NCBI GenBank assembly: GCA_025060615.1
Contig: JANXBS010000004.1
Location: forward strand, 108,634-172,633
From: Anaerolineae bacterium
Lineage (GTDB): Bacteria > Chloroflexota > Anaerolineae > DUEN01
Direction: 5' to 3'
Length of the DNA stretch: 64,000 nt
Shown: piece after piece, positions 1 to 64,000 of the stretch
How the letters are laid out: each line of letters starts with the position of its first letter
Position numbering within the stretch: the stretch's first letter is position 1
Program-made: the position numbers and the translations under genes
Notes under the pieces: generated by a model
Seen by the model: the letters and a program-made list of their open reading frames with translations, nothing else
Told to the model about the DNA's origin: nothing
The model's database searches: none

Positions 1-126
1 GAGCTCATCCATCCGCTGGGTAAGCGAGTCCACCCGTTGCGTGAGCTCATCCATCCGCTGGGTAAGCGAGTCCACCCGTTGCGTGAGCTCATCCATCCGC
101 TGGGTAAGCGAGTCCACCCGCTGCGT
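1..126. repeat. Three tandem 42-bp units inside the coiled-coil gene
   Basis: Three near-identical direct units at 1-42, 43-84 and 85-126. Each encodes one 14-residue coiled-coil repeat on the minus strand, so copy-number change would preserve the reading frame and the heptad register. Confidence 0.9.
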
Positions 127-384
127 CAATGCCTCCAGCCGCTCCTCGGTGCGCCGCTGCGCCTCCGCCAGCGCCTCCAGCCGCTCCTCGGTGCGCCGCT
201 GCGCCTCCACAAGGGCTTCGATTTGCGCCTCAGTGCGGCGTTGAGCCTCTGCCAGCTCTCGAACGATTTCCGGCAGCGCAAGCAGCTCATCGGAGAGCAC
301 TAATCGTCGAAGCTCCGGCCGCCACTCAGGATGCTCATGAAGAAGGCGGAGCAAGTCGTAATAGTCCTCTACTGTAAAGGCCAT
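1..384 (-). CDS. Coiled-coil protein, DUF3782-like (3' end outside window)
   Basis: The first 128 codons of a minus-strand gene are present; the rest lies beyond the left edge. The protein starts MAFTVEDYYDLLRLL, followed by a short helical head and then a long run of Glu/Arg/Gln heptads. Residues about 43-85 are repeats of the type EAQRRTEERLEAL, and residues from about 86 to the edge are three copies of a 14-residue repeat, TQRVDSLTQRMDEL. This is two heptads per repeat, so a long parallel coiled coil is expected. The start at 384 has a strong AGGAGG-type ribosome binding site (388-398). Proteins of this build in Chloroflexota and cyanobacteria usually continue into a PD-(D/E)XK nuclease-like domain (DUF3782 group), but that part cannot be seen here, so the function is open. 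Confidence 0.75.
   Translation of the reverse strand, partial: MAFTVEDYYDLLRLLHEHPEWRPELRRLVLSDELLALPEIVRELAEAQRRTEAQIEALVEAQRRTEERLEALAEAQRRTEERLEALTQRVDSLTQRMDELTQRVDSLTQRMDELTQRVDSLTQRMDEL
131..214. repeat. Second pair of 42-bp coding repeats
   Basis: Units 131-172 and 173-214 share the first 36 bases exactly; a third, degenerate unit follows at 215-256. They have the same 42-bp period as the neighbouring array but a different sequence, encoding Arg/Glu-rich heptads. Confidence 0.8.
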
Positions 385-399
385 AGGGAACCTCCTCTC

Positions 400-1413
400 C
401 TAAAACCCGCCACGAGCAGCGATGAAATCGAGCGCTTCCTGCTCATAGGGCATGAAGTTGGCACAGCCGTGACGGGTGACTACAATGGCACCACAGGCGT
501 TGCCCATGCGTGCCGCCTTGTACCAGTCCCAGCCGTGTAGATACCCATAGATGAACCCGCTGGCGAAGGCATCGCCGGCGCCAAGCACGTTGTATACTTC
601 TACCGGAAAAGCAGGGGCATGAATGACTTCTCCCGAGGTCAGATGTACCTGCGAGCCGCGCTCGCCGCATTTCATCACCAACGCCTGCGGACCATGAGAC
701 AAAAGCTTTGCCACAGCAGTGGCCGTGTCTCCAGCCACCTGAGCCCCGGAGACCTGTGAAGCGATCACGGACACTTGCTCGCGCCGGCTGAGCACCGCAG
801 CTTTGACTTCATCCTCCGTGCCTAGGGCGATATCCACCAATCGCAGCACGGAACGAATCACCACACCGAAAGCCCGCGGGTCATGCCACTGATCAGGCCG
901 GAAGTCGATGTCCAGGATGACCGTGGCTCCTGCGGCCTTCGCCTGTTCGGCGGCGAAGATGGTGGCGCTGCGGCTTGGCTCTTTGCTCAGCCCGGTGCCG
1001 GAGATGAGCAACACCCGGCTCTCGGCGACAGGCGCGGCTAGCACGTCATCAATCGTCAGCTCGATGTCGGCACAGTTGTCCCGATAGTAGACCAACGGAA
1101 AGCGATCAGGAGGCTCAATGCCGAGCACGACCGCGCTGGTGCGATGCCCTGGCTTGCGTGAGATGAAACGGATCTCCACTCCCTCCTTCTCTAGGAAATG
1201 CAGGATGAAATCCCCTACTGGATCCTCGCCCACGGCTGTCAGGACTGCAGAGCGTAGTCCCAACCGGCGCGTGCCCACACTGATGTTGGTAGGACAGCCG
1301 CCCACATATGCGGCAAAGCTCTTGATCTCTACGAAAGGCGCACCTACCTCATTGGCATACAGGTCAATGGACGAGCGCCCCATCGTCAACACATCATAAG
1401 TTTTAGCTGACAT
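400..1413 (-). CDS. iolC: 5-dehydro-2-deoxygluconokinase (IolC)
   Basis: A 337-residue PfkB-family sugar kinase that phosphorylates 5-dehydro-2-deoxy-D-gluconate in myo-inositol breakdown. Family marks are the N-terminal YVGGCPTNISVGTRRLG segment and the C-terminal NVLGAGDAFASGFIYG anion-hole/catalytic-Asp signature, the form typical of IolC rather than ribokinase. I place the start at the ATG at 1413, which has a GAGGTG ribosome binding site. A GTG at 1419 is also in frame but lies inside that site. The gene lies 32 bases after iolB on the same strand, so the two should be co-transcribed. IolC is a confident family call; the substrate is supported by the iolB neighbour. Confidence 0.9.
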   Translation of the reverse strand: MSAKTYDVLTMGRSSIDLYANEVGAPFVEIKSFAAYVGGCPTNISVGTRRLGLRSAVLTAVGEDPVGDFILHFLEKEGVEIRFISRKPGHRTSAVVLGIEPPDRFPLVYYRDNCADIELTIDDVLAAPVAESRVLLISGTGLSKEPSRSATIFAAEQAKAAGATVILDIDFRPDQWHDPRAFGVVIRSVLRLVDIALGTEDEVKAAVLSRREQVSVIASQVSGAQVAGDTATAVAKLLSHGPQALVMKCGERGSQVHLTSGEVIHAPAFPVEVYNVLGAGDAFASGFIYGYLHGWDWYKAARMGNACGAIVVTRHGCANFMPYEQEALDFIAARGGF

Positions 1414-1445
1414 AAGCACCTCATGAAGTCAACAATACCGGCCAA

Positions 1446-2348
1446 TTACCGCTGCACCGGGTAGATGGGCACGCGCGGATCTGGCGGCCCGTAAGTCTGT
1501 TTGACCCAGGCAAAACGCGGGTCGTCGCTGGCCGTGAGCGCCTGATCAGAGCCAGCGAGTACATTCAGATAATACGTTGTATACCCTGGCGGACTAACCA
1601 CCGGATGATAGCCCTCAGGCACCAGCACAACCTCATCAGGGCGCACCAACAGCAGCGCATCAATCGGATAACCGGCTTGATGCAATGGCGAGGTCTCGTC
1701 GGTGTAGATCCGTTGATAGGCGTATCCCTCCGGCCGGCTGCTTTTATAGTAATAAATTTCCTCTAGGTCAGCTTCGATCAAAGTACCATTGCCGTCCACG
1801 CGGCGCACGTCATGTTTGTGTGGCGGATAGCTGCTCCAGTTGCCACTGGGCGTATATACTTCCACCACCACCAAGCGATGACAATCAAATCCGGGAGGGA
1901 TGATATCGTTGATCTGGCGCGTGACGTTGTCGCCGCCGCGAATCTCGACGCGCACGTCAGCCGGCGTGATCAAGCGCGGGGGATGATCCTGATCCGTAGG
2001 GACCCATGCCACGCCGAATTCGCTATCGCGCACGGCGGTAACGGTAAACTCGACACGGCGAGGCAAATAAAGGGCATAAGGTAGCCCGGCGAATACATGC
2101 TCACGCTCGCCCACGCGTTCCCAACAGCCGCAACTAGCCGCGATATTGAGCGTCCCGCTGAAGACGACTAACGCCAGCTCATGGTCACCGGTCGCAAAAG
2201 ACCACGTTCTCCCAGCGGCTAACCGGCGCGATTGAAAGTGGATCAGCCGCCATCCCGCTCGCTGAGGGGTCACTTCCACGATCAGATCAGGATCACGGCC
2301 GGCGACCTCAGCCGGCCGCACGATCAAGTTCTCGTTAGTGTAACGCAT
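1446..2348 (-). CDS. iolB: 5-deoxy-glucuronate isomerase (IolB)
   Basis: A 300-residue double-cupin protein that converts 5-deoxy-D-glucuronate to 5-dehydro-2-deoxy-D-gluconate, the substrate of IolC. The metal site is visible as SSYPPHKHD followed by the EADLEEIYYYK strand, and a conserved QRIYTDE segment follows. The start ATG at 2348 is preceded by GGAGGAGG. It is the first gene of the minus-strand iolB-iolC unit and diverges from the LacI-type regulator; the shared 225-bp intergenic region carries two operator-like palindromes. The genes for the earlier classical steps (iolG, iolE, iolD) are not in this window. Confidence 0.93.
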   Translation of the reverse strand: MRYTNENLIVRPAEVAGRDPDLIVEVTPQRAGWRLIHFQSRRLAAGRTWSFATGDHELALVVFSGTLNIAASCGCWERVGEREHVFAGLPYALYLPRRVEFTVTAVRDSEFGVAWVPTDQDHPPRLITPADVRVEIRGGDNVTRQINDIIPPGFDCHRLVVVEVYTPSGNWSSYPPHKHDVRRVDGNGTLIEADLEEIYYYKSSRPEGYAYQRIYTDETSPLHQAGYPIDALLLVRPDEVVLVPEGYHPVVSPPGYTTYYLNVLAGSDQALTASDDPRFAWVKQTYGPPDPRVPIYPVQR

Positions 2349-2456
2349 CGCTATCTAGCTCCTCCTCCGGCAGCATCTGCGAACATACGCCCCACCACCG
2401 CCCCATTATACACTATCCATGAAACGCCATTACCCATGACTCTGACAAAAACCTTG

Positions 2457-2472
2457 CTGCACACGTGTGCAG
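2457..2472. promoter_or_regulatory. LacI-family operator, perfect 16-bp palindrome (O1)
   Basis: CTGCACACGTGTGCAG is its own reverse complement, with a central CG as is common for LacI-family operators. It lies between the divergent iolB and regulator genes. Assignment to the adjacent LacI protein is inference. Confidence 0.7.
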
Positions 2473-2494
2473 ACACTACCACAACTTATCCTGT

Positions 2495-2523
2495 TTGACA
2501 AAAAGTCAGAAATGCGTTATCGT
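2495..2523 (+). promoter_or_regulatory. Promoter of the LacI-type regulator
   Basis: TTGACA at 2495-2500 and TATCGT at 2518-2523, spaced by 17 bp. Operator O2 begins 3 bases downstream, over the predicted transcription start, as expected for autorepression. Confidence 0.55.
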
Positions 2524-2525
2524 TT

Positions 2526-2539
2526 TGCAAACGTGTGCA
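2526..2539. promoter_or_regulatory. LacI-family operator, 14-bp near-palindrome (O2)
   Basis: TGCAAACGTGTGCA matches the core of O1 with one asymmetric base. The centres of O1 and O2 are 68 bp apart, which would allow DNA looping by a tetrameric repressor. Confidence 0.65.
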
Positions 2540-2572
2540 CCATGCTTTCTCCATCTGGCCTGCAGGTGTGTC

Positions 2573-3598
2573 ATGGGCGTCTCTATCAAGGATATCGCCA
2601 AGGTGGCTGAGGTCTCCCATTCCACAGTTTCCCGTGCGCTACGCGACAGCCCCCTCATTAGCGACGAGACCAAAGCCCGTATCCAGCGAATCGCTCAGGA
2701 GATGGGATACTCCCCCAGCGCCATCGCTCGCAGCCTGGTGACCAAGCGTACCCAGACCCTCGGCCTGGTGGTGACCTCTATCGCCGACCCTTTTGTAGCT
2801 GAGATAGTCCGTGGCATCGAGGAGCGGGCGCTCGATGAGGGCTACAGCGTGATCCTCTGTCAATCACAGGCCGATCCTGAGCGAGAGATCGCTGCGGTGG
2901 AGATCTTGCGAGAGAAGCGAGTGGATGCCATCATCGTCACTGCGTCACGGGTAGGGAGCCTTTATCTCCCGCTGCTGGAGAAACTGGCCGTTCCCATCGT
3001 CCTCGTCAACAACCAACAAGAGGGCCGGTATGTCCACTCGGTAGGCACTGACAATGTACAGGGAGGGCGTTTAGCGGCTCATTACCTCTTGGCGTTGGGA
3101 CATACTCGGATTGGCTACATCACTGGGCCCGAATGGGCGGCGGCCAGCCGGCAACGACTTGAGGGAGCACGTCAGGCTCTGCAAGGCCAGGGGTTGGACT
3201 TGGATCCCGCGTTGATCGCGCAAGGAGATGGCCGTGCCGAGGGAGGAGAGGAAGCGATGGCCCACCTGCTGAGCCATCCCACCCCACCTACCGCCGTCTT
3301 CTGTTACAACGACATGACGGCCATCGGGGCCATGCGGGCAGTTCAACGGGCGGGATTGCGAGTGCCTGAAGATATCTCAATCATCGGCTACGATGATGTC
3401 GCCCTCGCGGCTTACGTGACTCCCCCGCTGACTACGATCAAGCAGCGCAAGTATGAAATGGGCTTCTGGGCTACAGAGATCGCCCTTGCCCTGCTGAACG
3501 GCGAAGAGACGATCGAGAACATCCTCGTCCCAGGAGAACTGGTGGTACGGGAGTCCTGCGCTTCACCTTCAGAGGAGTATCTCCTTCGCCACGCCTAA
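2573..3598 (+). CDS. LacI-family transcriptional regulator of the inositol locus
   Basis: A 341-residue LacI/GalR-type repressor. Residues 1-60 are the helix-turn-helix and hinge helix (SIKDIAKVAEVSHSTVSRAL, then GYSPSAIARSL); the rest is a periplasmic-binding-protein-like sensor (TLGLVVTSIADPFVAEIVRG, VFCYNDMTAIGAMRA, ISIIGYDDVALAAYVTPPLTT). The upstream frame is open to 2465, but that extension is not LacI-like and overlaps the promoter and O2. ATG 2573, preceded by AGGTG, gives the normal N-terminus. It diverges from iolBC and precedes iolM and the importer, so it probably senses an inositol compound; the ligand is inferred from context only. Confidence 0.9.
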   Translation: MGVSIKDIAKVAEVSHSTVSRALRDSPLISDETKARIQRIAQEMGYSPSAIARSLVTKRTQTLGLVVTSIADPFVAEIVRGIEERALDEGYSVILCQSQADPEREIAAVEILREKRVDAIIVTASRVGSLYLPLLEKLAVPIVLVNNQQEGRYVHSVGTDNVQGGRLAAHYLLALGHTRIGYITGPEWAAASRQRLEGARQALQGQGLDLDPALIAQGDGRAEGGEEAMAHLLSHPTPPTAVFCYNDMTAIGAMRAVQRAGLRVPEDISIIGYDDVALAAYVTPPLTTIKQRKYEMGFWATEIALALLNGEETIENILVPGELVVRESCASPSEEYLLRHA

Positions 3599-3831
3599 CA
3601 GGAGAGGTTCGGAAAGGGTAAAGCCCCCATACCTACCCATTAGGTCTTGAGGGATCTCTTGAAACCCCAATGGGGTGGGCAGGAAGCTCCAAAAGGCCAT
3701 TCCGTAGAGGAGAAATGCCTCTGGCGCGATCATAGAGAACCTATCCGTTCCTGAAAATCTTCCGAGGCGAGTTGTAGAGGCAAAACAGCGCCTCGTCCTC
3801 ACCCAATCATCCTTTCTTGAGGCAAGCCGAC

Positions 3832-4989
3832 ATGAAAGCGCTAGTGCTTGACGCCCAATGGGATCCACGGCCAGACTATCCACTCTCGGACTGGGAGCGA
3901 GCAACAGGTAAGGCCATTACCGGTAGCTCGGTCTGGCGCTACCCTCGACTAGAGGTCCGAGAGGTGCCAGAACCTACCCCTAAGCCTGACCAAGTGCTCA
4001 TCCGGGTCAAAGCTTGCGGTGTCTGCGGCTCAGACATCCACTTCTACGAAACGGATGCGGACGGCTACATCCTCTACCCGGGTCTGACCAGGTTCCCTAC
4101 AACGACAGGTCATGAGTTCTCTGGAGAGATCGTCGAAGTGGGCTCCGAGGTTAAAGACCTGAAGGTTGGGGATATGGTGACCGCCGAGGAGATGATCTGG
4201 TGTGGACATTGCCTGCCATGCCGCAGCGGCTTTTTCAACCACTGCGCGAACCTGGAGGAGCTCGGTTTCACCATCCCTGGCGCCTTCGCCGAATACGTAG
4301 CCGTCGGCGCCAAGTATTGCTGGAAGCTAAACGCCCTCAGAGACCGTTATGGCGATGAGGAAACGGCTTATGAAGCCGGCGCGCTGGTGGAACCTTGCGG
4401 AGTAGCCTACAACGCCCTCTTCGTACGGGCCGGTGGTTTCCGCCCTGGGGCCTACGTGGTCGTCTACGGCGCCGGACCCATCGGCCTGGCCGTCATCGCC
4501 GAATGTCGAGCTGCCGGCGCGGCCAAGATCATTGCCTTCGAGGTCTCTAAACCACGACTAGAATTGGCCAGGAAGATGGGAGCTGATTACGCCTTCAACC
4601 CACGAGAGGTTGTCCCCCATGAGGTGGTTATGGAACTCACCGAGGGACAAGGGGCCGACCTACACGTAGAGGCGACAGGGATGGCGCATCTCACCGTGCC
4701 GGAAATGGAGAAATCCCTAGCTATTAACGGCAAAATCTGCCAGCTGGGACGGGGTGCCACGCGCGTCCCCATGTACCTGGAAACGCTGCAGGTCCGCCGT
4801 GGACAGCTTTTCGGCTCGCAGGGCCACAGTGGTGATGGCATCTTCTCCAGCGTCATCCGCATGATGGCCGCCGGGCTTATGGACATGACCCAGATCATCA
4901 CCGCTCGTTATGACTTGAACGGGGTCGTGGACGCGATCATCCGATCAGGAGACCGCGCCGATGGCAAGATCATGGTAAAGCCGGCTTAG
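3832..4989 (+). CDS. iolM: Zinc-dependent scyllo-inosose 3-dehydrogenase (IolM-like)
   Basis: A 385-residue medium-chain alcohol dehydrogenase. It shows the catalytic-zinc Cys (ACGVCGSD) and His-Glu (GHEFSGEIVEVG), the four-Cys structural zinc loop (CGHCLPCRSGFFNHC) and the NAD fold (VYGAGPIGLAV). From memory, the N-terminal pattern WDPRP...VWRYP...VREVPEP and the stretch GYILYPGL closely resemble Thermotoga maritima TM0412, which oxidises 2-keto-myo-inositol in that organism's alternative inositol pathway. The start is ATG 3832 after GAGG; an in-frame TTG at 3817 is less likely. It sits between the regulator and the importer. The dehydrogenase family is certain; the exact substrate is inferred from resemblance and context. 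Confidence 0.82.
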   Translation: MKALVLDAQWDPRPDYPLSDWERATGKAITGSSVWRYPRLEVREVPEPTPKPDQVLIRVKACGVCGSDIHFYETDADGYILYPGLTRFPTTTGHEFSGEIVEVGSEVKDLKVGDMVTAEEMIWCGHCLPCRSGFFNHCANLEELGFTIPGAFAEYVAVGAKYCWKLNALRDRYGDEETAYEAGALVEPCGVAYNALFVRAGGFRPGAYVVVYGAGPIGLAVIAECRAAGAAKIIAFEVSKPRLELARKMGADYAFNPREVVPHEVVMELTEGQGADLHVEATGMAHLTVPEMEKSLAINGKICQLGRGATRVPMYLETLQVRRGQLFGSQGHSGDGIFSSVIRMMAAGLMDMTQIITARYDLNGVVDAIIRSGDRADGKIMVKPA

Positions 4990-5043
4990 GAGCTGGCAGA
5001 TCAGTGATCAGCCCAATCATCCATGCCAGAGGGAGGGGTGCCC

Positions 5044-6045
5044 TTGACTTCAGCAGCGGCCGCGATCACGCGCTTCCGCCTGAGGCTGGCTGAATTCCCT
5101 CAGGCGGTGGTCATGCTCAGCTTTTTGATCATCTTCCTCTTCTTCGCCTTCGCCACAGAGAACTTTCTCACCCCTGTGGCCATCTCTAACATCCTGTCCT
5201 TCGGCAGCATCATGGGTATCGTTGTCGTGGGCGTGGCTATCCTGATGATCGCTGGCGAGTTCGATCTCTCAGTCGGGGCGAACTTCGCCATAGCCAGCTA
5301 TGTCTTCGCTTTGACGATGAACGCTGGCGTGCCACCACTTCCCGCTATGCTCTTCGCCGTGCTGGTAAGCGCGCTGCTAGGGGCGATGAACGGCCTAGTG
5401 GTGATCCGTTCAGGGATCCCCTCCTTCATCGCTACGCTGGGGACGATGCTGGCTTATCGTGGCATCGCCCGCGCCATCGGGGGTGGTGATTTCGCTAAGT
5501 ACACCCAGTCCAGGCCAATGCTGTTTGACGTACTCAACGGCGCTATCACCCCACTCAACGAACTCTATCAACCGGCCGCTAACTTTCGCGTCTCCATCCT
5601 CTGGTTCTTGCTCATCGCCGCAGTGATGTCCTTCGTGCTGATGCGCACTCCATTCGGCAACTGGGTCTTCGCTACTGGCGGCAACCCAAGCGCGGCGCTA
5701 GCCCAGGGCGTGCCCGTGAAGCGAGTGAAGCTGATCGCCTTTGTGCTGACCGGGCTGTTTACCGGTCTCGCCAGCGTCATGCAATTCGCCCACCGTACCA
5801 GCGTAGACCCGCTCCGAGGCGAGGGATGGGAACTGATCGCGGTGGCCGCTAGCGTGATCGGCGGTGTACGGCTCACTGGCGGCGTAGGTACCGTCTTCGG
5901 AGCGTGCGTGGGCGTCTTCCTGCTGCAAATGCTCGACCAGGGCCTAGGGCTGATGGGGGTGTCCATCCAGATCTTCCGGGCAGTGGCCGGCTTGATTCTG
6001 ATGCTCTCGGTAGTGGTCAACACGTATCTGAGCCGTTCCATCTGA
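5044..6045 (+). CDS. Sugar ABC transporter permease, RbsC family (first)
   Basis: An integral membrane protein of about 333 residues with 8-10 hydrophobic segments, of the CUT2 (ribose/inositol) importer type. The family motif [13 protein letters not shown] lies in the N-terminal half and the cytoplasmic ATPase-coupling stretch ([21 protein letters not shown]) in the C-terminal half. An ATG at 5023 is in frame but has no ribosome binding site, while TTG 5044 follows GGGAGGGG at the right distance, so I prefer it. A second, different RbsC-type permease is encoded after the binding protein, suggesting a heterodimeric channel. Substrate is probably inositol or a derivative, from the locus. Confidence 0.85.
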
Positions 6046-6211
6046 TGCAAGCCGAAAGGCAACTCCAGAAAAAAGTGCTCTCGAAACACAGGAGGCCTAG
6101 GGAATTCGAACGAATTTGATCCGGTCGGAGATTCGGCGGGCGGATCTGAGGCTGCTCCCCCCTTGATAAGGTGCCTGCCGATGAGTTAATCCAAGTTGAA
6201 GGAGGGCAAAA

Positions 6212-8140
6212 ATGAACGCCAAGAAGCTGCTGCTTCTATTAGGCTTGTGGACCGTTCTAAGCCTGATCTTGACGGCCTGCCCTGCTCCCACTCCAGTGGC
6301 CGTCGAGAAGGAAAAGGTGGTGGAGAAAGAAGCGCCCATCGAGGTTACCAAGGTGGTGGAGAAGCCGGTGCCAGCGGAATTCGGCCCCGACGTGGTGCCC
6401 AACTTGATCTTCGTCCAGCATGCCCTCTGCGCCTGGGACTCCTTCTGGTGCGTGGTGGAGGAGGGCATCCGCCGTGCCGCCGACGACATGAACGTGAACG
6501 TGACCATCCTGGGACCGGACAAGTTCGACCTAGAGAAGGTGGCCCAACTCATTGACCAGGCCGTGGCGGCTAAGCCCGACGGGCTGGCGGTGACCGTCAC
6601 CGACCCCGACCTCTTCCGCGAGCCCATCCAACGAGCCCTGGACGCCGGCATCCCGGTGGTGACCTACAACGCCGGCTCCGGCCCCATCGAGGACAAGATC
6701 GCCTACCTCACCTACCTGGGCCAGGATGAGTATCAGGGCGGCTACCAGGGCGGACTGCGGCTGGCAGCCCAAGGCGGCAAGAAGGGGGTGTGCATCAACC
6801 ACCAGGTGGGCCATGTGGGCCTGGACAAGCGCTGTCGAGGCTTCACCGATGCCCTGAAGGAGAAAGGCATCCCCGCTGAAGTCCTCGCTATCACCAACGA
6901 CCCTGCCGAATCGCAGACCATCATCAGCGACTACTACACCGCCAACCCCGACACCGATATCTTCCTCACCCTCGGCCCCAACGGCGCCAACCCCTTCTAT
7001 GCCTTCCTGGAGACGGCAGGGCTGAAGCCCGGCGATGTCATCCACGGCACCTTCGACCTCAGCCCAGAGATCATCGCCCGCATCAAGGACGGCACCACCC
7101 TCTTCGGCATCGACCAACAACCCTTCCTCCAAGGCTACGGCTCGGTGGCCATGCTGACGCTCGCCAAGCGCTATGGGATCCTACCAGCGCTGCCGGTGAC
7201 AGCTACAGGGCCCGGGTTTGTAGACGTCAGCAATGTGGACTTCACTGTGGACCCAAACCGGCCAGTCAATCTCTTCTTCGTCCAGCATGCCCTCTGCGCC
7301 TGGGACTCCTTCTGGTGCGTGGTGGAGGAGGGCATCCGCCGTGCCGCCGACGACATGAACGTGAACGTGACCATCCTGGGACCGGACAAGTTCGACCTAG
7401 AGAAGGTGGCCCAACTCATTGACCAGGCCGTGGCGGCTAAGCCCGACGGGCTGGCGGTGACCGTCACCGACCCCGACCTCTTCCGCGAGCCCATCCAACG
7501 AGCCCTGGACGCCGGCATCCCCGTGGTGGCCTACAACGCCGGCTCCGGCCCCATCGAGGACAAGATCGCCTACCTCACCTACCTGGGCCAGGATGAGTAT
7601 CAAGGCGGCTACCAGGGCGGACTGCGGCTGGCAGCCCAAGGCGGCAAGAAGGGGGTGTGCATCAACCACCAGGTGGGCCATGTGGGCCTGGACAAGCGCT
7701 GTCGAGGCTTCACCGATGCCCTGAAGGAGAAAGGCATCCCCGCTGAAGTCCTCGCTATCACCAACGACCCTGCCGAATCGCAGACCATCATCAGCGACTA
7801 CTACACCGCCAACCCCGACACCGATATCTTCCTCACCCTCGGCCCCAACGGCGCCAACCCCTTCTATGCCTTCCTGGAGACGGCAGGGCTGAAGCCCGGC
7901 GATGTCATCCACGGCACCTTCGACCTCAGCCCAGAGATCATCGCCCGCATCAAGGACGGCACCACCCTCTTCGGCATCGACCAACAACCCTTCCTCCAAG
8001 GCTACGGCTCAGTGCAGGCATTGATGCTCAAAGTACGCTACGGCATCAGCCCAGCGTTGCCGGTGACGCCCACTGGGCCCGGCTTCGTGGATGCGAGCAA
8101 CGTGGAGGTCGTAGAGGCGTTAGCCGGCAAATATCGGTAA
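6212..8140 (+). CDS. Lipoprotein sugar-binding protein with two tandem binding domains
   Basis: A 642-residue periplasmic-binding-protein-like lipoprotein, about twice the family length. The signal peptide ends in a lipobox (LILTAC, Cys23), followed by a charged, Val/Glu/Lys-rich linker. Residues about 65-352 and 354-642 are two complete type-I binding domains with a 289-residue period and only one residue difference in the core (Thr versus Ala after IPVV). Each has HALCAWDSFWCVVEEG, a Cys pair (KGVCINHQ...LDKRC) and the hinge segment FLTLGPNGANPFYA. Start ATG with AAGGAGGG. The two domains could deliver ligand to one channel as in two-domain glutamine importers; collapse or expansion during assembly is the alternative to exclude. 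Confidence 0.85.
   Translation: MNAKKLLLLLGLWTVLSLILTACPAPTPVAVEKEKVVEKEAPIEVTKVVEKPVPAEFGPDVVPNLIFVQHALCAWDSFWCVVEEGIRRAADDMNVNVTILGPDKFDLEKVAQLIDQAVAAKPDGLAVTVTDPDLFREPIQRALDAGIPVVTYNAGSGPIEDKIAYLTYLGQDEYQGGYQGGLRLAAQGGKKGVCINHQVGHVGLDKRCRGFTDALKEKGIPAEVLAITNDPAESQTIISDYYTANPDTDIFLTLGPNGANPFYAFLETAGLKPGDVIHGTFDLSPEIIARIKDGTTLFGIDQQPFLQGYGSVAMLTLAKRYGILPALPVTATGPGFVDVSNVDFTVDPNRPVNLFFVQHALCAWDSFWCVVEEGIRRAADDMNVNVTILGPDKFDLEKVAQLIDQAVAAKPDGLAVTVTDPDLFREPIQRALDAGIPVVAYNAGSGPIEDKIAYLTYLGQDEYQGGYQGGLRLAAQGGKKGVCINHQVGHVGLDKRCRGFTDALKEKGIPAEVLAITNDPAESQTIISDYYTANPDTDIFLTLGPNGANPFYAFLETAGLKPGDVIHGTFDLSPEIIARIKDGTTLFGIDQQPFLQGYGSVQALMLKVRYGISPALPVTPTGPGFVDASNVEVVEALAGKYR
6408..7147 (+). repeat. 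Tandem duplication, copy A (740 bp)
   Basis: Matches copy B (7275-8014) at an offset of 867 bp. I find only four differences in the aligned stretch: 6655, 6662 and 6736 internally, and 7144 close to its end. The sequences flanking the near-identical core differ much more. Confidence 0.93.
7275..8014 (+). repeat. Tandem duplication, copy B (740 bp)
   Basis: Second copy of the binding-domain core. Its left flank (7148-7274) and the tail after it (8015-8137) encode homologous but clearly diverged C-terminal ends (RYGILPALPVTATGPGFVD versus RYGISPALPVTPTGPGFVD). Confidence 0.93.
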
Positions 8141-8154
8141 AGCAGAAGCCCAGG

Positions 8155-8187
8155 GAGTGGGAGGCAGAGGTGTTCTGCCTCCCACTC
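8155..8187 (+). promoter_or_regulatory. Perfect 14-bp hairpin after the binding-protein gene
   Basis: GAGTGGGAGGCAGA (8155-8168) pairs with 8174-8187 around the loop GGTGT, with no U-run after it. Hairpins in this position often raise the level of binding-protein mRNA over the downstream permease by protecting 3' ends or partly terminating transcription; that role is inferred here. Confidence 0.6.
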
Positions 8188-8255
8188 ACCTGCGCGCAAA
8201 ATATACCCATCTCGCTGGTAAGAATGATCCCCTTATGGATCAGGAGGACGATGAC

Positions 8256-9254
8256 ATGGGTACAGTAGCCATACGGCGAGCAGCCCAGCGACATCTGAGA
8301 TTCGAATCGCCGATCGCAGGACCATTGATCACCCTGCTGACCGTTTTTATCCTCTTCTCGCTCTTGGTCCCGCAATTCCTCACCATGCGGTCCATCTCAG
8401 GCATCGTCAACGCGGCCACATTGAGTGGAGTAGTCACCATCGGTGTCACTTTGCTGATGATCGCTGGGGAATTCGACCTCTCCGTGGGCTCGCTGATGGC
8501 CATCGGCGCCTTTCTGTATGGCTTTAACATAGTGAATGGCGGCAACCCACTGTGGGCACTGTTTCTGGGCCTGCTGATCCCTGCACTGCTAGGGGCTCTT
8601 AACGGCCTGATCCTCATCCGGACCGGCATCCCTTCCTTCATTATAACCTTGGGCACGCAGTTTATCTATCGGGGAGCCCTCTGGGTATATTCGACAGGTC
8701 AGATGATCCAGACCGTCGAACACATCCCCCTTTATGACATCTTGAACGGCCGACTAGGCTTTCTCGCCGATGCAGTGGAAGAGGCCAATTTTCGCACTGC
8801 TGCTCTGTGGCTTTTGGGGCTGGTCTTACTCTTCCAGTACCTATTGACCCGCACACGGTTTGGCAATCACGTTTTCGCCACCGGAGGTAACGTGAGCGCA
8901 GCAGCTGCGCAGGGCGTCAATACAAAGCGAGTCAAGCTGATCTGTTTCGTTCTCTCAGGATTGCTGGCCGGCTTCGCAGGCATTCTACTGTTCAGTCAGT
9001 ACAAGACAGCTCGGATCGCTACTGGCGCCGGAGAGGAGCTCAAGGCTATTGCCTCAGCGGTGGTAGGCGGCACTCTGCTGAGTGGAGGATCGGGGAGCAT
9101 CATCGGCGCGCTTCTGGGTGTATTGACTATTAGCACGTTGCGCACTGGTGTAGTGCTGGCAGACCTAGTTCCCGCTGACAACTTTGAGGCCATCGTGGGA
9201 GTTACCATCGTAGGAGCGGCTATCTTCAACAACTGGATTCGCAGCCGTTCCTAA
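8256..9254 (+). CDS. Sugar ABC transporter permease, RbsC family (second)
   Basis: A 332-residue CUT2-type permease related to, but not a copy of, the one at 5044-6045. Shared marks are [27 protein letters not shown] and FATGGNVSAAAAQGVNTKRVK. The ATG at 8256 follows GGAGG by 8 bases. The in-frame extension back to 8157 runs through the intergenic hairpin and is not part of the protein. The gene ends 17 bases before the ATPase gene, so translation is probably coupled. With the first permease it should form the membrane channel of the locus's importer. Confidence 0.87.
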   Translation: MGTVAIRRAAQRHLRFESPIAGPLITLLTVFILFSLLVPQFLTMRSISGIVNAATLSGVVTIGVTLLMIAGEFDLSVGSLMAIGAFLYGFNIVNGGNPLWALFLGLLIPALLGALNGLILIRTGIPSFIITLGTQFIYRGALWVYSTGQMIQTVEHIPLYDILNGRLGFLADAVEEANFRTAALWLLGLVLLFQYLLTRTRFGNHVFATGGNVSAAAAQGVNTKRVKLICFVLSGLLAGFAGILLFSQYKTARIATGAGEELKAIASAVVGGTLLSGGSGSIIGALLGVLTISTLRTGVVLADLVPADNFEAIVGVTIVGAAIFNNWIRSRS

Positions 9255-9271
9255 AAGGGAGATAGGAGACC

Positions 9272-10033
9272 ATGGGCAGTAACGAGCAGGATACGTCCAT
9301 CGTTCATATGGAGAATATCGTCAAGCGGTTCGGCACGGTGGTCGCATTGGACGGCGTGGATTTCACCGTAGGCCGGCAAGAGATCATGGCGCTTTTAGGG
9401 GACAATGGAGCTGGTAAATCCACGTTGATCAAGATCCTGATGGGGGTACTCACACCAGATAGTGGACGGATTTACTTCGAGGGTCAGCCGGTTCAGATCC
9501 GTTCACCACGTGAAGCCCGCGCCTTGGGGATCGAAGCCTGTTATCAAGACCTGGCCCTGGTCAATCAGATGAGCATCATGCGCAACTTCTTCCTGGGGCG
9601 AGAAATGGTACGCCGTTTCGGCCCGATCCGCTGGCTTGATATGCAGAGGATGAAGACGCTAACCTATTCGGCGTTACGGGACATCGGTATTGAGATCCGT
9701 TCCGCCTCAGAGAAAGTGGAAAAGCTCTCCGGCGGCGAACGGCAGTCCATCGCCATCGGGCGAGCTTTGCACTTTGGAGCTAAGCTTCTGATCCTGGATG
9801 AGCCCACCTCGGCTCTCTCGGTAGCAGAGACGCGCAAGGTGCTTACATATGTGCTCAACGCTAGAGAGCGAGGGTTGTCAGTGATCTTCATCACCCACAA
9901 CGTCCATCACGTTTACCAGGTAGCCGATCGCTACACGATCCTCCGGCATGGGAAGCGAGTGGGTACTTATCGCCGGGGCGAGCTCACAGAGGAGGATATC
10001 GCCGATCTGATCACGGGGGTGCGGGAACGCTAA
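9272..10033 (+). CDS. Sugar ABC transporter ATP-binding protein (single-domain RbsA type)
   Basis: A 253-residue ATPase with Walker A (GDNGAGKST), Q-loop (CYQDLALV), signature (KLSGGERQSIAIGRAL), Walker B (LLILDEPTSALS) and the switch His (FITHN). Many RbsA-type ATPases carry two nucleotide-binding domains in about 500 residues; this one has only one, so the working transporter needs a dimer. The start ATG has GGGAGATAGGAG upstream. It is the last gene of the import operon and is followed by an independent tRNA promoter. Confidence 0.9.
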   Translation: MGSNEQDTSIVHMENIVKRFGTVVALDGVDFTVGRQEIMALLGDNGAGKSTLIKILMGVLTPDSGRIYFEGQPVQIRSPREARALGIEACYQDLALVNQMSIMRNFFLGREMVRRFGPIRWLDMQRMKTLTYSALRDIGIEIRSASEKVEKLSGGERQSIAIGRALHFGAKLLILDEPTSALSVAETRKVLTYVLNARERGLSVIFITHNVHHVYQVADRYTILRHGKRVGTYRRGELTEEDIADLITGVRER

Positions 10034-10043
10034 AGACGGTGAT

Positions 10044-10072
10044 TTGACAAAAGCGATGGCGATCCCTATAAT
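10044..10072 (+). promoter_or_regulatory. Consensus promoter of the tRNA-Lys gene
   Basis: TTGACA at 10044-10049 and TATAAT at 10067-10072, exactly 17 bp apart. The predicted start point is a few bases before the tRNA. Confidence 0.8.
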
Positions 10073-10083
10073 CACATAGTGCT

Positions 10084-10157
<74 letters not shown>

Positions 10158-10315
10158 TCCGAAATCGGGGCTCAGGCTGTGCAACAAAGGCATCAGTTGA
10201 GCCCTATGTTTTTTGTTAGGTGGGATGGAAAGGTGTGTCCCCGATGTTGGCTTGAAATCGGTACCTGTCTCCCATCAGGTGAAACCACAGGGCCGCGAGA
10301 GCCCATAACGTATTC

Positions 10316-10337
10316 AGGGCCTCCGGCCCTTTAAATT
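10316..10337 (+). terminator. Hairpin after tRNA-Lys, possible terminator
   Basis: AGGGCC (10316-10321), loop TCC, GGCCCT (10325-10330), then TTTAAATTT. It could end the tRNA transcript or act in the leader of the next gene, whose start lies 13 bases further on. Confidence 0.4.
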
Positions 10338-10349
10338 TGGAGCGCTCTC

Positions 10350-11246
10350 ATGCTTATCCCCTTTCTTTCTCACGAACTCGAAGTGGCTCGCGATGTGATC
10401 CGCCGAGCAGGCGCCCAGGTGGCGGCTATCTATGCTGACAATATAGCCGTCGAATGGAAAACGGTGGATGAACCGATCACGATGGCAGATCGGGTGAGCA
10501 ACCAGATCATTATTGAAGCTTTGCGCACAACCTTCCCCCACGATGGACTGCTCTCTGAGGAAACGGCTGACGACGGCAGCCGCTTATCTCACCGCCGTGT
10601 CTGGATCGTGGATCCATTGGATGGCACACAGGATTTTGTGAACCGAACCGATGAATTCGCGGTGATGATCGGGCTGGCCATTGACGGCGAGCCAGCTCTC
10701 GGCCTGGTGTATCAGCCGATCGCTGATCTGCTATTCATCGGGCAGCCCGGCGTCGGCGCATGGCTTGAGCGAACAGGTGGTCAATGCCAAACGCCACTAC
10801 AGGTGTCGGCTATAGCCACGCCATCTCAGATGCGTCTGGTGGTCAGCCGTTCACATCGCAGCCCTCTGACAGACGCTGTGTGCACAGCGCTCGGCATTTA
10901 TCAGGAGCATCCCTACGGCAGCGTCGGGCTTAAGGTCAGCCTGTTGGCGACAAGCCAGGCAGACCTGTATATACACCTCAGCGCCGGCTGCAAAGAATGG
11001 GACGTCTGCGCTCCTCATGCGATCCTGCTGGCGGCCGGCGGACAGATGACCGATTGCTGGGGGCGCCCCTTCCGTTACAACCTGCCCGACGTGCGCAAAC
11101 GATGGGGACTGATCGCCAGTAATGGACGGATTCACTCCACCATCGTAGGATATGTAGCTGCGGTTTGCGAGAACGCTGGCGTAGATCCCCGCCTGGGCTT
11201 TACGCGCGATCGAGACGAGCCATCATCACCGCACTCGCGTCCCTGA
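10350..11246 (+). CDS. Inositol monophosphatase-superfamily phosphatase, CysQ-like
   Basis: A 298-residue Mg/Li-sensitive sugar or nucleotide phosphatase. The metal-binding motifs are LLSEET, WIVDPLDGTQDFV and the late EWDVCAPHAIL. DPLDGT followed by a charged residue and FV..T.EFAVMIGL is closer to CysQ (3'-phosphoadenosine 5'-phosphate phosphatase) than to classical IMPase, but inositol-1-phosphate, histidinol-phosphate or fructose-bisphosphate activity cannot be excluded from sequence alone. GGAG precedes the ATG. It stands near the inositol locus but is separated from it by the tRNA unit, so I do not assign it to that pathway. Confidence 0.8.
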   Translation: MLIPFLSHELEVARDVIRRAGAQVAAIYADNIAVEWKTVDEPITMADRVSNQIIIEALRTTFPHDGLLSEETADDGSRLSHRRVWIVDPLDGTQDFVNRTDEFAVMIGLAIDGEPALGLVYQPIADLLFIGQPGVGAWLERTGGQCQTPLQVSAIATPSQMRLVVSRSHRSPLTDAVCTALGIYQEHPYGSVGLKVSLLATSQADLYIHLSAGCKEWDVCAPHAILLAAGGQMTDCWGRPFRYNLPDVRKRWGLIASNGRIHSTIVGYVAAVCENAGVDPRLGFTRDRDEPSSPHSRP

Positions 11247-11297
11247 AAGGCGCTGCCAGCCGTGAGCCATTCCTCTCAGGCGATTCCTCAGCAGCCG

Positions 11298-11306
11298 TGG
11301 TATAAT
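11298..11306 (+). promoter_or_regulatory. Extended -10 promoter before the metallo-hydrolase gene
   Basis: TGGTATAAT is a perfect extended -10 element. No good -35 is present, as is usual with TGn promoters. It lies inside the longest open frame and therefore argues that the real gene start is downstream, near 11364. Confidence 0.6.
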
Positions 11307-11363
11307 GTCCTTGTTCTAGGAAGGCACAAACCATATAACCTGGAAATCCAATCGGTGAAAGCG

Positions 11364-12236
11364 ATGGATGAGGCCTCTGAAAGCCCGGTGTGCCGAGTGA
11401 CCTATATCGGCCATGCTACCCTGCTGATAGACATCAATGGCACCCGGATTATCACGGATCCGGTTCTACGAGATAGCTTATGGCATCTACGCCGGCGAGC
11501 TCCGAATCCGAGCCATCGGCTCTTGAGCCAGAGGCCCCCAGACCTCATCTTACTGACCCACCTTCACAGTGATCACACCGACTTACCATCGCTCCGGATG
11601 CTGCCGCCTCACGTGCCCATCCTTGCGCCAGTAGGCTCGGCCGGTTATTTGAGCAGGCGGCTCAAGCATCCTGTTCACGAAGTGGCCGTCGGAGATCAGG
11701 TCGAGCTGGGCCCGCTATGCGTGGCGGTGACGCCCGCCGCTCACAGCGATCTCAATCCACCCCCTCGTCCACACACCCCAGTGCTCAGCTACGTCATTCA
11801 CGGACCGATCTCGCTCTACTTCGTCGGAGACACTGACCTCTTCGACGAAATGGCCACTATCGCGCGCGTACACGCCCCTGAGGTAGCGCTGCTGCCTGTC
11901 AGCGGCTTCGGCCCCTACACTGGAAATGGCCATCTCACCGCTCGCACAGCAGCACAGGCGCTGCGTTTGCTTCGCCCACGCGTGGCCATCCCCATCCACT
12001 GGGGAACTTTCAGCCCTGCCGGCCCCGGCTGGCACCGCTGGTCGTTCTTGGACGATCCACCGTATGCGTTCCTGGCTCATGCTGCGCGCGAGGCACCAGA
12101 GACCGAAGTGCGCATCCTCGTCCCTGGGCAGGAGACCATTTTCCTAGGGAACCAAACTCGGGCTCCGGAAGCGCGCCAAACAAGCTGCCCACAACTGATC
12201 GGCTACCAGACACCGGATGAACGAGCAACGGGTTAA
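11364..12236 (+). CDS. MBL-fold metal-dependent hydrolase, UlaG-like
   Basis: A 290-residue metallo-beta-lactamase-fold protein. The metal ligands are visible as THLHSDHTD, a later His in PAAHSD, the Asp in YFVGDTDLFDE and the His in IPIHWGTFSP. The early YIGHATLLIDINGTRIITDPVL segment is typical of the UlaG / N-acyl-phosphatidylethanolamine phospholipase D-like branch. The substrate is not predictable. The frame is open from 11262, but a TATAAT promoter at 11301 lies inside that stretch; ATG 11364 (or GTG 11355) is the probable start, with only a weak ribosome binding site. Confidence 0.8.
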   Translation: MDEASESPVCRVTYIGHATLLIDINGTRIITDPVLRDSLWHLRRRAPNPSHRLLSQRPPDLILLTHLHSDHTDLPSLRMLPPHVPILAPVGSAGYLSRRLKHPVHEVAVGDQVELGPLCVAVTPAAHSDLNPPPRPHTPVLSYVIHGPISLYFVGDTDLFDEMATIARVHAPEVALLPVSGFGPYTGNGHLTARTAAQALRLLRPRVAIPIHWGTFSPAGPGWHRWSFLDDPPYAFLAHAAREAPETEVRILVPGQETIFLGNQTRAPEARQTSCPQLIGYQTPDERATG

Positions 12237-12254
12237 TGAAGCCAGGAGGTGCAT

Positions 12255-14564
12255 GTGAGACGAAAGCTCGTCCGCTTGGCTTGGCTGCTGTTACTCAGCG
12301 CCTGGTGGGGCGGATGCCAAGTGTCCCCAAACGCCACACCTACTGCGCTACCGCCCTCACCGACCGCACGACTGATCATTAGCACGCCGGCTCTCACCTA
12401 TACCCCCATCGCCACACCCGCTCCCACCTTCACACCTCGCACTGAGGCCACTTTTCCTGCCTCAGCGGTAGATGTCGGTTGGACCGACACAATGGGCGGA
12501 CCTGGGCGTGCCCGCTTCAATCCGGCTGCCCAGCCCGGCCTGGCCATGCCGTTATGGCGGCTGTCGTTTCAGAGATGGCAACAAAGCGAGGTGCGCCCGG
12601 TTGCTGTGGCCGCTTCGCCTCAAGCCATCTTCACGGTGGACTCCACCGGCCGTCTATTGCGGATCAAGCTCGCTACCGGTCAGATCGAGGCTGAGGCTTT
12701 AATCTGGCCCTACGGCCCACGTGGTATCGTGCAGGGCGCATGGCTTGCAGTGACGGATGATGTGGTGGCAGTCGCCGCCTCAGACGCCTACTCGCTGCCG
12801 CAGGCCCGCCTGCCTTACTTCCGGGTAAAGCTGGCCCTATTCGACGCCGGAAGCCTAGCCCGGCTCTGGGAACTGCCAGGCCAGGTCGGACGCGATTACC
12901 AGATCCTCGCGCAGCATGGGCAGATCGCCGTCACCACCGACGGAAGCTCCGTCGCCATGTACCAGGCGCGCACAGGCAAATTGGTCTGGCATCGAGCGAT
13001 GGCCGGACAACAATATCGCCTATTGGCCGCCTCCGACAAGCTCCTGTTCCTGCGAAATGTCAGCCTATCCCCACCGGAAGCGCGCGGCCCCTACGAGCAG
13101 CGCCAGGCGTTCTTGGCCCTCAATTGGCGTACAGGCGAGGTGCAATGGGAAGTGCGCCCAGCGCTGGAGGATGACGTGATCGAGGCCATGGCCGATGACC
13201 AGCGGCTATACCTCCTTGCCTACCAGGGGCGGCTACTGGCCCTCGACGCCACAGATGGCAGCGAGCTCTGGCGCATCCATGAGGGACCTACCCTCTACGA
13301 GCGCGCGTCTGTCGCACTAGCCCATGGCCGGCTTTATGGAGTCCGCCTCCCCGAGCGGGTGATCGCCGCCTACGATGTTTCCTCAGGCCAGACAGTATGG
13401 CAAATATCCCTTGGCGATACGGAGTCAGCCCTCGCGTTGGCTGTGGCTGAAAGCCGTTTGTACCTGGCTCAGGAACAAACGGATAGCATCCGGGTACGAG
13501 CCTTTGATGCCGACACAGGCCAACTTGTCATGCAGCGGGACCTGGAGCGAAGCCCATCGCTATCGGCTGCTGTTTATCCCGAACTCGCCGTTGCCGCTGA
13601 TCGTCTCATCCTGGCTAGCGCTGAACTGTCCATCCTCGGCGAGGGACCTGCCCCGGGCGAGCTGAGCCCAGTTCCCCCGCCGATCTTTCCGCCAATCACC
13701 CTTCCCGCCGACGAGGTACTCTACGAGTCCACCGAGACGGGCAACGGCGATATCTGGGCACGTCCAGCCAATCCGGCGGCTGGGGCGCCGCGCAATTTGA
13801 CCGCCCACGGCGCTGATGACTGGGATCCGGCCGGCTCGCCGGATGGCTCGCGTGTGGCTTTCGAATCATACCGCAGCGGGAGCAGCAACCTCTGGGTGAT
13901 CCATCGAGACGGCAGTGCCCCTACCGAGATCACACAAATGACGCGCACCGACGCCTACAATGTGCATCCCACATGGTCGCCCAACAGCGAGTTCGTCGCC
14001 TTCGCCAGCGATCGGGATGGGGATATGCAGATCTGGCTGGCGCGCGCGAATGGCGGCGATGCTCGCAAACTCACTACAGAGGGACGCAACTGGGACCCCG
14101 CCTGGTCACCCGACGGCAGCCTGATCGCCTTCATCTCTGATCGGTCTGGGAACGCTGATATCTGGGTGATGGCCCCGGATGGCTCTCACCAGTGGCCCTG
14201 GCGAGAGACTCCAGAGCCAGAGGCGGATCCGGCTTGGTCGCCTGGATGTGCAGAGGACCTCAATGGGCCCAACTGTGCCCTGGCATTCGTACGCGCGACC
14301 AATGAGCAGCCTGAGTGGGGCGAGTTACGGGCTGGCCTGTTCAACGGCAGCCTGGAGTGGAGCATCCCCGGCACGTTTTGGGGATATGACCGCGGCCCGT
14401 CCTGGTGGCCTGGTTGCACAGCGCTGGGCAGCAATTGCTGGCTCGCCTGGGGACGACGGACAGAGGACAAGCCTCAACTGATGTTGGGCGATCTGGATGG
14501 AAATCAGATTCAACCCTTAGGCGAGGGAAAGGACCCTTCTTGGTTGATGAAAAGCAAGAAATAG
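12255..14564 (+). CDS. Secreted protein with PQQ-like and TolB-like beta-propellers
   Basis: A 769-residue exported protein. The N-terminus is a signal peptide ending in WWGGC, a plausible but imperfect lipobox, followed by a Pro/Thr-rich spacer. Residues about 75-480 are PQQ-type propeller blades (for example LLALDATDGSELWRIHEG, FDADTGQLV). Residues about 500-680 are TolB/WD40-like blades with the repeated WSPDGSLIAFISDRSGNADI pattern, followed by a Cys/Trp-rich tail. It probably binds or scaffolds a cell-surface ligand; no catalytic residues are evident. The start GTG 12255 lies 5 bases after AGGAGG; the in-frame GTG at 12249 overlaps that site. Confidence 0.8.
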   Translation: MRRKLVRLAWLLLLSAWWGGCQVSPNATPTALPPSPTARLIISTPALTYTPIATPAPTFTPRTEATFPASAVDVGWTDTMGGPGRARFNPAAQPGLAMPLWRLSFQRWQQSEVRPVAVAASPQAIFTVDSTGRLLRIKLATGQIEAEALIWPYGPRGIVQGAWLAVTDDVVAVAASDAYSLPQARLPYFRVKLALFDAGSLARLWELPGQVGRDYQILAQHGQIAVTTDGSSVAMYQARTGKLVWHRAMAGQQYRLLAASDKLLFLRNVSLSPPEARGPYEQRQAFLALNWRTGEVQWEVRPALEDDVIEAMADDQRLYLLAYQGRLLALDATDGSELWRIHEGPTLYERASVALAHGRLYGVRLPERVIAAYDVSSGQTVWQISLGDTESALALAVAESRLYLAQEQTDSIRVRAFDADTGQLVMQRDLERSPSLSAAVYPELAVAADRLILASAELSILGEGPAPGELSPVPPPIFPPITLPADEVLYESTETGNGDIWARPANPAAGAPRNLTAHGADDWDPAGSPDGSRVAFESYRSGSSNLWVIHRDGSAPTEITQMTRTDAYNVHPTWSPNSEFVAFASDRDGDMQIWLARANGGDARKLTTEGRNWDPAWSPDGSLIAFISDRSGNADIWVMAPDGSHQWPWRETPEPEADPAWSPGCAEDLNGPNCALAFVRATNEQPEWGELRAGLFNGSLEWSIPGTFWGYDRGPSWWPGCTALGSNCWLAWGRRTEDKPQLMLGDLDGNQIQPLGEGKDPSWLMKSKK

Positions 14565-14632
14565 AAACCCGCTGCTCATCGGCATCGCTACGCTTAAGCG
14601 TGGTTGAAAGAGCAGGGAGCTCTCGAGAGACA

Positions 14633-14648
14633 AGCCCTTATGAGGGCT
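14633..14648. terminator. Hairpin between convergent genes
   Basis: AGCCCT-TATG-AGGGCT lies in the 88-bp gap between two converging genes, with short T-rich tracts on both sides. A perfect 12-bp palindrome, ACGCTTAAGCGT (14590-14601), lies close by. A weak bidirectional terminator is plausible. Confidence 0.35.
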
Positions 14649-14652
14649 GCTT

Positions 14653-17421
14653 TCACGGAACCTCTACTTCCCGTAAGAAGATCGCGTTGTCCTGTAAGAG
14701 CTGTCCTGTAACGTCCTGAGCAGGCAATCGTTGCCCACTCGTAGGATCATACAGCCCAACAGCCAGCCGATACACCCCCGGCGGCAAATCGGACGGCACA
14801 AGCAGCTGATAGCGATCCACCACCACCTCTCCAGGAAGCCAACTACTCGTCGGTGCCTCTCCGCGCAGCGGGTAATCGTCCACTTGAGCACGCAAGCTCC
14901 CTGCCGCATCGTACAGGTGCACAAACACCTTGTAGCTGATCGAAAGGCGTGCCTTGGCCTGCCAATAGAGGGTGATCTCCCAGAGACCGCCCCTAACTGG
15001 CAAGGCGGGCATCACGTCGTAACCACGCAGGATGACAGCATCACCCAGGCGAGCATCTATAGGATGAGCCATCCTTGGTAGCCGATAGCGGCGCGCTCGC
15101 GCTTGCACGGAGACCTCACTGAGGGTCATTGACGGCGAACCGTCTGCCAGCGTCAGACGCAGACGATAGCGTCCGCTCTCCAATGCCGGATCCACCGCGA
15201 GCGAATAACGCTCTCGCATGATCTGACCAGGCTGCCATAATTCCAATGGGCTCATGCTGATCGGACCATCTCGGATGGTCCAAGCCACGCCGCGGCGGTC
15301 CAGCAATTCAATCCGAAGTCCTCCCTGGCTCATCGGCACCCGTTCTACCCGCCACCAGAGGCTTAACTCTCCGGGCTGACCAGGACGCAAGGGAGACGGT
15401 GTGATCGCGAAACCGAGCAAGGTCAGATCCCCGTTTAGTGAAAGAGCGACTGGCCGCGGGATCTCCAGTGCCTCAGGGATAGGTGGTGGCCAGGCCGGCT
15501 GGACCCAGAGCTCCTGCAGTAGCGCGTCCGGCCCGCGCTCGGTCTCAAGCGGGACACCAGTGGCCGGATCGTAGACCCTCAAAGTGACCCGATAAGGGCC
15601 AGGCGGCAGATCAGGCGGCAAGAGCAACCCATGTCGGTCAAAGGCGACCTGTCCAGGCTGCCAACTGCTGGTCGGGGCAAACCAGTCTTGAGGCATATAA
15701 TCCTCGGCCAGCCACACCCGAGCGGCGGCATCCTGCAGGCGCAGGCTGAACTTGAGATCGGGCAGCGGCTGCACAGGAAGCCAATAGGTGGTGAGGCGTA
15801 GGAGCTCGCCCGCGCGCAAGGCTGTACGGCTATCTACCTCGGCCCGAATCAGGATTAAGTGCGGCCCGAAGTCCAGGTAGAGTGATCGCTCTGCCAACGC
15901 CGCGGCCGGCGTCGGCAATCCGTACAGCGTCACGCGAATGCCATTGTGATCGGTTTCGGCCGCAGGCCACCCATGCGCTGCCAGCCACGCTTGTACCGGA
16001 CCCGGGCCATGGAAATAGAGCACTCCCCACGCGCGCGTGGCACCCTGCAGCGCGGAACGTAACGCCGCATCCACTTGCTGGGGCGTAGCGTTCTGTAGAA
16101 AGCGCAAGTCCACAATCCGGGCGCGTCCCCGATAGTAGTGCAGGAAGACCTTTTGCGGATCTGGCCCATCCATCAGGATCACATCACCGGGCTGTTCCCA
16201 TTGCTGAATACGCCATGCGGCGCCCCGGAAGTCGGGTTTATGCAAGCTCGAGTCAGCGTACAGACGCCTCAGTGCTAGGCCGTTGGTAGCTAACAGCCCG
16301 ATTAGTACGATCGTTCCCATCAAGCGAACGCCCCGCTGAAGCGGCTGTATCCAGAGCTTTGCCAGTCCGCCGGCTGCGAGCAGAATCAGGGGAGCGCTGA
16401 TTATGATCGTATAGCGCTCGTGGAAGTCCGGGTCCCGCAGGGCCAGAGCTATCGCCGCACCCAGCGGCATCACCACGTTGGTCACGAGCAACAGGCTCGC
16501 CGCCTCTCGCCGACGCCACCAAGCCAGAACCCCACCGATGGTCAACACCAGATACAACCAGGGCAGCCACGCGCGCCAGGGCTCGGGCATAGCATCGCCC
16601 ACTGTATAGGCTGCCAGATAACGCCAGGGGATCTGCCGGGGATCGGCTGGTGGACGCCAGCCGGGGAACTCAAAGATGTAAAGGGCACGCGGCAGCCAGG
16701 GCACGAACAGCAGCGCTGCAGCCATCGCAGCCAGCGCCCATCGGCCTGCAGCTCGCAGCGAGACAGCAAACGCAGCACTAGCGCCCAAGCGATAGATTCG
16801 CCACAGCCAGATCGTCAAAAAGAGGCCATGGGCTATTGGCACAAGGAACCCATAGTAATGCAAGTAAAGGGCCATTGCGGTAGTCAGCGCATAGCCGAAT
16901 GCCACAGCCCATTGACGCCGGGGATCCAGATTAAAGAGCAGTTGCCAGAATAGCCAGGTCGAGCCCAGGCTGGCCGCTAGCAGCCAAGTGTACATGCGCG
17001 CCTCCTGAGCATACCAAACCTGGAACGAGTTGGTCGCCAACAGGACAGCGGCGATGATGCCTGCGAGGCGATCGCCTAGGTCGGCACCTAGGCGATAGGT
17101 CAGCACGATAGCCAGTATCCCAGGCCATAAGGAGAGAAAACGCAGCGCGAAGTCGCTATCACCAGCCAGTCGTAGCCAAAAGTGGAGCAGCACGAAATAG
17201 CCGGGAAGATGCTCTACCGGCATCTCACGGATTAATTGTGGCAGAGGTTGTGTAGCCCGCAGCAGGCTGATACCCTCGTCACTCCACAAACTCTGGTAGT
17301 CGAGGTGATAGGCCCGCAGCGCGAAGGCCAGGGCTAGCACCCCTTCAATCGCCCATCTAGAAACGTAGACTGGGTTTCTAGACCCTTTACCCCAAGAAGA
17401 ACTTTGCCTTATCCAGGCCAC
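14653..17421 (-). CDS. Multi-pass membrane glycosyltransferase with C-terminal beta-sandwich modules (first)
   Basis: About 922 residues. The N-terminal half has 10-12 membrane segments and the GT-C fold mark of ArnT/PMT-like enzymes: an acidic first loop (YQSLWSDEGISLLRA) and VWYAQEARMYTWLL. Such enzymes move a sugar from a polyprenyl-phosphate carrier. After about residue 520 come three extracytoplasmic beta-rich repeats with the signature ..FVHLYDAAGSLRAQVD, TSSWLPGEVVVDRY and PPGVYRLAVGLYDP. The acceptor is unknown. The frame is open to 17493, overlapping the upstream gene; GTG 17421, 5 bases after GGAG and just past the previous stop, is the likely start. It is the last gene of a minus-strand surface-polymer run. 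Confidence 0.78.
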   Translation of the reverse strand: MAWIRQSSSWGKGSRNPVYVSRWAIEGVLALAFALRAYHLDYQSLWSDEGISLLRATQPLPQLIREMPVEHLPGYFVLLHFWLRLAGDSDFALRFLSLWPGILAIVLTYRLGADLGDRLAGIIAAVLLATNSFQVWYAQEARMYTWLLAASLGSTWLFWQLLFNLDPRRQWAVAFGYALTTAMALYLHYYGFLVPIAHGLFLTIWLWRIYRLGASAAFAVSLRAAGRWALAAMAAALLFVPWLPRALYIFEFPGWRPPADPRQIPWRYLAAYTVGDAMPEPWRAWLPWLYLVLTIGGVLAWWRRREAASLLLVTNVVMPLGAAIALALRDPDFHERYTIIISAPLILLAAGGLAKLWIQPLQRGVRLMGTIVLIGLLATNGLALRRLYADSSLHKPDFRGAAWRIQQWEQPGDVILMDGPDPQKVFLHYYRGRARIVDLRFLQNATPQQVDAALRSALQGATRAWGVLYFHGPGPVQAWLAAHGWPAAETDHNGIRVTLYGLPTPAAALAERSLYLDFGPHLILIRAEVDSRTALRAGELLRLTTYWLPVQPLPDLKFSLRLQDAAARVWLAEDYMPQDWFAPTSSWQPGQVAFDRHGLLLPPDLPPGPYRVTLRVYDPATGVPLETERGPDALLQELWVQPAWPPPIPEALEIPRPVALSLNGDLTLLGFAITPSPLRPGQPGELSLWWRVERVPMSQGGLRIELLDRRGVAWTIRDGPISMSPLELWQPGQIMRERYSLAVDPALESGRYRLRLTLADGSPSMTLSEVSVQARARRYRLPRMAHPIDARLGDAVILRGYDVMPALPVRGGLWEITLYWQAKARLSISYKVFVHLYDAAGSLRAQVDDYPLRGEAPTSSWLPGEVVVDRYQLLVPSDLPPGVYRLAVGLYDPTSGQRLPAQDVTGQLLQDNAIFLREVEVP

Positions 17422-17437
17422 CACCGCTCCATATATC

Positions 17438-19846
17438 CTAATTGCGTGCCGAGGGTTGCAACGTAAGCTCACCCAGCAGCGCGGCTTCCTCACCTACTTC
17501 CGCCCATAGATGATAGCGGCCGGCTATTGCCCCTGTTGGCAAACGCACGCGCAGGCGGCGACAGATCGCTTCGCCAGAGCGCCAGCGCGTTAACTCTGAA
17601 GGAGCCACCGGGCCGCGCCACAGCACGATCGTTTGCGGGTTCCCTTCACCTCGCAAGCCCAAGGTAAGCGGCTGATCGGACACAGACACATCGCCGATCC
17701 AGTATAGATCCAAGATCAGTAGCGCGCCGGCCTCCCATGCGTCGATATGCATTTCATAGCCCCAGAGCCGGAGTCCCTGGCCCATCGGTTGATCAAGTAC
17801 CTGCCGCGGCGATAAGACATCAGGCGGGTGGGAGAGGACAGGCAAGATCGCTTGGCCGACCAGCGCTGTATCGCCAGGCGCGTCTGCGCGCGGGATGCGC
17901 GCAGCATCGGCCGCCAGGTCATACCAGCCTGTGATCACGCTGACCTCCTCCCCGCCAGCGCACGGGGTGAGGTCGAGCCGATACCGCTCGATGACTCGAT
18001 CGCCGAGTGTCCAATTTGAGGTGATATATCCCCCATTGCCAGGCAGTCTGTCCGCCTGTCCCACCCGCTGGCCCTCGCGGTCCAAAAGATGGACGAACGC
18101 GGTCAGGCTACGCGGCATCCGCTGCTCGGCCTGCCAGTAGAGCACGATCTGGCCGTCAGCCAGCTCATCTCTCATGCCCACTAGGGTGGGCGCCCCGGTG
18201 AAGCGTGCGATGAGTTGCTTCGTCGGCAGCAAAGTAGCTGGCCAATACCGCAGCGCCTCGGCCTCCACGGTCACCACCGTCAATAGCAGCCGCCCGTACC
18301 GATCCGGTACATGTGTCAGCGTCGCAGCGCCAGCCCACACGGCCGCCAACCGCTCTGCGTACTCCGTCTGTTCCGCCGGGAAAGCATAGGCCGCACCGCG
18401 GCCTAGCGGCGGCAGCACCACCGTATCCACCATATTATCGAGCCCCAGCGATTTGACCTTGCTGCGACGGGTCAAATAGCGGAGAGTGCCATGCTCAGCC
18501 CAGAGCTGCGATAGGTAGAGCTGATGATCCTCCGTGAGCGGCTGCAGATATGCCCAGGCGTCGAGCTTGTCCACGTCATAGGCGTAGTAGACCTCTGGGC
18601 GCTGCGGAAAACGCACGAAATAATCATAAACCGAGAGGCCGCCGCTGAAGACCAGGATCAGCGCAACCAAGCCGCCGCCCAACCAGTGAGGACGCCAAAG
18701 GAGCTCCATCAGCCGGACCAACCCCAGGCCAACGGCCACGAACAGAGCAGGCAGGGCCGGCAACGTGCGCGAGAAATTGGGAGCTGCATCGCTGAAGACC
18801 GAGGGAAGGAGCATAACCAGGCTCCACCCCAAGAGCAAAGCTAGTGCGTCTCGGTCGGGATCTTCGCGCTGCCGCAAGCGCAGCAGCCATACAGCCAAGC
18901 CCAACCAGAACGGGATCGAAAGCAGGGGATCAAACACAGGGCGGCCGGCCAGGTTGTGGATCCACTCGCGGTCGCCCTGAATGCTGAACATACCTAACAC
19001 GCGCCACATGTTCACCCATAACGCGCGCACTGGCGAGCCATCGCTCACGGGATCAGCAAAGATAGAGACTGCACTGATGTGGCGGAGGAAGAGCGCTGGC
19101 TGGTGGTAGAAGTAGATGCCGAGCGGCAGAAAGATCAGGAACGCGACAAGGCCAGCCACGAGCAATCCCGTCATAGGGCCGAGCCGGCCTCTTGGGCTTC
19201 TGCAGTACCAAGGTTTTCCATTTCCTCTCTCAGATCTCGCATGGAGGGCTGAAAATCGCAACCATAGAGCGTACCCGATGAGCACCAGAGGGATTATTCG
19301 GCCGGTGGGATGGGTCCACACACTCAGGCCCACGAACGCGCCGCTCAGGACATAAGCCCACGGCCAGCCTCGTTGGGCGGCCAGCCAAAAGAAGCCACAG
19401 ACACCGCTGAAGAGCAACGGCATCAGGATCACTCGGATGCCATAATGGCTGAAATGAAGATGCCAGAGGCTGATCGCTAGGGCCAGACTAGTAAAAGCGG
19501 CCACGCGTCGGCTCTCTTGGCGCAGAAGGGCGCGCAACAGCAAATAAGTGACTGGTATCGTGGCAATGCCGGCCAGCGCCGAGGTCAGCCGCAAGGTGTA
19601 AACGCTCAGCCCCAGCAACGAGGCCAGGCCGGCCTGTAGATAGGTGTAAAACGCCTCGCGCCCGTTGTTATCCGGTAAGAACAAGGGCCGTTCGCCTTGG
19701 AGGACCCTGGCGGCGTCGAGCGCGTTGAAGGCCTCGTCGAACTGGAAGCCAGGTGGGACCGTTCCTAGCCGGTAGAGGCGTAAGATTGCGGCGAGAAGAG
19801 TGAGCGCAAGCAGGATTACCCAATCGCGGCGGTCCCAACGGTTCAT
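17438..19846 (-). CDS. Multi-pass membrane glycosyltransferase with C-terminal beta-sandwich modules (second)
   Basis: An 802-residue GT-C type membrane protein related to its downstream neighbour. The first loop carries VPPGFQFDEAFNALDAARV and NNGREAFYTYLQAGLASLLG, the usual acidic/aromatic active-site loop of ArnT-like transferases, followed by 10-12 membrane segments to about residue 400. The C-terminal part repeats the beta-sandwich pattern (LTAFVHLLDREGQRVGQADR, ITSNWTLGDRVIERYRL). Start ATG 19846 overlaps the TGA stop of the O-antigen ligase gene (ATGA) and has GAGAGGGA upstream, so translation is coupled. The longer frame to 19906 is not used on this reading. The donor and acceptor sugars are unknown. 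Confidence 0.8.
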   Translation of the reverse strand: MNRWDRRDWVILLALTLLAAILRLYRLGTVPPGFQFDEAFNALDAARVLQGERPLFLPDNNGREAFYTYLQAGLASLLGLSVYTLRLTSALAGIATIPVTYLLLRALLRQESRRVAAFTSLALAISLWHLHFSHYGIRVILMPLLFSGVCGFFWLAAQRGWPWAYVLSGAFVGLSVWTHPTGRIIPLVLIGYALWLRFSALHARSERGNGKPWYCRSPRGRLGPMTGLLVAGLVAFLIFLPLGIYFYHQPALFLRHISAVSIFADPVSDGSPVRALWVNMWRVLGMFSIQGDREWIHNLAGRPVFDPLLSIPFWLGLAVWLLRLRQREDPDRDALALLLGWSLVMLLPSVFSDAAPNFSRTLPALPALFVAVGLGLVRLMELLWRPHWLGGGLVALILVFSGGLSVYDYFVRFPQRPEVYYAYDVDKLDAWAYLQPLTEDHQLYLSQLWAEHGTLRYLTRRSKVKSLGLDNMVDTVVLPPLGRGAAYAFPAEQTEYAERLAAVWAGAATLTHVPDRYGRLLLTVVTVEAEALRYWPATLLPTKQLIARFTGAPTLVGMRDELADGQIVLYWQAEQRMPRSLTAFVHLLDREGQRVGQADRLPGNGGYITSNWTLGDRVIERYRLDLTPCAGGEEVSVITGWYDLAADAARIPRADAPGDTALVGQAILPVLSHPPDVLSPRQVLDQPMGQGLRLWGYEMHIDAWEAGALLILDLYWIGDVSVSDQPLTLGLRGEGNPQTIVLWRGPVAPSELTRWRSGEAICRRLRVRLPTGAIAGRYHLWAEVGEEAALLGELTLQPSARN

Positions 19847-21183
19847 AGAGAGTCCCTCTCCAGATGGACTCGCCCCAACGCCGCCACCAACCCCAGGGCA
19901 TACCAAAAGGCCACAGCAGGCTTAGAGCCTAGGGCCAGCGCGTCGGTGAGACCATAAACGTGCAGGGCCACTAGGCCTGCCGCTAGGCCCAGAGCGAGAG
20001 CTCTCACCCATCTCCCGCCATCAGCGGCAGAGGTTGAAGCAAGGGCTACTTGCCAACAGATGGTTAGCGCTACTATCAGAATCGCTAGATACGCAATCAG
20101 CCCCGGAATACCCAGATCCAACGCTGTTTGCAGGAAAATGTTGTGGGCATGGCCGATATCTGTATCCGGCGGAACGGTGAACAACGGATAGAGAACGGGT
20201 ACAACTCGCCGGAAGGCGCCCAGCCCACAGCCGGTGAAGGGGAAATCCTGAATTGCGTAGAGCGCTCGGCTCCATATCTCCACTCGCCCCACCAGAGTGA
20301 TATCCCCCACCATTTCTACCATCGGATTGGTGGCATCCGTCCCAAGAAGGCTATTCCTCAACGTCTGAGGGCCTAGATAGAGGACAGCCCCGATCATCTC
20401 CAAGGCCACCAAGACAGGCAGTGCGCCCCCCAGCCAGCGAATCCATCGGCGCCGAGCGGTGAGGCTGGTCAACGAGATCAAGGTCAGGACCCCCGCCGCC
20501 CCGCCAATCCAGCCGCTGCGGGATTGGGTGAGGAGAAGGGTCCCAGCCACCAGGGCTAGGAAGAGCAAACTTCCGATCAGGCCGAACAGAGGCCCCAGGA
20601 CGGCGCGGCGGGAGAAGCGCCACCCAAAGATCAACGCCAGGGCCAGCGGGAAGTATAACGCGAGCACGCCGGCCAGATGATTGGGATTCACCCCAGGCGT
20701 CCCTTGGTCCTCAGGGATGGTGGTGATCAGACGAGGAATGCGCTGGCTCAATTCCCACAAAACTGGCACCTTAGCAGACCACTGAACACCCAGAACTCCG
20801 ATCCCAATCAGAGCGACGCCGAGCAGGCAAAAGACCATCACTGCCAGCATCAACCCATGCCGACTGCTGGCTGTCATCGCCACCACACGGAAAGTGATCA
20901 ACCCCAACACTACCCGCACCATATCCGGAAGGGTTACTTCCCATGCTGGGGAGGCCCAGACCCCCACCGGGATCATCAGGGCGAAGAGCAAAAGCGCGCC
21001 GTTGAAAGGGGTAGGAGGCCAAGACTCCCGTCGCACTACCCAGCGTAGAAGCCACCACACTACTAACACCGCCAGCGCAATCGCCGTCCAGCGCAGACGA
21101 ATGGTGGGGAAAAGCAAAAGCGGCGCCACTGCGCCCACTACCAACCACTCCAAGCCCAATAGCCAGGACAGTATGCCTCTCAT
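19843..21183 (-). CDS. O-antigen ligase / polymerase family membrane protein
   Basis: A 446-residue protein with about 12 hydrophobic segments. Family marks are a large outer loop with Arg residues (TQSRSGWIGG, NSLLGTDATNPMVE) and the signature GHAHNIFLQTALDLGIPGL near the C-terminus, as in WaaL/Wzy proteins that join or polymerise undecaprenyl-linked glycans outside the membrane. In this lineage, which lacks typical lipopolysaccharide, a role in surface polysaccharide or protein glycan attachment is more likely than true O-antigen ligation. It is coupled by a 4-base overlap to the second glycosyltransferase. Confidence 0.85.
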   Translation of the reverse strand: MRGILSWLLGLEWLVVGAVAPLLLFPTIRLRWTAIALAVLVVWWLLRWVVRRESWPPTPFNGALLLFALMIPVGVWASPAWEVTLPDMVRVVLGLITFRVVAMTASSRHGLMLAVMVFCLLGVALIGIGVLGVQWSAKVPVLWELSQRIPRLITTIPEDQGTPGVNPNHLAGVLALYFPLALALIFGWRFSRRAVLGPLFGLIGSLLFLALVAGTLLLTQSRSGWIGGAAGVLTLISLTSLTARRRWIRWLGGALPVLVALEMIGAVLYLGPQTLRNSLLGTDATNPMVEMVGDITLVGRVEIWSRALYAIQDFPFTGCGLGAFRRVVPVLYPLFTVPPDTDIGHAHNIFLQTALDLGIPGLIAYLAILIVALTICWQVALASTSAADGGRWVRALALGLAAGLVALHVYGLTDALALGSKPAVAFWYALGLVAALGRVHLERDSL

Positions 21184-21323
21184 CGCCCTCCGCAGAATGC
21201 CTTCTCAACCTCGCTTAGCCGGTTTCCGGCCCACTCGGCCGATTTTCGCAATACCCCTCTCAATCTATGGGCTTCGTTTCAACACCGGCTAGCTTGCCTG
21301 GTCAAGTTCGATGGGCAAAGGGC

Positions 21324-22481
21324 TCACCCCGATGGCCCCACTGCCGGCGGCACCGGACGATCCACTGGTACTGGCATGCCGGCCGGCCGAGCTACCACGA
21401 TCACCCGATGTGTATTGCTGGTGTACGGCCAGCACGTCACCAAAGTCAAGCGCTCATCGGGGAAGGGGCCGATCCAACGGGCGTTCTCCTGTCGCACTTC
21501 GGGCGGCTCTCCTTTCTCCTTGACGATCACCTTAAGCTCAACCACATAGCGAAATGCCTGTCCATCCGCATACAACACCACCTCATCGCCAGGCCTCAAC
21601 CGCTCCACCCCACGAAAGACCTGCCCCTGAATGTTGTGATGCCCAGACAGCACAATGTTGCCAGGCTGACCCGGCAACGCCGAGCCTTCATGCCATCCAG
21701 CTGCATCGTCTGCTACCTCCCATATCTCGGTCACCCCTTCAGCTTCCTTTATCAGCCTCCGCCGGACGGGAACTACCGGCGCGTCCAGCCCAATGCTGGC
21801 GGCGACGATCCGATCCGGTGGATGCTCCGCTCCCCGAGGCAAGCGCAACCCGCGCGATGGCTCCACATCCCTTGCGTCCACCGAACGCGCTACTTGAGGC
21901 CGTAGCGACGGGGTGGGAACAGATCCCAGCGCCATAAAGCTGATCTCTGCCGTCGCCTCCACGGTCACCATGGGCTCGAGGGTGGACACGACACGATGGG
22001 CCACAGAATAGGTCAAAGGCGATGAGGCGGCCGTCGCCATGGGGGCTGGCGAGATAGCAAGTGTCCAAGCGGCGGTGCTCGCTTCCGACACATCCGCTGC
22101 CGAGGCCGTCGTCCGAACAGGAGATACAGTAGCTGCGGACAGGACGCCCCGAAAGCGCTCTTGGCCGTGCCAGGCCAGTAAACTCATCACAAGCAGCGGC
22201 ATCGTGATCACCAGAAGGGCCAAAGCGCGCAGCCCGCGCAGCGGAGCCGGAGGGACGGTCGCCGCGGCCGCAGCTTGGGCTGCGAAGGCCGGGCAGAGAG
22301 TATACCGCCCGCCCAGACAATACCGTACTTGAACGTCTCGTCGCAGCGGGGCGTCCACATCGGCCAATGCGCAGCGATGACTCACATCCGGCTGCAGGAC
22401 AGGATGGCCCGACGATCCTACTCGGGTCAGGAAGGGGCAGACCCGGGGATGAGGTGTGACTATCTCGGCGAATTGGCTCAT
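21324..22481 (-). CDS. Sortase with N-terminal four-cysteine cytoplasmic motif
   Basis: A 385-residue protein in three parts. Residues 10-66 carry four cysteines in a fixed pattern (HPRVCPFL, SHRCALAD, VRYCLGGRYTLCP; Cys15, 37, 55 and 63). One membrane segment follows at about 82-103 and then a low-complexity Ala/Thr/Ser spacer. Residues about 220-375 are a sortase fold with the catalytic His (VLSGHHNIQG), Cys (LTLVTCWPYTSNTHRVIVVA) and downstream Arg. It should sit in the membrane with the transpeptidase outside and the Cys motif inside. Class E/D-type is likely. No substrate with a clear LPxTG signal is visible nearby. The ribosome binding site is weak. Confidence 0.82.
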   Translation of the reverse strand: MSQFAEIVTPHPRVCPFLTRVGSSGHPVLQPDVSHRCALADVDAPLRRDVQVRYCLGGRYTLCPAFAAQAAAAATVPPAPLRGLRALALLVITMPLLVMSLLAWHGQERFRGVLSAATVSPVRTTASAADVSEASTAAWTLAISPAPMATAASSPLTYSVAHRVVSTLEPMVTVEATAEISFMALGSVPTPSLRPQVARSVDARDVEPSRGLRLPRGAEHPPDRIVAASIGLDAPVVPVRRRLIKEAEGVTEIWEVADDAAGWHEGSALPGQPGNIVLSGHHNIQGQVFRGVERLRPGDEVVLYADGQAFRYVVELKVIVKEKGEPPEVRQENARWIGPFPDERLTLVTCWPYTSNTHRVIVVARPAGMPVPVDRPVPPAVGPSG

Positions 22482-22534
22482 AAGGTTAGTCTCTTTTGCC
22501 TCGCTGAAACAGGATTACGCGCCCTGGGAGCTTT

Positions 22535-23272
22535 TCAAAGGGTCACGGCCGATTGGCTCTCCGGCTGAGACGCGTACACACCGCGATACTCCGGGGGGAG
22601 CAACTCAGCCAGGCGGCGCATGATCTGCTCAGTGTAGCGATCCAATTCCTCTCCTCTGGCGTGGTTCGGCGTCCCAGGCAGCACGAACGGCTCGCCCACC
22701 ACCACTCGGATAAGAGGCCGGCGCAACTGGAACAAGGTGCGGAATGCCTTCTCTTGACCGCTGATGCCGATGGGCAGGATCGTTGCACCTGTGCGCGAGG
22801 CGAGATAGGCTGCGCCGCCGCGGCCACGTTGCATCACCCCCGTTCGGCTGCGCGTCCCCTCTGGCGCAATGCCCAAAACTCCTCCCGCCTTGAGCACAGC
22901 CATCGCCTGGCTTAACGCCCGGCGATCCACTTCGCCGCGGTTGACAAAGATGGCGTTACCGATGGCGCGGAAGAGCGGGCCGAAGATCGGATGAACACCC
23001 CATTTCTCGGCGGCGAACACGGTGGCCCGAAGCGGCAGGATGGCGAAGACGATGGGTGGGTCCAGCCAGTGTAAGTGATTAGTGACGACCAACAGCGGAC
23101 CACCTGGCTGGTTCAAACGCTCAGCACCGCTGATCTCGATCCGAAAGAGCAGATATAGCAGAAAGCGGATCACCGCTCGAGCGGCGCGATATAGCCACGG
23201 CATCTCTAGCGCTCGTCGCACCACCGCTTCGGTCGTATCGGGCGAATTCCGGAGTCGCATGTTCGAGTTCAC
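22535..23272 (-). CDS. plsC: 1-acyl-sn-glycerol-3-phosphate acyltransferase (PlsC family)
   Basis: A 245-residue membrane-bound acyltransferase that forms phosphatidic acid from lysophosphatidic acid. Visible motifs are the catalytic NHLHWLDPP (NHx4D type), IFVNRGEVDRRAL and APEGTRSRTG, followed by LPIGISGQEKAF. The best start is GTG 23272, 8 bases after GGAG and immediately behind the LysM gene stop; ATG 23260 is an alternative. It belongs to the minus-strand run LysM-PlsC-sortase. Confidence 0.87.
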   Translation of the reverse strand: MNSNMRLRNSPDTTEAVVRRALEMPWLYRAARAVIRFLLYLLFRIEISGAERLNQPGGPLLVVTNHLHWLDPPIVFAILPLRATVFAAEKWGVHPIFGPLFRAIGNAIFVNRGEVDRRALSQAMAVLKAGGVLGIAPEGTRSRTGVMQRGRGGAAYLASRTGATILPIGISGQEKAFRTLFQLRRPLIRVVVGEPFVLPGTPNHARGEELDRYTEQIMRRLAELLPPEYRGVYASQPESQSAVTL

Positions 23273-23275
23273 CCT

Positions 23276-24274
23276 CTACTCTCCACTGGGTGTCGGCGTC
23301 GGCAGCCGGCGCCCCTGAGCCAGCACGGTATAGGTCACTACTGGCCCGCCGATCGGCGCAACCTCGACTTCAAAGGTGGTTTCCCCGCCGCGAGGGATCA
23401 CGTTATGCTCGGGGGCCTCGCGGCGCACGCCGATCACCCGCCCCAGCACATCGTACACGGTCACAATGACGTTAACGCCCACCGCTTCCTCAGGGCCGAC
23501 ATTGGCGATACGGCCCATTACACGGTAAGCAGCGTAGCGCTCCCCGACACCGTAAGCCTCGCGCACCTCTAGATCGCGATAGTAGCTGCCAACATAAGCA
23601 GGCACGCCGCTGAGGGCGCTGACGTGGTAGCTGGCAAATGGAGACAGCACCTGGTCAAACTGAACCATGAACGGGGCTCGCTCACCTGGCTCGACCAGAT
23701 CAGCCTGCACGAACGCAGACGCCCGCCCGATCTCTCGCTCTTGATCGTCCAGCAAGGTGACCTCTATCTGGACCTGCTCCAATGGGATGTCGCTGGTGTT
23801 CAATACCTCGCCCAGGCACCACAACTCGCCGGTTGGCGCCTGGTAAAAAGTGAGATTCTGGATCCGGAAAGGCATCGGCGTAGGCGTTGGCGTAGGGGTA
23901 GCCTCCTCGGAGAGGGCCTCCTCGTCCTGGGGGATGATCAACGCCTGCCCAATCTGAAGCCGGCGTGGATCGAGGATGTCATTCGCCTCTTGCAGCGCTT
24001 CCACGCTCACGCCGAACTGGGCGGCGATGCGTAATAAGCTGTCGCCGCGCTGAACGATATAGACCACCGGCGTCGGCGTGATAGTGGGAGTGGCAGTCGG
24101 CTCAGGCGTATAGGGGGCAGGGGTAGCTGTGGGCCGCGGCGTGGCTTGCAACGCTACCACTACGGGGGGCGTCGGGGTGGGCGTAGGTCGAGTGATGACC
24201 TGCCCACAGGCGGCCATTAGCCCACTGATTGCGATCACAAATAGAAGTCGAGGCGGGCTGACCATCGGTTTCAT
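23276..24274 (-). CDS. LysM-domain lipoprotein
   Basis: A 332-residue lipoprotein with signal peptide and lipobox GLMAAC. A Pro/Thr-rich spacer (TPTPTPP) leads to one LysM peptidoglycan-binding domain (VYIVQRGDSLLRIAAQFGVSVEALQEAN, residues about 71-115). A second spacer leads to two FxLYD/CARDB-like beta domains with the pattern GEVLNTSDIPLEQVQIEVTLLD and GRIANVGPEEAVGVNVIVTVYD. It probably anchors to the cell wall. The ATG at 24274 lies only 8 bases after a TATAAT box, so the mRNA may be leaderless; ATG 24265 is an alternative start. Confidence 0.85.
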   Translation of the reverse strand: MKPMVSPPRLLFVIAISGLMAACGQVITRPTPTPTPPVVVALQATPRPTATPAPYTPEPTATPTITPTPVVYIVQRGDSLLRIAAQFGVSVEALQEANDILDPRRLQIGQALIIPQDEEALSEEATPTPTPTPMPFRIQNLTFYQAPTGELWCLGEVLNTSDIPLEQVQIEVTLLDDQEREIGRASAFVQADLVEPGERAPFMVQFDQVLSPFASYHVSALSGVPAYVGSYYRDLEVREAYGVGERYAAYRVMGRIANVGPEEAVGVNVIVTVYDVLGRVIGVRREAPEHNVIPRGGETTFEVEVAPIGGPVVTYTVLAQGRRLPTPTPSGE

Positions 24275-24281
24275 CGGCGAA

Positions 24282-24290
24282 ATTATAACA
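24282..24290 (-). promoter_or_regulatory. Extended -10 promoter of the LysM operon
   Basis: On the minus strand the sequence reads TGTTATAAT. The expected start of transcription (about 24275) coincides with the ATG at 24274. It is back to back with the serS T-box promoter. Confidence 0.65.
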
Positions 24291-24315
24291 CATTAGATGC
24301 CCACTTGAGCCAACT

Positions 24316-24344
24316 TTGACAAGGCCAAAGCTGCATGCTATAGT
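24316..24344 (+). promoter_or_regulatory. Promoter of the serS T-box transcript
   Basis: TTGACA at 24316-24321 and TATAGT at 24339-24344, spaced by 17 bp. The transcript should begin near 24351. Confidence 0.75.
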
Positions 24345-24350
24345 TAATTA

Positions 24351-24633
24351 AGAGTTCGCCTTGCAAACGAATAGACGAACGACGGTGACGGAGACGAGTA
24401 GGTCGCTGCAGTGCCCTCAGAGAGCTGCCGGATGGTGTGAGGCGGTGACACGGGCGACCGAATCCACTCCCGAGTTGTTCGCCGGAACAGCCTTCAGGCT
24501 CAGTATGGCGGACCGGCTTATCCCCGTTAACGGATGAGGTCGTCAGACCTACAAAGGCCTCGTAGCGTGAGCACGAGGTGAATCCAGGTGGCACCACGAG
24601 CGCCCCTCGTCCTGGTCGGTCGAGGGGCGTTTT
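24351..24633 (+). promoter_or_regulatory. T-box riboswitch for tRNA-Ser (specifier TCC)
   Basis: A leader of about 280 nt before serS. Stem I contains the AGTA bulge (24397-24400), an AGAGAG stretch near 24419-24424 and, opposite the bulge, GAA followed by the specifier TCC (24463-24465), a serine codon read by tRNA-Ser(GGA). The T-box core is CCAGGTGGCACCACG (24585-24599). Its TGGC can pair with GCCA, which fits the G73 discriminator of tRNA-Ser. A terminator hairpin follows at 24601-24633. Uncharged tRNA-Ser should stabilise the antiterminator and permit serS transcription. Confidence 0.92.
24601..24633 (+). terminator. T-box intrinsic terminator
   Basis: CGCCCCTC (24601-24608) pairs with GAGGGGCG (24622-24629), followed by TTTT. 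It competes with the antiterminator that contains the T-box core just upstream. Confidence 0.88.
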
Positions 24634-24676
24634 CATTATGTATGTAGGAGATCTTCGGTTCGGAGGGGAAACCGCA

Positions 24677-25957
24677 ATGCTAGATATCCGTTTAATTCGC
24701 GAACAGACGGCTATGGTCAAGGAGGCGATGCGTAAGCTAGGGGCGGAGGACGCGCCGATTGACCGTGTGCTGGAATTGGACGAGGAGCGACGGGCCATTT
24801 TGGCTGAGGTTGAATCGCTGCGCGCCCGTCGCAACGCCGGCAGCAAAGAGATCGGCCAGCTCATGCGCGAGGGAAGGCACGCCGAGGCGGAAGCGCTCAA
24901 AGCGGAGATGAGCGCGATCGGCCAGCGCATCCCTGAGCTGGAGGAACGCCTGCGGCAGGTAGAGGCGGAGCTGCAAGATGCCATGCTGCGCATCCCCAAC
25001 CTGCCTCATCCCAAAGTGCCAGTGGGGCGAGATGAGCGCGATAACGTCATCATCCGCACGGAAGGGGAGCTACGCCAATTTGATTTTGAGCCGTTGCCGC
25101 ACTGGGAACTGGGGCCGGCGCTGGATATCATTGACTTCGAGCGCGGGGTGAAGATCTCAGGGAGCCGCTTCTATGTGCTCAAGGGCTTAGGCGCGCGATT
25201 GCAGCGTGCGCTCATCACCTGGATGATTGACCTGCATGTCAATGAACACGGCTATACCGAGGTCTATCCACCGTTTGTGGTCAAGGCCGAATGCCTGGTG
25301 GGCACGGGCAATCTCCCCAAGTTCGGTGACAACCTGTATCATGACGTGGAAGAGGACTTTTGGCTGATCCCCACAGCCGAGGTGCCGGTGACCAACCTCC
25401 ATCGGGATGAGATCTTGCCGCCGGGGAGCCTACCCATCTACTACGTGGCCTACACGCCCTGCTGGCGTCGGGAGAAGATGTCGGCTGGGCGCGATGTGCG
25501 CGGCATCAAGCGCGGCCATCAGTTCGACAAGGTAGAAATGGTGAAATTTGTGGAACCAAGCACCTCGGACGAAGAGCTGGAAAAGCTGGTGGACAACGCC
25601 GAGGACGTATGCCGGAAGTTAGGGCTGCCTCACCGGGTGGTACAGATGTGCACCGGGGATCTGAGCTTCACTGCGGCCATGAAGTACGATATCGAGGTGT
25701 GGGCACCTGGATGTCAGGAATGGCTGGAGGTTAGCTCGTGCTCGAACTTCATGGACTTCCAGGCACGACGGGCAAACATTCGATATCGGCCGGCCCCCAA
25801 TGCCCGCCCCGAGTTCGTACACACCCTGAACGGCTCAGGGCTGGCATTGCCGCGGGTGATGATCGCCATTCTAGAGAATTACCAACAGAAGGACGGCTCG
25901 GTGGTAGTGCCAGAGGTATTACGCCCGTATATGGGCGGGGTAAAGGTGATCCGGTAG
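24677..25957 (+). CDS. serS: Serine--tRNA ligase (SerRS)
   Basis: A 426-residue class II aminoacyl-tRNA synthetase. The N-terminal long coiled-coil arm that grips tRNA-Ser covers residues about 30-105; the catalytic core follows with [23 protein letters not shown], motif 2 ([18 protein letters not shown]) and motif 3 ([20 protein letters not shown]). ATG 24677 is the start, 8 bases after GGAGGGG. The frame is open further upstream but runs through the T-box. Motif 2 has [10 protein letters not shown] instead of the common RSEAGSAGRD, a mild deviation. Expression is controlled by the T-box. Confidence 0.95.
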
Positions 25958-25988
25958 CAGGAGAGCCGGCTAACGCGGGGGTTCCCGT

Positions 25989-26017
25989 TTGACAGATGCC
26001 CCCAACCGTGGTATAAA
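25989..26017 (+). promoter_or_regulatory. Promoter of the arginine operon leader
   Basis: TTGACA at 25989-25994 and TATAAA at 26012-26017 with a 17-bp spacer. The transcript should begin near 26024, about 230 nt before argC. Confidence 0.8.
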
Positions 26018-26075
26018 CGAGTTACCTTCAGGCCTCGCATGGCGCTAGGCCGTTGATCTTGCAAAGGAGTTGCCT

Positions 26076-26129
26076 GTGAAAATAGCTTTGTTCGTCGCCC
26101 GTTCGCCTAGGAGCCCTAGGAGGATGTAG
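26076..26129 (+). CDS. Arginine operon leader peptide (17 codons)
   Basis: A very short open frame that reads MKIALFVARSPRSPRRM and then TAG. It starts with GTG 26076, 6 bases after AAAGGAG (26063-26069). Four of its last nine residues are arginine, three of them AGG codons (26109-26111, 26118-26120, 26121-26123), and the Arg run ends just before an RNA hairpin. The position between a consensus promoter and an intrinsic terminator ahead of argC is that of an amino-acid attenuation leader. Function is inferred from this architecture; there is no homology evidence. Confidence 0.78.
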   Translation: MKIALFVARSPRSPRRM

Positions 26130-26226
26130 CCAGACCACCAGTCTGGATAGCGGCGCGTGGGCCAGGTTCTCTCGGGCGATCATAGGCGATCTTGAAAGCG
26201 AAGCTCTCCAGACGGAGAGCTTTTTT
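26130..26226 (+). promoter_or_regulatory. Transcription attenuator of the arginine operon
   Basis: Three mutually exclusive pairings are visible. Segment 1 CCAGAC (26130-26135) pairs with segment 2 GTCTGG (26141-26146). Segment 2, extended to 26151 (GTCTGGATAGC), pairs with segment 3 GCTCTCCAGAC (26203-26213) at 10 of 11 positions. Segment 3 also forms the terminator with segment 4 (26214-26221). A ribosome stalled at the Arg codons would cover segment 1, release segment 2 and prevent the terminator. Confidence 0.75.
26202..26226 (+). terminator. Attenuator terminator before argC
   Basis: AGCTCTCC (26202-26209), loop AGAC, GGAGAGCT (26214-26221) and a T-run to 26226. It lies 30 bases before the argC start and no other gene needs it, so it is a regulated terminator. 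Confidence 0.9.
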
Positions 26227-26256
26227 ATTATCCTCAACAAAGCGAGGGCAGAGCAC

Positions 26257-27264
26257 GTGATCAGAGTCGGCATCTTCGGTGCGACGGGCTATACCGGCTA
26301 CGAGCTAGTCCAGATCCTGCTGCGGCATCCGGAGGCGAAGATCGTCTTCACCACTTCGGAGAGCACGGCTGGCGGCAAGCTGAGCGATGTGTATCCCTGT
26401 CCGTGGGATTTTCCGTTGATCAGTGCAGCCGATGCGCCGTTGGCTGATGTAGATCTCGTCTTCCTATGCTTACCCCATGCAGCCTCGATGGAGGCGGTGC
26501 GTCAGGTGCGCCAGGCCGGCGTGCGCGCCATTGACCTCTCCGCCGACTTTCGCATCGCCGACCCGGCCACCTATGAACGCTGGTACGGCACGCCGCACAC
26601 AGCTCCCGACTTGTTGCGTGAGGCCGTGTACGGGCTGGTGGAACTTCATCGAGAGCAAATTCGCGCTGCGAACCTGGTCGCCAACCCGGGGTGCTATCCT
26701 ACCAGCGTCAACTTGGGGCTATATCCATTGGCCAGAGCCGGGGTTTTGGGTCACAAGGTGATCATTGATAGTAAATCGGGGGTGTCCGGCGCGGGACGGG
26801 CGCTCAAGCTCACCTCGCACTTTGTGGAGGTCAACGAGAACCTGTCCCCCTACAGCATTGGGTACACCCACCGCCACATCGCCGAGATGGAGCAGGAGCT
26901 CAACCCGGTGAACGGCCCGTACCAGATTATCTTCTCGCCTCATCTGTTGCCGGTGAATCGTGGCATCCTCTCCACCATGTACGTCGAAGTGCCACCCGAT
27001 CTGACAGGCCAGCAGTTGCACGAGATCTACCAGGAGACATACGCCGGCGAGCCGTTCATCCACCTGCTGCCGCTAGGTCAAGTAGCTACACTCCGCCATA
27101 CCGTCGGCAGCAACCGTTGTGCGATCGGGCTGACGCCTGTGAATGGCACAGGTACCCTGATCGTCACAGCCAGTATTGATAATCTGCTCAAGGGCGCGTC
27201 CGGCCAAGCGATCCAGAACATGAACGTGATGTTCGGCCTGCCGGAGACGATGGGGTTGATCTAA
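26257..27264 (+). CDS. argC: N-acetyl-gamma-glutamyl-phosphate reductase
   Basis: A 335-residue NADPH-dependent enzyme of the acetylated arginine pathway (third step). It shows the nucleotide-binding GIFGATGYTGYELVQIL, the catalytic cysteine in VANPGCYPTSVNLGL and HRHIAEMEQEL near the substrate site. The start is GTG 26257 after GAGGG. It is the first structural gene of the run argC-argB-argD-acetyltransferase-carA and follows the attenuator. Confidence 0.95.
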   Translation: MIRVGIFGATGYTGYELVQILLRHPEAKIVFTTSESTAGGKLSDVYPCPWDFPLISAADAPLADVDLVFLCLPHAASMEAVRQVRQAGVRAIDLSADFRIADPATYERWYGTPHTAPDLLREAVYGLVELHREQIRAANLVANPGCYPTSVNLGLYPLARAGVLGHKVIIDSKSGVSGAGRALKLTSHFVEVNENLSPYSIGYTHRHIAEMEQELNPVNGPYQIIFSPHLLPVNRGILSTMYVEVPPDLTGQQLHEIYQETYAGEPFIHLLPLGQVATLRHTVGSNRCAIGLTPVNGTGTLIVTASIDNLLKGASGQAIQNMNVMFGLPETMGLI

Positions 27265-27281
27265 CGCGTAGGAGGCAAAGG

Positions 27282-28058
27282 ATGGCGAAGGCTACCAGCA
27301 TCATCATCCTCAAGTTCGGTGGGAACGAGATCGACCAGCCAGGCTTTCTAGCGGCGATGGCCGAGGCGGTGATTCAACTGCGCGAGCGAGCCACCCCGGT
27401 CATCGTCCACGGCGGCGGCAAGGAAATCGCCGAGCTGCAGCAGCGGCTGGGGCTGCGGCCACAGTTCATCGACGGGCTGCGGGTGACCGATGAGGACTCG
27501 CTGGCGGTAGCGGAGATGGTGCTTTCCGGTCGCGTCAACAAGCGCGTGGTCGCCACGCTGATCCAGGCCGGCGTGCCTGCGGTAGGGCTGAGCGGCGTGG
27601 ACGGCGGGCTCCTGCGCGTTGAGCGCTTATCGCACCCGGCCGGCGACCTAGGCTGGGTAGGCGAAGTTGTGGAGGTCAACCCCATTCCGCTTCGGGCGCT
27701 GTTACACGCGGACATCGTCCCCGTGATCTCGCCTATTTCCCTAGGGCGCGACGGCCACACGTACAACGTGAACGCCGACCACGCGGCGATGGCCCTCGCA
27801 CGCGCGCTCCACGCCGATCGCCTGGCTTTCATCTCCAACGTGCCAGGAGTATTGGTGGCAGGCCAGTGCGTGCGCGCCCTGACAGCGGCCCAGGCTGAGG
27901 AGTGGATCGCTGAGAAGATCATCACCGGTGGCATGATCCCCAAGGTCCGGGCCGCGTTGGAAGCAATCCATAGCGGCGTGTCCCAGGCGTTGATCACCGA
28001 CCTGCGCGGCCTCATCTCCGACTCGGGCACGGCTTTCGTCGCCGATGCGCTGATTTGA
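27282..28058 (+). CDS. argB: Acetylglutamate kinase
   Basis: A 258-residue amino-acid kinase fold enzyme (second step of arginine synthesis). Motifs are IIILKFGGNEI, PVIVHGGGKEI (phosphate loop), GRVNKRVVATLI, NVNADHAAMALARAL and ITGGMIPKVRAAL. AGGAGG precedes the ATG, 17 bases after argC. Whether it is the arginine-inhibited hexameric form cannot be read with certainty; the N-terminal extra helix of that form is not obvious. Confidence 0.95.
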   Translation: MAKATSIIILKFGGNEIDQPGFLAAMAEAVIQLRERATPVIVHGGGKEIAELQQRLGLRPQFIDGLRVTDEDSLAVAEMVLSGRVNKRVVATLIQAGVPAVGLSGVDGGLLRVERLSHPAGDLGWVGEVVEVNPIPLRALLHADIVPVISPISLGRDGHTYNVNADHAAMALARALHADRLAFISNVPGVLVAGQCVRALTAAQAEEWIAEKIITGGMIPKVRAALEAIHSGVSQALITDLRGLISDSGTAFVADALI

Positions 28059-28073
28059 GCAGGAGCCAACCGC

Positions 28074-29267
28074 ATGGACACACAGGAAGTGATTGCCCTA
28101 GAAGGGCGGTATGTGCTCCAAACCTATCTGCGCTCGCCGTTCGTGCTCGAGCGCGGCGTCGGCTGCACACTTTATGACAGCCAAGGGCGCGCTTACCTCG
28201 ATCTGGCAGCTGGCATCGCCGTCAACGCCTTGGGCTATGGCGATCCAGAGCTGTTGCAGGCCATTCAGGCGCAAGCCGCGCGCCTGATCCACGTCAGCAA
28301 CCTGTATCACACCGAGCCGCATGTCCGCCTGGCCCAGATGCTGTGCGAGCGCTCATTCGCTGATCGGGTGTTCTTCTGCAACTCCGGCGCCGAAGCCAAC
28401 GAGGGCGCGATCAAGTTCGCCCGCAAGTGGGCGAAGGCCCGTTTCGCCGATCAGGCCGATCGCAAAGTGGAAATCGTCGCCTTCGAAGGGGCCTTTCACG
28501 GCCGCACTATAGGCACGTTGGCGCTCACGCCGCGAGAGAGATACCAAGCCCCGTTTCGACCGTTGATGCCAGGCGCGCGCATCGCTCGTTTCAACGACCT
28601 TGAATCGGCCGCCGCGGCCATCACCGACGATACCTGCGCCGTGATCGTGGAGCCAGTGCAAGGTGAAGGGGGCATCCATCCGGCCAATGCCGCGTTTTTG
28701 CAGGGGCTGCGCACACTGTGCGATCAGCACCATGCGCTGTTGATCTTCGACGAGGTACAGTGTGGGTTGGGGCGAACGGGCACGCTATGGGCGCATGAGC
28801 TCTATGGGGTCAAGCCCGACATCATGACGCTGGCCAAGCCGCTAGGTGGCGGCCTCCCCATTGGCGCGATCCTGATGACGGAAGATGTGGCCAGCGTCAT
28901 TCAGCCCGGCGATCACGGCTCGACCTTCGGCGCTAACCCAGTGGCCTGCGCTGCGGCCCAGGTGATCGTCCGCCGCGTCAGCGATCCTGCCTTTCTGGCC
29001 GAAGTGCGTGCCAAGGGGGCATATTTGATGGAACGGCTGCAGGAGATCCACAGCCCTCACATCTGCGAGATCCGCGGCCGCGGGTTGATGATCGGCGTGG
29101 AGATGGACATCCCAGTGGCGCCCATCATCCAGAGCGGCTATGAACGCGGCCTGATCATGATCAACGCTGGTGAGAGGGTCCTGCGCTTGGTACCGCCGCT
29201 GATCATCGAACGGGCCGACCTGGATCGAGCGGTAGATCACCTCTCGGCGATTTTGGAATCCTTGTAA
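28074..29267 (+). CDS. argD: Acetylornithine aminotransferase
   Basis: A 397-residue PLP-dependent class III aminotransferase. Visible are the phosphate-binding CNSGAEANEGAIKFARKW, the Asp of LLIFDEVQCGLGRTG and the catalytic Lys in IMTLAKPLGGGLPIGAIL. It converts N-acetylglutamate semialdehyde to N-acetylornithine and may also serve in lysine synthesis. GGAG precedes the ATG at 28074, 15 bases after argB. Confidence 0.94.
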   Translation: MDTQEVIALEGRYVLQTYLRSPFVLERGVGCTLYDSQGRAYLDLAAGIAVNALGYGDPELLQAIQAQAARLIHVSNLYHTEPHVRLAQMLCERSFADRVFFCNSGAEANEGAIKFARKWAKARFADQADRKVEIVAFEGAFHGRTIGTLALTPRERYQAPFRPLMPGARIARFNDLESAAAAITDDTCAVIVEPVQGEGGIHPANAAFLQGLRTLCDQHHALLIFDEVQCGLGRTGTLWAHELYGVKPDIMTLAKPLGGGLPIGAILMTEDVASVIQPGDHGSTFGANPVACAAAQVIVRRVSDPAFLAEVRAKGAYLMERLQEIHSPHICEIRGRGLMIGVEMDIPVAPIIQSGYERGLIMINAGERVLRLVPPLIIERADLDRAVDHLSAILESL

Positions 29268-29348
29268 GCGATGGCGCGTGGTCGAGTTTCACGCCGGAAC
29301 GTTTCAGACGCTACCGTTTCTAACGCAGGAAGATGGCGAGGGGAAACG

Positions 29349-29945
29349 ATGGGCGATGACAACGGCACAGATATAGTCAGCGACAACGTGATCATACGGC
29401 CGGCTCGGGCTGAGGATGTGCCGGCGATGGCCAAGCTGATCAATGGCTACGCAGCCCAGGACTTGATGCTGCCTCGCTCGGAAGAACAGCTCCTGCGCCA
29501 TCTGCCCGATTTCGTGGTAGCCGAGGCGGCAGGGCGCATTATCGGCTGTGCCGGGCTGGCTCGTCTCAGCCCAGAGTTGGCTGAGATCCGCTCGCTAGCG
29601 GTGGCCCCCGAGATGCAGGGGCGAGGGGTGGGGCGCGCGCTGGTGGGCTTCCTACTCCAGGCTGCGCGCGAAGTGGGCATCGTCCAAGTGTGTGCGCTGA
29701 CGCTGCGACCGCACTTTTTCGAAGCCCTCGGCTTTCAGGTGGTGGACCGCTGGGATATCAGCCCGAAGATTTGGCAGGAATGCATTTACTGTCCGAAATT
29801 TCACCGTTGTGACGAGATCGCCGTCCTGTTGAACCTGGAGGAGATGATGCCGGGAGAATTGCCATCATCGCATTGGGACCGTTTCCTGCAAAGCTCAGTG
29901 CCAACGGCCTGGCGGCGCAATTTCGCAACAGTGGTGAGGAAGTGA
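29349..29945 (+). CDS. GNAT N-acetyltransferase, short ArgA-like (N-acetylglutamate synthase)
   Basis: A 198-residue GNAT protein. The acetyl-CoA loop is [20 protein letters not shown]. The C-terminal [38 protein letters not shown], with three Cys, is the pattern of the stand-alone ArgA type known from actinobacteria. It would make N-acetylglutamate, the entry compound of the pathway. The frame is open from 29271, but ATG 29349 with GAGGGG upstream gives the normal N-terminus. It is placed between argD and carA, and no argJ or argE is in the run. Confidence 0.75.
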
Positions 29946-29950
29946 ACCCT

Positions 29951-31093
29951 ATGAGCGGACTGCTTGCTTTGGAAGACGGGACAGTGTTCGAAGGTGAAGG
30001 GTTCGGCGCTAGGGCGACGGTAGTCGGCGAAGTCGTGTTCAATACTTCGATGACCGGCTATCAGGAGATCCTGACCGATCCCTCCTATTATGGCCAGATG
30101 GTGGTGATGACCGTTTCCCATGTCGGCAACGTGGGCGTGAACTCGGAGGATGTGGAAAGCCTGCGGCCACAGGTACAGGCTTTCATTGTGCGCGAGGTTA
30201 GCCCGGTGGTCTCTAATTGGCGCGCCAGGGAGTCACTGCCGACCTATCTGGCGCGCTACGGCATCCCCGGCCTAAGTGAGGTGGATACGCGCGCCCTTAC
30301 CCGACATATCCGGGAGCGCGGCGCGATGAAAGCCGCCCTTAGCACCGATGGCGCGTCTCCAGATGAGCTGATCGAGATGGCCAGGGCCTGGGAGGGGTTG
30401 GAGGGGCGCGATGTAGTGCGCGCGGTCACCTGTGCCGAGCCATATCACTGGATCGAGGGAGGGATTCGGCAGTTTCAGCCCCATCGCTTTCGCCCGGCCG
30501 AATCGCATCCGTTCCATGTGGTCGCCTATGACTTCGGCGTCAAGCACAACATCCTGCGCCGACTGGTAGACCACGGCTGCCGAGTGACCGTGGTGCCCGC
30601 CGATACGCCCGCCGAGGATGTGCTGGCGCTGTCCCCCGATGGCATCTTCCTATCCAACGGACCGGGAGATCCCGCCGGCATACCTTACGCAGTGGCGGCC
30701 GTGGCGAAACTGCTGCAAACCGGCCTGCCTATGTTTGGCATCTGCTTGGGGCACCAGCTTCTAGGCCTGGCGTTAGGCGGGCGCACCTATAAGCTCAAGT
30801 TCGGCCACCACGGCGGTAACCAGCCTGTGCGGGATGAGGCCACGGGCATCGTCCAGATCACTGCACAGAACCACAACTACGCTGTGGACCCTGATAGCCT
30901 GGACCCTAGCCAGGTGGAGATCACCCACTGGAACTTGAACGATGGGACGGTCGAGGGAATGCGCTTGAAAGACCGCCCCGTCTTTTCTGTCCAATATCAT
31001 CCGGAGGCGAGCCCAGGGCCCCACGATGCGGATTACCTGTTCGGTCGCTTTGTGGAGCTGATGCGCAGGCAGCGAAGTAAAAAAGAGGGATAG
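29951..31093 (+). CDS. carA: Carbamoyl-phosphate synthase small subunit
   Basis: A 380-residue glutamine amidotransferase subunit. The N-terminal CPSase_sm domain starts [19 protein letters not shown] and the C-terminal class I amidotransferase domain carries [14 protein letters not shown], the nucleophile in [17 protein letters not shown] and the His-Glu pair in [23 protein letters not shown] 29951 follows GAGGAAG, 5 bases after the acetyltransferase stop; the longer frame from 29873 overlaps that gene. It supplies ammonia to CarB for carbamoyl phosphate. Confidence 0.95.
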
Positions 31094-31099
31094 GACGAC

Positions 31100-31119
31100 A
31101 AGGCAACGAGGGCCTTTTT
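31100..31119 (+). terminator. Weak hairpin with T-run after carA
   Basis: AAGGC pairs with GCCTT across a 7-nt loop, followed by T residues. The 5-bp stem makes termination uncertain; it may only reduce read-through into hom. Confidence 0.3.
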
Positions 31120-31161
31120 ACCCATCACCCTGTCGCCTTATCTCTTGAGCAGGGAGTCGAG

Positions 31162-32247
31162 ATGGCTCAAGTGATACGCGTTGCTCTGGTGGGTCTAGGA
31201 AACGTCGGGCGAGCGTTCCTGGAACTAATGAGAACCAAGCGATGGGTTTTGCGCGAGCGTTACGGCTTGGAGTTGGTGCTGACCGGCGCAGCTGATTCCA
31301 CCGGCGCAGCGTTGGGTGCCGGGCAAATCGACCCTGCCAACTTATTGCGGCATAAACAGGCGGGACACGGCGCTGGGCAATATCCCCGGCTGGGACACCG
31401 CGGCATGCCGGCAACGGAGATGGTGCGCCAGGTTGAGGCAGATGTGTTGCTGGAAGCCTCGCCGGTCAACGTTCGCACCGGCCAGCCGGGACTAGACTGC
31501 GTGCGCATCGCCCTGCAACGCGGGATGTCGGTGATCCTGGCCAACAAAGGGCCGCTAGTAGTGGCGTATCGGGAATTGATGGATCTAGCAGTCCCACTCC
31601 AGTCCTCCTCCGTTTCAACTGGAAACGAAGGAGGATGGCCGAAGGCCGAGTGGAGGCCTCAACGCCTCCGTTTCTCCGCCACGGTGTGTGGCGCGCTGCC
31701 GGTGCTCAACATGGGACAGCGTGACCTGGTCGCCTGCGAGATCCAGCGGATTGAAGGAATTCTTAACTCGACCACCAACTACATCCTCACCGCAATGGAG
31801 GCTGGCGACAGCTTCGACCAGGCGCTACGGCAGGCGCAAGCTGAGGGGGTGGCCGAGAGCGATCCCTCGCTGGACATCCAGGGTTGGGACACAGCCAACA
31901 AGCTGGTGATTATCGCCAATGCCGTGCTGGGGGTACCGATCACGCTGAAAGACGTGGACATGCTGGGCATTCAGTATATCACCCCGGACGACCTGGCCGC
32001 TGCGCGGGCGCGCGGGCAGACGGTGAAGCTAGTGGCCGTAGCGCAAAGGCAAGATGGCAGTTATCGCTTCTCCGTTCACCCGGCTGCGCTCCCTTTAAGC
32101 CACCCGCTGGCCTCCATCACCGGTTGGGAAATGGGGATCGTCTGGCATACCGACATCATGGGGACCCAGTTCGCCAAGGTGGACGAGCGCGGCCCGATGC
32201 CTACCGCAGCGGCCATGCTGCGCGACTTGATCAATTTATATCGCTAA
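31162..32247 (+). CDS. hom: Homoserine dehydrogenase with an in-frame palindromic insertion
   Basis: A 361-residue NAD(P)-dependent enzyme of threonine and methionine synthesis, of the short type without an ACT domain. Marks are VALVGLGNVGRAFLEL, VILANKGPLV, ATVCGALPVLN, IEGILNSTTNYIL, AEGVAESDPSLDIQGWDTANKLVI and the catalytic Lys there. Between YRELMDLA and RLRFSAT there are about 25 extra, low-complexity residues (SSSVSTGNEGGWPKAEWRPQ), encoded by a palindromic element at 31600-31677. GGGAG precedes the ATG. Its position between carA and carB is unusual. Confidence 0.9.
   Translation: MAQVIRVALVGLGNVGRAFLELMRTKRWVLRERYGLELVLTGAADSTGAALGAGQIDPANLLRHKQAGHGAGQYPRLGHRGMPATEMVRQVEADVLLEASPVNVRTGQPGLDCVRIALQRGMSVILANKGPLVVAYRELMDLAVPLQSSSVSTGNEGGWPKAEWRPQRLRFSATVCGALPVLNMGQRDLVACEIQRIEGILNSTTNYILTAMEAGDSFDQALRQAQAEGVAESDPSLDIQGWDTANKLVIIANAVLGVPITLKDVDMLGIQYITPDDLAAARARGQTVKLVAVAQRQDGSYRFSVHPAALPLSHPLASITGWEMGIVWHTDIMGTQFAKVDERGPMPTAAAMLRDLINLYR
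31600..31677. repeat. Palindromic element inserted in frame in hom
   Basis: CCTCCTCCGTTTC (31604-31616) pairs with 31622-31634 at 12 of 13 positions around a 5-nt loop. GGCC-GAA-GGCC and GGAGGC-n6-GCCTCC follow, then CCTCCGTTTC again. The element adds about 25 residues without a stop. Confidence 0.75.
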
Positions 32248-32369
32248 AGGTTCAGAGGCAGGCAAGAGCTCCTACATGAGTGCAGCTCAGGAGACAACCT
32301 AGGCCCCAAGGACAGATAAAAGGACAAAGACCTTGTTGTGATGGATTCAGAAAGGGTAGGTGTTCCCAT

Positions 32370-35300
32370 ATGCCGAAACGGACTGACATTCACTCGATTC
32401 TGGTGATTGGCTCTGGACCGATCGTCATCGGCCAGGCGTGCGAGTTCGACTACTCCGGCACGCAGGCGGTCAAAGCGCTTAAGCGTGAGGGCTACCGCGT
32501 GATATTGGTCAATTCCAACCCAGCGACGATCATGACCGATCCAGAGCTGGCCGACGCCACCTATGTAGAGCCGTTGACACCGGAGATCGTCGAGAAGATC
32601 ATCGAGCGAGAGCGCCCCGATGCCCTGTTGCCCACGGTGGGTGGCCAGACGGGACTAAACCTGGGCGTGATGTTGGCCGAAAGTGGTGTGCTCGAACGGT
32701 ACGGCGTGCAATTGATCGGCGCATCCCTGCGGGCAGTGAAGCTGGCCGAGGACCGGCTGCTCTTTAAGGAGGCGATGCTCAACGCTGGATTGGAAGTGCC
32801 GCGCAGCGGCTTGGCACGTTCTCTAGAGGAAGCTTGGGCTATTGCTGCTGAGATCGGAAGTTATCCTTTACTCATTCGACCTTCATTTACGCTAGGGGGC
32901 ACGGGTGGCGGCATCGCCTTCGGCCCTGATGACTTCGCCGAGAAGGTGCTCTTCGGCCTGCGCGAGAGCCCCGTTCACTCGGTGTTGATCGAAGAGTCGG
33001 TGTTAGGCTGGAAGGAATTCGAGTTAGAGGTGATGCGCGATCGCAACGACAATTTCGTGGTCGTCTGCTCCATCGAGAACCTCGACCCAATGGGCGTGCA
33101 TACGGGCGATTCGATCACTGTAGCGCCGGCGCAGACCCTGACCGACAAGGAATATCAGCGCCTGCGCGACCAGGCTCGCGCCGTGATGAGCGCGGTCGGC
33201 GTGGAGACAGGAGGATCAAATGTGCAATTCGCGATCAACCCGGCTGATGGCCGCATCTTGGTGATCGAGATGAACCCGCGCGTCTCCCGCTCTTCGGCGC
33301 TGGCGTCGAAGGCCACCGGTTTCCCCATCGCCAAGATCGCTGCGCTGCTGGCCGTGGGCTACACGCTGGACGAGATCAAGAACGACATCACTCGGGTGAC
33401 GGTAGCCGCTTTCGAACCGAGCATTGACTACGTGGTGGTGAAGATCCCGCGCTGGGCGTTCGAGAAGTTCCCCGGCGTGGATCCTACGCTGGGACCGCAG
33501 ATGAAATCAGTGGGTGAGGTGATGGCTATCGGTCGCACATTCAAGGAGGCTTTGCAAAAGGGCCTCCGTTCGCTGGAGATCGGACGCAGGGGATTCGGTG
33601 GCCTGTCCCCTCACCCTCAACCCTCAACTTCCTCTCTCCTTCAAGCTTGGGAGGGGGGTGAGGAAAGAGCGATTGAACGCCTGCGCTACCTGCTCTCCGT
33701 CCCCACCCGCGATCGTCTCTTCGCCGTGCACGACGCGCTGGCTGCCGGCTGGCCCCATGAGGAGATCTGCCGGCTCACCGGCTTCGACCCGTGGTTTGTG
33801 GCGCAGATGGCACAGCTGGTGGAGTTCGAGCGCGAGCTGTCCCGCTATACGCTGGAAAGCATTCCGGCCCCTGTGCTGCGCAAGGCCAAGCGTTGGGGCT
33901 TCAGCGACGAACAAATCGGCGAGCTGTTACGATGGGAAGCCGATCCGCCGAGCTTGCATCAGCGGGGGTTGTTAGTGCGTGAAAAGCGTAAGGAGTTGGG
34001 AATTAAGCCCACTTACCTGCGCGTGGACACCTGCGCCGCCGAATTCGAGGCCTTCACGCCATACCTCTACAGCACTTACGAAACCCAGGATGAAGCTGCG
34101 CCGACCGACCGTCCTAAGGTCATGATCTTGGGCGGCGGCCCCAACCGCATCGGTCAAGGGATTGAGTTCGACTACTGCTGCGTGCACGCCTGTTGGGCAC
34201 TACGCGATCTGGGCTACGAGACCATCATGGTCAACTGCAACCCGGAGACGGTTAGCACCGACTACGATACGTCCGATCGTCTTTACTTCGAGCCGCTGAC
34301 CTTCGAGGATGTGCTCAACATCGTCGAGATGGAACGCCCGGTGGGGGTCATCGTCCAGTTCGGGGGGCAAACGCCACTGAACTTGGTCAATCGCTTGCAT
34401 AAGGCCGGAGTCCCCATCTGGGGCACCAGCCCCGATGCGATTGATCTGGCAGAGGACCGCGGTCGCTTCGGCGCGCTGTTGGCCGAATTGGACATCCCAC
34501 AGCCGGCCAACGGCACGGCCACCAGTCTGGCCGAGGCCAAACGCGTCGCTCGCCAGATCGGCTATCCTGTGCTGGTGAGGCCTTCGTATGTACTGGGAGG
34601 ACGGGCTATGGCGATCTGCTACGACGAGGTAGCGCTGGAGCGATACGTGACCGAGGCCGTGGCTGTATCCGAAGGGCATCCGATCCTGATTGACCAGTAT
34701 GTAGAAGATGCCTATGAGGTGGATGTGGATGCCGTGTGCGACGGCGAGCGGGTGGTCATCGGCGGCATCATGCAACACATTGAAGAAGCCGGTGTGCATT
34801 CGGGTGACTCGGCCTGCGTGTTGCCTCCGTATAAGATCAGCTATTTCCATCTCAACACGATTCGCGAGTACACCGAGCGGCTAGGGTTGGCACTTAAGGT
34901 GCGCGGGCTGATGAACGTCCAATTCGCCATCAAGGACGATATCGTCTACGTGCTAGAGATGAACCCGCGCGCCTCTCGCACGGTTCCCTTCGTCTCCAAG
35001 GCGACCGGGGTGCCGCTGGCGCGCCTCGCGGCCCAGGTGATGGCTGGGAAGACATTGGCGGAGCTGGGCTTCACGGAGGAACCAAGGGTTGACGGCTTCT
35101 TCGTGAAGGAGGCTGTGCTGCCTTTCAAGAAGTTGCCGGGATCCGACGCGCTGTTGGGGCCGGAGATGCGTTCCACCGGCGAGGTGATGGGGCATGCCTC
35201 TCACTTCGGACATGCCTTCGCCAAAGCGGAGATGGGCGCCGGCGACTCGCTGCCGCTTCAAGGGACGGTGCTGATCTCCGTCAACGATTACGACAAGGGG

Positions 35301-35681
35301 AGCGCGCTCAAGATCGCTCGTGACTTGCACCGCCTAGGATTCCGCATTCTGGCGACTAGGGGCACCGCGGCCTTTCTAGCAGGCGCTGGGTTGCCAGTAA
35401 AAGCCGTCAACAAAGTCAGCGAAGGTTCGCCCCATGTCGTGGACTTGATCAAGCGAGGCGAGATCCACCTCATCATCAACACGCCCTTAGGCCGTGATGC
35501 CTACGATGACGGGGTTCAGATCCGCCAAGCGGCTGTGCGCCACAGCATCCCCCTGCTGACGACCCTTTCGGCCGCCGCTGCAGCCGTGCAAGGGATCCGC
35601 GCCCTGCGGGAGCGCGAGCTGCGTGTCCGTAGCTTGCAAGAACATCATCGGCTTCAGAGCGTTCCATTGCGCTCTAGCTAG
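32370..35681 (+). CDS. carB: Carbamoyl-phosphate synthase large subunit
   Basis: A 1103-residue enzyme with the full CarB order: ATP-grasp 1 ([25 protein letters not shown]), oligomerisation domain, ATP-grasp 2 ([24 protein letters not shown]) and the C-terminal MGS-like allosteric domain ([25 protein letters not shown]). Residues about 412-433 ([20 protein letters not shown]) are an extra low-complexity segment encoded by a hairpin-forming repeat at the junction of the first synthetase domain and the oligomerisation domain. The start is ATG 32370. Translation of the frame upstream to 32280 is not CarB-like. Serves arginine and pyrimidine synthesis. Confidence 0.95.
33604..33668. repeat. Hairpin repeat inserted in frame in carB
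   Basis: CCTCACCC (33609-33616) pairs with GGGTGAGG (33656-33663), and an inner CTCTCC/GGGAGG stem lies between them. It resembles the CCCTCACCC...GGGTGAGG type of intergenic repeat common in many bacterial genomes, here read through as coding sequence. Confidence 0.7.
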
Positions 35682-35722
35682 ATTATGACAAGCAAGGCCA
35701 AGAAGAGACCTGTCTCCACCCT

Positions 35723-35762
35723 TGCTCCTATTGCATCCATTAGAGTAAAATTTCACAATCTG
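35723..35762 (+). promoter_or_regulatory. Putative cydAB promoter with TTTCACAATCT motif
   Basis: TTGCTC (35723-35728) and TAAAAT (35747-35752) with an 18-bp spacer. TTTCACAATCT at 35752-35762 overlaps the end of the -10 and contains TTTCACAA, the half-site of the redox repressor Rex; the other half (GAGTAAAA) is degenerate. The 230-bp region is much richer in A+T than its surroundings. Confidence 0.4.
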
Positions 35763-35911
35763 AGAACAAAAACTGACCAATGTCATAGACAAGACACCTA
35801 TTTACCGTAATCTTTTGAGCAGATTCTACAAAACATGCGGGTTCACCGTGAAAATCCTCTTGCCTCGTCGAGGTCCCTAATCCCCAAAAGGCTTGAAGGA
35901 AAGGAGTAGCT

Positions 35912-37291
35912 ATGGAAGCTGTCACCCTCGCGCGATGGCAGTTCGCCATCACAACAGTTTATCACTTCTTCTTCGTGCCTCTGACGTTAGGGCTGTCAGT
36001 GCTGGTGGCACTCATGGAGACCATCTATGTGCGCAGCGGCAACGAGCTCTATAAACAGATGGCTAAATTCTGGGGCAAGCTCTTCTTGATCAACTTCGTT
36101 ATGGGCGTGGTTACCGGCATCGTGCAGGAGTTCCAGTTCGGCATGAACTGGTCGGAGTACTCCCGGTTCGTTGGCGACATCTTCGGCGTGCCATTGGCCA
36201 TCGAGGCGTTACTGGCCTTCTTCCTGGAGTCCACCTTCCTAGGCATCTGGACCTTCGGCTGGGATCGCTTATCCAAAGGGCTACATGCGTTGACCATCTG
36301 GTTGGTAGCCCTCGGATCTAACCTTTCGGCGCTGTGGATCCTCATCGCCAACTCCTTCATGCAACAACCAGTGGGCTTTATCATCCGCGATGGGCGGGCG
36401 GAGATGACCGACTTCAGTGCGGTGGTGTTGAACCCTAACATTTGGGTTCAGTTCCCGCATACTGTGCTGGCTGGGTTCACCACTGCTGCTTTCTTCGTAC
36501 TGGGCATCAGCGCCTATCACCTGTTGCGCGAGCGTCATGTTGATTTCTTCCGTCGGTCGTTTCAGATGGCCAGCATCTTCGGCGCCTTCTCTATTGTGAT
36601 GCTCATCTTCAATGGGCACAGCCAGGCACAGCACATAGTAAAGATCCAGCCCATGAAGATGGCCGCGGCAGAGGCGCTGTGGGAGAGCGAGGACCCGGCT
36701 TCCTTCTCGATCCTCACCATCGGCGATCTGGCCCAACGGCGGGATGTCTTCGCTATCCGCATCCCACGGCTGCTGAGCTTGCTGGCCTACAATCAGCTCA
36801 GCGGCGAAGTTAAAGGGATCTACGACCTGCAGGCAGAATACGAACAGCTTTACGGGCCGGGCGATTACATCCCGCCTGTGGCTATCACGTACTGGAGCTT
36901 TCGTCTGATGGTAGGGGCGGGGTTTGCCATGCTGGCGCTGGCATTGTATGCGCTGTTCCTGACCATGGGAGAGGCCATCAACAGCCAAAACCGCCTGCTT
37001 AGAGCCTTTCTGTGGGCCATCCCCCTACCGTACATCGCTAACACCTTCGGCTGGCTGATGACCGAGATCGGGCGGGCGCCGTGGGTGGTCTATGGGGTTA
37101 TGCGCATTGAGGACGCCGTCTCGCCCACGGTCTCCACGGGTATGGTATTGGCCTCGCTTATCCTCTTCACCCTGATCTATGGCCTGCTGATGTTCGCTGA
37201 TATCTATCTGCTGGTCCGATTTGCCAAGGCGGGGCCGGAAGGGGAGACAGCCGAAACGGGGCCACTCGTAGCTAAGCCGGCTCGCGTGTGA
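35912..37291 (+). CDS. cydA: Cytochrome bd ubiquinol oxidase subunit I
   Basis: A 459-residue membrane protein of the short Q-loop type. Haem and quinol site features are the early His (FAITTVYHFFFVPLTLG, His18), GMNWSEYSRFVGDIFGVPLA, the Glu-rich helix IEALLAFFLESTFLGIW and the late GRAPWVVYGVMRIEDAVSP. With CydB it reduces oxygen at very low concentration without pumping protons. AAGGAG precedes the ATG. It is followed at 16 bases by cydB, and the CydDC assembly exporter is encoded next. Confidence 0.95.
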   Translation: MEAVTLARWQFAITTVYHFFFVPLTLGLSVLVALMETIYVRSGNELYKQMAKFWGKLFLINFVMGVVTGIVQEFQFGMNWSEYSRFVGDIFGVPLAIEALLAFFLESTFLGIWTFGWDRLSKGLHALTIWLVALGSNLSALWILIANSFMQQPVGFIIRDGRAEMTDFSAVVLNPNIWVQFPHTVLAGFTTAAFFVLGISAYHLLRERHVDFFRRSFQMASIFGAFSIVMLIFNGHSQAQHIVKIQPMKMAAAEALWESEDPASFSILTIGDLAQRRDVFAIRIPRLLSLLAYNQLSGEVKGIYDLQAEYEQLYGPGDYIPPVAITYWSFRLMVGAGFAMLALALYALFLTMGEAINSQNRLLRAFLWAIPLPYIANTFGWLMTEIGRAPWVVYGVMRIEDAVSPTVSTGMVLASLILFTLIYGLLMFADIYLLVRFAKAGPEGETAETGPLVAKPARV

Positions 37292-37306
37292 GGGAGGAGG
37301 AACCCT

Positions 37307-38320
37307 ATGGATCTCAACACGCTGTGGTTTGTCTTGATCGCCATCCTCTATATCGGCTTTTTCATCCTAGAGGGCTTCGATTATGGCGTGGGCATTCTAT
37401 TGCCCTTCTTGGGCAAGGATGACCAGCAACGACGGCAGATCATCAACACCATCGGCCCGTTCTGGGATGGAAATGAGGTTTGGTTGATCACCGCAGGTGG
37501 AGCGACGTTCGCCGCGTTTCCGCATTGGTATGCGACCCTCTTTAGCGGATTTTACCTGGCGCTTCTGTTGATCTTGCTGGCCTTGATTTTGCGCGGCGTC
37601 GCGTTTGAGTTCCGCAGCAAAGACGAAAACCCTCTCTGGCGTAGCCTATGGGACTGGGCCATCTTCATCGGGAGCGCGATACCGGCGTTGCTATTCGGCG
37701 TGGCATTTGGCAACTTAGTACGGGGGGTCCCCATTGACGCCAACATGCAGTATGTGGGCACCTTCTTTGATCTACTGAACCCCTACGCGCTAGTGGCTGG
37801 GCTGGCATCGCTCATCACCTTCACGTTGCACGGGGCCATCTTCCTCAGCTTGCGGACGGATGACGAGGTGCTAACGGCGGCGAGATCTGCAGCACGGCGC
37901 CTGTGGCTTCCCACGGTCATCGTCTTGGCAACGCTTTGGGTCTACACATACTTCGCCACCGATATCCTGGAACGGCTGGGGATCAACCCTGGCGTGATCC
38001 CACTCATCGGCATGATCGCTATGCTAGGGACAGGTTACATGTTACGACGGGGATGGGACGGCTGGGCCTTTGTAGGGACGGCTATCTCCATCGCCGCGGC
38101 GGTAATCACCATGTTTATCATTCTGTATCCCCGGGTGATGATCTCCAGCCTGAACCCAGAATGGAGCCTGACCATCTACAACGCCTCATCCAGCCCATAC
38201 ACCTTGCGGCTGATGGCGATCATCGCCGTGATCTTCGTGCCCATCGTGTTAGGATACCAGGCATGGACCTACTGGGTGTTCCGCCACCGGGTGACCCGGG
38301 AGCAAAGGCTGGAGTATTAG
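37307..38320 (+). CDS. cydB: Cytochrome bd ubiquinol oxidase subunit II
   Basis: A 337-residue partner of CydA with about eight membrane segments. Conserved pieces are FFILEGFDYGVGILLPFLGK, IGPFWDGNEVWLITAGGATFAAFP and EFRSKDENPLWRSLWDW. GGAGGAGG lies before the ATG and the spacing to cydA implies one transcript. A strong hairpin follows its stop. Confidence 0.95.
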   Translation: MDLNTLWFVLIAILYIGFFILEGFDYGVGILLPFLGKDDQQRRQIINTIGPFWDGNEVWLITAGGATFAAFPHWYATLFSGFYLALLLILLALILRGVAFEFRSKDENPLWRSLWDWAIFIGSAIPALLFGVAFGNLVRGVPIDANMQYVGTFFDLLNPYALVAGLASLITFTLHGAIFLSLRTDDEVLTAARSAARRLWLPTVIVLATLWVYTYFATDILERLGINPGVIPLIGMIAMLGTGYMLRRGWDGWAFVGTAISIAAAVITMFIILYPRVMISSLNPEWSLTIYNASSSPYTLRLMAIIAVIFVPIVLGYQAWTYWVFRHRVTREQRLEY

Positions 38321-38353
38321 CTCCGCGCGGCCAAGCACAGACGGTTAGACACC

Positions 38354-38382
38354 GTAGGGGGCGACTAGCGGTCGCCCCCTAC
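38354..38382 (+). terminator. Perfect 12-bp hairpin after cydB
   Basis: GTAGGGGGCGAC (38354-38365), loop TAGCG, then the exact complement to 38382, followed by TTATACT. It may terminate cydAB or belong to a mobile intergenic hairpin family; its arm and 5-nt loop resemble the hairpin at 8155-8187 in build. Confidence 0.5.
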
Positions 38383-38446
38383 TTATACTCGGTGAAACGC
38401 GCTCTTGGTCCTCTAAGTGCCAAGTGGCTCTGCCTCTATCAGGTAC

Positions 38447-38457
38447 TTTCACAATCT
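38447..38457 (+). promoter_or_regulatory. TTTCACAATCT motif before cydDC
   Basis: The same 11 bases that overlap the putative cydAB promoter occur 29 bases before the cydD start. A shared redox regulator is possible. Confidence 0.4.
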
Positions 38458-38485
38458 AGGAGAGTAGCGAACAAGCGAAGGGGAG

Positions 38486-40231
38486 ATGAAGCTCGATAGG
38501 CGACTCCTTGCTTACGCCCGGTCTGAGCGTTGGCTCCTGGGGATGACAATCCTCTTCGGCGCGATCGGCGGAGCGCTTACCGTGCTGCAGGCCCAATATC
38601 TGACCTGCATCATTGACAGAGTATTCCTCCAACGGGCCTCTTTGGCCGACGTGATTCCTTTTTTAGGCTGGCTGGCTCTATGCATCTTAGGACGGGCAGC
38701 TTGCACCTGGGCTAGTGAAGCTGGCGGCGCGAGCCTAGCAGCCCGGATCAAGATCGCGCTGCGCGAACGCCTATATTGGCACGCCCTCTCACTGGGCCCC
38801 CTGTGGGCTCGCGGCGAACGCACAGGGGAATTGGCCAACGCGATGACCGAAGGGATCGAGGCGCTCGATGTCTACTTCAGTGGCTATCTGCCGCAGCTGG
38901 CATTAGCTGCCCTAATCCCGCTGACGATCTTGGGCTTCGTATTACCTATTGACCCTCTCTCGGCGCTCATCCTGTTCCTTACTGCCCCGCTGATTCCTAT
39001 CTTCATGAGATTGATCGGCTCCGCCTCTGACGCCCTGACCCGCCGCCAATGGGAGTCGTTGAGCCGGCTGAGCGCACACTTTTTCGACGTCTTACAAGGG
39101 CTGACAACGCTGAAAATTCTGGGACGCAGCCGCGATCAGATTGAGACAATCCGCGTTGTAACAGATCGCTTTCGCCAAGCGACGTTAAGCGTGTTGCGCG
39201 TGGCATTTCTCTCCGCCCTCGCCCTAGAGCTGGTATCCACTATTAGCACCGCGGTCGTCGCAGTGACGGTCGGCCTGCGTCTGCTCTATGGTCACCTCAC
39301 CTTTGGACAGGCGTTCTTTGTGCTGCTTCTGGCGCCGGAGTTTTACCTTCCGCTGCGATTGCTGGGCATCCGCTTCCATGCAGGCATCTCCGGGATCACA
39401 GCCGCACAGCGCATCTTCGCCATCCTGGAGTCCGAGCCAATAGCTCCGCCCCCTTCCTCACCACCTGAGGTGGGGCGTCGTGCCCAGATCGAGCCGCCGC
39501 TGACGGTGCGATTTCATGGTGTGAGTTGTCAGTATCCAGACGCCATGGCTCCAGCCCTCACCGATGTGTCATTTACCATCGAACCCGGACAGAAAGTGGC
39601 CGTGGTCGGGCCGACGGGAGCGGGAAAGAGCACGCTGACGCATCTGCTTTTGAGGTTCCTAGAGCCCACTATGGGCTATATCACGATCAACGGTATGCCC
39701 CTCCGCGAGATCGATCCTGCAGAGTGGCGATCACTAATCGCATGGGTGCCACAGATGCCGTATCTGTTTCACGACACGGTGGCCGCCAACATCCGCCTAG
39801 CGAAGCCAGACGCATCCATGGACCAGGTCGTCGAGGCGGCGCGCCTGGCTCACGCGCACGAGTTCATCTGCGAGCTGCCCGATGGCTACTATACGGTAAT
39901 CGGCGAGCGCGGCCAGCGTCTCAGTGGTGGGCAGGCCCAGCGACTGGCACTGGCCCGGGCGTTTCTTAAAAATGCCCCGCTCTTGATCCTTGATGAGCCC
40001 AGCGCTAGCCTGGATCCCGAGCACGAGCACTGGATCAGCCAGGCGATCCAACGGCTGCTGCAAAGGCGAAGCGCCCTGATCATCGCCCATCGGCTGAACA
40101 CAATACGAGAGGCTGACCAGATCCTGGTGCTGGATGGTGGTCGCCTAGTACAGATGGGCCGGCATGTTGAGCTAATCGAACAGCCTGGGCTGTATCGGCA
40201 ACTGATCCTGGCAGGAGGCACAATCCCATGA
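38486..40231 (+). CDS. cydD: Glutathione/cysteine exporter-type ABC protein CydD
   Basis: A 581-residue half transporter: six membrane segments (residues 1-310) fused to an ATPase with Walker A GPTGAGKST, signature RLSGGQAQRLALARAF and Walker B LLILDEPSASLDPE. With CydC it exports low-molecular thiols and binds haem, and is needed for cytochrome bd assembly. Start ATG after AAGGGGAG. The stop overlaps the cydC start (ATGA, 4 bases). Confidence 0.9.
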   Translation: MKLDRRLLAYARSERWLLGMTILFGAIGGALTVLQAQYLTCIIDRVFLQRASLADVIPFLGWLALCILGRAACTWASEAGGASLAARIKIALRERLYWHALSLGPLWARGERTGELANAMTEGIEALDVYFSGYLPQLALAALIPLTILGFVLPIDPLSALILFLTAPLIPIFMRLIGSASDALTRRQWESLSRLSAHFFDVLQGLTTLKILGRSRDQIETIRVVTDRFRQATLSVLRVAFLSALALELVSTISTAVVAVTVGLRLLYGHLTFGQAFFVLLLAPEFYLPLRLLGIRFHAGISGITAAQRIFAILESEPIAPPPSSPPEVGRRAQIEPPLTVRFHGVSCQYPDAMAPALTDVSFTIEPGQKVAVVGPTGAGKSTLTHLLLRFLEPTMGYITINGMPLREIDPAEWRSLIAWVPQMPYLFHDTVAANIRLAKPDASMDQVVEAARLAHAHEFICELPDGYYTVIGERGQRLSGGQAQRLALARAFLKNAPLLILDEPSASLDPEHEHWISQAIQRLLQRRSALIIAHRLNTIREADQILVLDGGRLVQMGRHVELIEQPGLYRQLILAGGTIP

Positions 40232-41979
40232 AGCATCCACTGTGGCACCTGATTCGGTTGCTCCTCCCGTTCCGGCGATGGATCGCTCTCTCGATCGCTC
40301 TAGGGGCCCTGACAGTTCTCAGCAGCGTAGGGTTGATGGCCACATCTGCATACATCATCGCAGCGGCAGCCCTACACCCGTCCATCGCTGACCTCCAGGT
40401 TGCCATCGTAGGGGTGCGGTTCTTCGGCTTGGCACGCGGGGTTTTCCGCTATCTGGAGCGTTACCTCTCCCACGAGGTCACATTTCGCCTCCTGGGGCAA
40501 TTGCGCGTCTGGTTTTATGCGGCACTGGAGCCACTGGCTCCCGCCCGGCTATGGGCTTATCACAGCGGCGATCTACTCACTCGCGCAGTAGGAGATATCG
40601 AGGCACTGCAGCACTTCTACATACGCGCGATAGCGCCGCCCCTCGTAGCCGCTCTCATTGCAGTCACTACGAGTGCCCTCCTTGGATCGTTTAATGCCCT
40701 GCTGGGAACAGCCCTCTTGGGCCTGTTCGCCATCGGCGGGTTCGGTTTGGCCTGGTTGAGCTGGCACTTCAGTCGGACCTCTGGCAGAGAAGTCATCCGT
40801 CGGCGAGCCCAGGCCACAACGCTCATCACCGATGGCATCCAGGGGATGGCGGACCTCCTAGCGTTCGGACAGGAACATAGCTATGCAAATCAACTGGGCG
40901 ATGCCCACCGAGCGTGGGCGCGCTCACAATGCCGCTTAGGGTGGCTTAACGCTGTGCAGGACGGGCTGGGGATCGCGCTCATGCACGGCGGAGCCATGAT
41001 GATCCTGGCCCTGGCAATCCCGTTGGCCTATCACGGTGAGATCGCAGGGGTATATCTGGCGGTTATCACGCTGGGCGCCCTGGCCAGCTTTGAGGCCGCG
41101 CTCGCTCTGCCGCAGGCGGCGCACCATCTGGCCAGCAGCCTCGAGGCAGCCCGCCGCTTATTCGAGATCACCGATGCCGAGCCACCGATCCGCGAGCCAG
41201 AACGAGCCATACCGCCTCCAGCATCGCCGATCGTGAGGATCCGCGATCTGTGGCTGCGCTACGGCTCCGACGAGCCATGGGCGCTTCGAGGGGTCAACCT
41301 GGACCTGCTCCCCGGCCACTCCATCGCAGTGGTCGGCCCGAGTGGCTCCGGGAAATCCAGTCTTGCGCGCGCTCTGCTTCGCCTTTGGGAGTACGAGCGG
41401 GGCTCCATCACTATAGGCGGCGTCGAACTACGCCAGATCGCCAGCAGCGATGTCCCGCGCATCTTCGCCTATGTGGCACAACAAACACACCTCTTCAACG
41501 GCACGATCCGTGAAAACCTGCTGCTGGCCTGCCCTAATGCCGCAGAGGAAGATATAATACGTGCGGCGGAGGCAGCCCAGGCACACGCGTTTATCGCCTC
41601 TCTCCCTCGTGGATACGACACATGGGTTGGCGAGCTGGGGCTGCGGCTCAGCGGCGGCGAGCGGCAGAGGATCGCCATCGCTCGAGCGCTCCTGCAAGAC
41701 GCCCCAGTACTCATCCTCGACGAGCCCACCGCTAACCTGGACGCCATTACCGAACGGCGGCTGCTGGAAGTCATCCGCCAAATCGCTCGCGATCGAAGCC
41801 TGCTGTTGATCACGCATCGTCTGACCGGCATCGCTTGGGCTGATGAGATCCTGGTCCTGAAGGGCGGACAAATCGTAGAGCGAGGCAGCCATGAAGAGCT
41901 ATTGCGACATCACGGCGAATACTGGCGCATGTTAACCCTGCAACAAAGCGCCATCCCCGATATGACACCCTCTGGCTGA
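40228..41979 (+). CDS. cydC: Thiol exporter-type ABC protein CydC
   Basis: A 583-residue partner of CydD. The membrane part contains the CydC pattern SSVGLMATSAYIIAAAALHPSIADLQVAIVGVRFFGL and RYLERYLSHEVTFRLL; the ATPase has GPSGSGKSS, RLSGGERQRIAIARALL and VLILDEPTANLD. It overlaps cydD by 4 bases, so the two are translationally coupled and should form a heterodimer. Confidence 0.92.
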   Translation: MKHPLWHLIRLLLPFRRWIALSIALGALTVLSSVGLMATSAYIIAAAALHPSIADLQVAIVGVRFFGLARGVFRYLERYLSHEVTFRLLGQLRVWFYAALEPLAPARLWAYHSGDLLTRAVGDIEALQHFYIRAIAPPLVAALIAVTTSALLGSFNALLGTALLGLFAIGGFGLAWLSWHFSRTSGREVIRRRAQATTLITDGIQGMADLLAFGQEHSYANQLGDAHRAWARSQCRLGWLNAVQDGLGIALMHGGAMMILALAIPLAYHGEIAGVYLAVITLGALASFEAALALPQAAHHLASSLEAARRLFEITDAEPPIREPERAIPPPASPIVRIRDLWLRYGSDEPWALRGVNLDLLPGHSIAVVGPSGSGKSSLARALLRLWEYERGSITIGGVELRQIASSDVPRIFAYVAQQTHLFNGTIRENLLLACPNAAEEDIIRAAEAAQAHAFIASLPRGYDTWVGELGLRLSGGERQRIAIARALLQDAPVLILDEPTANLDAITERRLLEVIRQIARDRSLLLITHRLTGIAWADEILVLKGGQIVERGSHEELLRHHGEYWRMLTLQQSAIPDMTPSG

Positions 41980-42072
41980 TCCCCAGGCCGCAGCCCCAAA
42001 GGCGGACAGGAACCCAGCCATGGCCTCTTACCGCTCGAACAGAGTGGCATGGCGAGGTTCTTGCTTATAAAA

Positions 42073-42096
42073 TTGGATGGTAAAATCAGCGTCCAA
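42073..42096. promoter_or_regulatory. Inverted TTGGA/TCCAA pair upstream of the MocR-type gene
   Basis: TTGGA (42073-42077) and TCCAA (42092-42096) flank a 14-bp A+T-rich spacer. A second pair lies at 42137-42150. A TTGACA hexamer (42104-42109) lies between the two pairs, so these are candidate operator sites for the adjacent regulator. Confidence 0.45.
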
Positions 42097-42136
42097 TTGG
42101 CCCTTGACAGCGGCTTTCAGCGCGCGAAAGTGATAT

Positions 42137-42150
42137 TTGGATGAGTCCAA
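42137..42150. promoter_or_regulatory. Palindrome TTGGA-TGAG-TCCAA
   Basis: A compact inverted repeat of the same half-site, 18 bases before the preferred start codon of the regulator. It suggests autoregulation. Confidence 0.45.
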
Positions 42151-42167
42151 TTATAAGCGGAGCGCTG

Positions 42168-43691
42168 ATGCAGCTTACCTTAGACCGCGACAGCCCTGTG
42201 CCACTTTATCGACAGATTGTATACCAAATCCGGGAGATGATCCTCTCAGGTAAACTGCCCCCCGGCGCTCGCTTGCCTGCTGAGCGCTCCCTCGCCGCCG
42301 CATTGGGCGTCAACCGCACTACCATCGTCAACGCCTATCAGGAACTTCGGGCGGATGGGCTAGTGGAGGCTCATGTGGGACGCGGAACCACCGTTCGCTC
42401 ACCAACTTCCTCAATCCAAGCAGAATTCTCACCGCCGTTGTCCTGGCCAAATCTGCTGGCCTTGCGAGCGCGTCACTTGTATAACTCTTCCGTCCAAGAG
42501 ATCGCCCGCCTGGTGGCTCGAGAAGGCATGATCGGCCTGGCGACGGGATTACCCACCTCGGAGATGTCCCCCATCGTGGACCTCCAACAGCTTGTTCACG
42601 GCATCTTGGGACGCGAGGGGGCGTGGGTACTTCGAGACTCCCCCACCGAAGGCTTGGAGCCCCTACGGGAAGCAATCGCCTCATGGCTAGCGCTCAAGGG
42701 ATGTGCCGTCTCACCGCGCCAAGTGTTAGTTGTGTCCGGTTCCCAGCAAGGGCTGGACCTGGCCGCCCGATTATTGCTGGAACCGGGAGACGCGGTCATC
42801 GTCGAGGCGCCTACGTATCTCGGCGCGCTCCAGGTGTTCCGCATGGCCGGCGCGCGGCTCATCGGTATCCCCATGGATGAGTCCGGCATGCGAGTGGATT
42901 TGCTGGAGCCGTTACTGGCCCACTATCGGCCACGGCTGATCTACACTATGCCGACCTTCCAGAACCCTACCGGCGCTACCCTTATCCCAGAGCGGAGGGA
43001 GCGCCTCCTAGCATTGGCTGGCCGCTATCAGGTGCCCATCCTGGAGGATGACTCTTACAGCGACTTATATTACGATGCCCCTCCGCCAGCGTCCCTCTTA
43101 GCATACGACCGCCATGGGGTGGTGCTTCATCTCGGCAGCCTCTCGCCGGCGCTGGGCCCCGGGCTACGACTGGGCTGGATCGTGGCGCCGATGCCGACGC
43201 TAGAGCCGTTGACCGCTTTGAAACAGGTGGCTGACCTCCACCCAAGCACGCTTATTCAGGTGATGGCCTTGGAGCTGTTACGCAGCGGACAACTGGCCGC
43301 CCACCTAGGATGGGCGCGCCAGGTCTATGCGCGCCGCAGAGACGCCATGGAACAGGCCCTTCGCCGATATATGAGCGCAACGTCCTCGTTTCCGCTTCTA
43401 ACATGGCAGACTCCCCATGGGGGCTTCTACTACTGGTGTCGTCTACCGGACGGACTTCGCGCCTGGGATGTGCTTCATAAAGCGGCACACGAAGGGGTGG
43501 TCTTCGTACCGGGAGAAATCTTCTTCCCCGACGGGGAGGGAGCCCCATTCCTGCGCCTGAATTTCTCGCATCCTACGGAGGCACAGATCGAAGAGGGCAT
43601 CCGCCGGCTGGCGCAGGCGATCCAGCGGATGTGCGGGCCCAGTTTGGAAGCAGCTAGATCGATCCAGGTGGCCATCCGACCAGTGGTGTGA
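42168..43691 (+). CDS. MocR-type regulator (GntR HTH plus aminotransferase fold) lacking the PLP lysine
   Basis: A 507-residue protein. Residues 1-75 are a GntR winged helix (PLYRQIVYQIREMILSGKLPPG, RSLAAALGVNRTTIVNAYQELRADGLV); residues about 110-500 have a class I aminotransferase fold (FQNPTGATLIPERRERLL, ILEDDSYSDLYYD, PGLRLGWIVAP). In MocR proteins the motif is normally SxSKxLxPGLRLG with the PLP-binding Lys; here it is SLSPALGPGLRLG, with CCG (Pro) at 43146-43148. PLP could then bind only non-covalently, or not at all. ATG 42168 with GGAG is preferred to 42141. It is placed 84 bases before pdxS and is probably its regulator. Confidence 0.88.
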   Translation: MQLTLDRDSPVPLYRQIVYQIREMILSGKLPPGARLPAERSLAAALGVNRTTIVNAYQELRADGLVEAHVGRGTTVRSPTSSIQAEFSPPLSWPNLLALRARHLYNSSVQEIARLVAREGMIGLATGLPTSEMSPIVDLQQLVHGILGREGAWVLRDSPTEGLEPLREAIASWLALKGCAVSPRQVLVVSGSQQGLDLAARLLLEPGDAVIVEAPTYLGALQVFRMAGARLIGIPMDESGMRVDLLEPLLAHYRPRLIYTMPTFQNPTGATLIPERRERLLALAGRYQVPILEDDSYSDLYYDAPPPASLLAYDRHGVVLHLGSLSPALGPGLRLGWIVAPMPTLEPLTALKQVADLHPSTLIQVMALELLRSGQLAAHLGWARQVYARRRDAMEQALRRYMSATSSFPLLTWQTPHGGFYYWCRLPDGLRAWDVLHKAAHEGVVFVPGEIFFPDGEGAPFLRLNFSHPTEAQIEEGIRRLAQAIQRMCGPSLEAARSIQVAIRPVV

Positions 43692-43775
43692 ACTTGTGAA
43701 TCTTCGCCAAGCCAAAGAAAGATTGCGGCCACATGAGCTATGGACGGCTAAAGAAGAAGAGGAGGAGGAAAAACT

Positions 43776-44663
43776 ATGGAACGCCAGATCGGAACGGTCA
43801 CGGTCCAACGCGGGCTGGCGCAAATGCTTAAGGGTGGCGTAATCATGGATGTGGTGACGCCGGAGCAAGCACAGATCGCAGAAGCGGCCGGCGCCTGTGC
43901 AGTGATGGCTCTCGAGCGGGTTCCAGCAGACATCCGCGCCCAGGGAGGTGTGGCCCGCATGAGCGACCCTGAGCTCATCCTGCGAATCATGAAAGCCGTC
44001 AGTATCCCGGTAATGGCCAAGTGCCGGATCGGCCACTTTGTAGAGGCGCAGATCTTAGAAGCTTTGGGCGTGGATTTTATTGACGAGTCGGAGGTGCTGA
44101 CACCAGCCGACGAAGAGCACCACATTGACAAGCGCCGGTTCAAGGTCCCGTTCGTCTGCGGCTGTCGAGACCTAGGCGAGGCGCTCCGGCGCATCGGCGA
44201 GGGCGCGGCAATGATCCGGACCAAGGGGGAGGCAGGCACGGGCAACGTAGTAGAGGCCGTGCGCCACGCGAGGGCCGTGATGCGGGAGATCCGGAAGCTG
44301 ACGACCATGGCTCCAGAGGAACGGATGGCCTATGCGAAAGAGATCGGCGCGCCTTATGAGCTGGTCGAAGAGACGGCAGAGTTGGGACGGCTGCCGGTGG
44401 TGAACTTCGCTGCGGGCGGCATCGCCACCCCGGCCGACGCAGCGCTAATGATGCAGCTAGGCATGGATGGAGTATTTGTCGGCTCTGGCATCTTCAAGAG
44501 CGCCGATCCCGAGCGGCGCGCCTGGGCGATTGTCCAGGCGGTGACCCACTACAATGATCCATACATCCTGGCCGAGATATCGCGCGGACTGGGCGAGCCT
44601 ATGCGCGGGTTGGAGCTCGCAGCGATCCCACTAGAAGAACGATTGGCGGTTCGAGGGTGGTAA
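43776..44663 (+). CDS. pdxS: Pyridoxal 5'-phosphate synthase subunit PdxS
   Basis: A 295-residue TIM-barrel synthase that builds PLP from ribose 5-phosphate, glyceraldehyde 3-phosphate and ammonia. Conserved segments are [44 protein letters not shown] (catalytic Lys), [19 protein letters not shown] and [19 protein letters not shown] precedes the ATG. The stop is 3 bases before pdxT. Confidence 0.97.
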
Positions 44664-44666
44664 GCG

Positions 44667-45257
44667 ATGGTGATCGGTGTACTGGCGTTGCAGGGAGCGT
44701 TCGTGGAGCACATTCGGATGCTGCAAGCGCTAGGCGTCGACGCACGTCCCGTTCGTCTGCCGAAGGCGCTGGAAGAAGTGGATGGGCTGATCATCCCAGG
44801 CGGAGAAAGCACGACCATTGGCAAATTAGCGATGGCTTATGGGCTGCTGGAGCCTATCCAGCGAAAAGCAAAAGCCGGTAAGCCTATCTGGGGCACTTGC
44901 GCCGGGATGATCCTGCTGGCCAACGAGGTAGAAGAGGACGCTCCGCCGCTCTTGAGATTGATGCATATCCAGGTACGGCGCAACGCCTTCGGCCGCCAAG
45001 TGGACAGCTTTGAGGCCGACCTGGCAATCCCTGCCCTTGACTCTATCGCAAGTGCAGACGAGCGTGGGCTTCCCTTTCATGCCGTGTTCATCCGGGCGCC
45101 CCACGTAGTTCGAGCAGGACGAGAGGTAACCGTGCTGGCACGTCTGGAAGATGGCACGATCGTGGCCGCACAGCAAGGGAATCTCCTCGCAACCGCCTTT
45201 CATCCAGAGCTCACCCGAGACACCCGCTTCCACCGCTACTTTCTCTCCATGCTTTGA
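44667..45257 (+). CDS. pdxT: Pyridoxal 5'-phosphate synthase glutaminase subunit PdxT
   Basis: A 196-residue class I glutaminase that feeds ammonia to PdxS. It shows LQGAFVEHIRML, IIPGGESTTIGKLA, the nucleophile in IWGTCAGMILLA and the His-Glu pair in TAFHPELTRD. The ATG lies 3 bases after the pdxS stop, so translation is coupled. Confidence 0.96.
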   Translation: MVIGVLALQGAFVEHIRMLQALGVDARPVRLPKALEEVDGLIIPGGESTTIGKLAMAYGLLEPIQRKAKAGKPIWGTCAGMILLANEVEEDAPPLLRLMHIQVRRNAFGRQVDSFEADLAIPALDSIASADERGLPFHAVFIRAPHVVRAGREVTVLARLEDGTIVAAQQGNLLATAFHPELTRDTRFHRYFLSML

Positions 45258-45365
45258 CCTCTCATCCCCCCTCCCAAAGCCGGAGCAGGAACACACAGTA
45301 GGATCTCAGTCCCGAACCTGGGCCACTAGCATTTTTGTGAGAAAGCGAGTATCCTTCCGGCGAAG

Positions 45366-46523
45366 ATGATCGTCACAGGGTTAATATCGGGCACTTCGGC
45401 TGACGGGATCGACGCAGCGGTGGTGGAGATCACGGGCATGCCCCCTCAACTGCGCGTGTCTCTCCTGGCCTTTCACACCGCACCGTGGCCTAAGCCTCTG
45501 CGTGAGCGCATCCTAGCAGCCGCTCAGGGACGGGTCACTACGGGTGAGCTCTGTCGCCTGAACTTCGAGCTGGGCGAGCATTTCGCCCGGGCGGCGTTGC
45601 AAGCCATCGCCCTGGCTGGGCTCACCCCGGAGCAGGTGGACTTGATCGGATCGCACGGGCAGACAGTGTGGCACGACGTGGACGAAAACGGCCATGTAAC
45701 CTCGACGCTTCAGTTGGGAGAGGCCTCGGTGATCGCCGAGCGCACCGGTGTGACGACGATCAGCAACTTTCGCGCCCGCGATGTGGCTGTCGGTGGCCAG
45801 GGCGCGCCGCTGGTCGCCTATGTAGACTGGCTGTTGCTGCGTCACCCTGCGCACGCGCGCGCAGTTCAGAACATCGGCGGCATCGCCAACGTGACGTATC
45901 TGCCGCCGGGCGAGGATCCGGGCGGCGTCATCGCCTTCGACACCGGGCCGGGCAACATGCTGATCGACGCGGCTGCAGCGCGGGCTAGCGGCGGCGCGCT
46001 GGCATTCGATCACGACGGTGAGCTGGCCCGGCGTGGCCGTGTAGATGAGATGCTTTTGGCTGAATGGCTGACCCATCCCTATTTTCAGCAACAGCCGCCC
46101 AAGACGACCGGCCGTGAGCTTTTCGGCTCAGCATTTTTCGAGCAGGCGTGGGCAGCCGCACAGGCGCGCGGTTTGACGCCAGACGATACGATAGCGACCT
46201 TCACTGCGCTCACAGTGCGCAGCATTGCCGACGCGTATCACCGCTTTCTGCCCAGTCCTGTCGCTGAGGTGATCGTGGGAGGCGGCGGAGCTCACAATCC
46301 GACGTTGATGAAGCAGTTGCGCGAAGCGCTAGCGCCGGCACGGGTGCTCACGCACGAGGACGTGGGTATCCGCTCAGACGCTAAGGAGGCCATCGCTTTT
46401 GCAGTGCTAGCCTACGAGTCGTGGCACGGCCGGCCGGGCAACTTGCCCTCGGCCACCGGCGCGCGTCGGGCGGTGGTATTGGGGCAGATCATCCGTGGCA
46501 CAGCGAGGGGGGCCTGTAATTAG
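45366..46523 (+). CDS. anmK: Anhydro-N-acetylmuramic acid kinase
   Basis: A 385-residue sugar kinase that opens and phosphorylates 1,6-anhydro-MurNAc to MurNAc-6-phosphate in cell-wall recycling. Marks are GLISGTSADGIDAAVVEI (phosphate loop), IGSHGQTVWHD, TISNFRARDVAVGGQGAPLV (catalytic Asp), QNIGGIANVTYLP and FDTGPGNMLID. It heads a three-gene group with a BadF-type kinase and murQ. The ribosome binding site is weak. Confidence 0.93.
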   Translation: MIVTGLISGTSADGIDAAVVEITGMPPQLRVSLLAFHTAPWPKPLRERILAAAQGRVTTGELCRLNFELGEHFARAALQAIALAGLTPEQVDLIGSHGQTVWHDVDENGHVTSTLQLGEASVIAERTGVTTISNFRARDVAVGGQGAPLVAYVDWLLLRHPAHARAVQNIGGIANVTYLPPGEDPGGVIAFDTGPGNMLIDAAAARASGGALAFDHDGELARRGRVDEMLLAEWLTHPYFQQQPPKTTGRELFGSAFFEQAWAAAQARGLTPDDTIATFTALTVRSIADAYHRFLPSPVAEVIVGGGGAHNPTLMKQLREALAPARVLTHEDVGIRSDAKEAIAFAVLAYESWHGRPGNLPSATGARRAVVLGQIIRGTARGACN

Positions 46524-46567
46524 ACGACAACAGACGACGGGCGATGGACAGGGGTGAAGAGCGAAGG

Positions 46568-47500
46568 ATGGAGGTTGTACTCGGTGTAGATGGCGGGGGG
46601 ACCAAGACTGCGGCGGTGGTGATGGACGTCGCACAGCGGGTGCTCGGCCGCGGGATGGGCCCCTCGTCGAATCACCACGATGTAGGGACAGAGGCCGCCG
46701 CTGCTGCACTACGCCAGGCCATCAAGGGCGCGCTTTCGGAGGCCGGCGCGGGTTTCAACGATGTGGTGGGCATCTGCTTGTGTCTGGCAGGGGCAGATCG
46801 CCCGGCCGATCAGGAGCGGATGGCTGGGCTGGTGCGCGCCATCTACCCGTTCCCTCGCGTCGCCGTCTACAACGACGCGGTGGGCGCGCTGGCGGCGGGA
46901 ACGGGCCGGCTGCTGGGCGTGGTCGTCATCGCCGGCACTGGCACGATCGCCTACGGCTTCGATCGGCAGGGGCGTTCGGCCCGCGCTGCGGGATGGGGCG
47001 CGCTGCTGGCCGACTACGGTAGCGGTTTCTGGATCGGTATGGAGGCTTTGCACGCCATCGTCCGGGCTGCAGATGGGCGCGGCCCGACGACGGCGCTCAC
47101 CGAGCGCGTCCTGGCCCATCTGGGGCTGGCAGATGCGGAGGGCTTGATCTCATGGACGTATGGCGAGCCGTTTCACTGGCATCGCTTCGCGGCGTTGGCG
47201 CCGATAGTGACAAAAACGGCCCAGGCGGGTGATGGGGTGGCGCAAGACATTCTGAGGCGCGCCGGCCGCCATCTGGCCGAGTCAGGGCTGGCAGTGATGC
47301 GGCGGCTGCAGATGCAGGACGAGCCGTTCGATCTGGTCCTGTCGGGCTCCGTCTGGCAGGCAGGCGAATGGGTGTTAGCGCCGTTCCGGGAGGCCGTGTT
47401 GGCCGAAGCGCCACAGACGCGCATCGTGTTCCCGTCGCGCACGGCGGCAGAAGGAGCAGCGTTGCTGGCATGGCAGGAGGCATGGCATGGACATGGATAG
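46568..47500 (+). CDS. BadF/BadG-type sugar kinase, probable N-acetylglucosamine kinase
   Basis: A 310-residue ASKHA-fold kinase. The ATP-site motifs are LGVDGGGTKTAAVVMD (phosphate 1), YNDAVGALAAGT, VVVIAGTGTIAYGF (phosphate 2) and the late VLSGSVWQAGEWVLAPF (adenosine). Neighbouring anmK and murQ point to GlcNAc, MurNAc or anhydro-sugar as substrate; which one cannot be told. ATG 46568 is the likely start, although ATG 46544 is in frame. It overlaps or abuts murQ. Confidence 0.85.
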   Translation: MEVVLGVDGGGTKTAAVVMDVAQRVLGRGMGPSSNHHDVGTEAAAAALRQAIKGALSEAGAGFNDVVGICLCLAGADRPADQERMAGLVRAIYPFPRVAVYNDAVGALAAGTGRLLGVVVIAGTGTIAYGFDRQGRSARAAGWGALLADYGSGFWIGMEALHAIVRAADGRGPTTALTERVLAHLGLADAEGLISWTYGEPFHWHRFAALAPIVTKTAQAGDGVAQDILRRAGRHLAESGLAVMRRLQMQDEPFDLVLSGSVWQAGEWVLAPFREAVLAEAPQTRIVFPSRTAAEGAALLAWQEAWHGHG

Positions 47501-48401
47501 GAAGGAAATGACCTCATGGCTGACTGAGGCACGTCATCCCGCCTCAGTGGATCTGGACCAACTGGACAGCCTGGGCATCGTCGCGCTGATGAACCAGGAG
47601 GATGCGCGGGTAGCCGAGGCGGTGCGCGCCGAGCTGCCCAATATCGCCCGCGCAGTGGACCTCATCGTCGAGCGGCTGGCTCGAGGGGGGCGGCTGTTGT
47701 ACTTCGGCGCAGGGACCAGCGGCCGCTTGGGGATTCTGGATGCCTCGGAATGCCCGCCCACGTTCAGCGCGCCGCCTGAGCAGGTGCGCGGCTTCATCGC
47801 GGGCGGGCCGGCGGCAGTCACACAATCCATCGAGGGAGCCGAGGACGATCTGGAAGCGGGCATGGCCGCGGCGCGGGACGAGGCGCGCGTCGGGCCGCTG
47901 GATGTGGTCGTGGGCATCGCTGCCAGTGGGCGCACGCCGTGGGTGATCGGCGCGCTGCGAGCGGCGCGGGCAGCCGGCGCCCTCACCATTGGGCTGGTGA
48001 ACAATCCGGCCACACCGATCCACGACGAGGTGGACATCTGCATCGCTCCGGTGACGGGGCCAGAAGTGCTCACTGGCTCGACGCGGCTGAAGGCAGGCAC
48101 TGCGCAGAAGATGGTGCTGAACATGCTGAGCACCGCTAGCATGGTGCGGCTGGGCAAGGCCTATAGCAACCTGATGGTAGATGTACAGCCATTGAACGCC
48201 AAGCTGCGGGCGCGGGCCATACGTATCCTCCAGGCCGGAGCCGGCGTAGACGAGGGGCATGCGCAAACGTTGCTGAAGGAGAGCGGCTGGGAGGTGAAGA
48301 CCGCACTGGTGATGGCATTGGCGGGGGTGGATGCAGAGGAGGCGCGCCGCCGGCTGCGAACTGCCGGCGGCCATGTGCGGCGCGCGGTAGGGAGCGCTTG
48401 A
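47487..48401 (+). CDS. murQ: N-acetylmuramic acid 6-phosphate etherase
   Basis: A 304-residue SIS-domain lyase that removes D-lactate from MurNAc-6-phosphate, giving GlcNAc-6-phosphate. Visible are LTEARHPASVDLDQLDSL, LLYFGAGTSGRLGILDASECPPTF, the catalytic Glu in SIEGAEDD, GIAASGRTPWVIGAL and RLKAGTAQKMVLNMLSTASM. The start at 47487 overlaps the kinase gene by 14 bases; ATG 47508, next to AGGAAGGAA, is an equally good start giving 297 residues. The pair anmK-murQ links anhydro-MurNAc directly to amino-sugar metabolism. Confidence 0.94.
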   Translation: MDMDRKEMTSWLTEARHPASVDLDQLDSLGIVALMNQEDARVAEAVRAELPNIARAVDLIVERLARGGRLLYFGAGTSGRLGILDASECPPTFSAPPEQVRGFIAGGPAAVTQSIEGAEDDLEAGMAAARDEARVGPLDVVVGIAASGRTPWVIGALRAARAAGALTIGLVNNPATPIHDEVDICIAPVTGPEVLTGSTRLKAGTAQKMVLNMLSTASMVRLGKAYSNLMVDVQPLNAKLRARAIRILQAGAGVDEGHAQTLLKESGWEVKTALVMALAGVDAEEARRRLRTAGGHVRRAVGSA

Positions 48402-48420
48402 GCTTCCGAGCCTCAGCCTT

Positions 48421-49062
48421 CTACTCTCCCTTCCCACCTTTTTCCTGGTCACTCCTAGCCGCCAGCGCGCGCGCCTGCTCCAGCACGTTCGCCAGCGCGC
48501 GGGTGCCGATCAAGGCCATTAGCCCCGGCCATACCAGCACCAGCAGCACCGGCAGCACCAAGCAGATGATCGTCAGGATCAAAGCCAGGACGGAGACCCC
48601 CAATGTGAACAGCGGCTGCGCCAGCACTAGGAGAGCCGCGTTGCGTATGGTCATCAGCGCCTTGGGCTCCTTCTGCTCGAACAACAGCGGAAACAGGTAG
48701 AGCTGCGCCGCCGCCCATAGGATCAGCCCGTAGATCCAGAGGATGCTGATCAGCCGCAGCCAGCTATTGATCTGCGCGTAAAACCATAGGTTCACCATGA
48801 AGGTGACCAGGATCGCCACATCCAAAGCTCCCACCTTCAGGCTAGGCCAGAAGTAATCCCGGAACGCTTCCTTAAAGAAGCTGGAGTCCACGCGCAGCTC
48901 GTGAGCGATGCGGTACCCCAGATGGCACAGCCCCGCGGTGGCCGGTGCTAGCGGGATCACCAGCACCGCTGCCAGCCACCATACTAGGTTCAGCGGCACA
49001 AACAGGAACATCTCCTCGTAGAAATCGCGGATGCTGAGGCCGATCACACGTAAAACTCGCAC
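48421..49062 (-). CDS. DUF624/YesL-like membrane protein
   Basis: A 213-residue protein with about five hydrophobic segments, starting MRVLRVIGLSIRDFYEEMFLFVPLNLVWWLA. The order of segments, the PATAGLCHLGYRIAHE turn and the loop SFFKEAFRDYFWPSLKVG match the DUF624 family, which is often found near sugar-transport genes but has no established reaction. It is followed upstream at 18 bases by the PAP2 gene on the same strand. Confidence 0.72.
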   Translation of the reverse strand: MRVLRVIGLSIRDFYEEMFLFVPLNLVWWLAAVLVIPLAPATAGLCHLGYRIAHELRVDSSFFKEAFRDYFWPSLKVGALDVAILVTFMVNLWFYAQINSWLRLISILWIYGLILWAAAQLYLFPLLFEQKEPKALMTIRNAALLVLAQPLFTLGVSVLALILTIICLVLPVLLVLVWPGLMALIGTRALANVLEQARALAARSDQEKGGKGE

Positions 49063-49080
49063 AGGCCGCTCCTTGTCCGG

Positions 49081-50028
49081 TCATCGTTGTCGTTCCGCCA
49101 GGCCGAGCCGGACGAACAGCCACGGCGCCCACCAGGCGGCGGCCATCCCGGCCAGCGTGTAGCGTATCAGGCGCAACGTGGCAATCCAAACTGCGCTCAG
49201 CCCGTCGGGGATGAAGGCTTTTAACCCCTGCCAGAAAAAGAGGACGATGGCCGCGCCCAGGGCCAGACGCAGCAGCCGTTGCCACCACGGCCCCCCTACT
49301 CGAAACCGTACGAAGCGCTGCTCCGCTAAAAAGCCCAGGCTGATCCCGATCAAAAACCCCATGTTGCCGGCCATCGTCCCCGATGGATAGCTCAACGTGG
49401 TCTCGCCAGCTAGCGTGTGTTGCTCGGCCGGATGAATCAGCCACAGAGCGAGCGGGATGAGAATTGCTAAGGCCACCTGCAGGGACACGGTTTGCCGGGC
49501 AAGCCAGGCGCCGAGGCGCGGCGCCAAGAATAGATAGGCTATCAAAAAGGCCACGCCGATCAGCAGCCCCCCCACCACATCCTGAGGAAAGTGTACCCCT
49601 ATATAGATGCGAGAGAAAGCGACCAGTGCAATGATGAGGACTGCCAGCAGCCAAGCGATGGGCTGACGAATCCGTGTCGCCAGATATCCCCACACGGCCA
49701 CGCCATCCTGGGCATGGCCGCTAGGAAAGCCAGGCGATGTCTCCGGACGCAGGATACGCAAGCCATCCGCGGCCGGGCGTGGCAGCCGAAACACATTCTT
49801 CAGGAACGAGTTCAGAGAGTCACACGTCAACAACAGATAGGCTAGGTTCAGGCCGATGCGTCGATCCACGCACCAGAAGATAAAAGCTACTAGGAAGACC
49901 AGAAACGTATCCACCCCTAGATAGGTGGCCGTGAGGAAAAGCTGGTCTAGAAATGGGTTTGACCACCGCTGTACCGCCAGGATGAACGCGGTCCCCGCCG
50001 GGATCCATGAGGCCAACCAGTCATGCAT
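49081..50028 (-). CDS. PAP2-family membrane phosphatase
   Basis: A 315-residue multi-pass protein with the three phosphatase motifs: KNVFRLPRP (KX6RP), PSGH in SPGFPSGHAQDGVAVWG, and SRIYIGVHFPQDVVGG. Such enzymes dephosphorylate undecaprenyl pyrophosphate, phosphatidic acid or phosphatidylglycerophosphate outside the membrane. After the catalytic domain (to about residue 170) there is a longer than usual C-terminal half with additional membrane segments. The substrate is not determinable. Confidence 0.85.
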   Translation of the reverse strand: MHDWLASWIPAGTAFILAVQRWSNPFLDQLFLTATYLGVDTFLVFLVAFIFWCVDRRIGLNLAYLLLTCDSLNSFLKNVFRLPRPAADGLRILRPETSPGFPSGHAQDGVAVWGYLATRIRQPIAWLLAVLIIALVAFSRIYIGVHFPQDVVGGLLIGVAFLIAYLFLAPRLGAWLARQTVSLQVALAILIPLALWLIHPAEQHTLAGETTLSYPSGTMAGNMGFLIGISLGFLAEQRFVRFRVGGPWWQRLLRLALGAAIVLFFWQGLKAFIPDGLSAVWIATLRLIRYTLAGMAAAWWAPWLFVRLGLAERQR

Positions 50029-50053
50029 GGGTATCCCTCCGGTTGTCTGCTCC

Positions 50054-51817
50054 TTATCGTCCGCTATCCATACTTGAGACCCTCTTCGCTGTCTCCGCTT
50101 CGGCTAACATCGCCGCCGCGCTGGCCCGCCCTGCCGCAGTAGGCGCGCCCAACATGGCAGCCAGCTCATCTACCCGCTCATCTCCTTCCAGCCGTCGGAC
50201 GTGGGTGAGCGTGCGTTCCCCCTCCACGGCTTTGCTGACGTGGTAGTGCACGTCGCCATAGGCGGCCAGTTGCGGCAAGTGAGTGACACACAGCACCTGA
50301 TGCGCGCGACGTCCTTGGGCGTCAGGAGCCGTCAGGCCCCACAGTTTACGCCCCACGACGGCGCCCACGCGCCCGCCGATGCCGACGTCTATCTCATCGA
50401 AGATCAGCGTCGGAGTTTCATCGGCCCGGCTCAGCACCGCCTTCAACGCCAGCATCAGGCGAGCGGTTTCACCGCCGGACGCCACCCGTGCCAGCGGGCG
50501 CAGGGGCTCGCCCGGATTCGCTGAGATCAAAAATTCCACGCGATCGAGTCCCGTTGCATCAAAGGCAACCCGGCGATCACCCACATACGCGCCTTCGGGA
50601 TCTTCCTGCCACTGGAAATCCACACTAAAGCGGGCGTGCTCCATGCGCAGATCGTCCAGCTCGCGTTCCACCGCTTGCGCTAGCCGAGTGCCGGCCTCTC
50701 GCCGCGCAGCCGAGAGCCGCTGCCCCAGCTCGCCGATGGCGTAGAGCAGTCGCTCCTCTTCCGCATCCAGCTCAGCGATGCGCTCTCCAGCGTGGGTAAT
50801 GCCGTCCAGCTCCGCCTGGGCGCGCTCGCCAAAGGCGAGTATCTCCTCAATAGAGTCGCCGTATTTGCGCTTGAGGTTATGGATCAGCTCCAGGCGCTCT
50901 TCCACCTCGGCCAGGCGCGCCGGGTTGAACTCGACCCGATCCCGATACCGGCGCAGTTCGTGGACCACATCCGAGAGCTGATACGACAGGTCCTCGATCT
51001 GCTGGCGCATCGTCTCTACGTCAGGATCAATCCGGGACAGCCGCGCCAGCATCTGCACAGCCTGTCCCAACAGGTCTACCGCCGACATCTGCTCCTCGCT
51101 CCCGTTTTCCAGAGCTTGCATCACCTGGGTGGTCAGGTGCAGGAGCTGTTCGGCGTTGGCCAGTCGGCGGCGCTCGGCCTCCAGCGCCTCGTCCTCACCC
51201 GGCTCCAGGCGAGCGGCGGCGATCTCTTGCACCTGATAAGTGAGGAGGTCTATGCGACGGGCCAACTCGCGCTCATCGCGGCGCAGCTCGGCGAGCTCGG
51301 CGCGCACTTGGCGCAGCGCGTGCACCAACCGCGCCATCTCCGCTCGTTCCGACCCTAGGCCTGCGTAGCGATCGAGCAGCTCCAGGTGCTCTCGCACGCG
51401 TAGGAGGCTGAGATGCTCCCCTTGGCCATGGATGTCTATCAGACGCTGTCCGATTTCGTTAAGGACGGAGAGTGCCACAGCACGGCCGTTGACACGGCAG
51501 ATGTGACGGCCGTTGCGGCGGATCTCCCGTGCCAGGATCAGCAGGTCACCTTCGCCCTCCAGGCCCTCGGCCTCCAGCAACGGGTTGATGACCGCCGCCC
51601 GCGCGCCCAGTCGGAAATGACCCTCGACTTCGGCCAGCTCCGCACCGGCGCGGATCACATCAGTCGAAGCTCGACCGCCCAGAAGCAGGCTGACGGCATC
51701 AATGATAATGGATTTGCCTGCGCCTGTCTCACCGGTTAGCACGTTCAGGCCCTCACCGAAGCACAGGGTCAGCTCTTCAATGATCGCGAAGTTCCGGATA
51801 TAAAGCTCGGTTAACAT
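50054..51817 (-). CDS. recN: DNA repair protein RecN
   Basis: A 587-residue SMC-like ATPase acting in double-strand break repair. The N-terminus MLTELYIRNFAIIEELTLCF and Walker A GETGAGKSIIIDAVSLLLGG are typical; a coiled coil covers residues about 160-360; the C-terminal half has the signature VASGGETARLMLALKAVL and Walker B PTLIFDEIDVGIGG. ATG 51817 matches the family N-terminus; the frame is open to 51841. It follows the zinc-finger membrane protein and nadK on the same strand, the common nadK-recN order. Confidence 0.95.
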   Translation of the reverse strand: MLTELYIRNFAIIEELTLCFGEGLNVLTGETGAGKSIIIDAVSLLLGGRASTDVIRAGAELAEVEGHFRLGARAAVINPLLEAEGLEGEGDLLILAREIRRNGRHICRVNGRAVALSVLNEIGQRLIDIHGQGEHLSLLRVREHLELLDRYAGLGSERAEMARLVHALRQVRAELAELRRDERELARRIDLLTYQVQEIAAARLEPGEDEALEAERRRLANAEQLLHLTTQVMQALENGSEEQMSAVDLLGQAVQMLARLSRIDPDVETMRQQIEDLSYQLSDVVHELRRYRDRVEFNPARLAEVEERLELIHNLKRKYGDSIEEILAFGERAQAELDGITHAGERIAELDAEEERLLYAIGELGQRLSAARREAGTRLAQAVERELDDLRMEHARFSVDFQWQEDPEGAYVGDRRVAFDATGLDRVEFLISANPGEPLRPLARVASGGETARLMLALKAVLSRADETPTLIFDEIDVGIGGRVGAVVGRKLWGLTAPDAQGRRAHQVLCVTHLPQLAAYGDVHYHVSKAVEGERTLTHVRRLEGDERVDELAAMLGAPTAAGRASAAAMLAEAETAKRVSSMDSGR

Positions 51818-51842
51818 AGGCCCCAAAACCAAGATGGGCAAG

Positions 51843-52358
51843 TTACCGCAAGCGTGCGTAGACGGTGCTCAAGGCCAGGGCTAGGAACAGCAGCATGGGC
51901 AGGTGCAGCAGCGGGAACATGCCCGCCCACAGCAACAAGCCGATGTTGCCGGCGATCACTCCGAACACTGTGCCGGCGCTGGCGATCAACCACAGGTAGC
52001 GGCCACGTCGCCGCCCTACCACCTGGCGGATGATCTCGGCCAAGAGGCCCCCAGCCGCCGGCCCCACCAGAAAGGCGATCCAGAACCCCCAAAAGCCCAA
52101 TGACGCGGCCAGCAAGCCTGCGATCGGCGCGGCGATCGCCGATATCCCAAAGCTCACCAGCGCAGCGATAGGATAATCTAGGGCATGGGCGGTATAGAAC
52201 GATGACCGGACCTGGCTAATGCAATCCTTACATCGATAACCGACGTCGGTCAGTTGCATGCAGTCCATGCAAACCGGACGACCACATCGGTTGCAACGCA
52301 ACAGCGTTTCCCGATGCGGGTGGTTGACACAGTACAGGGCGTCGTTCACGGATGCCAT
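51843..52358 (-). CDS. Small B-box-type zinc-finger membrane protein
   Basis: A 171-residue protein. Residues 10-43 hold a B-box-like zinc-binding motif (CVNHPHRETLLRCNRCGRPVCMDCM ... GYRCKDC shortened here to its Cys/His ligands: C10, H13, C22, C25, C30, C33, C41 and C44 region), and four hydrophobic segments follow. The ATG at 52358 overlaps the last 13 bases of nadK, so translation is probably coupled; the longer open frame to 52637 is antiparallel noise inside nadK in another phase. The function is unknown. Confidence 0.75.
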   Translation of the reverse strand: MASVNDALYCVNHPHRETLLRCNRCGRPVCMDCMQLTDVGYRCKDCISQVRSSFYTAHALDYPIAALVSFGISAIAAPIAGLLAASLGFWGFWIAFLVGPAAGGLLAEIIRQVVGRRRGRYLWLIASAGTVFGVIAGNIGLLLWAGMFPLLHLPMLLFLALALSTVYARLR

Positions 52359-53245
52359 CGCAGCTTGTCCATTAGCTCTCGATAGAAGTAATTCCGATCG
52401 CGCAGCCGCACGAAGCGGGCCACATGCGGGCTCGATGTCACCTCGACCCGATCCCCGTTGTCCAGGTCCACGGTGAACTGCCCGTCTATCGTCAAGATAG
52501 TCTCGTGATCGCTCTCGACATCCAACTTCACCGTGTCGCCGGGAGCCAAGACGACGGCGCGGTTCAGGCTGAGGTGGGGCGCAATGGGGATAAGCAGGAT
52601 ATTTTTGAGCTCGGGTGGCAGGATGGGGCCGCCACAAGCCAGGGCGTAGCCAGTAGAGCCGGTGGCCGTGGCGACGATCACGCCGTCGGCGGCATACGTG
52701 GTGAGATATCCCTCATCCACGTGGGTGGTCACGCGCACGATGCGCGCCAGCTTGCCTCGGCCCACGACCACATCGTTCAGCGCCTCGTAGTGATGGCGAT
52801 GAGGTCGCCGAGAGGCTCGATGGTGAACCGTCACGCTCAACATCATACGTTCTTCCAGCCAGAATTGGCCGGCCAGCACCAGCTCTAGCGGCTTTCGCCA
52901 TTCGTCGGGTTGGATCTCGGCCAGAAAGCCTAGGCGCCCCAGTTTGACGCCTAGGATGGGCACACGAAAACGGGCTCCCATGCGAGCCGCGCGTAGCACG
53001 GTACCGTCCCCACCCAGCGTAATCAGCAAATCTGTGCCGGGCAACTGCGACACCACGGTCGCCTCATCCCAGGCCGATGCCAGCCAAGGGGTGCAACAGT
53101 GAATTCGAATAAAGTCGGCCATCTCCTGGGCCAGGGCTAGCGATTCAGGCTTGCGCGGGTGATGCAGAATGCCCGCGCAATGGATAGATGTAAGTGTTGG
53201 TTCTTGTCCGGGCGATGAGGCGGCGGGATTGGTCATCTCGGTCAT
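52346..53245 (-). CDS. nadK: NAD kinase
   Basis: A 299-residue enzyme making NADP from NAD and ATP. Marks are the glycine-rich LLITLGGDGTVLRAAR, GVKLGRLGFLAEI, the substrate-binding ALNDVVVGRG and the YAADGVIVATATGSTGYALACGGPI signature. ALND replaces the more frequent ALNE, a conservative change. It is the first gene of the nadK - zinc-finger protein - recN run. Confidence 0.94.
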   Translation of the reverse strand: MTEMTNPAASSPGQEPTLTSIHCAGILHHPRKPESLALAQEMADFIRIHCCTPWLASAWDEATVVSQLPGTDLLITLGGDGTVLRAARMGARFRVPILGVKLGRLGFLAEIQPDEWRKPLELVLAGQFWLEERMMLSVTVHHRASRRPHRHHYEALNDVVVGRGKLARIVRVTTHVDEGYLTTYAADGVIVATATGSTGYALACGGPILPPELKNILLIPIAPHLSLNRAVVLAPGDTVKLDVESDHETILTIDGQFTVDLDNGDRVEVTSSPHVARFVRLRDRNYFYRELMDKLRWHP

Positions 53246-53563
53246 TATCCCTGCCTATCGAATACACAGGCCGTGTACCCTTATCAGTGGGGTAAGAGCA
53301 TCACCATGCCTCACTCGCATCAAGCCAAGGTTGCTTCCATCCCGGGGAGAAGCCGAGAGGGGCAGAACGCCCCTCCAGAGGAGCCTTTTTCCGTCCTTTT
53401 ACCTGCCTATCTTGGCACCCAAGCTCTGCATGAGGCCAAGAGGAAGCAAGTAAGAGGCTAAGAGATTATTTTTGTGGAAGGAGACATCCTCCACACCACC
53501 TCTTTCGAGCAGAAAATGGCCGTTAGCTTGATGACCATACGGCACAGCGTCACCGTGTCCCCA
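53246..53563. other. Intergenic region without a gene
   Basis: I see no credible coding sequence in these 318 bases; the open frames here have no recognisable domain and no ribosome binding site. It holds the hairpin GAGGGGC-AGAAC-GCCCCTC (53357-53375), with a T-run 10 bases later on the plus strand, where no gene ends. A second inverted repeat lies at about 53472-53496. Confidence 0.6.
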
Positions 53564-55834
53564 CTATGGGCGCGGCAGCACGCGAATCTGGGTCAACACC
53601 ACCGGATCTGCGACGATGCAACCTGGGGAGGAGACCGTCTCCAGCAGCTCATGCGTATCCGAATCATACACGCCAACATACAACCGATAGAACCCCGGAG
53701 GGGTAGCCTTGTCCAGCGGGAACTTTTTTTCATCGCGCACGATCTGGCCGACCTGCCAAGCCCCCCGTCCTGGGACGGGCTCCGTGTCCCGTTGTCCCCA
53801 AATGCGATCGCCCTCGCCCAACACCTGTGCAAAGGTGATGAGCTTACGCTCAAGCGGCCGGTTCAGCCGCCAATATAGCGTAAGGCGAACCGACTTGCCA
53901 GCCCGGATCGCTCGCTGCTTCAGTTCGTATCCCACCAGGGTAAGCTGATCGCCGAAGTTCACGCAAGTGGGGTTGGGCACCTCCCCTGGCTTGGGTTCGA
54001 CTCTCACCGTTGCAATCGGCACGCTGTTCTCTTCGGCTGGTGGGACCGCCGGCCATCGCTCCCCGGTCTCCGCATCATAGAGTCCCACGCGCACTGTCGC
54101 CTCATCTGGCGCGTACGCGGTCGCTGGAATGGGCAGTCGATGCGTATCGGAGACGATGCTCCCCACTGGCCACTGGCTGACGGGCCAGGCACCCCCGGCT
54201 GGGAGGCTATCATTCTGGGAGACGAGCAAACCATCGTTGTTCACCAGATGAACGAACACGCTAGGATCCTGACCCACAGGGCTTTCGCCCCGCCAGAATA
54301 GGGTAACCACCAGCTCTTCGCCCGGCTGCAACGTCTGCCGACTCAATTGGTATCCCAGTAGTCGGATGCGCTCTCCAAAGGCGACGTTCAATCGCGTGGC
54401 CTCGTAAGGAAGGGCGTTCAGGAGAGGCGGAGGCTGATATGCAGGCTGGATCACCGTGAACGGCGCAGCGATGGACAGCGCTGCCAGACCGGCAGCCATG
54501 CTCCAGCCAACCGCTATCCCCCAGCGCTCATGCCATCCGCGCCAGCACCAGGCAGCTAATACCGCCAGTGCTGGCAGGGCCGGAAAGAGCAACCGTCCCT
54601 GAGCCCCCGGCGTGATCCGCATCCAGCTCACTAGCGCTGCCACCATGACCCCCACCCACAGGACAAGCCAGCCCAAGCTTGGGGGACTTGTACCAATGTC
54701 CATGTCCTGAGGCATGAGGGCGGAAGCTGACCTTCCCACTAGATGGCGTAAGGGAGGGCTTTGCGGCCGTGGCTGGACTCGAGCGCGCCACAACTGAAAT
54801 ACCCCTCCCAGGATAGTCACCAGGGTAGCCCCTCCCAAAACGGCGTAGACCCATCCGGGGAACTCGATGTTAAACCAACCAAAGACACCCCAGAACGAGC
54901 GCCACACTCCTTGCCCTTGCGCAGCGACCTCGAGTAGCGTCAGCGGCGTGCGATAGCGGCCTACTGCATCTAGCATCGGACGCAGGGCCGTCGGATCGCC
55001 ATACCATAGCCAGTTGCGTACGTACCACCAACCTCCTATCAGCGCCGCCGTGGCTGCGTAGGCGACGAGGGCGGTCCAATAACGGCGTTGACATGCCCAC
55101 CGCCGCCAGCGCACAGCCAGCAAGGCCAGGCCGAAGCCCACTGCAAGGACGCCGCTTAGTTTGCATAAAGCAGCTAACCCGGCCAACCATCCCACCAACG
55201 CACCCGAGCGGGGAGATGGCACACGCGAACTGACATACCACAGCAAGACGAAGGTCCACGCCACGGCCGCCGTAATCGAAGGGTCATTGCTGATCGCGCC
55301 GGCGATAAAGGCAAATTGCGGTAAGGCAGCCACCAGCGCAGCCGCCAAGGCAGCCTGTGGGACCTGTCGGCCTAACGCCAGCCAGCCCAACGCGTAGACG
55401 CCTACGACAGCCAAGCCCGCCCATGCCAGGGAGACCAGCCGAACCGCGTGCACCGCCTGCGCTAGCCCCCGGAACGGAAATCGCTCATCGGCGGTGTGCA
55501 CCACCCGATTTTTGTTCACACGGCTAGCCGGCAGGCCGATGCGAGCGTGTGGGTTCAAGCGCACGGGAGCGTCCAACTCCACGGGCGAAAGCCTGGACAG
55601 CAGAGCTGCCGCGGTCAGGTAATAGAGTGGCGGCTGTGCCCCCTCTTGTTCCCAAGGGCGCGTAGCAGCCCGCATATCGGGCAGGCTGCCCGTCCGCACG
55701 ATGTGACGCACGTACTCGAAATGCTGAAGCTCATCTGGAGCCTCAAAGATCGGCGTGATCAGGTTATACGTCAGCCCGATGGCTAGAAAGCCGGCCAAGA
55801 TCACCGCCCCAGGCCAATGCACACGCAGGCCCAC
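53564..55834 (-). CDS. DUF2142-type membrane protein with C-terminal beta-sandwich modules
   Basis: A 756-residue protein. The N-terminal 450 residues have about 12 hydrophobic segments and the DUF2142/GT-C marks PIFEAPDELQHFEYVRHI and EQEGAQPPLYYLTAAALL. The C-terminal 300 residues are two beta-rich modules with SVFVHLVNNDGLLVSQND, VSQWPVGSIVSDTHRL and RVGLYDAETGERW, the same signature as in the two glycosyltransferases at 14653-19846. It is probably a surface-polysaccharide transferase with an unknown substrate. A loop of about 35 residues near 335-370 is low in complexity. Start GTG 55834, 15 bases after the hisS stop. Confidence 0.75.
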   Translation of the reverse strand: MGLRVHWPGAVILAGFLAIGLTYNLITPIFEAPDELQHFEYVRHIVRTGSLPDMRAATRPWEQEGAQPPLYYLTAAALLSRLSPVELDAPVRLNPHARIGLPASRVNKNRVVHTADERFPFRGLAQAVHAVRLVSLAWAGLAVVGVYALGWLALGRQVPQAALAAALVAALPQFAFIAGAISNDPSITAAVAWTFVLLWYVSSRVPSPRSGALVGWLAGLAALCKLSGVLAVGFGLALLAVRWRRWACQRRYWTALVAYAATAALIGGWWYVRNWLWYGDPTALRPMLDAVGRYRTPLTLLEVAAQGQGVWRSFWGVFGWFNIEFPGWVYAVLGGATLVTILGGVFQLWRARVQPRPQSPPLRHLVGRSASALMPQDMDIGTSPPSLGWLVLWVGVMVAALVSWMRITPGAQGRLLFPALPALAVLAAWCWRGWHERWGIAVGWSMAAGLAALSIAAPFTVIQPAYQPPPLLNALPYEATRLNVAFGERIRLLGYQLSRQTLQPGEELVVTLFWRGESPVGQDPSVFVHLVNNDGLLVSQNDSLPAGGAWPVSQWPVGSIVSDTHRLPIPATAYAPDEATVRVGLYDAETGERWPAVPPAEENSVPIATVRVEPKPGEVPNPTCVNFGDQLTLVGYELKQRAIRAGKSVRLTLYWRLNRPLERKLITFAQVLGEGDRIWGQRDTEPVPGRGAWQVGQIVRDEKKFPLDKATPPGFYRLYVGVYDSDTHELLETVSSPGCIVADPVVLTQIRVLPRP

Positions 55835-55848
55835 CGTTCACACCCAGC

Positions 55849-57123
55849 CTACTTTTCCAGCCCTGTTGCTAACGCCGCTTGGATCCAGCGGATCACCTGG
55901 GCGCGCGGCAAGGTCTGTTGCGCGCTATCCCGCAGATCCCGCACCGTGATGATGTCCCTCGCTATCTCCTCGTCACCCAGGATCAGGGCATAGCGGACGC
56001 CGGCTCGATCGGCCGATTTCATTTGCGCTTTCAGGCTGCGCCGGCCAAAGCTGAAGAGGGTAGGCAGCCCAGCCTCTCGCAACGCCTGCGCAAGTTGGAA
56101 GGCCGGCAGTCGGGCCGACTCGCCCACATACGCAATGAACAACTGCGGCCGCGGCAGCGCCGGCGGCACAATTCCCTGTTCCTTCATCGTCAAGATCTGG
56201 CGTTCGATCCCGGACCCAAAGCCAATCCCCGGCGTAGGAGGGCCGCCCAACTGCTCAATCAACCCGTCATAGCGACCACCGCCGCATACCGCGTTCTGCG
56301 CGCCGATTCCTTCGGCATATACTTCAAAGACGGTTTTAGTGTAGTAGTCCAGCCCGCGCACCAGCCGATGGTTCAGCGTATATGGCAATGCCAGCCCATC
56401 CAAGCACGTGCGCAGATCGGCGAAGTGATCGGCGCACTCGCGACACAGGTGTTCGATAATGGGCGGCGCGCCGGCGATGATCGGCTGACACTGCTCGTTC
56501 TTGCAATCCAGCAGCCGCAGTGGGTTGCGCTCTAGGCGACGCCGGCAATCATCGCAGATCTCATGCGTATGTTGCCGATAGTAAGCGACGAGCTCCTTCA
56601 AGTACGCCGGACGGCAATGAGGGCACCCCGTGCTGTTGAGCTGGAGGGCGAGGCCGCGAAAGCCCAAGCGGCTGAACAAGTGCCATGCTACCGAGATCAC
56701 CTCTGCATCCACAGCCGGGTCTTGCTCGCCGATCACCTCGACGTTGAATTGGTGATGTTGGCGATAGCGCCCTGCCTGAGGGCGTTCAAAGCGAAAGATC
56801 GGGCCGATGGAATAGAGCTTGACAGGCTGCGGCCGCACCCGCATCCCATGCTCCAGATAAGCGCGCATGATGCCCGCGGTGAACTCTGGGCGCAGGGTGA
56901 TCTCCTCACCCCCCTTGTCCTGGAAAGAGTACATCTCCTTCTCGACGATATCGGTCCCCTCGCCGACGCCGCGAACGTAGAGGCCGGTGGCCTCGAAGAT
57001 GGGCGTGTCAATCTGCTCAAACCCGAAGAGCGCAGCGGTCTCGTGGATGCAATGGATGATATGACGCCAGTAGGGCCACTCCTCTGGCAAGATGTCGTGG
57101 GTCCCACGCGGTGCTGTGTACAA
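55849..57123 (-). CDS. hisS: Histidine--tRNA ligase (HisRS)
   Basis: A 424-residue class II synthetase. Visible are YTAPRGTHDILPEE, motif 1 region FEQIDTPIFE, ITLRPEFTAGIMRAYLEH, motif 2 YSIGPIFRFERPQAGRYRQHHQFNVE, the HisA motif RGLDYYTKTVFEVY, GGGRYDGLIEQLGG, motif 3 GFGSGIERQIL and the C-terminal anticodon-binding domain. The start codon is TTG (57123), 7 bases after AGGAGGG, with the family N-terminus directly following. A Cys-rich insertion (CPHCRPAYLK, CDDCRRRLE, CKNEQCQ) suggests a bound zinc. Confidence 0.95.
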   Translation of the reverse strand: MYTAPRGTHDILPEEWPYWRHIIHCIHETAALFGFEQIDTPIFEATGLYVRGVGEGTDIVEKEMYSFQDKGGEEITLRPEFTAGIMRAYLEHGMRVRPQPVKLYSIGPIFRFERPQAGRYRQHHQFNVEVIGEQDPAVDAEVISVAWHLFSRLGFRGLALQLNSTGCPHCRPAYLKELVAYYRQHTHEICDDCRRRLERNPLRLLDCKNEQCQPIIAGAPPIIEHLCRECADHFADLRTCLDGLALPYTLNHRLVRGLDYYTKTVFEVYAEGIGAQNAVCGGGRYDGLIEQLGGPPTPGIGFGSGIERQILTMKEQGIVPPALPRPQLFIAYVGESARLPAFQLAQALREAGLPTLFSFGRRSLKAQMKSADRAGVRYALILGDEEIARDIITVRDLRDSAQQTLPRAQVIRWIQAALATGLEK

Positions 57124-57154
57124 CGGCCGTCCCTCCTACGAAAAATGCCACCTC

Positions 57155-57183
57155 ATTATAGCCGAATTGAGCAGGCCTGTCTA
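57155..57183 (-). promoter_or_regulatory. Promoter of hisS
   Basis: On the minus strand TAGACA (57183-57178) and TATAAT (57160-57155) lie 17 bp apart; the start point would be about 25 bases before the TTG start codon. Confidence 0.65.
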
Positions 57184-57269
57184 ACCTGTAGGCAATGGCA
57201 CCACCCAGGCAGCCCTCTACACGCTGCTCAAGGTCAACAGATGAAACAGTGCATCGGGCCGAAGCGCTA

Positions 57270-57890
57270 GCCAGTTCCCAACGGAACTCGGCCATAGGAC
57301 CGCCGCCGTTTTCATAGCACTCCACTCATACCTCGTGCTCGCCGGTGGCCACTTGGCAAGTGACTTGACACTCGGCGGACAGCTGATCGCGCTAGGAGTC
57401 AACGACCAGGTCGACTCTCAACCGGACCCGGATGCTGTCGTCGGCGCAGACGATGAAGTTGTAAATTCCCTGCTCGATGCGGGTACAGCCAGTTCGGCGG
57501 GCTAAGAAGCCGTTGTCGGGCACGCCGTTGCCGGAGCTGCCGCCGGCCTAGTCATGGCGGATGGGGCAGCCCTCGCAGCGGACGAGGACCAGGGCTGCCG
57601 CTCAGGTTGCGGTTGGCAAGGCACTCGGCTCGATATTGGTCGGGACATTCACTTGGCCGCTGGCGCTGTCGCAATCTCTTCGCGGTCGGATATAGCGGGC
57701 TTTGCGCGTCCCGAAGATGGGATCGCCGAAGACGCTATTGTTGCAGTCGATGCCGCCGCTGACGCCCTGGCGGTAGGTGAACTGGCCATTGGCGCCATAG
57801 GCTACATCGGCCATCTCGCTGAAGCTGCGGCGCTCATCCTCCCAGACGCAGAAGGTGTAGCCGGATGGCGATGAACTACTGATGCTTCCG
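57270..57890 (-). pseudogene. Remnant of a secreted protein with a PA14 domain
   Basis: The minus strand still encodes a recognisable PA14-type carbohydrate-binding domain: RAECLANRNLSGSP, LVRCEGCPIRHD-stop, GIYNFIVCADDSIRVRLRVD, LVVDS-stop-RDQ, GEHEV-stop-VECYENGGG. Two stops replace the usual Trp (TGG to TAG) and one an Arg (CGA to TGA); a frameshift separates NLSGSP from LVRCEG. Upstream is a second domain, DVAYGANGQFTYRQGVSGG and CNNSVFGDPIFGTRKARYI, of a type seen beside PA14 in Chloroflexota exoproteins, with a Cys lost. The gene is dead. Confidence 0.75.
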
Positions 57891-57949
57891 CTATTGCCGG
57901 AAAGAGTTAAATCGTTCGTGTTAGGATTACCGCCTTGCTCTTCATAAAC

Positions 57950-58242
57950 CTGCCGTACAATGGATATCCGAAGATATCCTAGCCACGATCGAGGACCCCG
58001 ACCTGATGTTGCCGGGCTATGCCGGTGCCCTCATCGCAGTTCGAGAAATAGGCCACCGGCGATACCTGGCCGTGATCTACAAGGAACTGTATCCCAATGA
58101 CGATTTTGTGCTCTCCGCGCACTTCACAAGCAGGATTGCGCAAAGAAAGGCGATAAAGTTCCCTTCCCTTGCCGCTCGTTTTTGGTGGCGGGGGAACCTC
58201 TCTCGCTCGGCTGCAGAGGCGCTTTGCGCGAGTCGAGGATGA
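57950..58242 (+). pseudogene. Fragment of a small nuclease-fold-like protein
   Basis: AVQWISEDILATIEDPDLML, then AGALIAVREIGHRRYLAVIY and KELYPNDDFVLSAHFTSRI. This resembles the small toxin/phage-like families (PBECR or DUF4258 type) with a TIxxPD helix and an FxTSRI end. The N-terminus is missing and the C-terminus runs into unrelated sequence after RKAIKF. The family assignment is tentative. Confidence 0.4.
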
Positions 58243-58450
58243 GGACTAAGGCCTCCTGCGACCGATACCGGCTCATCCCGCCTTCAGTGCCGAACCAGAT
58301 CGCCCCGTCGGGCACCACGGCAAGGGCCCGGACGTCGTTCGACGCCGGGCCATACTCCACTGTCAGCTTGATGTATTCTCCCCCGTGCGCACATCCCAAC
58401 GCACTACACCGCCAGCGGTGGTGGCCGACACCCCGTCGCCATCTACCAAC
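58124..58450 (-). pseudogene. Fragment of a beta-propeller protein
   Basis: In two different minus-strand frames one reads NANYVTTLLVDGDGV, TTAGGVVRWDVRTGE and then YIKLTVEYGPASNDVRALAV and PDGAIWFGTEGGMSRYRS. WFGTEGGMSRY is the blade signature of two-component-regulator-type propellers. The frame change and the missing rest mark a degraded gene. Confidence 0.6.
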
Positions 58451-58457
58451 AAGGTGG

Positions 58458-59090
58458 TCACGTAGTTGGCGTTGGTGTAGCCGGCCCAATCGGGATGGGG
58501 TAGTACTTATCGGCGATGGCGTTGGTGGGGGCATTGCGGTCAGGGTAAATGAAGACAAGCTGGCGAATATCTTCAAACCGCAGCCTGAGGTCATTGCGCT
58601 CTAGGGCGATGCCCTGGCCTTGGTCGGCAGTGAGCTTCCAAGGGTCGTTGATCAGATAGTTGCCCCACCCGCCCTTGTCCACCAGCACCACGTAGTGCCG
58701 GTTGCCCAAGTAAGCGATGACAGGATGGCCGTCCGCCAGCTCTGTGTCCACCTGCACCGGTAATCCTTGGGCCGGGCGATATTGATCCGCTCAAGCCCTT
58801 GGACCCAGGGACGGCCGGCTTGGCGGAAGGCCTCGGCTCGGTCCCAGGCCAGGAGCACATCAGCGAAGCCACCCGCCTGGCGCAGCGCCTCGTTGAGGTG
58901 GACGACGTTGGTGTCCACGCCGTAGTGGCGGTAGACCATGGCCAGCGAGGCCAGGCCGCAGCTGTACTCCCACAAGGGGACGCTGGGGTCGTTGCCCAGG
59001 TGGAGGGGCGCTTCGGTGCTCACGCGCTGGTCGCGCAGGGCGGTCTGGGAGAAGAAAGGAACGTCAATGGCGAGGGCAAAGCCACTTGCC
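58458..59090 (-). pseudogene. Frameshifted C39-like cysteine peptidase
   Basis: The minus strand encodes AIDVPFFSQTALRD, the nucleophile region EYSCGLASLAMVYRHYGVDT and, in another frame, DGHPVIAYLGNRHYVVLVDK and YLINDPWK with the catalytic His region. One base appears to be missing near 58769-58777, within a GGGCCGGGCG run, where INIAR should join AQGLPVQVDTELADG. Both halves are otherwise intact, so a sequencing error is possible. Papain-fold secreted peptidases of this kind are often followed by cell-wall or propeller domains. Confidence 0.7.
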
Positions 59091-59165
59091 CTGGCACCCG
59101 ACCAAGCGCCAGGGCTTCTAAAAACGGATATTGGTCACTTCCAGATGGGGATTCGCTCGAGCTTT

Positions 59166-59771
59166 CTATTCTGGTGTTGCCGTGACGGTGATCGCGCCTG
59201 AGGATGAAAGATCAACCGTAGCGGTAAGGGCTGGAACGATGGTAGGCAACGGGATCAACTCGGGTGTCTCCATACGGAGGATGCGGATCTCTGTCTCCAC
59301 CTGCCGCACAAGCTCGTTAAGCTCCTCCGTCGAGTCGGTCACCTTTGCGATTTGAGCCAGGGCAATGCCTTGCTCGATCTTCCGCTGTAGCTCGGACAAT
59401 TGCCTCCACTTCTGCCTGTAGGTTCGAAACAGCCTCAGCTTGACCAAAAACACCTCTGTCCCTGGCTCAGGATTGGCGTTCTCCAACTCGGCCGCGAGCT
59501 CATCTAGATACTGCTGAAATTCATCAGAGGTGGCTAGCTCTGCAGCGATCTGCTTCATCTGCCGCCACAATATCGCCTGCTGTTCCCGAGCCATCAACCC
59601 GGCGCGCTCCAGTCTCCTGGTTGGAGAGAGGGGCACACCGAGGCGCTCCAAGAGGGGTTCTTCAATGAACTCCACCACGATGCGCTCAATGGTAGCAGGC
59701 CCGTACAGAAAGTAGACAGCCCCGCCAGCCGCTACTACTATCGAAACAGCGATAAATATCAATCGTCTCAT
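59166..59771 (-). CDS. Membrane-anchored coiled-coil protein of unknown function
   Basis: A 201-residue protein. Residues 5-23 form an N-terminal hydrophobic anchor (FIAVSIVVAAGGAVYFLYG); most of the rest is charged helix with heptad character (residues about 60-165), ending in a Pro/Thr/Val-rich tail. No known domain is recognised. It directly follows the coiled-coil lipoprotein gene on the same strand (10 bases apart), so the two are probably co-expressed and may work together at the membrane. Confidence 0.7.
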   Translation of the reverse strand: MRRLIFIAVSIVVAAGGAVYFLYGPATIERIVVEFIEEPLLERLGVPLSPTRRLERAGLMAREQQAILWRQMKQIAAELATSDEFQQYLDELAAELENANPEPGTEVFLVKLRLFRTYRQKWRQLSELQRKIEQGIALAQIAKVTDSTEELNELVRQVETEIRILRMETPELIPLPTIVPALTATVDLSSSGAITVTATPE

Positions 59772-59781
59772 AGTGCCTCCA

Positions 59782-60591
59782 TTATTGCTCAGCTAAGGCA
59801 CGGAGTTCAGCGACCAGATCTTCACTGGACCTCAGGTCCAACTCCAATAACTCCGCTTGAGATTGGATCGGCTCGCTCTCCAACGCCTGCAGCTCGCGCA
59901 TTTTCTCAAAGATCCTGCGCTTCTGCTCAAGTTTCTCCAGCGTCTCGTTCATGATTCGCTGGGCCTCGGCGATGGCATCTCGATAGGCGGTCGTGGCCCT
60001 AGAGATCGCTGGCTGCTCCTGGAACAGCTTCAGAGTGGCGATCTGGGCGTCTAGCAACTCAAGCTGCGCCTCCAATTCGGCGATAGCATCTTTCCCCTCG
60101 ATCCAGCGCGTGTGAGCCTCCTGCGCGGTGGACATAAGTAGGTCTACACTCTTTTGGTAGATGGCGATCTTTTGGTTGAGCGCTTCAAACTGTGACTTGG
60201 CGCGTTCCGCGTGCTTGATGAGGTCAGGAATGGTCAAGACCGTCCCGTTAGTAAGGGTGACCGGCTGTCCGGCTTCGATAAGGTCAGCGAGCCGCAGCAT
60301 GCTCTCACGCAATTCTTCCTTCTTTGCCTTCAGTTCCTCTAACTTTTCCGAGAGCATCTCCGCTTTCACGCTACTCTCAGCCTCGACTCGCTGGAGACGG
60401 GTGATCTCAGCCTTTGCCTCGTCTATAGCATTGATCACCTTCTGTCGTTGAACTTCCGCTTCGCCAATCTGTTGAACCAGTGAGTCGACCACTCGGGTGG
60501 CCATGACCTGGCCAATGGGCCATAGATCAGCGCATCCCATCACACCAATCGAGATCGAGAGAACGGCGAGAAAGGTTAATAGCTTGGACAT
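59782..60591 (-). CDS. Coiled-coil lipoprotein of unknown function
   Basis: A 269-residue protein with a signal peptide and lipobox (GVMGC, Cys20). From residue 35 on it is almost entirely helical with long heptad stretches, interrupted near residues 105-118 by GQPVTLTNGTVLTIPDL. It is expected to be a rod fixed to the outer face of the membrane. GGAGGTTCCC precedes the ATG at 60591. No family is recognised. Confidence 0.75.
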   Translation of the reverse strand: MSKLLTFLAVLSISIGVMGCADLWPIGQVMATRVVDSLVQQIGEAEVQRQKVINAIDEAKAEITRLQRVEAESSVKAEMLSEKLEELKAKKEELRESMLRLADLIEAGQPVTLTNGTVLTIPDLIKHAERAKSQFEALNQKIAIYQKSVDLLMSTAQEAHTRWIEGKDAIAELEAQLELLDAQIATLKLFQEQPAISRATTAYRDAIAEAQRIMNETLEKLEQKRRIFEKMRELQALESEPIQSQAELLELDLRSSEDLVAELRALAEQ

Positions 60592-60627
60592 GGGAACCTC
60601 CTCCAGAAATGATCGGCGGGGCTCAAG

Positions 60628-60980
60628 GAGCTGCGCAGATCAGAACTCCATCCGTCACTAGCTTTCCGCCGCCCTGATGGACGAAGATTTGCAGAAGGTA
60701 TGGCGCTGGCGATAGATGTGCTACCGCCCCGGTGCCAGCATCAGGTTGGTCACCGCTGGGAAATCGGCCTATGGTGCCTCCCACCCCCATTCTGGCTCAC
60801 CCGGTCCCTGGGCCGCGGCCACCAGCCGGAGGATGGTGATCAGTCACCGACCGTTGTTATGCAAGGTCATGTGGACTTCTACAACATCGCCTGTGCTGAT
60901 GACTGTATGGGATACCGTTAGCTCTCCGCTCACGACCAGGCACTTCGCCAGTGGCACACGACCATTGACATCAGCCACAT
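60628..60980 (-). pseudogene. Remnant of a CARDB/NEW3-like exported domain
   Basis: One minus-strand frame reads LVVSGELTVSHTVISTGDVV, EVHMTLHNNGR-stop-LITILRLV, GWEAP-stop-ADFPAVTNL and MLAPGR-stop-HIYRQRHTF. The GDxVxVxxTLxNNG and APGxxYxYRQxxTF patterns are those of beta-sandwich domains in Chloroflexota surface proteins. Three in-frame stops (TGA, TAG, TAG) without a frameshift show decay by point mutation. Confidence 0.6.
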
Positions 60981-60990
60981 TGAACTAAGC

Positions 60991-61308
60991 CCATGGGAAA
61001 GGCCGAATGCCACTTCAGCGGCCCTGGGCATCCTGCATTACTGGCTCAGCAAAATCGTCACCGGAGACTTGAAAGGCACGTGATTGTTGATAAACGTAAA
61101 AACCCCTTCTATGGTATTAGTGGCGGTTTTAAGCCAAAATGTGACATCCTTTCCGCCTTTTTGCGAAAAATCCTTGCAGACCTAGTCGGGGCGGAATGGC
61201 CGGGCAGTGAGCTCGCGCCCTATCTCAGAGGCTGATCAAGGGCCTAATCCAAGAGTTCCTCGCAGGGAAGCCTTTGCGTGACAGGTCATGCACGCCCCCC
61301 GAACAAGG
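60991..61308. other. Non-coding stretch
   Basis: No gene, RNA or repeat recognised. The sequence is richer in A+T around 61090-61180 than its surroundings and could be further decayed material. Confidence 0.5.
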
Positions 61309-61337
61309 TTGGCGAAAGAGGCAGAGAGGCGTACAAT
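61309..61337 (+). promoter_or_regulatory. Promoter of the SpeE-like membrane gene
   Basis: TTGGCG (61309-61314) and TACAAT (61332-61337), 17 bp apart, 52 bases before the start codon. Confidence 0.5.
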
Positions 61338-61388
61338 AGGCTTAGCTGGTCCTGAACCACTGAACCTCATGGCGATCGGAGGCCCACG

Positions 61389-63776
61389 ATGTCCGCCCTG
61401 GATCTGGGCCTGTTCCTCCTTGCGGCCGCCGCCTTGCTGCTGGAGATCGCGCTCACGCGCGTCTTTGCCATCACCCAGTTCTATCACTTCGCCTTCATGA
61501 CGGTGAGCGTAGCGCTGCTGGGCTACGGCATCAGTGGGACTGTGCTCAGCTTGGCTCCCAGTTGGCGCCTCCCGCCAGCAACTCGCCGTCTGGCCTTGAC
61601 CGCTCTGTTGTTCGCCGGCGCAACGCTGGGCGGGTATTTGCTTGCCAATTGGCTACCCTTTGACTCGTACACCATCGCCTGGGAACGACGCCAGGCGGCA
61701 TTTCTAGCTGTGTACTTCCTGTCGTTGGCAGGGCCTTTCTTCTGCGCGGGGTTGGGCGCCGGGCTGGCATTAGCGACCTCGCCCGCGCGCGCCCATCGCG
61801 CCTACGCCGCGAACCTGCTCGGCTCAGCCGCAGGAGGCATCGCCGCACCACTGGTATTGGGAACGCTGGGAGGGCCGAGCGCTATTGCGGTGGCGGCAGG
61901 GATTGGCGGGTTGGCGGCGATGGGGTTTGGCTGGCGTCATCGCATCTTGCGCTGGGCAGGGCTGGTCACAGGCCTCGTCATGCTGACCATCGCCTGGCAG
62001 CAGCCGACCTGGCTGGCGCTTCGCCTCTCTCCGTACAAGGGGTTAAGCCAAATTCTCAACTTCCCCGATGCGCGCCTTATCTTTCACGCCGAAAACGCAC
62101 AGGCGCGGGTGGATGTGGTCGAGAGCAGCGCCATCCGCTCCTTGCCTGGGCTTAGCTACGCCTATCGAGGAGCGATCCCGCCCCAGCGCGGGCTTTTGGT
62201 GGACGGTGACGGCCTGGCCCCCATCCTCCTGGCCGATCGAGTGGAGGACTGGTCGTTCGTAGAGGACCTGCCCACGGCTATCGCGTATGCGCTGCGGCCG
62301 GGCGCGCGAACGCTCATCATCCGCCCGCGAGGAGGGCTGGAGGTGTGGGCCGCATTACGCTCCGGCACCTCTGCTATCGTAGTCGTGGAGTCTAACCCGC
62401 TGGTCGTGCGCGCCGTGAACGTGACCAGCGGTCGCTCGCCCTACATGGACCCACAGGTTGCCGTCATCGCTGAGGAGACGAGGACATTTCTGCGCCGTCA
62501 ACCCGGCGCGTTCGATCTCATCATCCTCGCCCTGTCCGAGCCGTACCGGCCGGTCACCTCGGGAGCATATAGCCTGGGGGAGGCCTATGATCTCACGGTG
62601 GAGGCCTTTCAAGCCTATCTGGCACATCTGACACCGCGAGGGATCCTAGTCGTCACCCGCTGGCTGCAAACCCCGCCCAGCGAATGCGTGCGGGCTGCGG
62701 CTCTGGTGGTAGAGGCGTTGGCTCGAGAGGGGAGCGCCCGTCCGGCTGACCATCTGGTGGCCTTTCGCGGCATCCAGACGATGACGTTGCTGGCCTTCCG
62801 CACCCCACCGACCCACGCAGAGATGGCCGCAATTCGCGCCTTCGCGGAGACCCGCCGCTTCGACTTGGTAGCTGGGCCGGGTGTGCGCCCCGAGGAGATG
62901 AACCGCGTCAATCGGCTGCCGGAGCCGTACTACGAGCGCGCCTTCGCCGAGCTGTTGGCAGGGGATCGCGCCACTTTCTATCGCCGCTATCCCTTTGCCG
63001 TGTGGCCGCCCACCGATGACCGCCCGTTTTTCTTCCATTTCTTCAAGTGGGCACAGACGCCAGCCATCCTACGCACGTTGGGCCAAACCTGGCAGCCGTT
63101 CGGCGGATCGGGCTATTTCGTCCTGGTGGCCTTGCTAGCTCTGGCCGTGCTGGCTTCCATCTTTTTGATCGTGCTGCCGCTGGCGGTAGGCCGGCGGCTA
63201 AAGGCTGCGCCATCAACTATCCGGCCGGCTTCCATCGGATATCTCAGCGTGCTCCTGTATTTCGGCGGGTTGGGGCTGGGGTTTCTGCTGGTGGAGATCC
63301 CGCTGTTGCAGCGGTTCATTCTGTTTCTGGGGCATCCCACGCTGGCGTTAGCGGCTGTGCTCTCAAGTCTGCTGCTGTGCTCCGGGCTGGGGAGCCTATT
63401 GGCCCGGCGCGTGCGGCTGATCCCGGTACTGGCGGGGCTAGTTCTCCTGATCCTAGCCTGGCCGGCAGTGCTGGATCTAGCGATTGATGGGATGCTGGGA
63501 TGGCCCTTATGGGCCCGGCTGGGAGCCACAGCCGGCCTGCTGGCCCCGATCGGCGTGCTGATGGGCATCCCATTTCCAGCCGGGCTGGCGCGCGTAGAAG
63601 CGGTGATGCCGGGGATGACCGCGTGGGCCTGGGCGGTCAACGGATGCCTCTCGGTCATCAGTGCCGTACTTGCGGCGCTGCTAGCGCTCGATCTGGGATT
63701 TCATGCCGTGCTATGGCTGGGCGCCGCCAGCTATGCCCTAGCGTTGGGAACGGCCGCCTATTGGCGGACTCGTTGA
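61389..63776 (+). CDS. Membrane protein with a central spermidine-synthase-like domain
   Basis: A 795-residue protein. Residues 1-205 and 575-795 hold about six and seven hydrophobic segments; between them is a soluble part with a spermidine-synthase-like methyltransferase fold (LLVDGDGLAPIL, AIVVVESNPLVVRAV, FDLIILALSEPYRPVTSGAYSLGEAYDLTVEAF, HLTPRGILVVTRWL). The glycine loop expected before AAL is LIIRPRGGLEVWAAL, having lost glycines, so cofactor use is doubtful; the acidic VESNP is kept. Proteins of this type are widespread but without a proven reaction. GGAGG precedes the ATG. Confidence 0.8.
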   Translation: MSALDLGLFLLAAAALLLEIALTRVFAITQFYHFAFMTVSVALLGYGISGTVLSLAPSWRLPPATRRLALTALLFAGATLGGYLLANWLPFDSYTIAWERRQAAFLAVYFLSLAGPFFCAGLGAGLALATSPARAHRAYAANLLGSAAGGIAAPLVLGTLGGPSAIAVAAGIGGLAAMGFGWRHRILRWAGLVTGLVMLTIAWQQPTWLALRLSPYKGLSQILNFPDARLIFHAENAQARVDVVESSAIRSLPGLSYAYRGAIPPQRGLLVDGDGLAPILLADRVEDWSFVEDLPTAIAYALRPGARTLIIRPRGGLEVWAALRSGTSAIVVVESNPLVVRAVNVTSGRSPYMDPQVAVIAEETRTFLRRQPGAFDLIILALSEPYRPVTSGAYSLGEAYDLTVEAFQAYLAHLTPRGILVVTRWLQTPPSECVRAAALVVEALAREGSARPADHLVAFRGIQTMTLLAFRTPPTHAEMAAIRAFAETRRFDLVAGPGVRPEEMNRVNRLPEPYYERAFAELLAGDRATFYRRYPFAVWPPTDDRPFFFHFFKWAQTPAILRTLGQTWQPFGGSGYFVLVALLALAVLASIFLIVLPLAVGRRLKAAPSTIRPASIGYLSVLLYFGGLGLGFLLVEIPLLQRFILFLGHPTLALAAVLSSLLLCSGLGSLLARRVRLIPVLAGLVLLILAWPAVLDLAIDGMLGWPLWARLGATAGLLAPIGVLMGIPFPAGLARVEAVMPGMTAWAWAVNGCLSVISAVLAALLALDLGFHAVLWLGAASYALALGTAAYWRTR

Positions 63777-63797
63777 AGCAAGGGCGTGTCGGCACCG

Positions 63798-64000
63798 CTA
63801 CGGAATGGAGCGATCTCCTCTTTGTCCGCCACCTACCAACGGCACGAACAGCACGCCGGCGATGTTGTTCGCCTCGAGCTCCTCACCCCGTTTGATGATC
63901 TGCCAGAGGGTCTGATACCCGCCAGGCGGGCCGATGGGCACCACCAGCCGGCCGCCGTCCTTCAGTTGCTGCACCAGGGGTTGAGGCAAATGATCTGGCG
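63798..64000 (-). CDS. pcm: Protein-L-isoaspartate O-methyltransferase, C-terminal part
   Basis: The last 66 codons of a minus-strand gene that enters from the right edge. The sequence PQPLVQQLKDGGRLVVPIGP, YQTLW and GVLFVPLVGG is the C-terminal end of PCMT enzymes, which repair L-isoaspartyl residues in aged proteins using S-adenosylmethionine. The catalytic part lies outside the window. Confidence 0.85.
   Translation of the reverse strand, partial: PDHLPQPLVQQLKDGGRLVVPIGPPGGYQTLWQIIKRGEELEANNIAGVLFVPLVGGGQRGDRSIP

Follow-up and report, generated by a model that had tools for sequence, protein, structure and literature searches.

The binding protein encoded in this window (the whole 64-kb stretch of DNA analyzed here) raises the question of how a single gene comes to carry two binding domains that are almost identical over most of their length and clearly different at their ends. 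The open reading frame (6212..8140, + strand) encodes a predicted two-domain substrate-binding lipoprotein of 642 aa, and a ribosome-binding site (AGGAGG; 6200..6205, +; read by eye) precedes it. Its first section (6212..6391, +) specifies a signal peptide, a lipobox judged by eye that ends at Cys23 (LTAC) and a low-confidence spacer; A22 and C23 are nearly invariant in the 20 aligned proteins, and residues 20-54 of the AlphaFold2 model have pLDDT values under 50. Binding domain 1 (residues 61-350; 6392..7261, +) and binding domain 2 (residues 351-642; 7262..8137, +) follow, both assigned from Peripla_BP_4, the AlphaFold2 model and per-domain profile scores. The original prediction that the gene encodes two binding domains is borne out by Peripla_BP_4, which matches the protein in two stretches (302.5 bits vs a gathering score of 35.1), and by the two-domain model (mean pLDDT 88.4), whose top Foldseek matches are RbsB-like proteins. 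CUT2-type (RbsB-like) binding proteins usually have one binding domain per polypeptide. The window protein belongs with them by its Peripla_BP_4 and RbsB-like matches, but holds two domains against this norm.

The gene lies between those for permease A (5023..6045, +) and permease B (8256..9254, +; ATG at 8256, in a frame that opens at 8157), both assigned from BPD_transp_2 and from their conserved place in relatives. Permease B is followed by a gene encoding a 253 aa ATPase (ABC_tran; 9272..10033, +). CUT2 (RbsA-type) ATPases consist of two fused ABC cassettes and are about 500 aa long. Thus, the importer resembles CUT2 systems in the BPD_transp_2 domains of both permeases but not in its ATPase, which matches only the first half of the ~500-aa CUT2 ATPase models; a single-cassette ATPase is here paired with two different permeases. 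On the other side of permease A we identified genes encoding an IolM-type scyllo-inosose 3-dehydrogenase (3832..4989, +; NF041097, 562 bits vs a cut-off of 450), a LacI-family regulator (2465..3598, +; LacI and Peripla_BP_3) and, on the - strand, IolB (5-deoxy-glucuronate isomerase; 1446..2348; TIGR04378, over cut-off) and IolC (5-dehydro-2-deoxygluconokinase; 400..1419; TIGR04382, over cut-off). On the same contig, IolG, MMSDH and IolD are encoded a short distance upstream of the window. Also just upstream (contig C4) is a low-complexity tandem repeat frame that runs into N's (L128:11917-12759).

By these family assignments the binding protein sits in an inositol catabolic cluster, which makes an inositol its likely ligand. 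The sugar-binding function originally proposed can be narrowed in this sense: an inositol is more likely than a generic sugar, given the cluster and the closest solved structure to the domains, 4ru1 (34% identity), which we take to be a myo-inositol complex. Among family models, NF052284 (rhizopine SBP) comes closest. The domains score 255.5 and 255.1 on it against a cut-off of 420, and the whole protein reaches 505 only through the summing of its two domains; we therefore do not place the protein in this family.

The two copies are offset by 867 bp. Their homogenized cores (copy 1, 6408..7147; copy 2, 7275..8014; both +) differ at 4 of 740 positions, 6655, 6662, 6736 and 7144, and include identical runs of 407 and 247 bp. 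The coordinates and the three internal differences given in the original prediction hold, and 7144 is an additional mismatch four bases from the right edge of the core. Only one mismatch, in the codon at 6662, changes an amino acid (Thr/Ala). Beyond the right edge, the tail of domain 1, which continues into the inter-domain linker (7148..7261, +), and the tail of domain 2, which continues into a C-terminal helix seen in the AlphaFold2 model (8015..8137, +), are not homogenized, with 33 mismatches in 95 positions (7148-7242 vs 8015-8109). Divergent homologous tails had been proposed on both sides, and this is correct for the right side. On the left, copy identity begins at the domain start, and the flanks (16 mismatches in 28 positions) compare the spacer before domain 1 with the linker before domain 2, so there is no homologous tail. 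No other direct repeat of at least 80 bp was reported in the 64-kb window.

Part of the contrast between core and tail reflects protein constraint, and at the protein level (pN) tails are more diverged than cores in all 21 complete two-domain proteins compared below. Protein constraint does not account for the mosaic in the window, because synonymous sites show it too: pS is 0.028 in the core (5.0 of 179.0 sites) and 0.611 in the tail (18.3 of 30.0 sites).

The architecture had been described as unusual for CUT2 sugar systems, and this requires correction, since it recurs in 20 other named genomes. Among 396 genomes of the class, 47 have a match at E <= 1e-60; counting the window's, these matches include 12 complete two-domain genes, and G066 encodes a further, more distant one (43% identical). 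Scanning the genomes of named species gave 48 loci. Complete two-domain genes occur in 20 other MAGs (L080-L098, L100), pieces cut by contig ends at seven loci (L099, L101, L108, L107, L111, L113 and L127, where L101 and L108 belong to one genome), close single-domain genes at five (L102-L106) and a short frame at one (L114); the other 15 are more distant proteins (36-43% identity), each with a single matching domain. The 20 MAGs are labeled as Chloroflexota groups except for one, L085, an Armatimonadetes-labeled record whose two-domain gene lies amid Chloroflexota sequences, either through transfer or because the bin is mislabeled. The gene order permease A, binding protein, permease B, ATPase is found in 15 of the 20 and in all five close single-domain genes. 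A contig end interrupts this order in L089, L094, L096 and L100, and L081 has permease A behind the ATPase. In one relative (L083:3271-6108) the two inositol-type domains are preceded, in the same protein, by a third binding domain of a different kind (28% alike).

Tandem binding proteins of other kinds also occur in the class. Two nearly identical domains are found in L063, L064, L066 and L070 and moderately alike ones in L065 and L067; different domains are fused in L060, L061, L062, L068 and L130. The last of these is from the window's own genome (contig C24), a 732-aa fusion of two different sugar-binding domains that are 36% alike. L066, the same gene as L132, is ribose-like, its units are identical over most of their length, and the array leaves the contig end, so that more than two units are possible. 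In a Peripla_BP_4 census of 13 genomes of the class, six frames, spread over 3 of the genomes, had two matches each.

For phylogenetic analysis, we split the domains of 21 complete two-domain proteins (the window's and the 20 others) and aligned them by codon. Genes cut by contig ends were excluded from all trees, and G066, part of an earlier analysis of 12 proteins, is absent from the 21-protein trees. In the tail tree (114 nt), the 21 first domains and the 21 second domains lie on opposite sides of one branch (support 99/92), and the five single-domain proteins fall on the second-domain side. This split by position argues that the duplication behind the two-domain protein is ancestral. By plain identity, every first-domain tail is nearer to some other first-domain tail than to its own second-domain tail (21 of 21, a maximum over 20 others and so biased upward); the window's own tail pairing, taken singly, is not rejected on these 114 nt (p-AU 0.097).

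The cores give a different picture. In the core tree the first-domain state needs 14 changes, and forcing a first-domain clade costs 1600 log-likelihood units and is rejected (p-AU 4e-5). In 11 of 21 proteins (the window, L080-L086, L088, L091 and L100) the protein's own two domains form a sister pair, L087 and L097 have no settled pairing, and the cores of L090, L093, L095, L096, L089, L092, L094 and L098 group by domain position or fail to pair. Measured by plain identity, the first-domain core is closest to its own second-domain core, not to any other first-domain core, in 12 of 21. Own paralogs are thus closer than orthologs, synonymous sites included, as in concerted evolution, except in 9 of the 21 proteins. 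With tails split by position and cores paired within the protein in 11 of 21, the original prediction of an older duplication followed by gene conversion of the core is well supported.

An initial run test included the tails, which are able alone to give significance, and it was redone on the core only for all 21 proteins. With all polymorphic sites, P is 0.0003 for L080, L081, L083 and L100 and 0.014 for the window. With third positions, P is 0.004 or below in 4 of 21 (L080, L081, L083 and L088) and 0.0087 for L100; the window does not reach significance (P 0.125), as its copies match at nearly every site. A comparison of core and tail divergence in relatives had been put forward as a check on the conversion model. 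Core and tail do have similar synonymous divergence in some relatives, for example L093, L096 and L098, but these are relatives that were not recently homogenized, as the model predicts.

Could the copies instead be alike simply because they are young, each lineage having duplicated its domain independently and recently? We consider this improbable. A fresh duplication would copy the tail as well, and the tails of the inositol proteins separate first from second domains in 21 of 21; a single recent duplication is likewise ruled out by the tail tree. In the earlier set of 12, the end regions reject the grouping of a protein's own two domains for 8 of the 10 proteins tested. The exceptions are G239 (p 0.138) and the window, whose pair is already united on the end regions because its N-terminal end is converted. 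Independent duplication does fit the ribose-like binding proteins of the class, where units within a gene neighbor each other in the core tree in 8 of 8 multi-unit genes and the tail tree has no split by position (L139, L152, L153 and L156, whose rows are partial or very distant, were in the earlier analysis of this family and are left out of its later trees). There, independent duplication is the simpler reading, the tandem units look like independent duplications, and we do not count the family as a second case of concerted evolution.

A short-read assembly artefact, in which the assembler doubled a single domain or wrongly merged two diverged ones, also seems quite improbable for the inositol proteins. 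It draws some support from the identical stretches of 407 and 247 bp, which are longer than short reads, from the two-domain genes broken at contig ends at the seven loci named above, and from N's near the window, which suggest a scaffold gap and short-read assembly. Against it, the same architecture is found in 20 other MAGs, homogenized to graded degrees, and the window copies are flanked by tails of the right type and retain three internal differences. Least credible, and in our view very improbable, is that strong purifying selection keeps the two binding sites identical without recombination. Pocket residues are indeed identical, with one exception, in five proteins that lack clear recent conversion (L090, L093, L095, L096 and L097), and many residues are invariant in both domains across proteins. 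However, the window cores differ at so few synonymous sites (5.0 of 179.0), against a pS of 0.37 between the window and the nearest other genome's first-domain core, that this reading is refuted for the window and for the other homogenized proteins. The selection for identical sites that was originally suggested thus fails by itself; it acts as well, given the five proteins that keep their pocket, and purifying selection does explain these five.

We infer that the homogenization represents concerted evolution with intragenic recombination as its agent, restricted to the part of the gene that holds the predicted pocket; selection at the protein level cannot by itself produce synonymous sites that are so nearly identical. 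The most recent event in the window would be young, and its direction can be suggested at one diagnostic position, where other proteins have Thr in first domains (20 of 20) and Val in second domains (20 of 20). The window has Val in both, so the sequence of domain 2 probably overwrote that of domain 1 there. The same pattern is expected from gene conversion and from cycles of unequal crossing-over. The single-domain relatives L102 and L103 are nested inside the two-domain tree and combine a second-domain-type tail with the first-domain-type Thr at the diagnostic position. They fit the expected product of a deletion by recombination between the copies, a pattern that would also result if an assembler collapsed the repeat.

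To locate the pocket, we transferred via L141 the contact positions that we take to be those of the E. coli ribose-binding protein; F164, which maps poorly, was left out. All of the positions used lie inside the core, and the tail begins about 10 residues past the last one (Q302/Q591). Predicted pocket residues are identical in both domains of the window protein, and in the 17 proteins outside one clade the only differences between domains are in L084 (Trp/Phe) and L097 (Ala/Ser). That clade (L089, L092, L094 and L098) has unhomogenized cores (core pS 0.63-0.80), and its second domains carry N153 to Asp, Q302 to Ala, F78 to Tyr and W75 to Tyr (window numbering) and are also altered at D172, E173 and Q307. 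Outside these second domains, N153, Q302, W75, D172, E173 and Q307 are invariant, both in all 34 domains of the 17 remaining proteins and in the clade's four first domains. The pocket change is one evolutionary event, and the link between loss of homogenization and a new pocket therefore rests on a single case. Tentatively, conversion may lock both sites identical, and this lock may have opened in one Anaerolineae clade, turning a doubled receptor into one with predicted dual specificity. Behind the diverged two-domain gene of L089, the contig breaks off within a second binding-protein gene (L089:7055-7555), whose N-terminus is of the first-domain type.

The two-domain architecture, the mosaic, the shared ancestry of the tails, the lineage-specific homogenization and the conserved operon are seen directly in these genomes. 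Very probably they reflect an ancestral tandem duplication and repeated, lineage-specific homogenization of the core with the tails kept distinct, in an inositol importer protein with twin sites. The lipid-anchored two-domain protein would have arisen when one domain was duplicated in tandem in the ancestor of an inositol importer of Chloroflexota (Anaerolineae-type). Time and again, and independently in many lineages, intragenic homologous recombination (gene conversion or unequal crossing-over) would then have copied one core over the other. The C-terminal tails would remain distinct, one running into the linker and the other forming the protein's C-terminus, presumably through selection against conversion through them. 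Two near-identical inositol sites per lipid anchor could feed one importer (permease A, permease B and the ATPase) and place more loaded domains locally near the permease, and the benefit may thus be doubled capture per anchor.

The mosaic indicates that recombination can work on a portion of a gene and leave separate domain identities in the remainder. Moreover, these proteins offer a natural experiment on the reason for having several binding domains in one importer: next to the same permeases and ATPase, orthologs occur in four states (homogenized, unhomogenized but identical, diverged and single-domain). Assays of binding and transport across the four states could separate dosage from specificity as the benefit.

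In OpuA of Lactococcus lactis the two binding domains come from two permease subunits, unlike the one tandem polypeptide here. OpuA is like the window system in having two binding domains per transporter for one ligand, and cooperativity in transport between them is reported (PMC11065425). GlnPQ (L. lactis) is closer in layout, with two tandem domains in one polypeptide serving one importer; these bind largely independently and deliver to one translocator, but they are part of the permease polypeptide and do not share the same specificity and affinity (PMC8025302). In contrast, the window protein is encoded by a separate lipoprotein gene, is homogenized, has predicted identical sites and serves a CUT2-like importer. 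The clade with the changed second pocket (L089, L092, L094 and L098) is nearer to GlnPQ than the other proteins are, and GlnPQ-like tandem domains with different ligands might arise through the loss of such a lock. In prokaryotic duplicates, concerted evolution of full-length genes is recurrent and long-lasting (PMC6053082). As in the window copies, paralogs within a genome are more alike than orthologs, synonymous sites included, and the pattern recurs across lineages; that survey leaves partial-sequence cases to future work, whereas here domains within a gene are homogenized and their tails are not. The terms 'ABC transporter' and 'substrate-binding' are absent from the main text of PMC6053082, and in the open-licence literature searched we found no report of partial, domain-level, recurrent homogenization in an importer's binding protein. 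Tandem binding domains and concerted evolution are each known, and what looks new is their partial, recurrent, domain-level combination, together with a clade that escaped it.

Follow-up and report, generated by a model that had tools for sequence, protein, structure and literature searches.

The argC gene of an Anaerolineae bacterium is preceded by a leader that, judged from its sequence and from those of relatives, is very probably a ribosome-mediated transcription attenuator of the trp/his type, through which the operon would sense charged tRNA-Arg. The window, that is, the whole stretch of DNA analyzed, comprised 64,000 nt of assembly GCA_025060615.1 (contig JANXBS010000004.1, positions 108,634 to 172,633, forward strand). 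An earlier note on this DNA had proposed the same trp/his-type logic, and its elements, namely the frame, the Arg codons and the 1:2, 2:3 and 3:4 pairings, were found to be conserved or coevolving in relatives. Because the evidence from a single locus is modest, the attenuator reading became decisive only with these relatives.

Anatomy of the argC Leader and Its Operon

The following features were located, with positions counted from the first nucleotide of the window.

25989-26017, plus strand: sigma-70-type promoter, read directly; TTGACA (25989-25994), 17-nt spacer, TATAAA (26012-26017)
26063-26069, plus strand: Shine-Dalgarno sequence AAAGGAG, 6 nt ahead of the leader start
26076-26129, plus strand: leader peptide frame of 17 codons, GTG (26076) to UAG, with Arg codons at 26100, 26109, 26118 and 26121
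26127-26129, plus strand: premature UAG, CAG in sisters L003 and L004 (codon-by-codon comparison)
26130-26135, plus strand: segment 1, CCAGAC
26130-26150, plus strand: remainder of the probable ancestral frame, PDHQSG and then UAG (26148-26150) inside segment 2 (translation and sister comparison)
26141-26151, plus strand: segment 2, GTCTGGATAGC, partner of segment 1 or segment 3
26203-26213, plus strand: segment 3, GCTCTCCAGAC, forming the antiterminator with segment 2 and lying within the 5′ arm and loop of the terminator
26200-26231, plus strand: intrinsic terminator, stem 26200-26209/26214-26223, then a U-tract
26257-27264, plus strand: argC, GTG start at 26257 (TIGR01850, 401 bits)
27282-35681, plus strand: argB, argD, an argA-like N-acetyltransferase gene, carA, homoserine dehydrogenase (hom) and carB

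The promoter, the ribosome binding site and the 17-codon frame with four Arg codons claimed in the earlier note were all present to the base, and the leader peptide of the window reads V/M KIALFVARSPRSPRRM. A promoter scan passed over 25989-26017 because position 6 of the -10 element is A; a promoter in a comparable position was seen by eye in relatives. CCAGAC (26130-26135), a CACCA loop and GTCTGG (26141-26146) make up the 1:2 hairpin. The placement of this hairpin directly after the frame, as first described, holds in the window but not as a rule, since the frames of most relatives run through segment 1. After a spacer of 51 nt, segment 3 offers segment 2 an alternative partner, and the proposed 11-bp pairing with one mismatch was recovered as 10 of 11 pairs between 26141-26151 and 26203-26213. 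The terminator was found too, and its limits, earlier given as 26202-26226, were corrected to a stem of 26200-26223 plus the U-tract. The operon argC-argB-argD-argA-like-carA-hom-carB thus consists of genes that suit an arginine signal. A loosely conserved motif, approximately TAGnTGCGCnTGGGCC, occurs 3′ of segment 2 (26148-26170) in many members and may contribute to a predicted long-range helix.

Occurrence of the Leader in Relatives

Relatives were located through ArgC and their upstream DNA was read, the leaders being counted by eye and not by a tool. An Arg-rich leader frame with a terminator preceded argC in 32 of the 38 loci of the window's class that had enough sequence; L011, in which the contig end cuts the upstream region, was left out of this count. 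Among the remaining loci, L006, L010 and L115 had the stems with an Arg-poor or broken frame, and no leader was seen by eye in L007, L012 and L031. Outside the class, the leader was found before argC in all eight loci fetched from family f92, in both loci of f66, and in the named f92 loci L047 (Roseiflexaceae) and L048 (Kouleothrix), and was not seen before argC in families f56 and f95. Scanning another 42 argC loci, almost all of them from other phyla, yielded no leader that was accepted; the Arg-rich matches recognized there were C-terminal ends of ribosomal protein S9. Separately, L147 of family f121, outside the main groups, carries a possible Arg leader, MGEARSFCPLRRRVRRGGGGL, before argC.

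The architecture was common to the relatives despite diverged stems, peptides and Arg codons. The comparison of argC upstream regions that the earlier note had suggested therefore bore it out in the main: the Arg-rich frame was kept as Arg, and the 2-3 and 3-4 pairings were kept with changed sequence. Relatives did not retain the terminator while losing the Arg codons and segments 1-3; the 2-3 pairing was maintained, whereas the 1-2 pairing was kept more weakly.

Arginine Enrichment in the Leader Frames

An amino-acid-blind scan compared seven codons from each of 44 leaders with dinucleotide shuffles. As a mean, 3.70 of the seven codons encoded Arg versus 1.70 in the shuffles, and at least three did so in 41 of the 44 leaders; this enrichment statistic, like those on coevolution, treats the leaders as separate, and they are not statistically independent. 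Gly was a weak second (1.89 versus 1.07), and no further amino acid stood out. Arginine was kept while its codons drifted: AGG is used in the window and its sisters, CGT or CGC in most leaders and CGA in some. AGG makes up only 6% of the Arg codons in eight neighboring genes. The AGGAGG run was considered as a Shine-Dalgarno-like element and ruled out, because other lineages have CGN codons at the same place.

Coevolving Pairings and Modeled Ribosomes

In the window alone, the 2:3 duplex (p=0.04), the 1:2 hairpin (p=0.03) and the fold of the whole leader (z -2.0) departed modestly from chance. Across 52 loci, the 2:3 duplex was significantly better than shuffles (p<0.05) in 29. In 39 of 42 leaders, the segment 2 region paired more strongly with the segment 3 of its own leader than, on average, with those of other leaders, and after removal of row and column effects the own fit prevailed in 36 of 38 (p ≤ 5e-5 by permutation, leaders again taken as separate), indicating that segments 2 and 3 coevolve. 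The 3:4 pairing likewise reached -22.1 kcal/mol with its own partner versus -11.0 kcal/mol with foreign ones, and the 1:2 pairing exceeded shuffles in 31 of 38. The window RNA, truncated ahead of segment 4, folded into 2:3 in the absence of segment 1, whereas 1:2 formed when segment 1 was present. Once the whole terminator was made, the minimum-energy fold was still the terminator even with segment 2 free; antitermination would therefore have to be kinetic.

Ribosomes were then modeled on 42 leaders whose frames were curated by eye, and the nucleotides of the segment 3 region paired upstream were counted. The median was 10.7 nt for a stall at the first Arg codon, 9.4 nt at the last, and 2.9 nt for a ribosome at the stop codon. 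In 40 of the 42 leaders, upstream pairing was greater with a stall at Arg than with a ribosome at the stop, and in 37 the contrast rose above shuffled controls. When the RNA from the stall site to the terminator was shuffled, the stall-minus-stop difference fell from 7.9 to 4.2, and that between the stalled and the ribosome-free state from 5.1 to 1.1. In the model, the leaders as a group fit a geometry in which a ribosome at the Arg codons masks segment 1 and one at the stop blocks segment 2. The window copy fails the stop half of this geometry: 10.9 nt of its segment 3 region were paired with a stalled ribosome, 9.7 nt with a ribosome at the stop and 2.1 nt with no ribosome. Its stall-versus-stop contrast was no better than shuffles, whereas its stall-versus-free contrast beat all 25.

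The Early Stop Codon of the Window Copy

A ribosome at the window's stop leaves segment 2 free because the UAG precedes segment 1. Over 25 positions, the window matched sisters L003 and L004 codon by codon, with codon 18 being TAG in the window versus CAG in both sisters, and all three keep the in-frame UAG within segment 2 (26148-26150). Furthermore, 37 of the 42 curated leaders end their frames within segment 2 or downstream of it. Since the sisters carry CAG at codon 18 and most leaders stop later, the 17-codon frame, although real in the sequence, is either derived or an error.

This raises the alternative, confined to the window copy and not extending to the leader class, that the copy is decaying and weakly regulated through the early UAG, or that the UAG is a sequence error. 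The sister codons, the retained old stop and the modeled failure of a ribosome at the early stop to block segment 2 speak for it, as does L115, which likewise has an in-frame UAG, upstream of its Arg codons, where its close relative L024 has CAG. Set against this, the promoter, ribosome binding site, four Arg codons and stems 1-4 of the window are intact, and a few other leaders also stop ahead of segment 2 (L015, L017, L027 and L030) or, in the Lys leaders L301-L303, within the 1:2 loop. We consider decay or error unlikely, and the window copy may well work as an attenuator despite its early stop.

Regulators, Riboswitches and the Long-Range Helix

Neither of the usual controls of arginine genes named in the earlier note, ArgR and the T-box, was found for this leader. 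ArgR (PF01316) was found in none of 60 genomes, i.e., the own genome and 59 relatives, versus 9 of 14 control genomes; in the phylum it occurred in 69 of 301 genomes, none of them in a family where the leader was found. Rfam, at gathering and relaxed thresholds, gave no significant match at the argC leader, including none for the T-box (RF00230); among known leader families, Phe_leader scored 19.8 bits against a cut-off of 55. T-boxes were nevertheless present elsewhere:

24376-24617: T-box leader before serS (Rfam, 110 bits)

The serS T-box and the argC leader would thus be two different tRNA-charging sensors in adjacent transcription units. In family f61, the peptide leader is replaced before argC: L174 has a T-box there (69 bits, E 2e-14, below the Rfam cut-off of 93) and L171 a T-box-like sequence in the same place.

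Folding also predicted a long-range helix that encloses the 1:2 hairpin together with the Arg codons.

26070-26100, plus strand: predicted 5′ strand, UUGCCUGUG (26070-26078) and GUCGCCC (26094-26100); fold, p=0.005 in the window
26174-26189, plus strand: predicted 3′ strand, GGGCGAU and CAUAGGCGA, in the 2-3 spacer; fold

Coevolution linked the beginning of the frame to the 2-3 spacer in 29 of 38 leaders (p ≤ 5e-5 by permutation, with leaders treated as separate), and the helix was individually significant in 12 of 42. It was not seen in sister L003 and is therefore a tendency, not a rule. It would be expected to favor termination in the absence of a ribosome.

Such an extra conserved spacer and helix are superfluous for classical attenuation and would suit a leader bound by a regulator protein, or a riboswitch for arginine itself, with the frame incidental. 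We regard this as very improbable, given the relatives without ArgR, the absence of an Rfam family above cut-off at the leader, and the little sequence conservation, only the frame, the Arg codons and the complementarity being kept. The same RNA cassette was, moreover, found with Lys or Pro codons before Lys and Pro genes; this links the specificity to the codons.

The Same Device before Other Genes

The same device preceded argG in about six genomes (L194, L195, L196, L207, L208 and L209), where Arg accounts for two to five of seven codons. No leaders were seen before argF or argH, the argH set having been read in part. Lys and Pro leaders were found by searching for the stems alone, and one of them lies in the own genome:

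G000:C21:12232-12299, minus strand: L285, leader with Lys codons, VNQRFALLVDKRSKAGKPDQRSG, carrying the same stem cassette

As in most Arg leaders, its frame runs through segment 1. L285 and the Lys leaders L289, L301-L303 and L305 precede a homocitrate synthase-like gene, and another (L308) precedes an ATP-grasp gene. Pro-rich leaders with the same cassette occurred in L286, L287, L290 and L299, before proS in L286, L290 and L299. The homocitrate synthase and proS fragments are partial and score below the NCBIfam cut-offs, those families being the best match; proS of L299 was recognized by eye from its similarity to the other proS loci. Pro-rich leaders of the same kind were also observed before metallophosphoesterase or LOG-like genes (L243, L291 and L297).

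We lean slightly toward the view that the class employs a single modular cassette, CCAGAC - GTCTGGATAG - CTCCAGAC, whose in-frame translation is PD..SG plus stop and in which the upstream codons have been exchanged to give sensors of Arg (argC, argG), Lys (homocitrate synthase) or Pro (proS), with the long-range helix between the frame start and the 2-3 spacer as an addition, and that in these lineages the cassette takes the place of repressors like ArgR.

Proposed Mechanism

The least probable explanation holds that the hairpin alone is functional, as a 3′ terminator of the upstream serS unit or as an insulator, and that an Arg-rich frame arose by chance because the DNA is rich in G+C. In its favor, serS lies on the same strand and ends at 25957, some 240 nt upstream, and Arg codons abound in DNA of this kind (1.70 of 7 as the null mean). 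It conflicts, however, with the near-consensus promoter between serS and the leader, with Arg enrichment and 2:3 coevolution above chance, and with L032, L040, L044 and L053, in which the recognizable upstream neighbor reads away from argC and the terminator therefore acts on the argC leader transcript.

Under ribosome-mediated attenuation, RNA polymerase would start near 26024 and a ribosome would begin the leader peptide. With Arg-tRNA scarce, this ribosome would stall at the Arg cluster with its footprint over segment 1; segment 2 would then pair with segment 3 once the latter is made, no terminator would form, and the operon would be transcribed. With ample Arg-tRNA, the ribosome would enter segment 2 in relatives, whereas in the window it would be released and 1:2 would re-form. 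Either way, segment 3 would be left free for segment 4 and transcription would end ahead of argC.

Comparison with Known Systems

The argC leader resembles the enterobacterial trp and his attenuators in its short frame, clustered codons of the pathway amino acid, 1:2/2:3/3:4 pairings and intrinsic terminator before the first gene, and differs from them in its Arg codons, its occurrence in Chloroflexota and its association with argC and argG. It shows the hallmarks of this type that can be judged from sequence, apart from the stop-codon half of the geometry in the window copy. A Lys leader-peptide attenuator of the lysine cluster of Thermus thermophilus is said to have been described by Tsubouchi et al. 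in 2005. It would be a case of leader-peptide attenuation outside Proteobacteria and before the same kind of gene as the Lys leaders found here, differing in being for lysine and in Thermus; we know of no arginine counterpart. Arginine T-box leaders likewise respond to the charging of tRNA-Arg and work through a terminator, but they bind the tRNA directly, without a leader peptide. The fungal arginine attenuator peptide of arg-2/CPA1 is an upstream peptide controlling arginine synthesis; unlike the argC leader, it works through eukaryotic translational arrest by arginine itself, without a transcription terminator.

To our knowledge, bacterial arginine synthesis is held to be under ArgR or T-boxes. 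A 2005 survey of Actinobacteria placed arginine under T-boxes only (PMC1262725), and a 2010 survey stated that, before its own Firmicutes case, leader-peptide systems were found only in Proteobacteria and Actinobacteria (PMC2965389). A search of openly readable papers found no arginine attenuator ahead of arginine biosynthesis genes. Thus, the class of mechanism is known; its use for sensing arginine, and in Chloroflexota, is new within the readable literature. One phylum would hold three alternative arginine controls, i.e., leader peptide, T-box and ArgR, so that the replacement of regulators becomes traceable, and codon exchange within one RNA cassette suggests how attenuators gain new amino acids. 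The speF leader of Salmonella (orf34/speFL) also carries consecutive Arg codons, and its translation at low or high arginine sets the RNA fold (PMC6386406); unlike the argC leader, it serves ornithine decarboxylase through Rho termination and RNase G-dependent stability, with no intrinsic terminator before arginine biosynthesis (PMC6386406).
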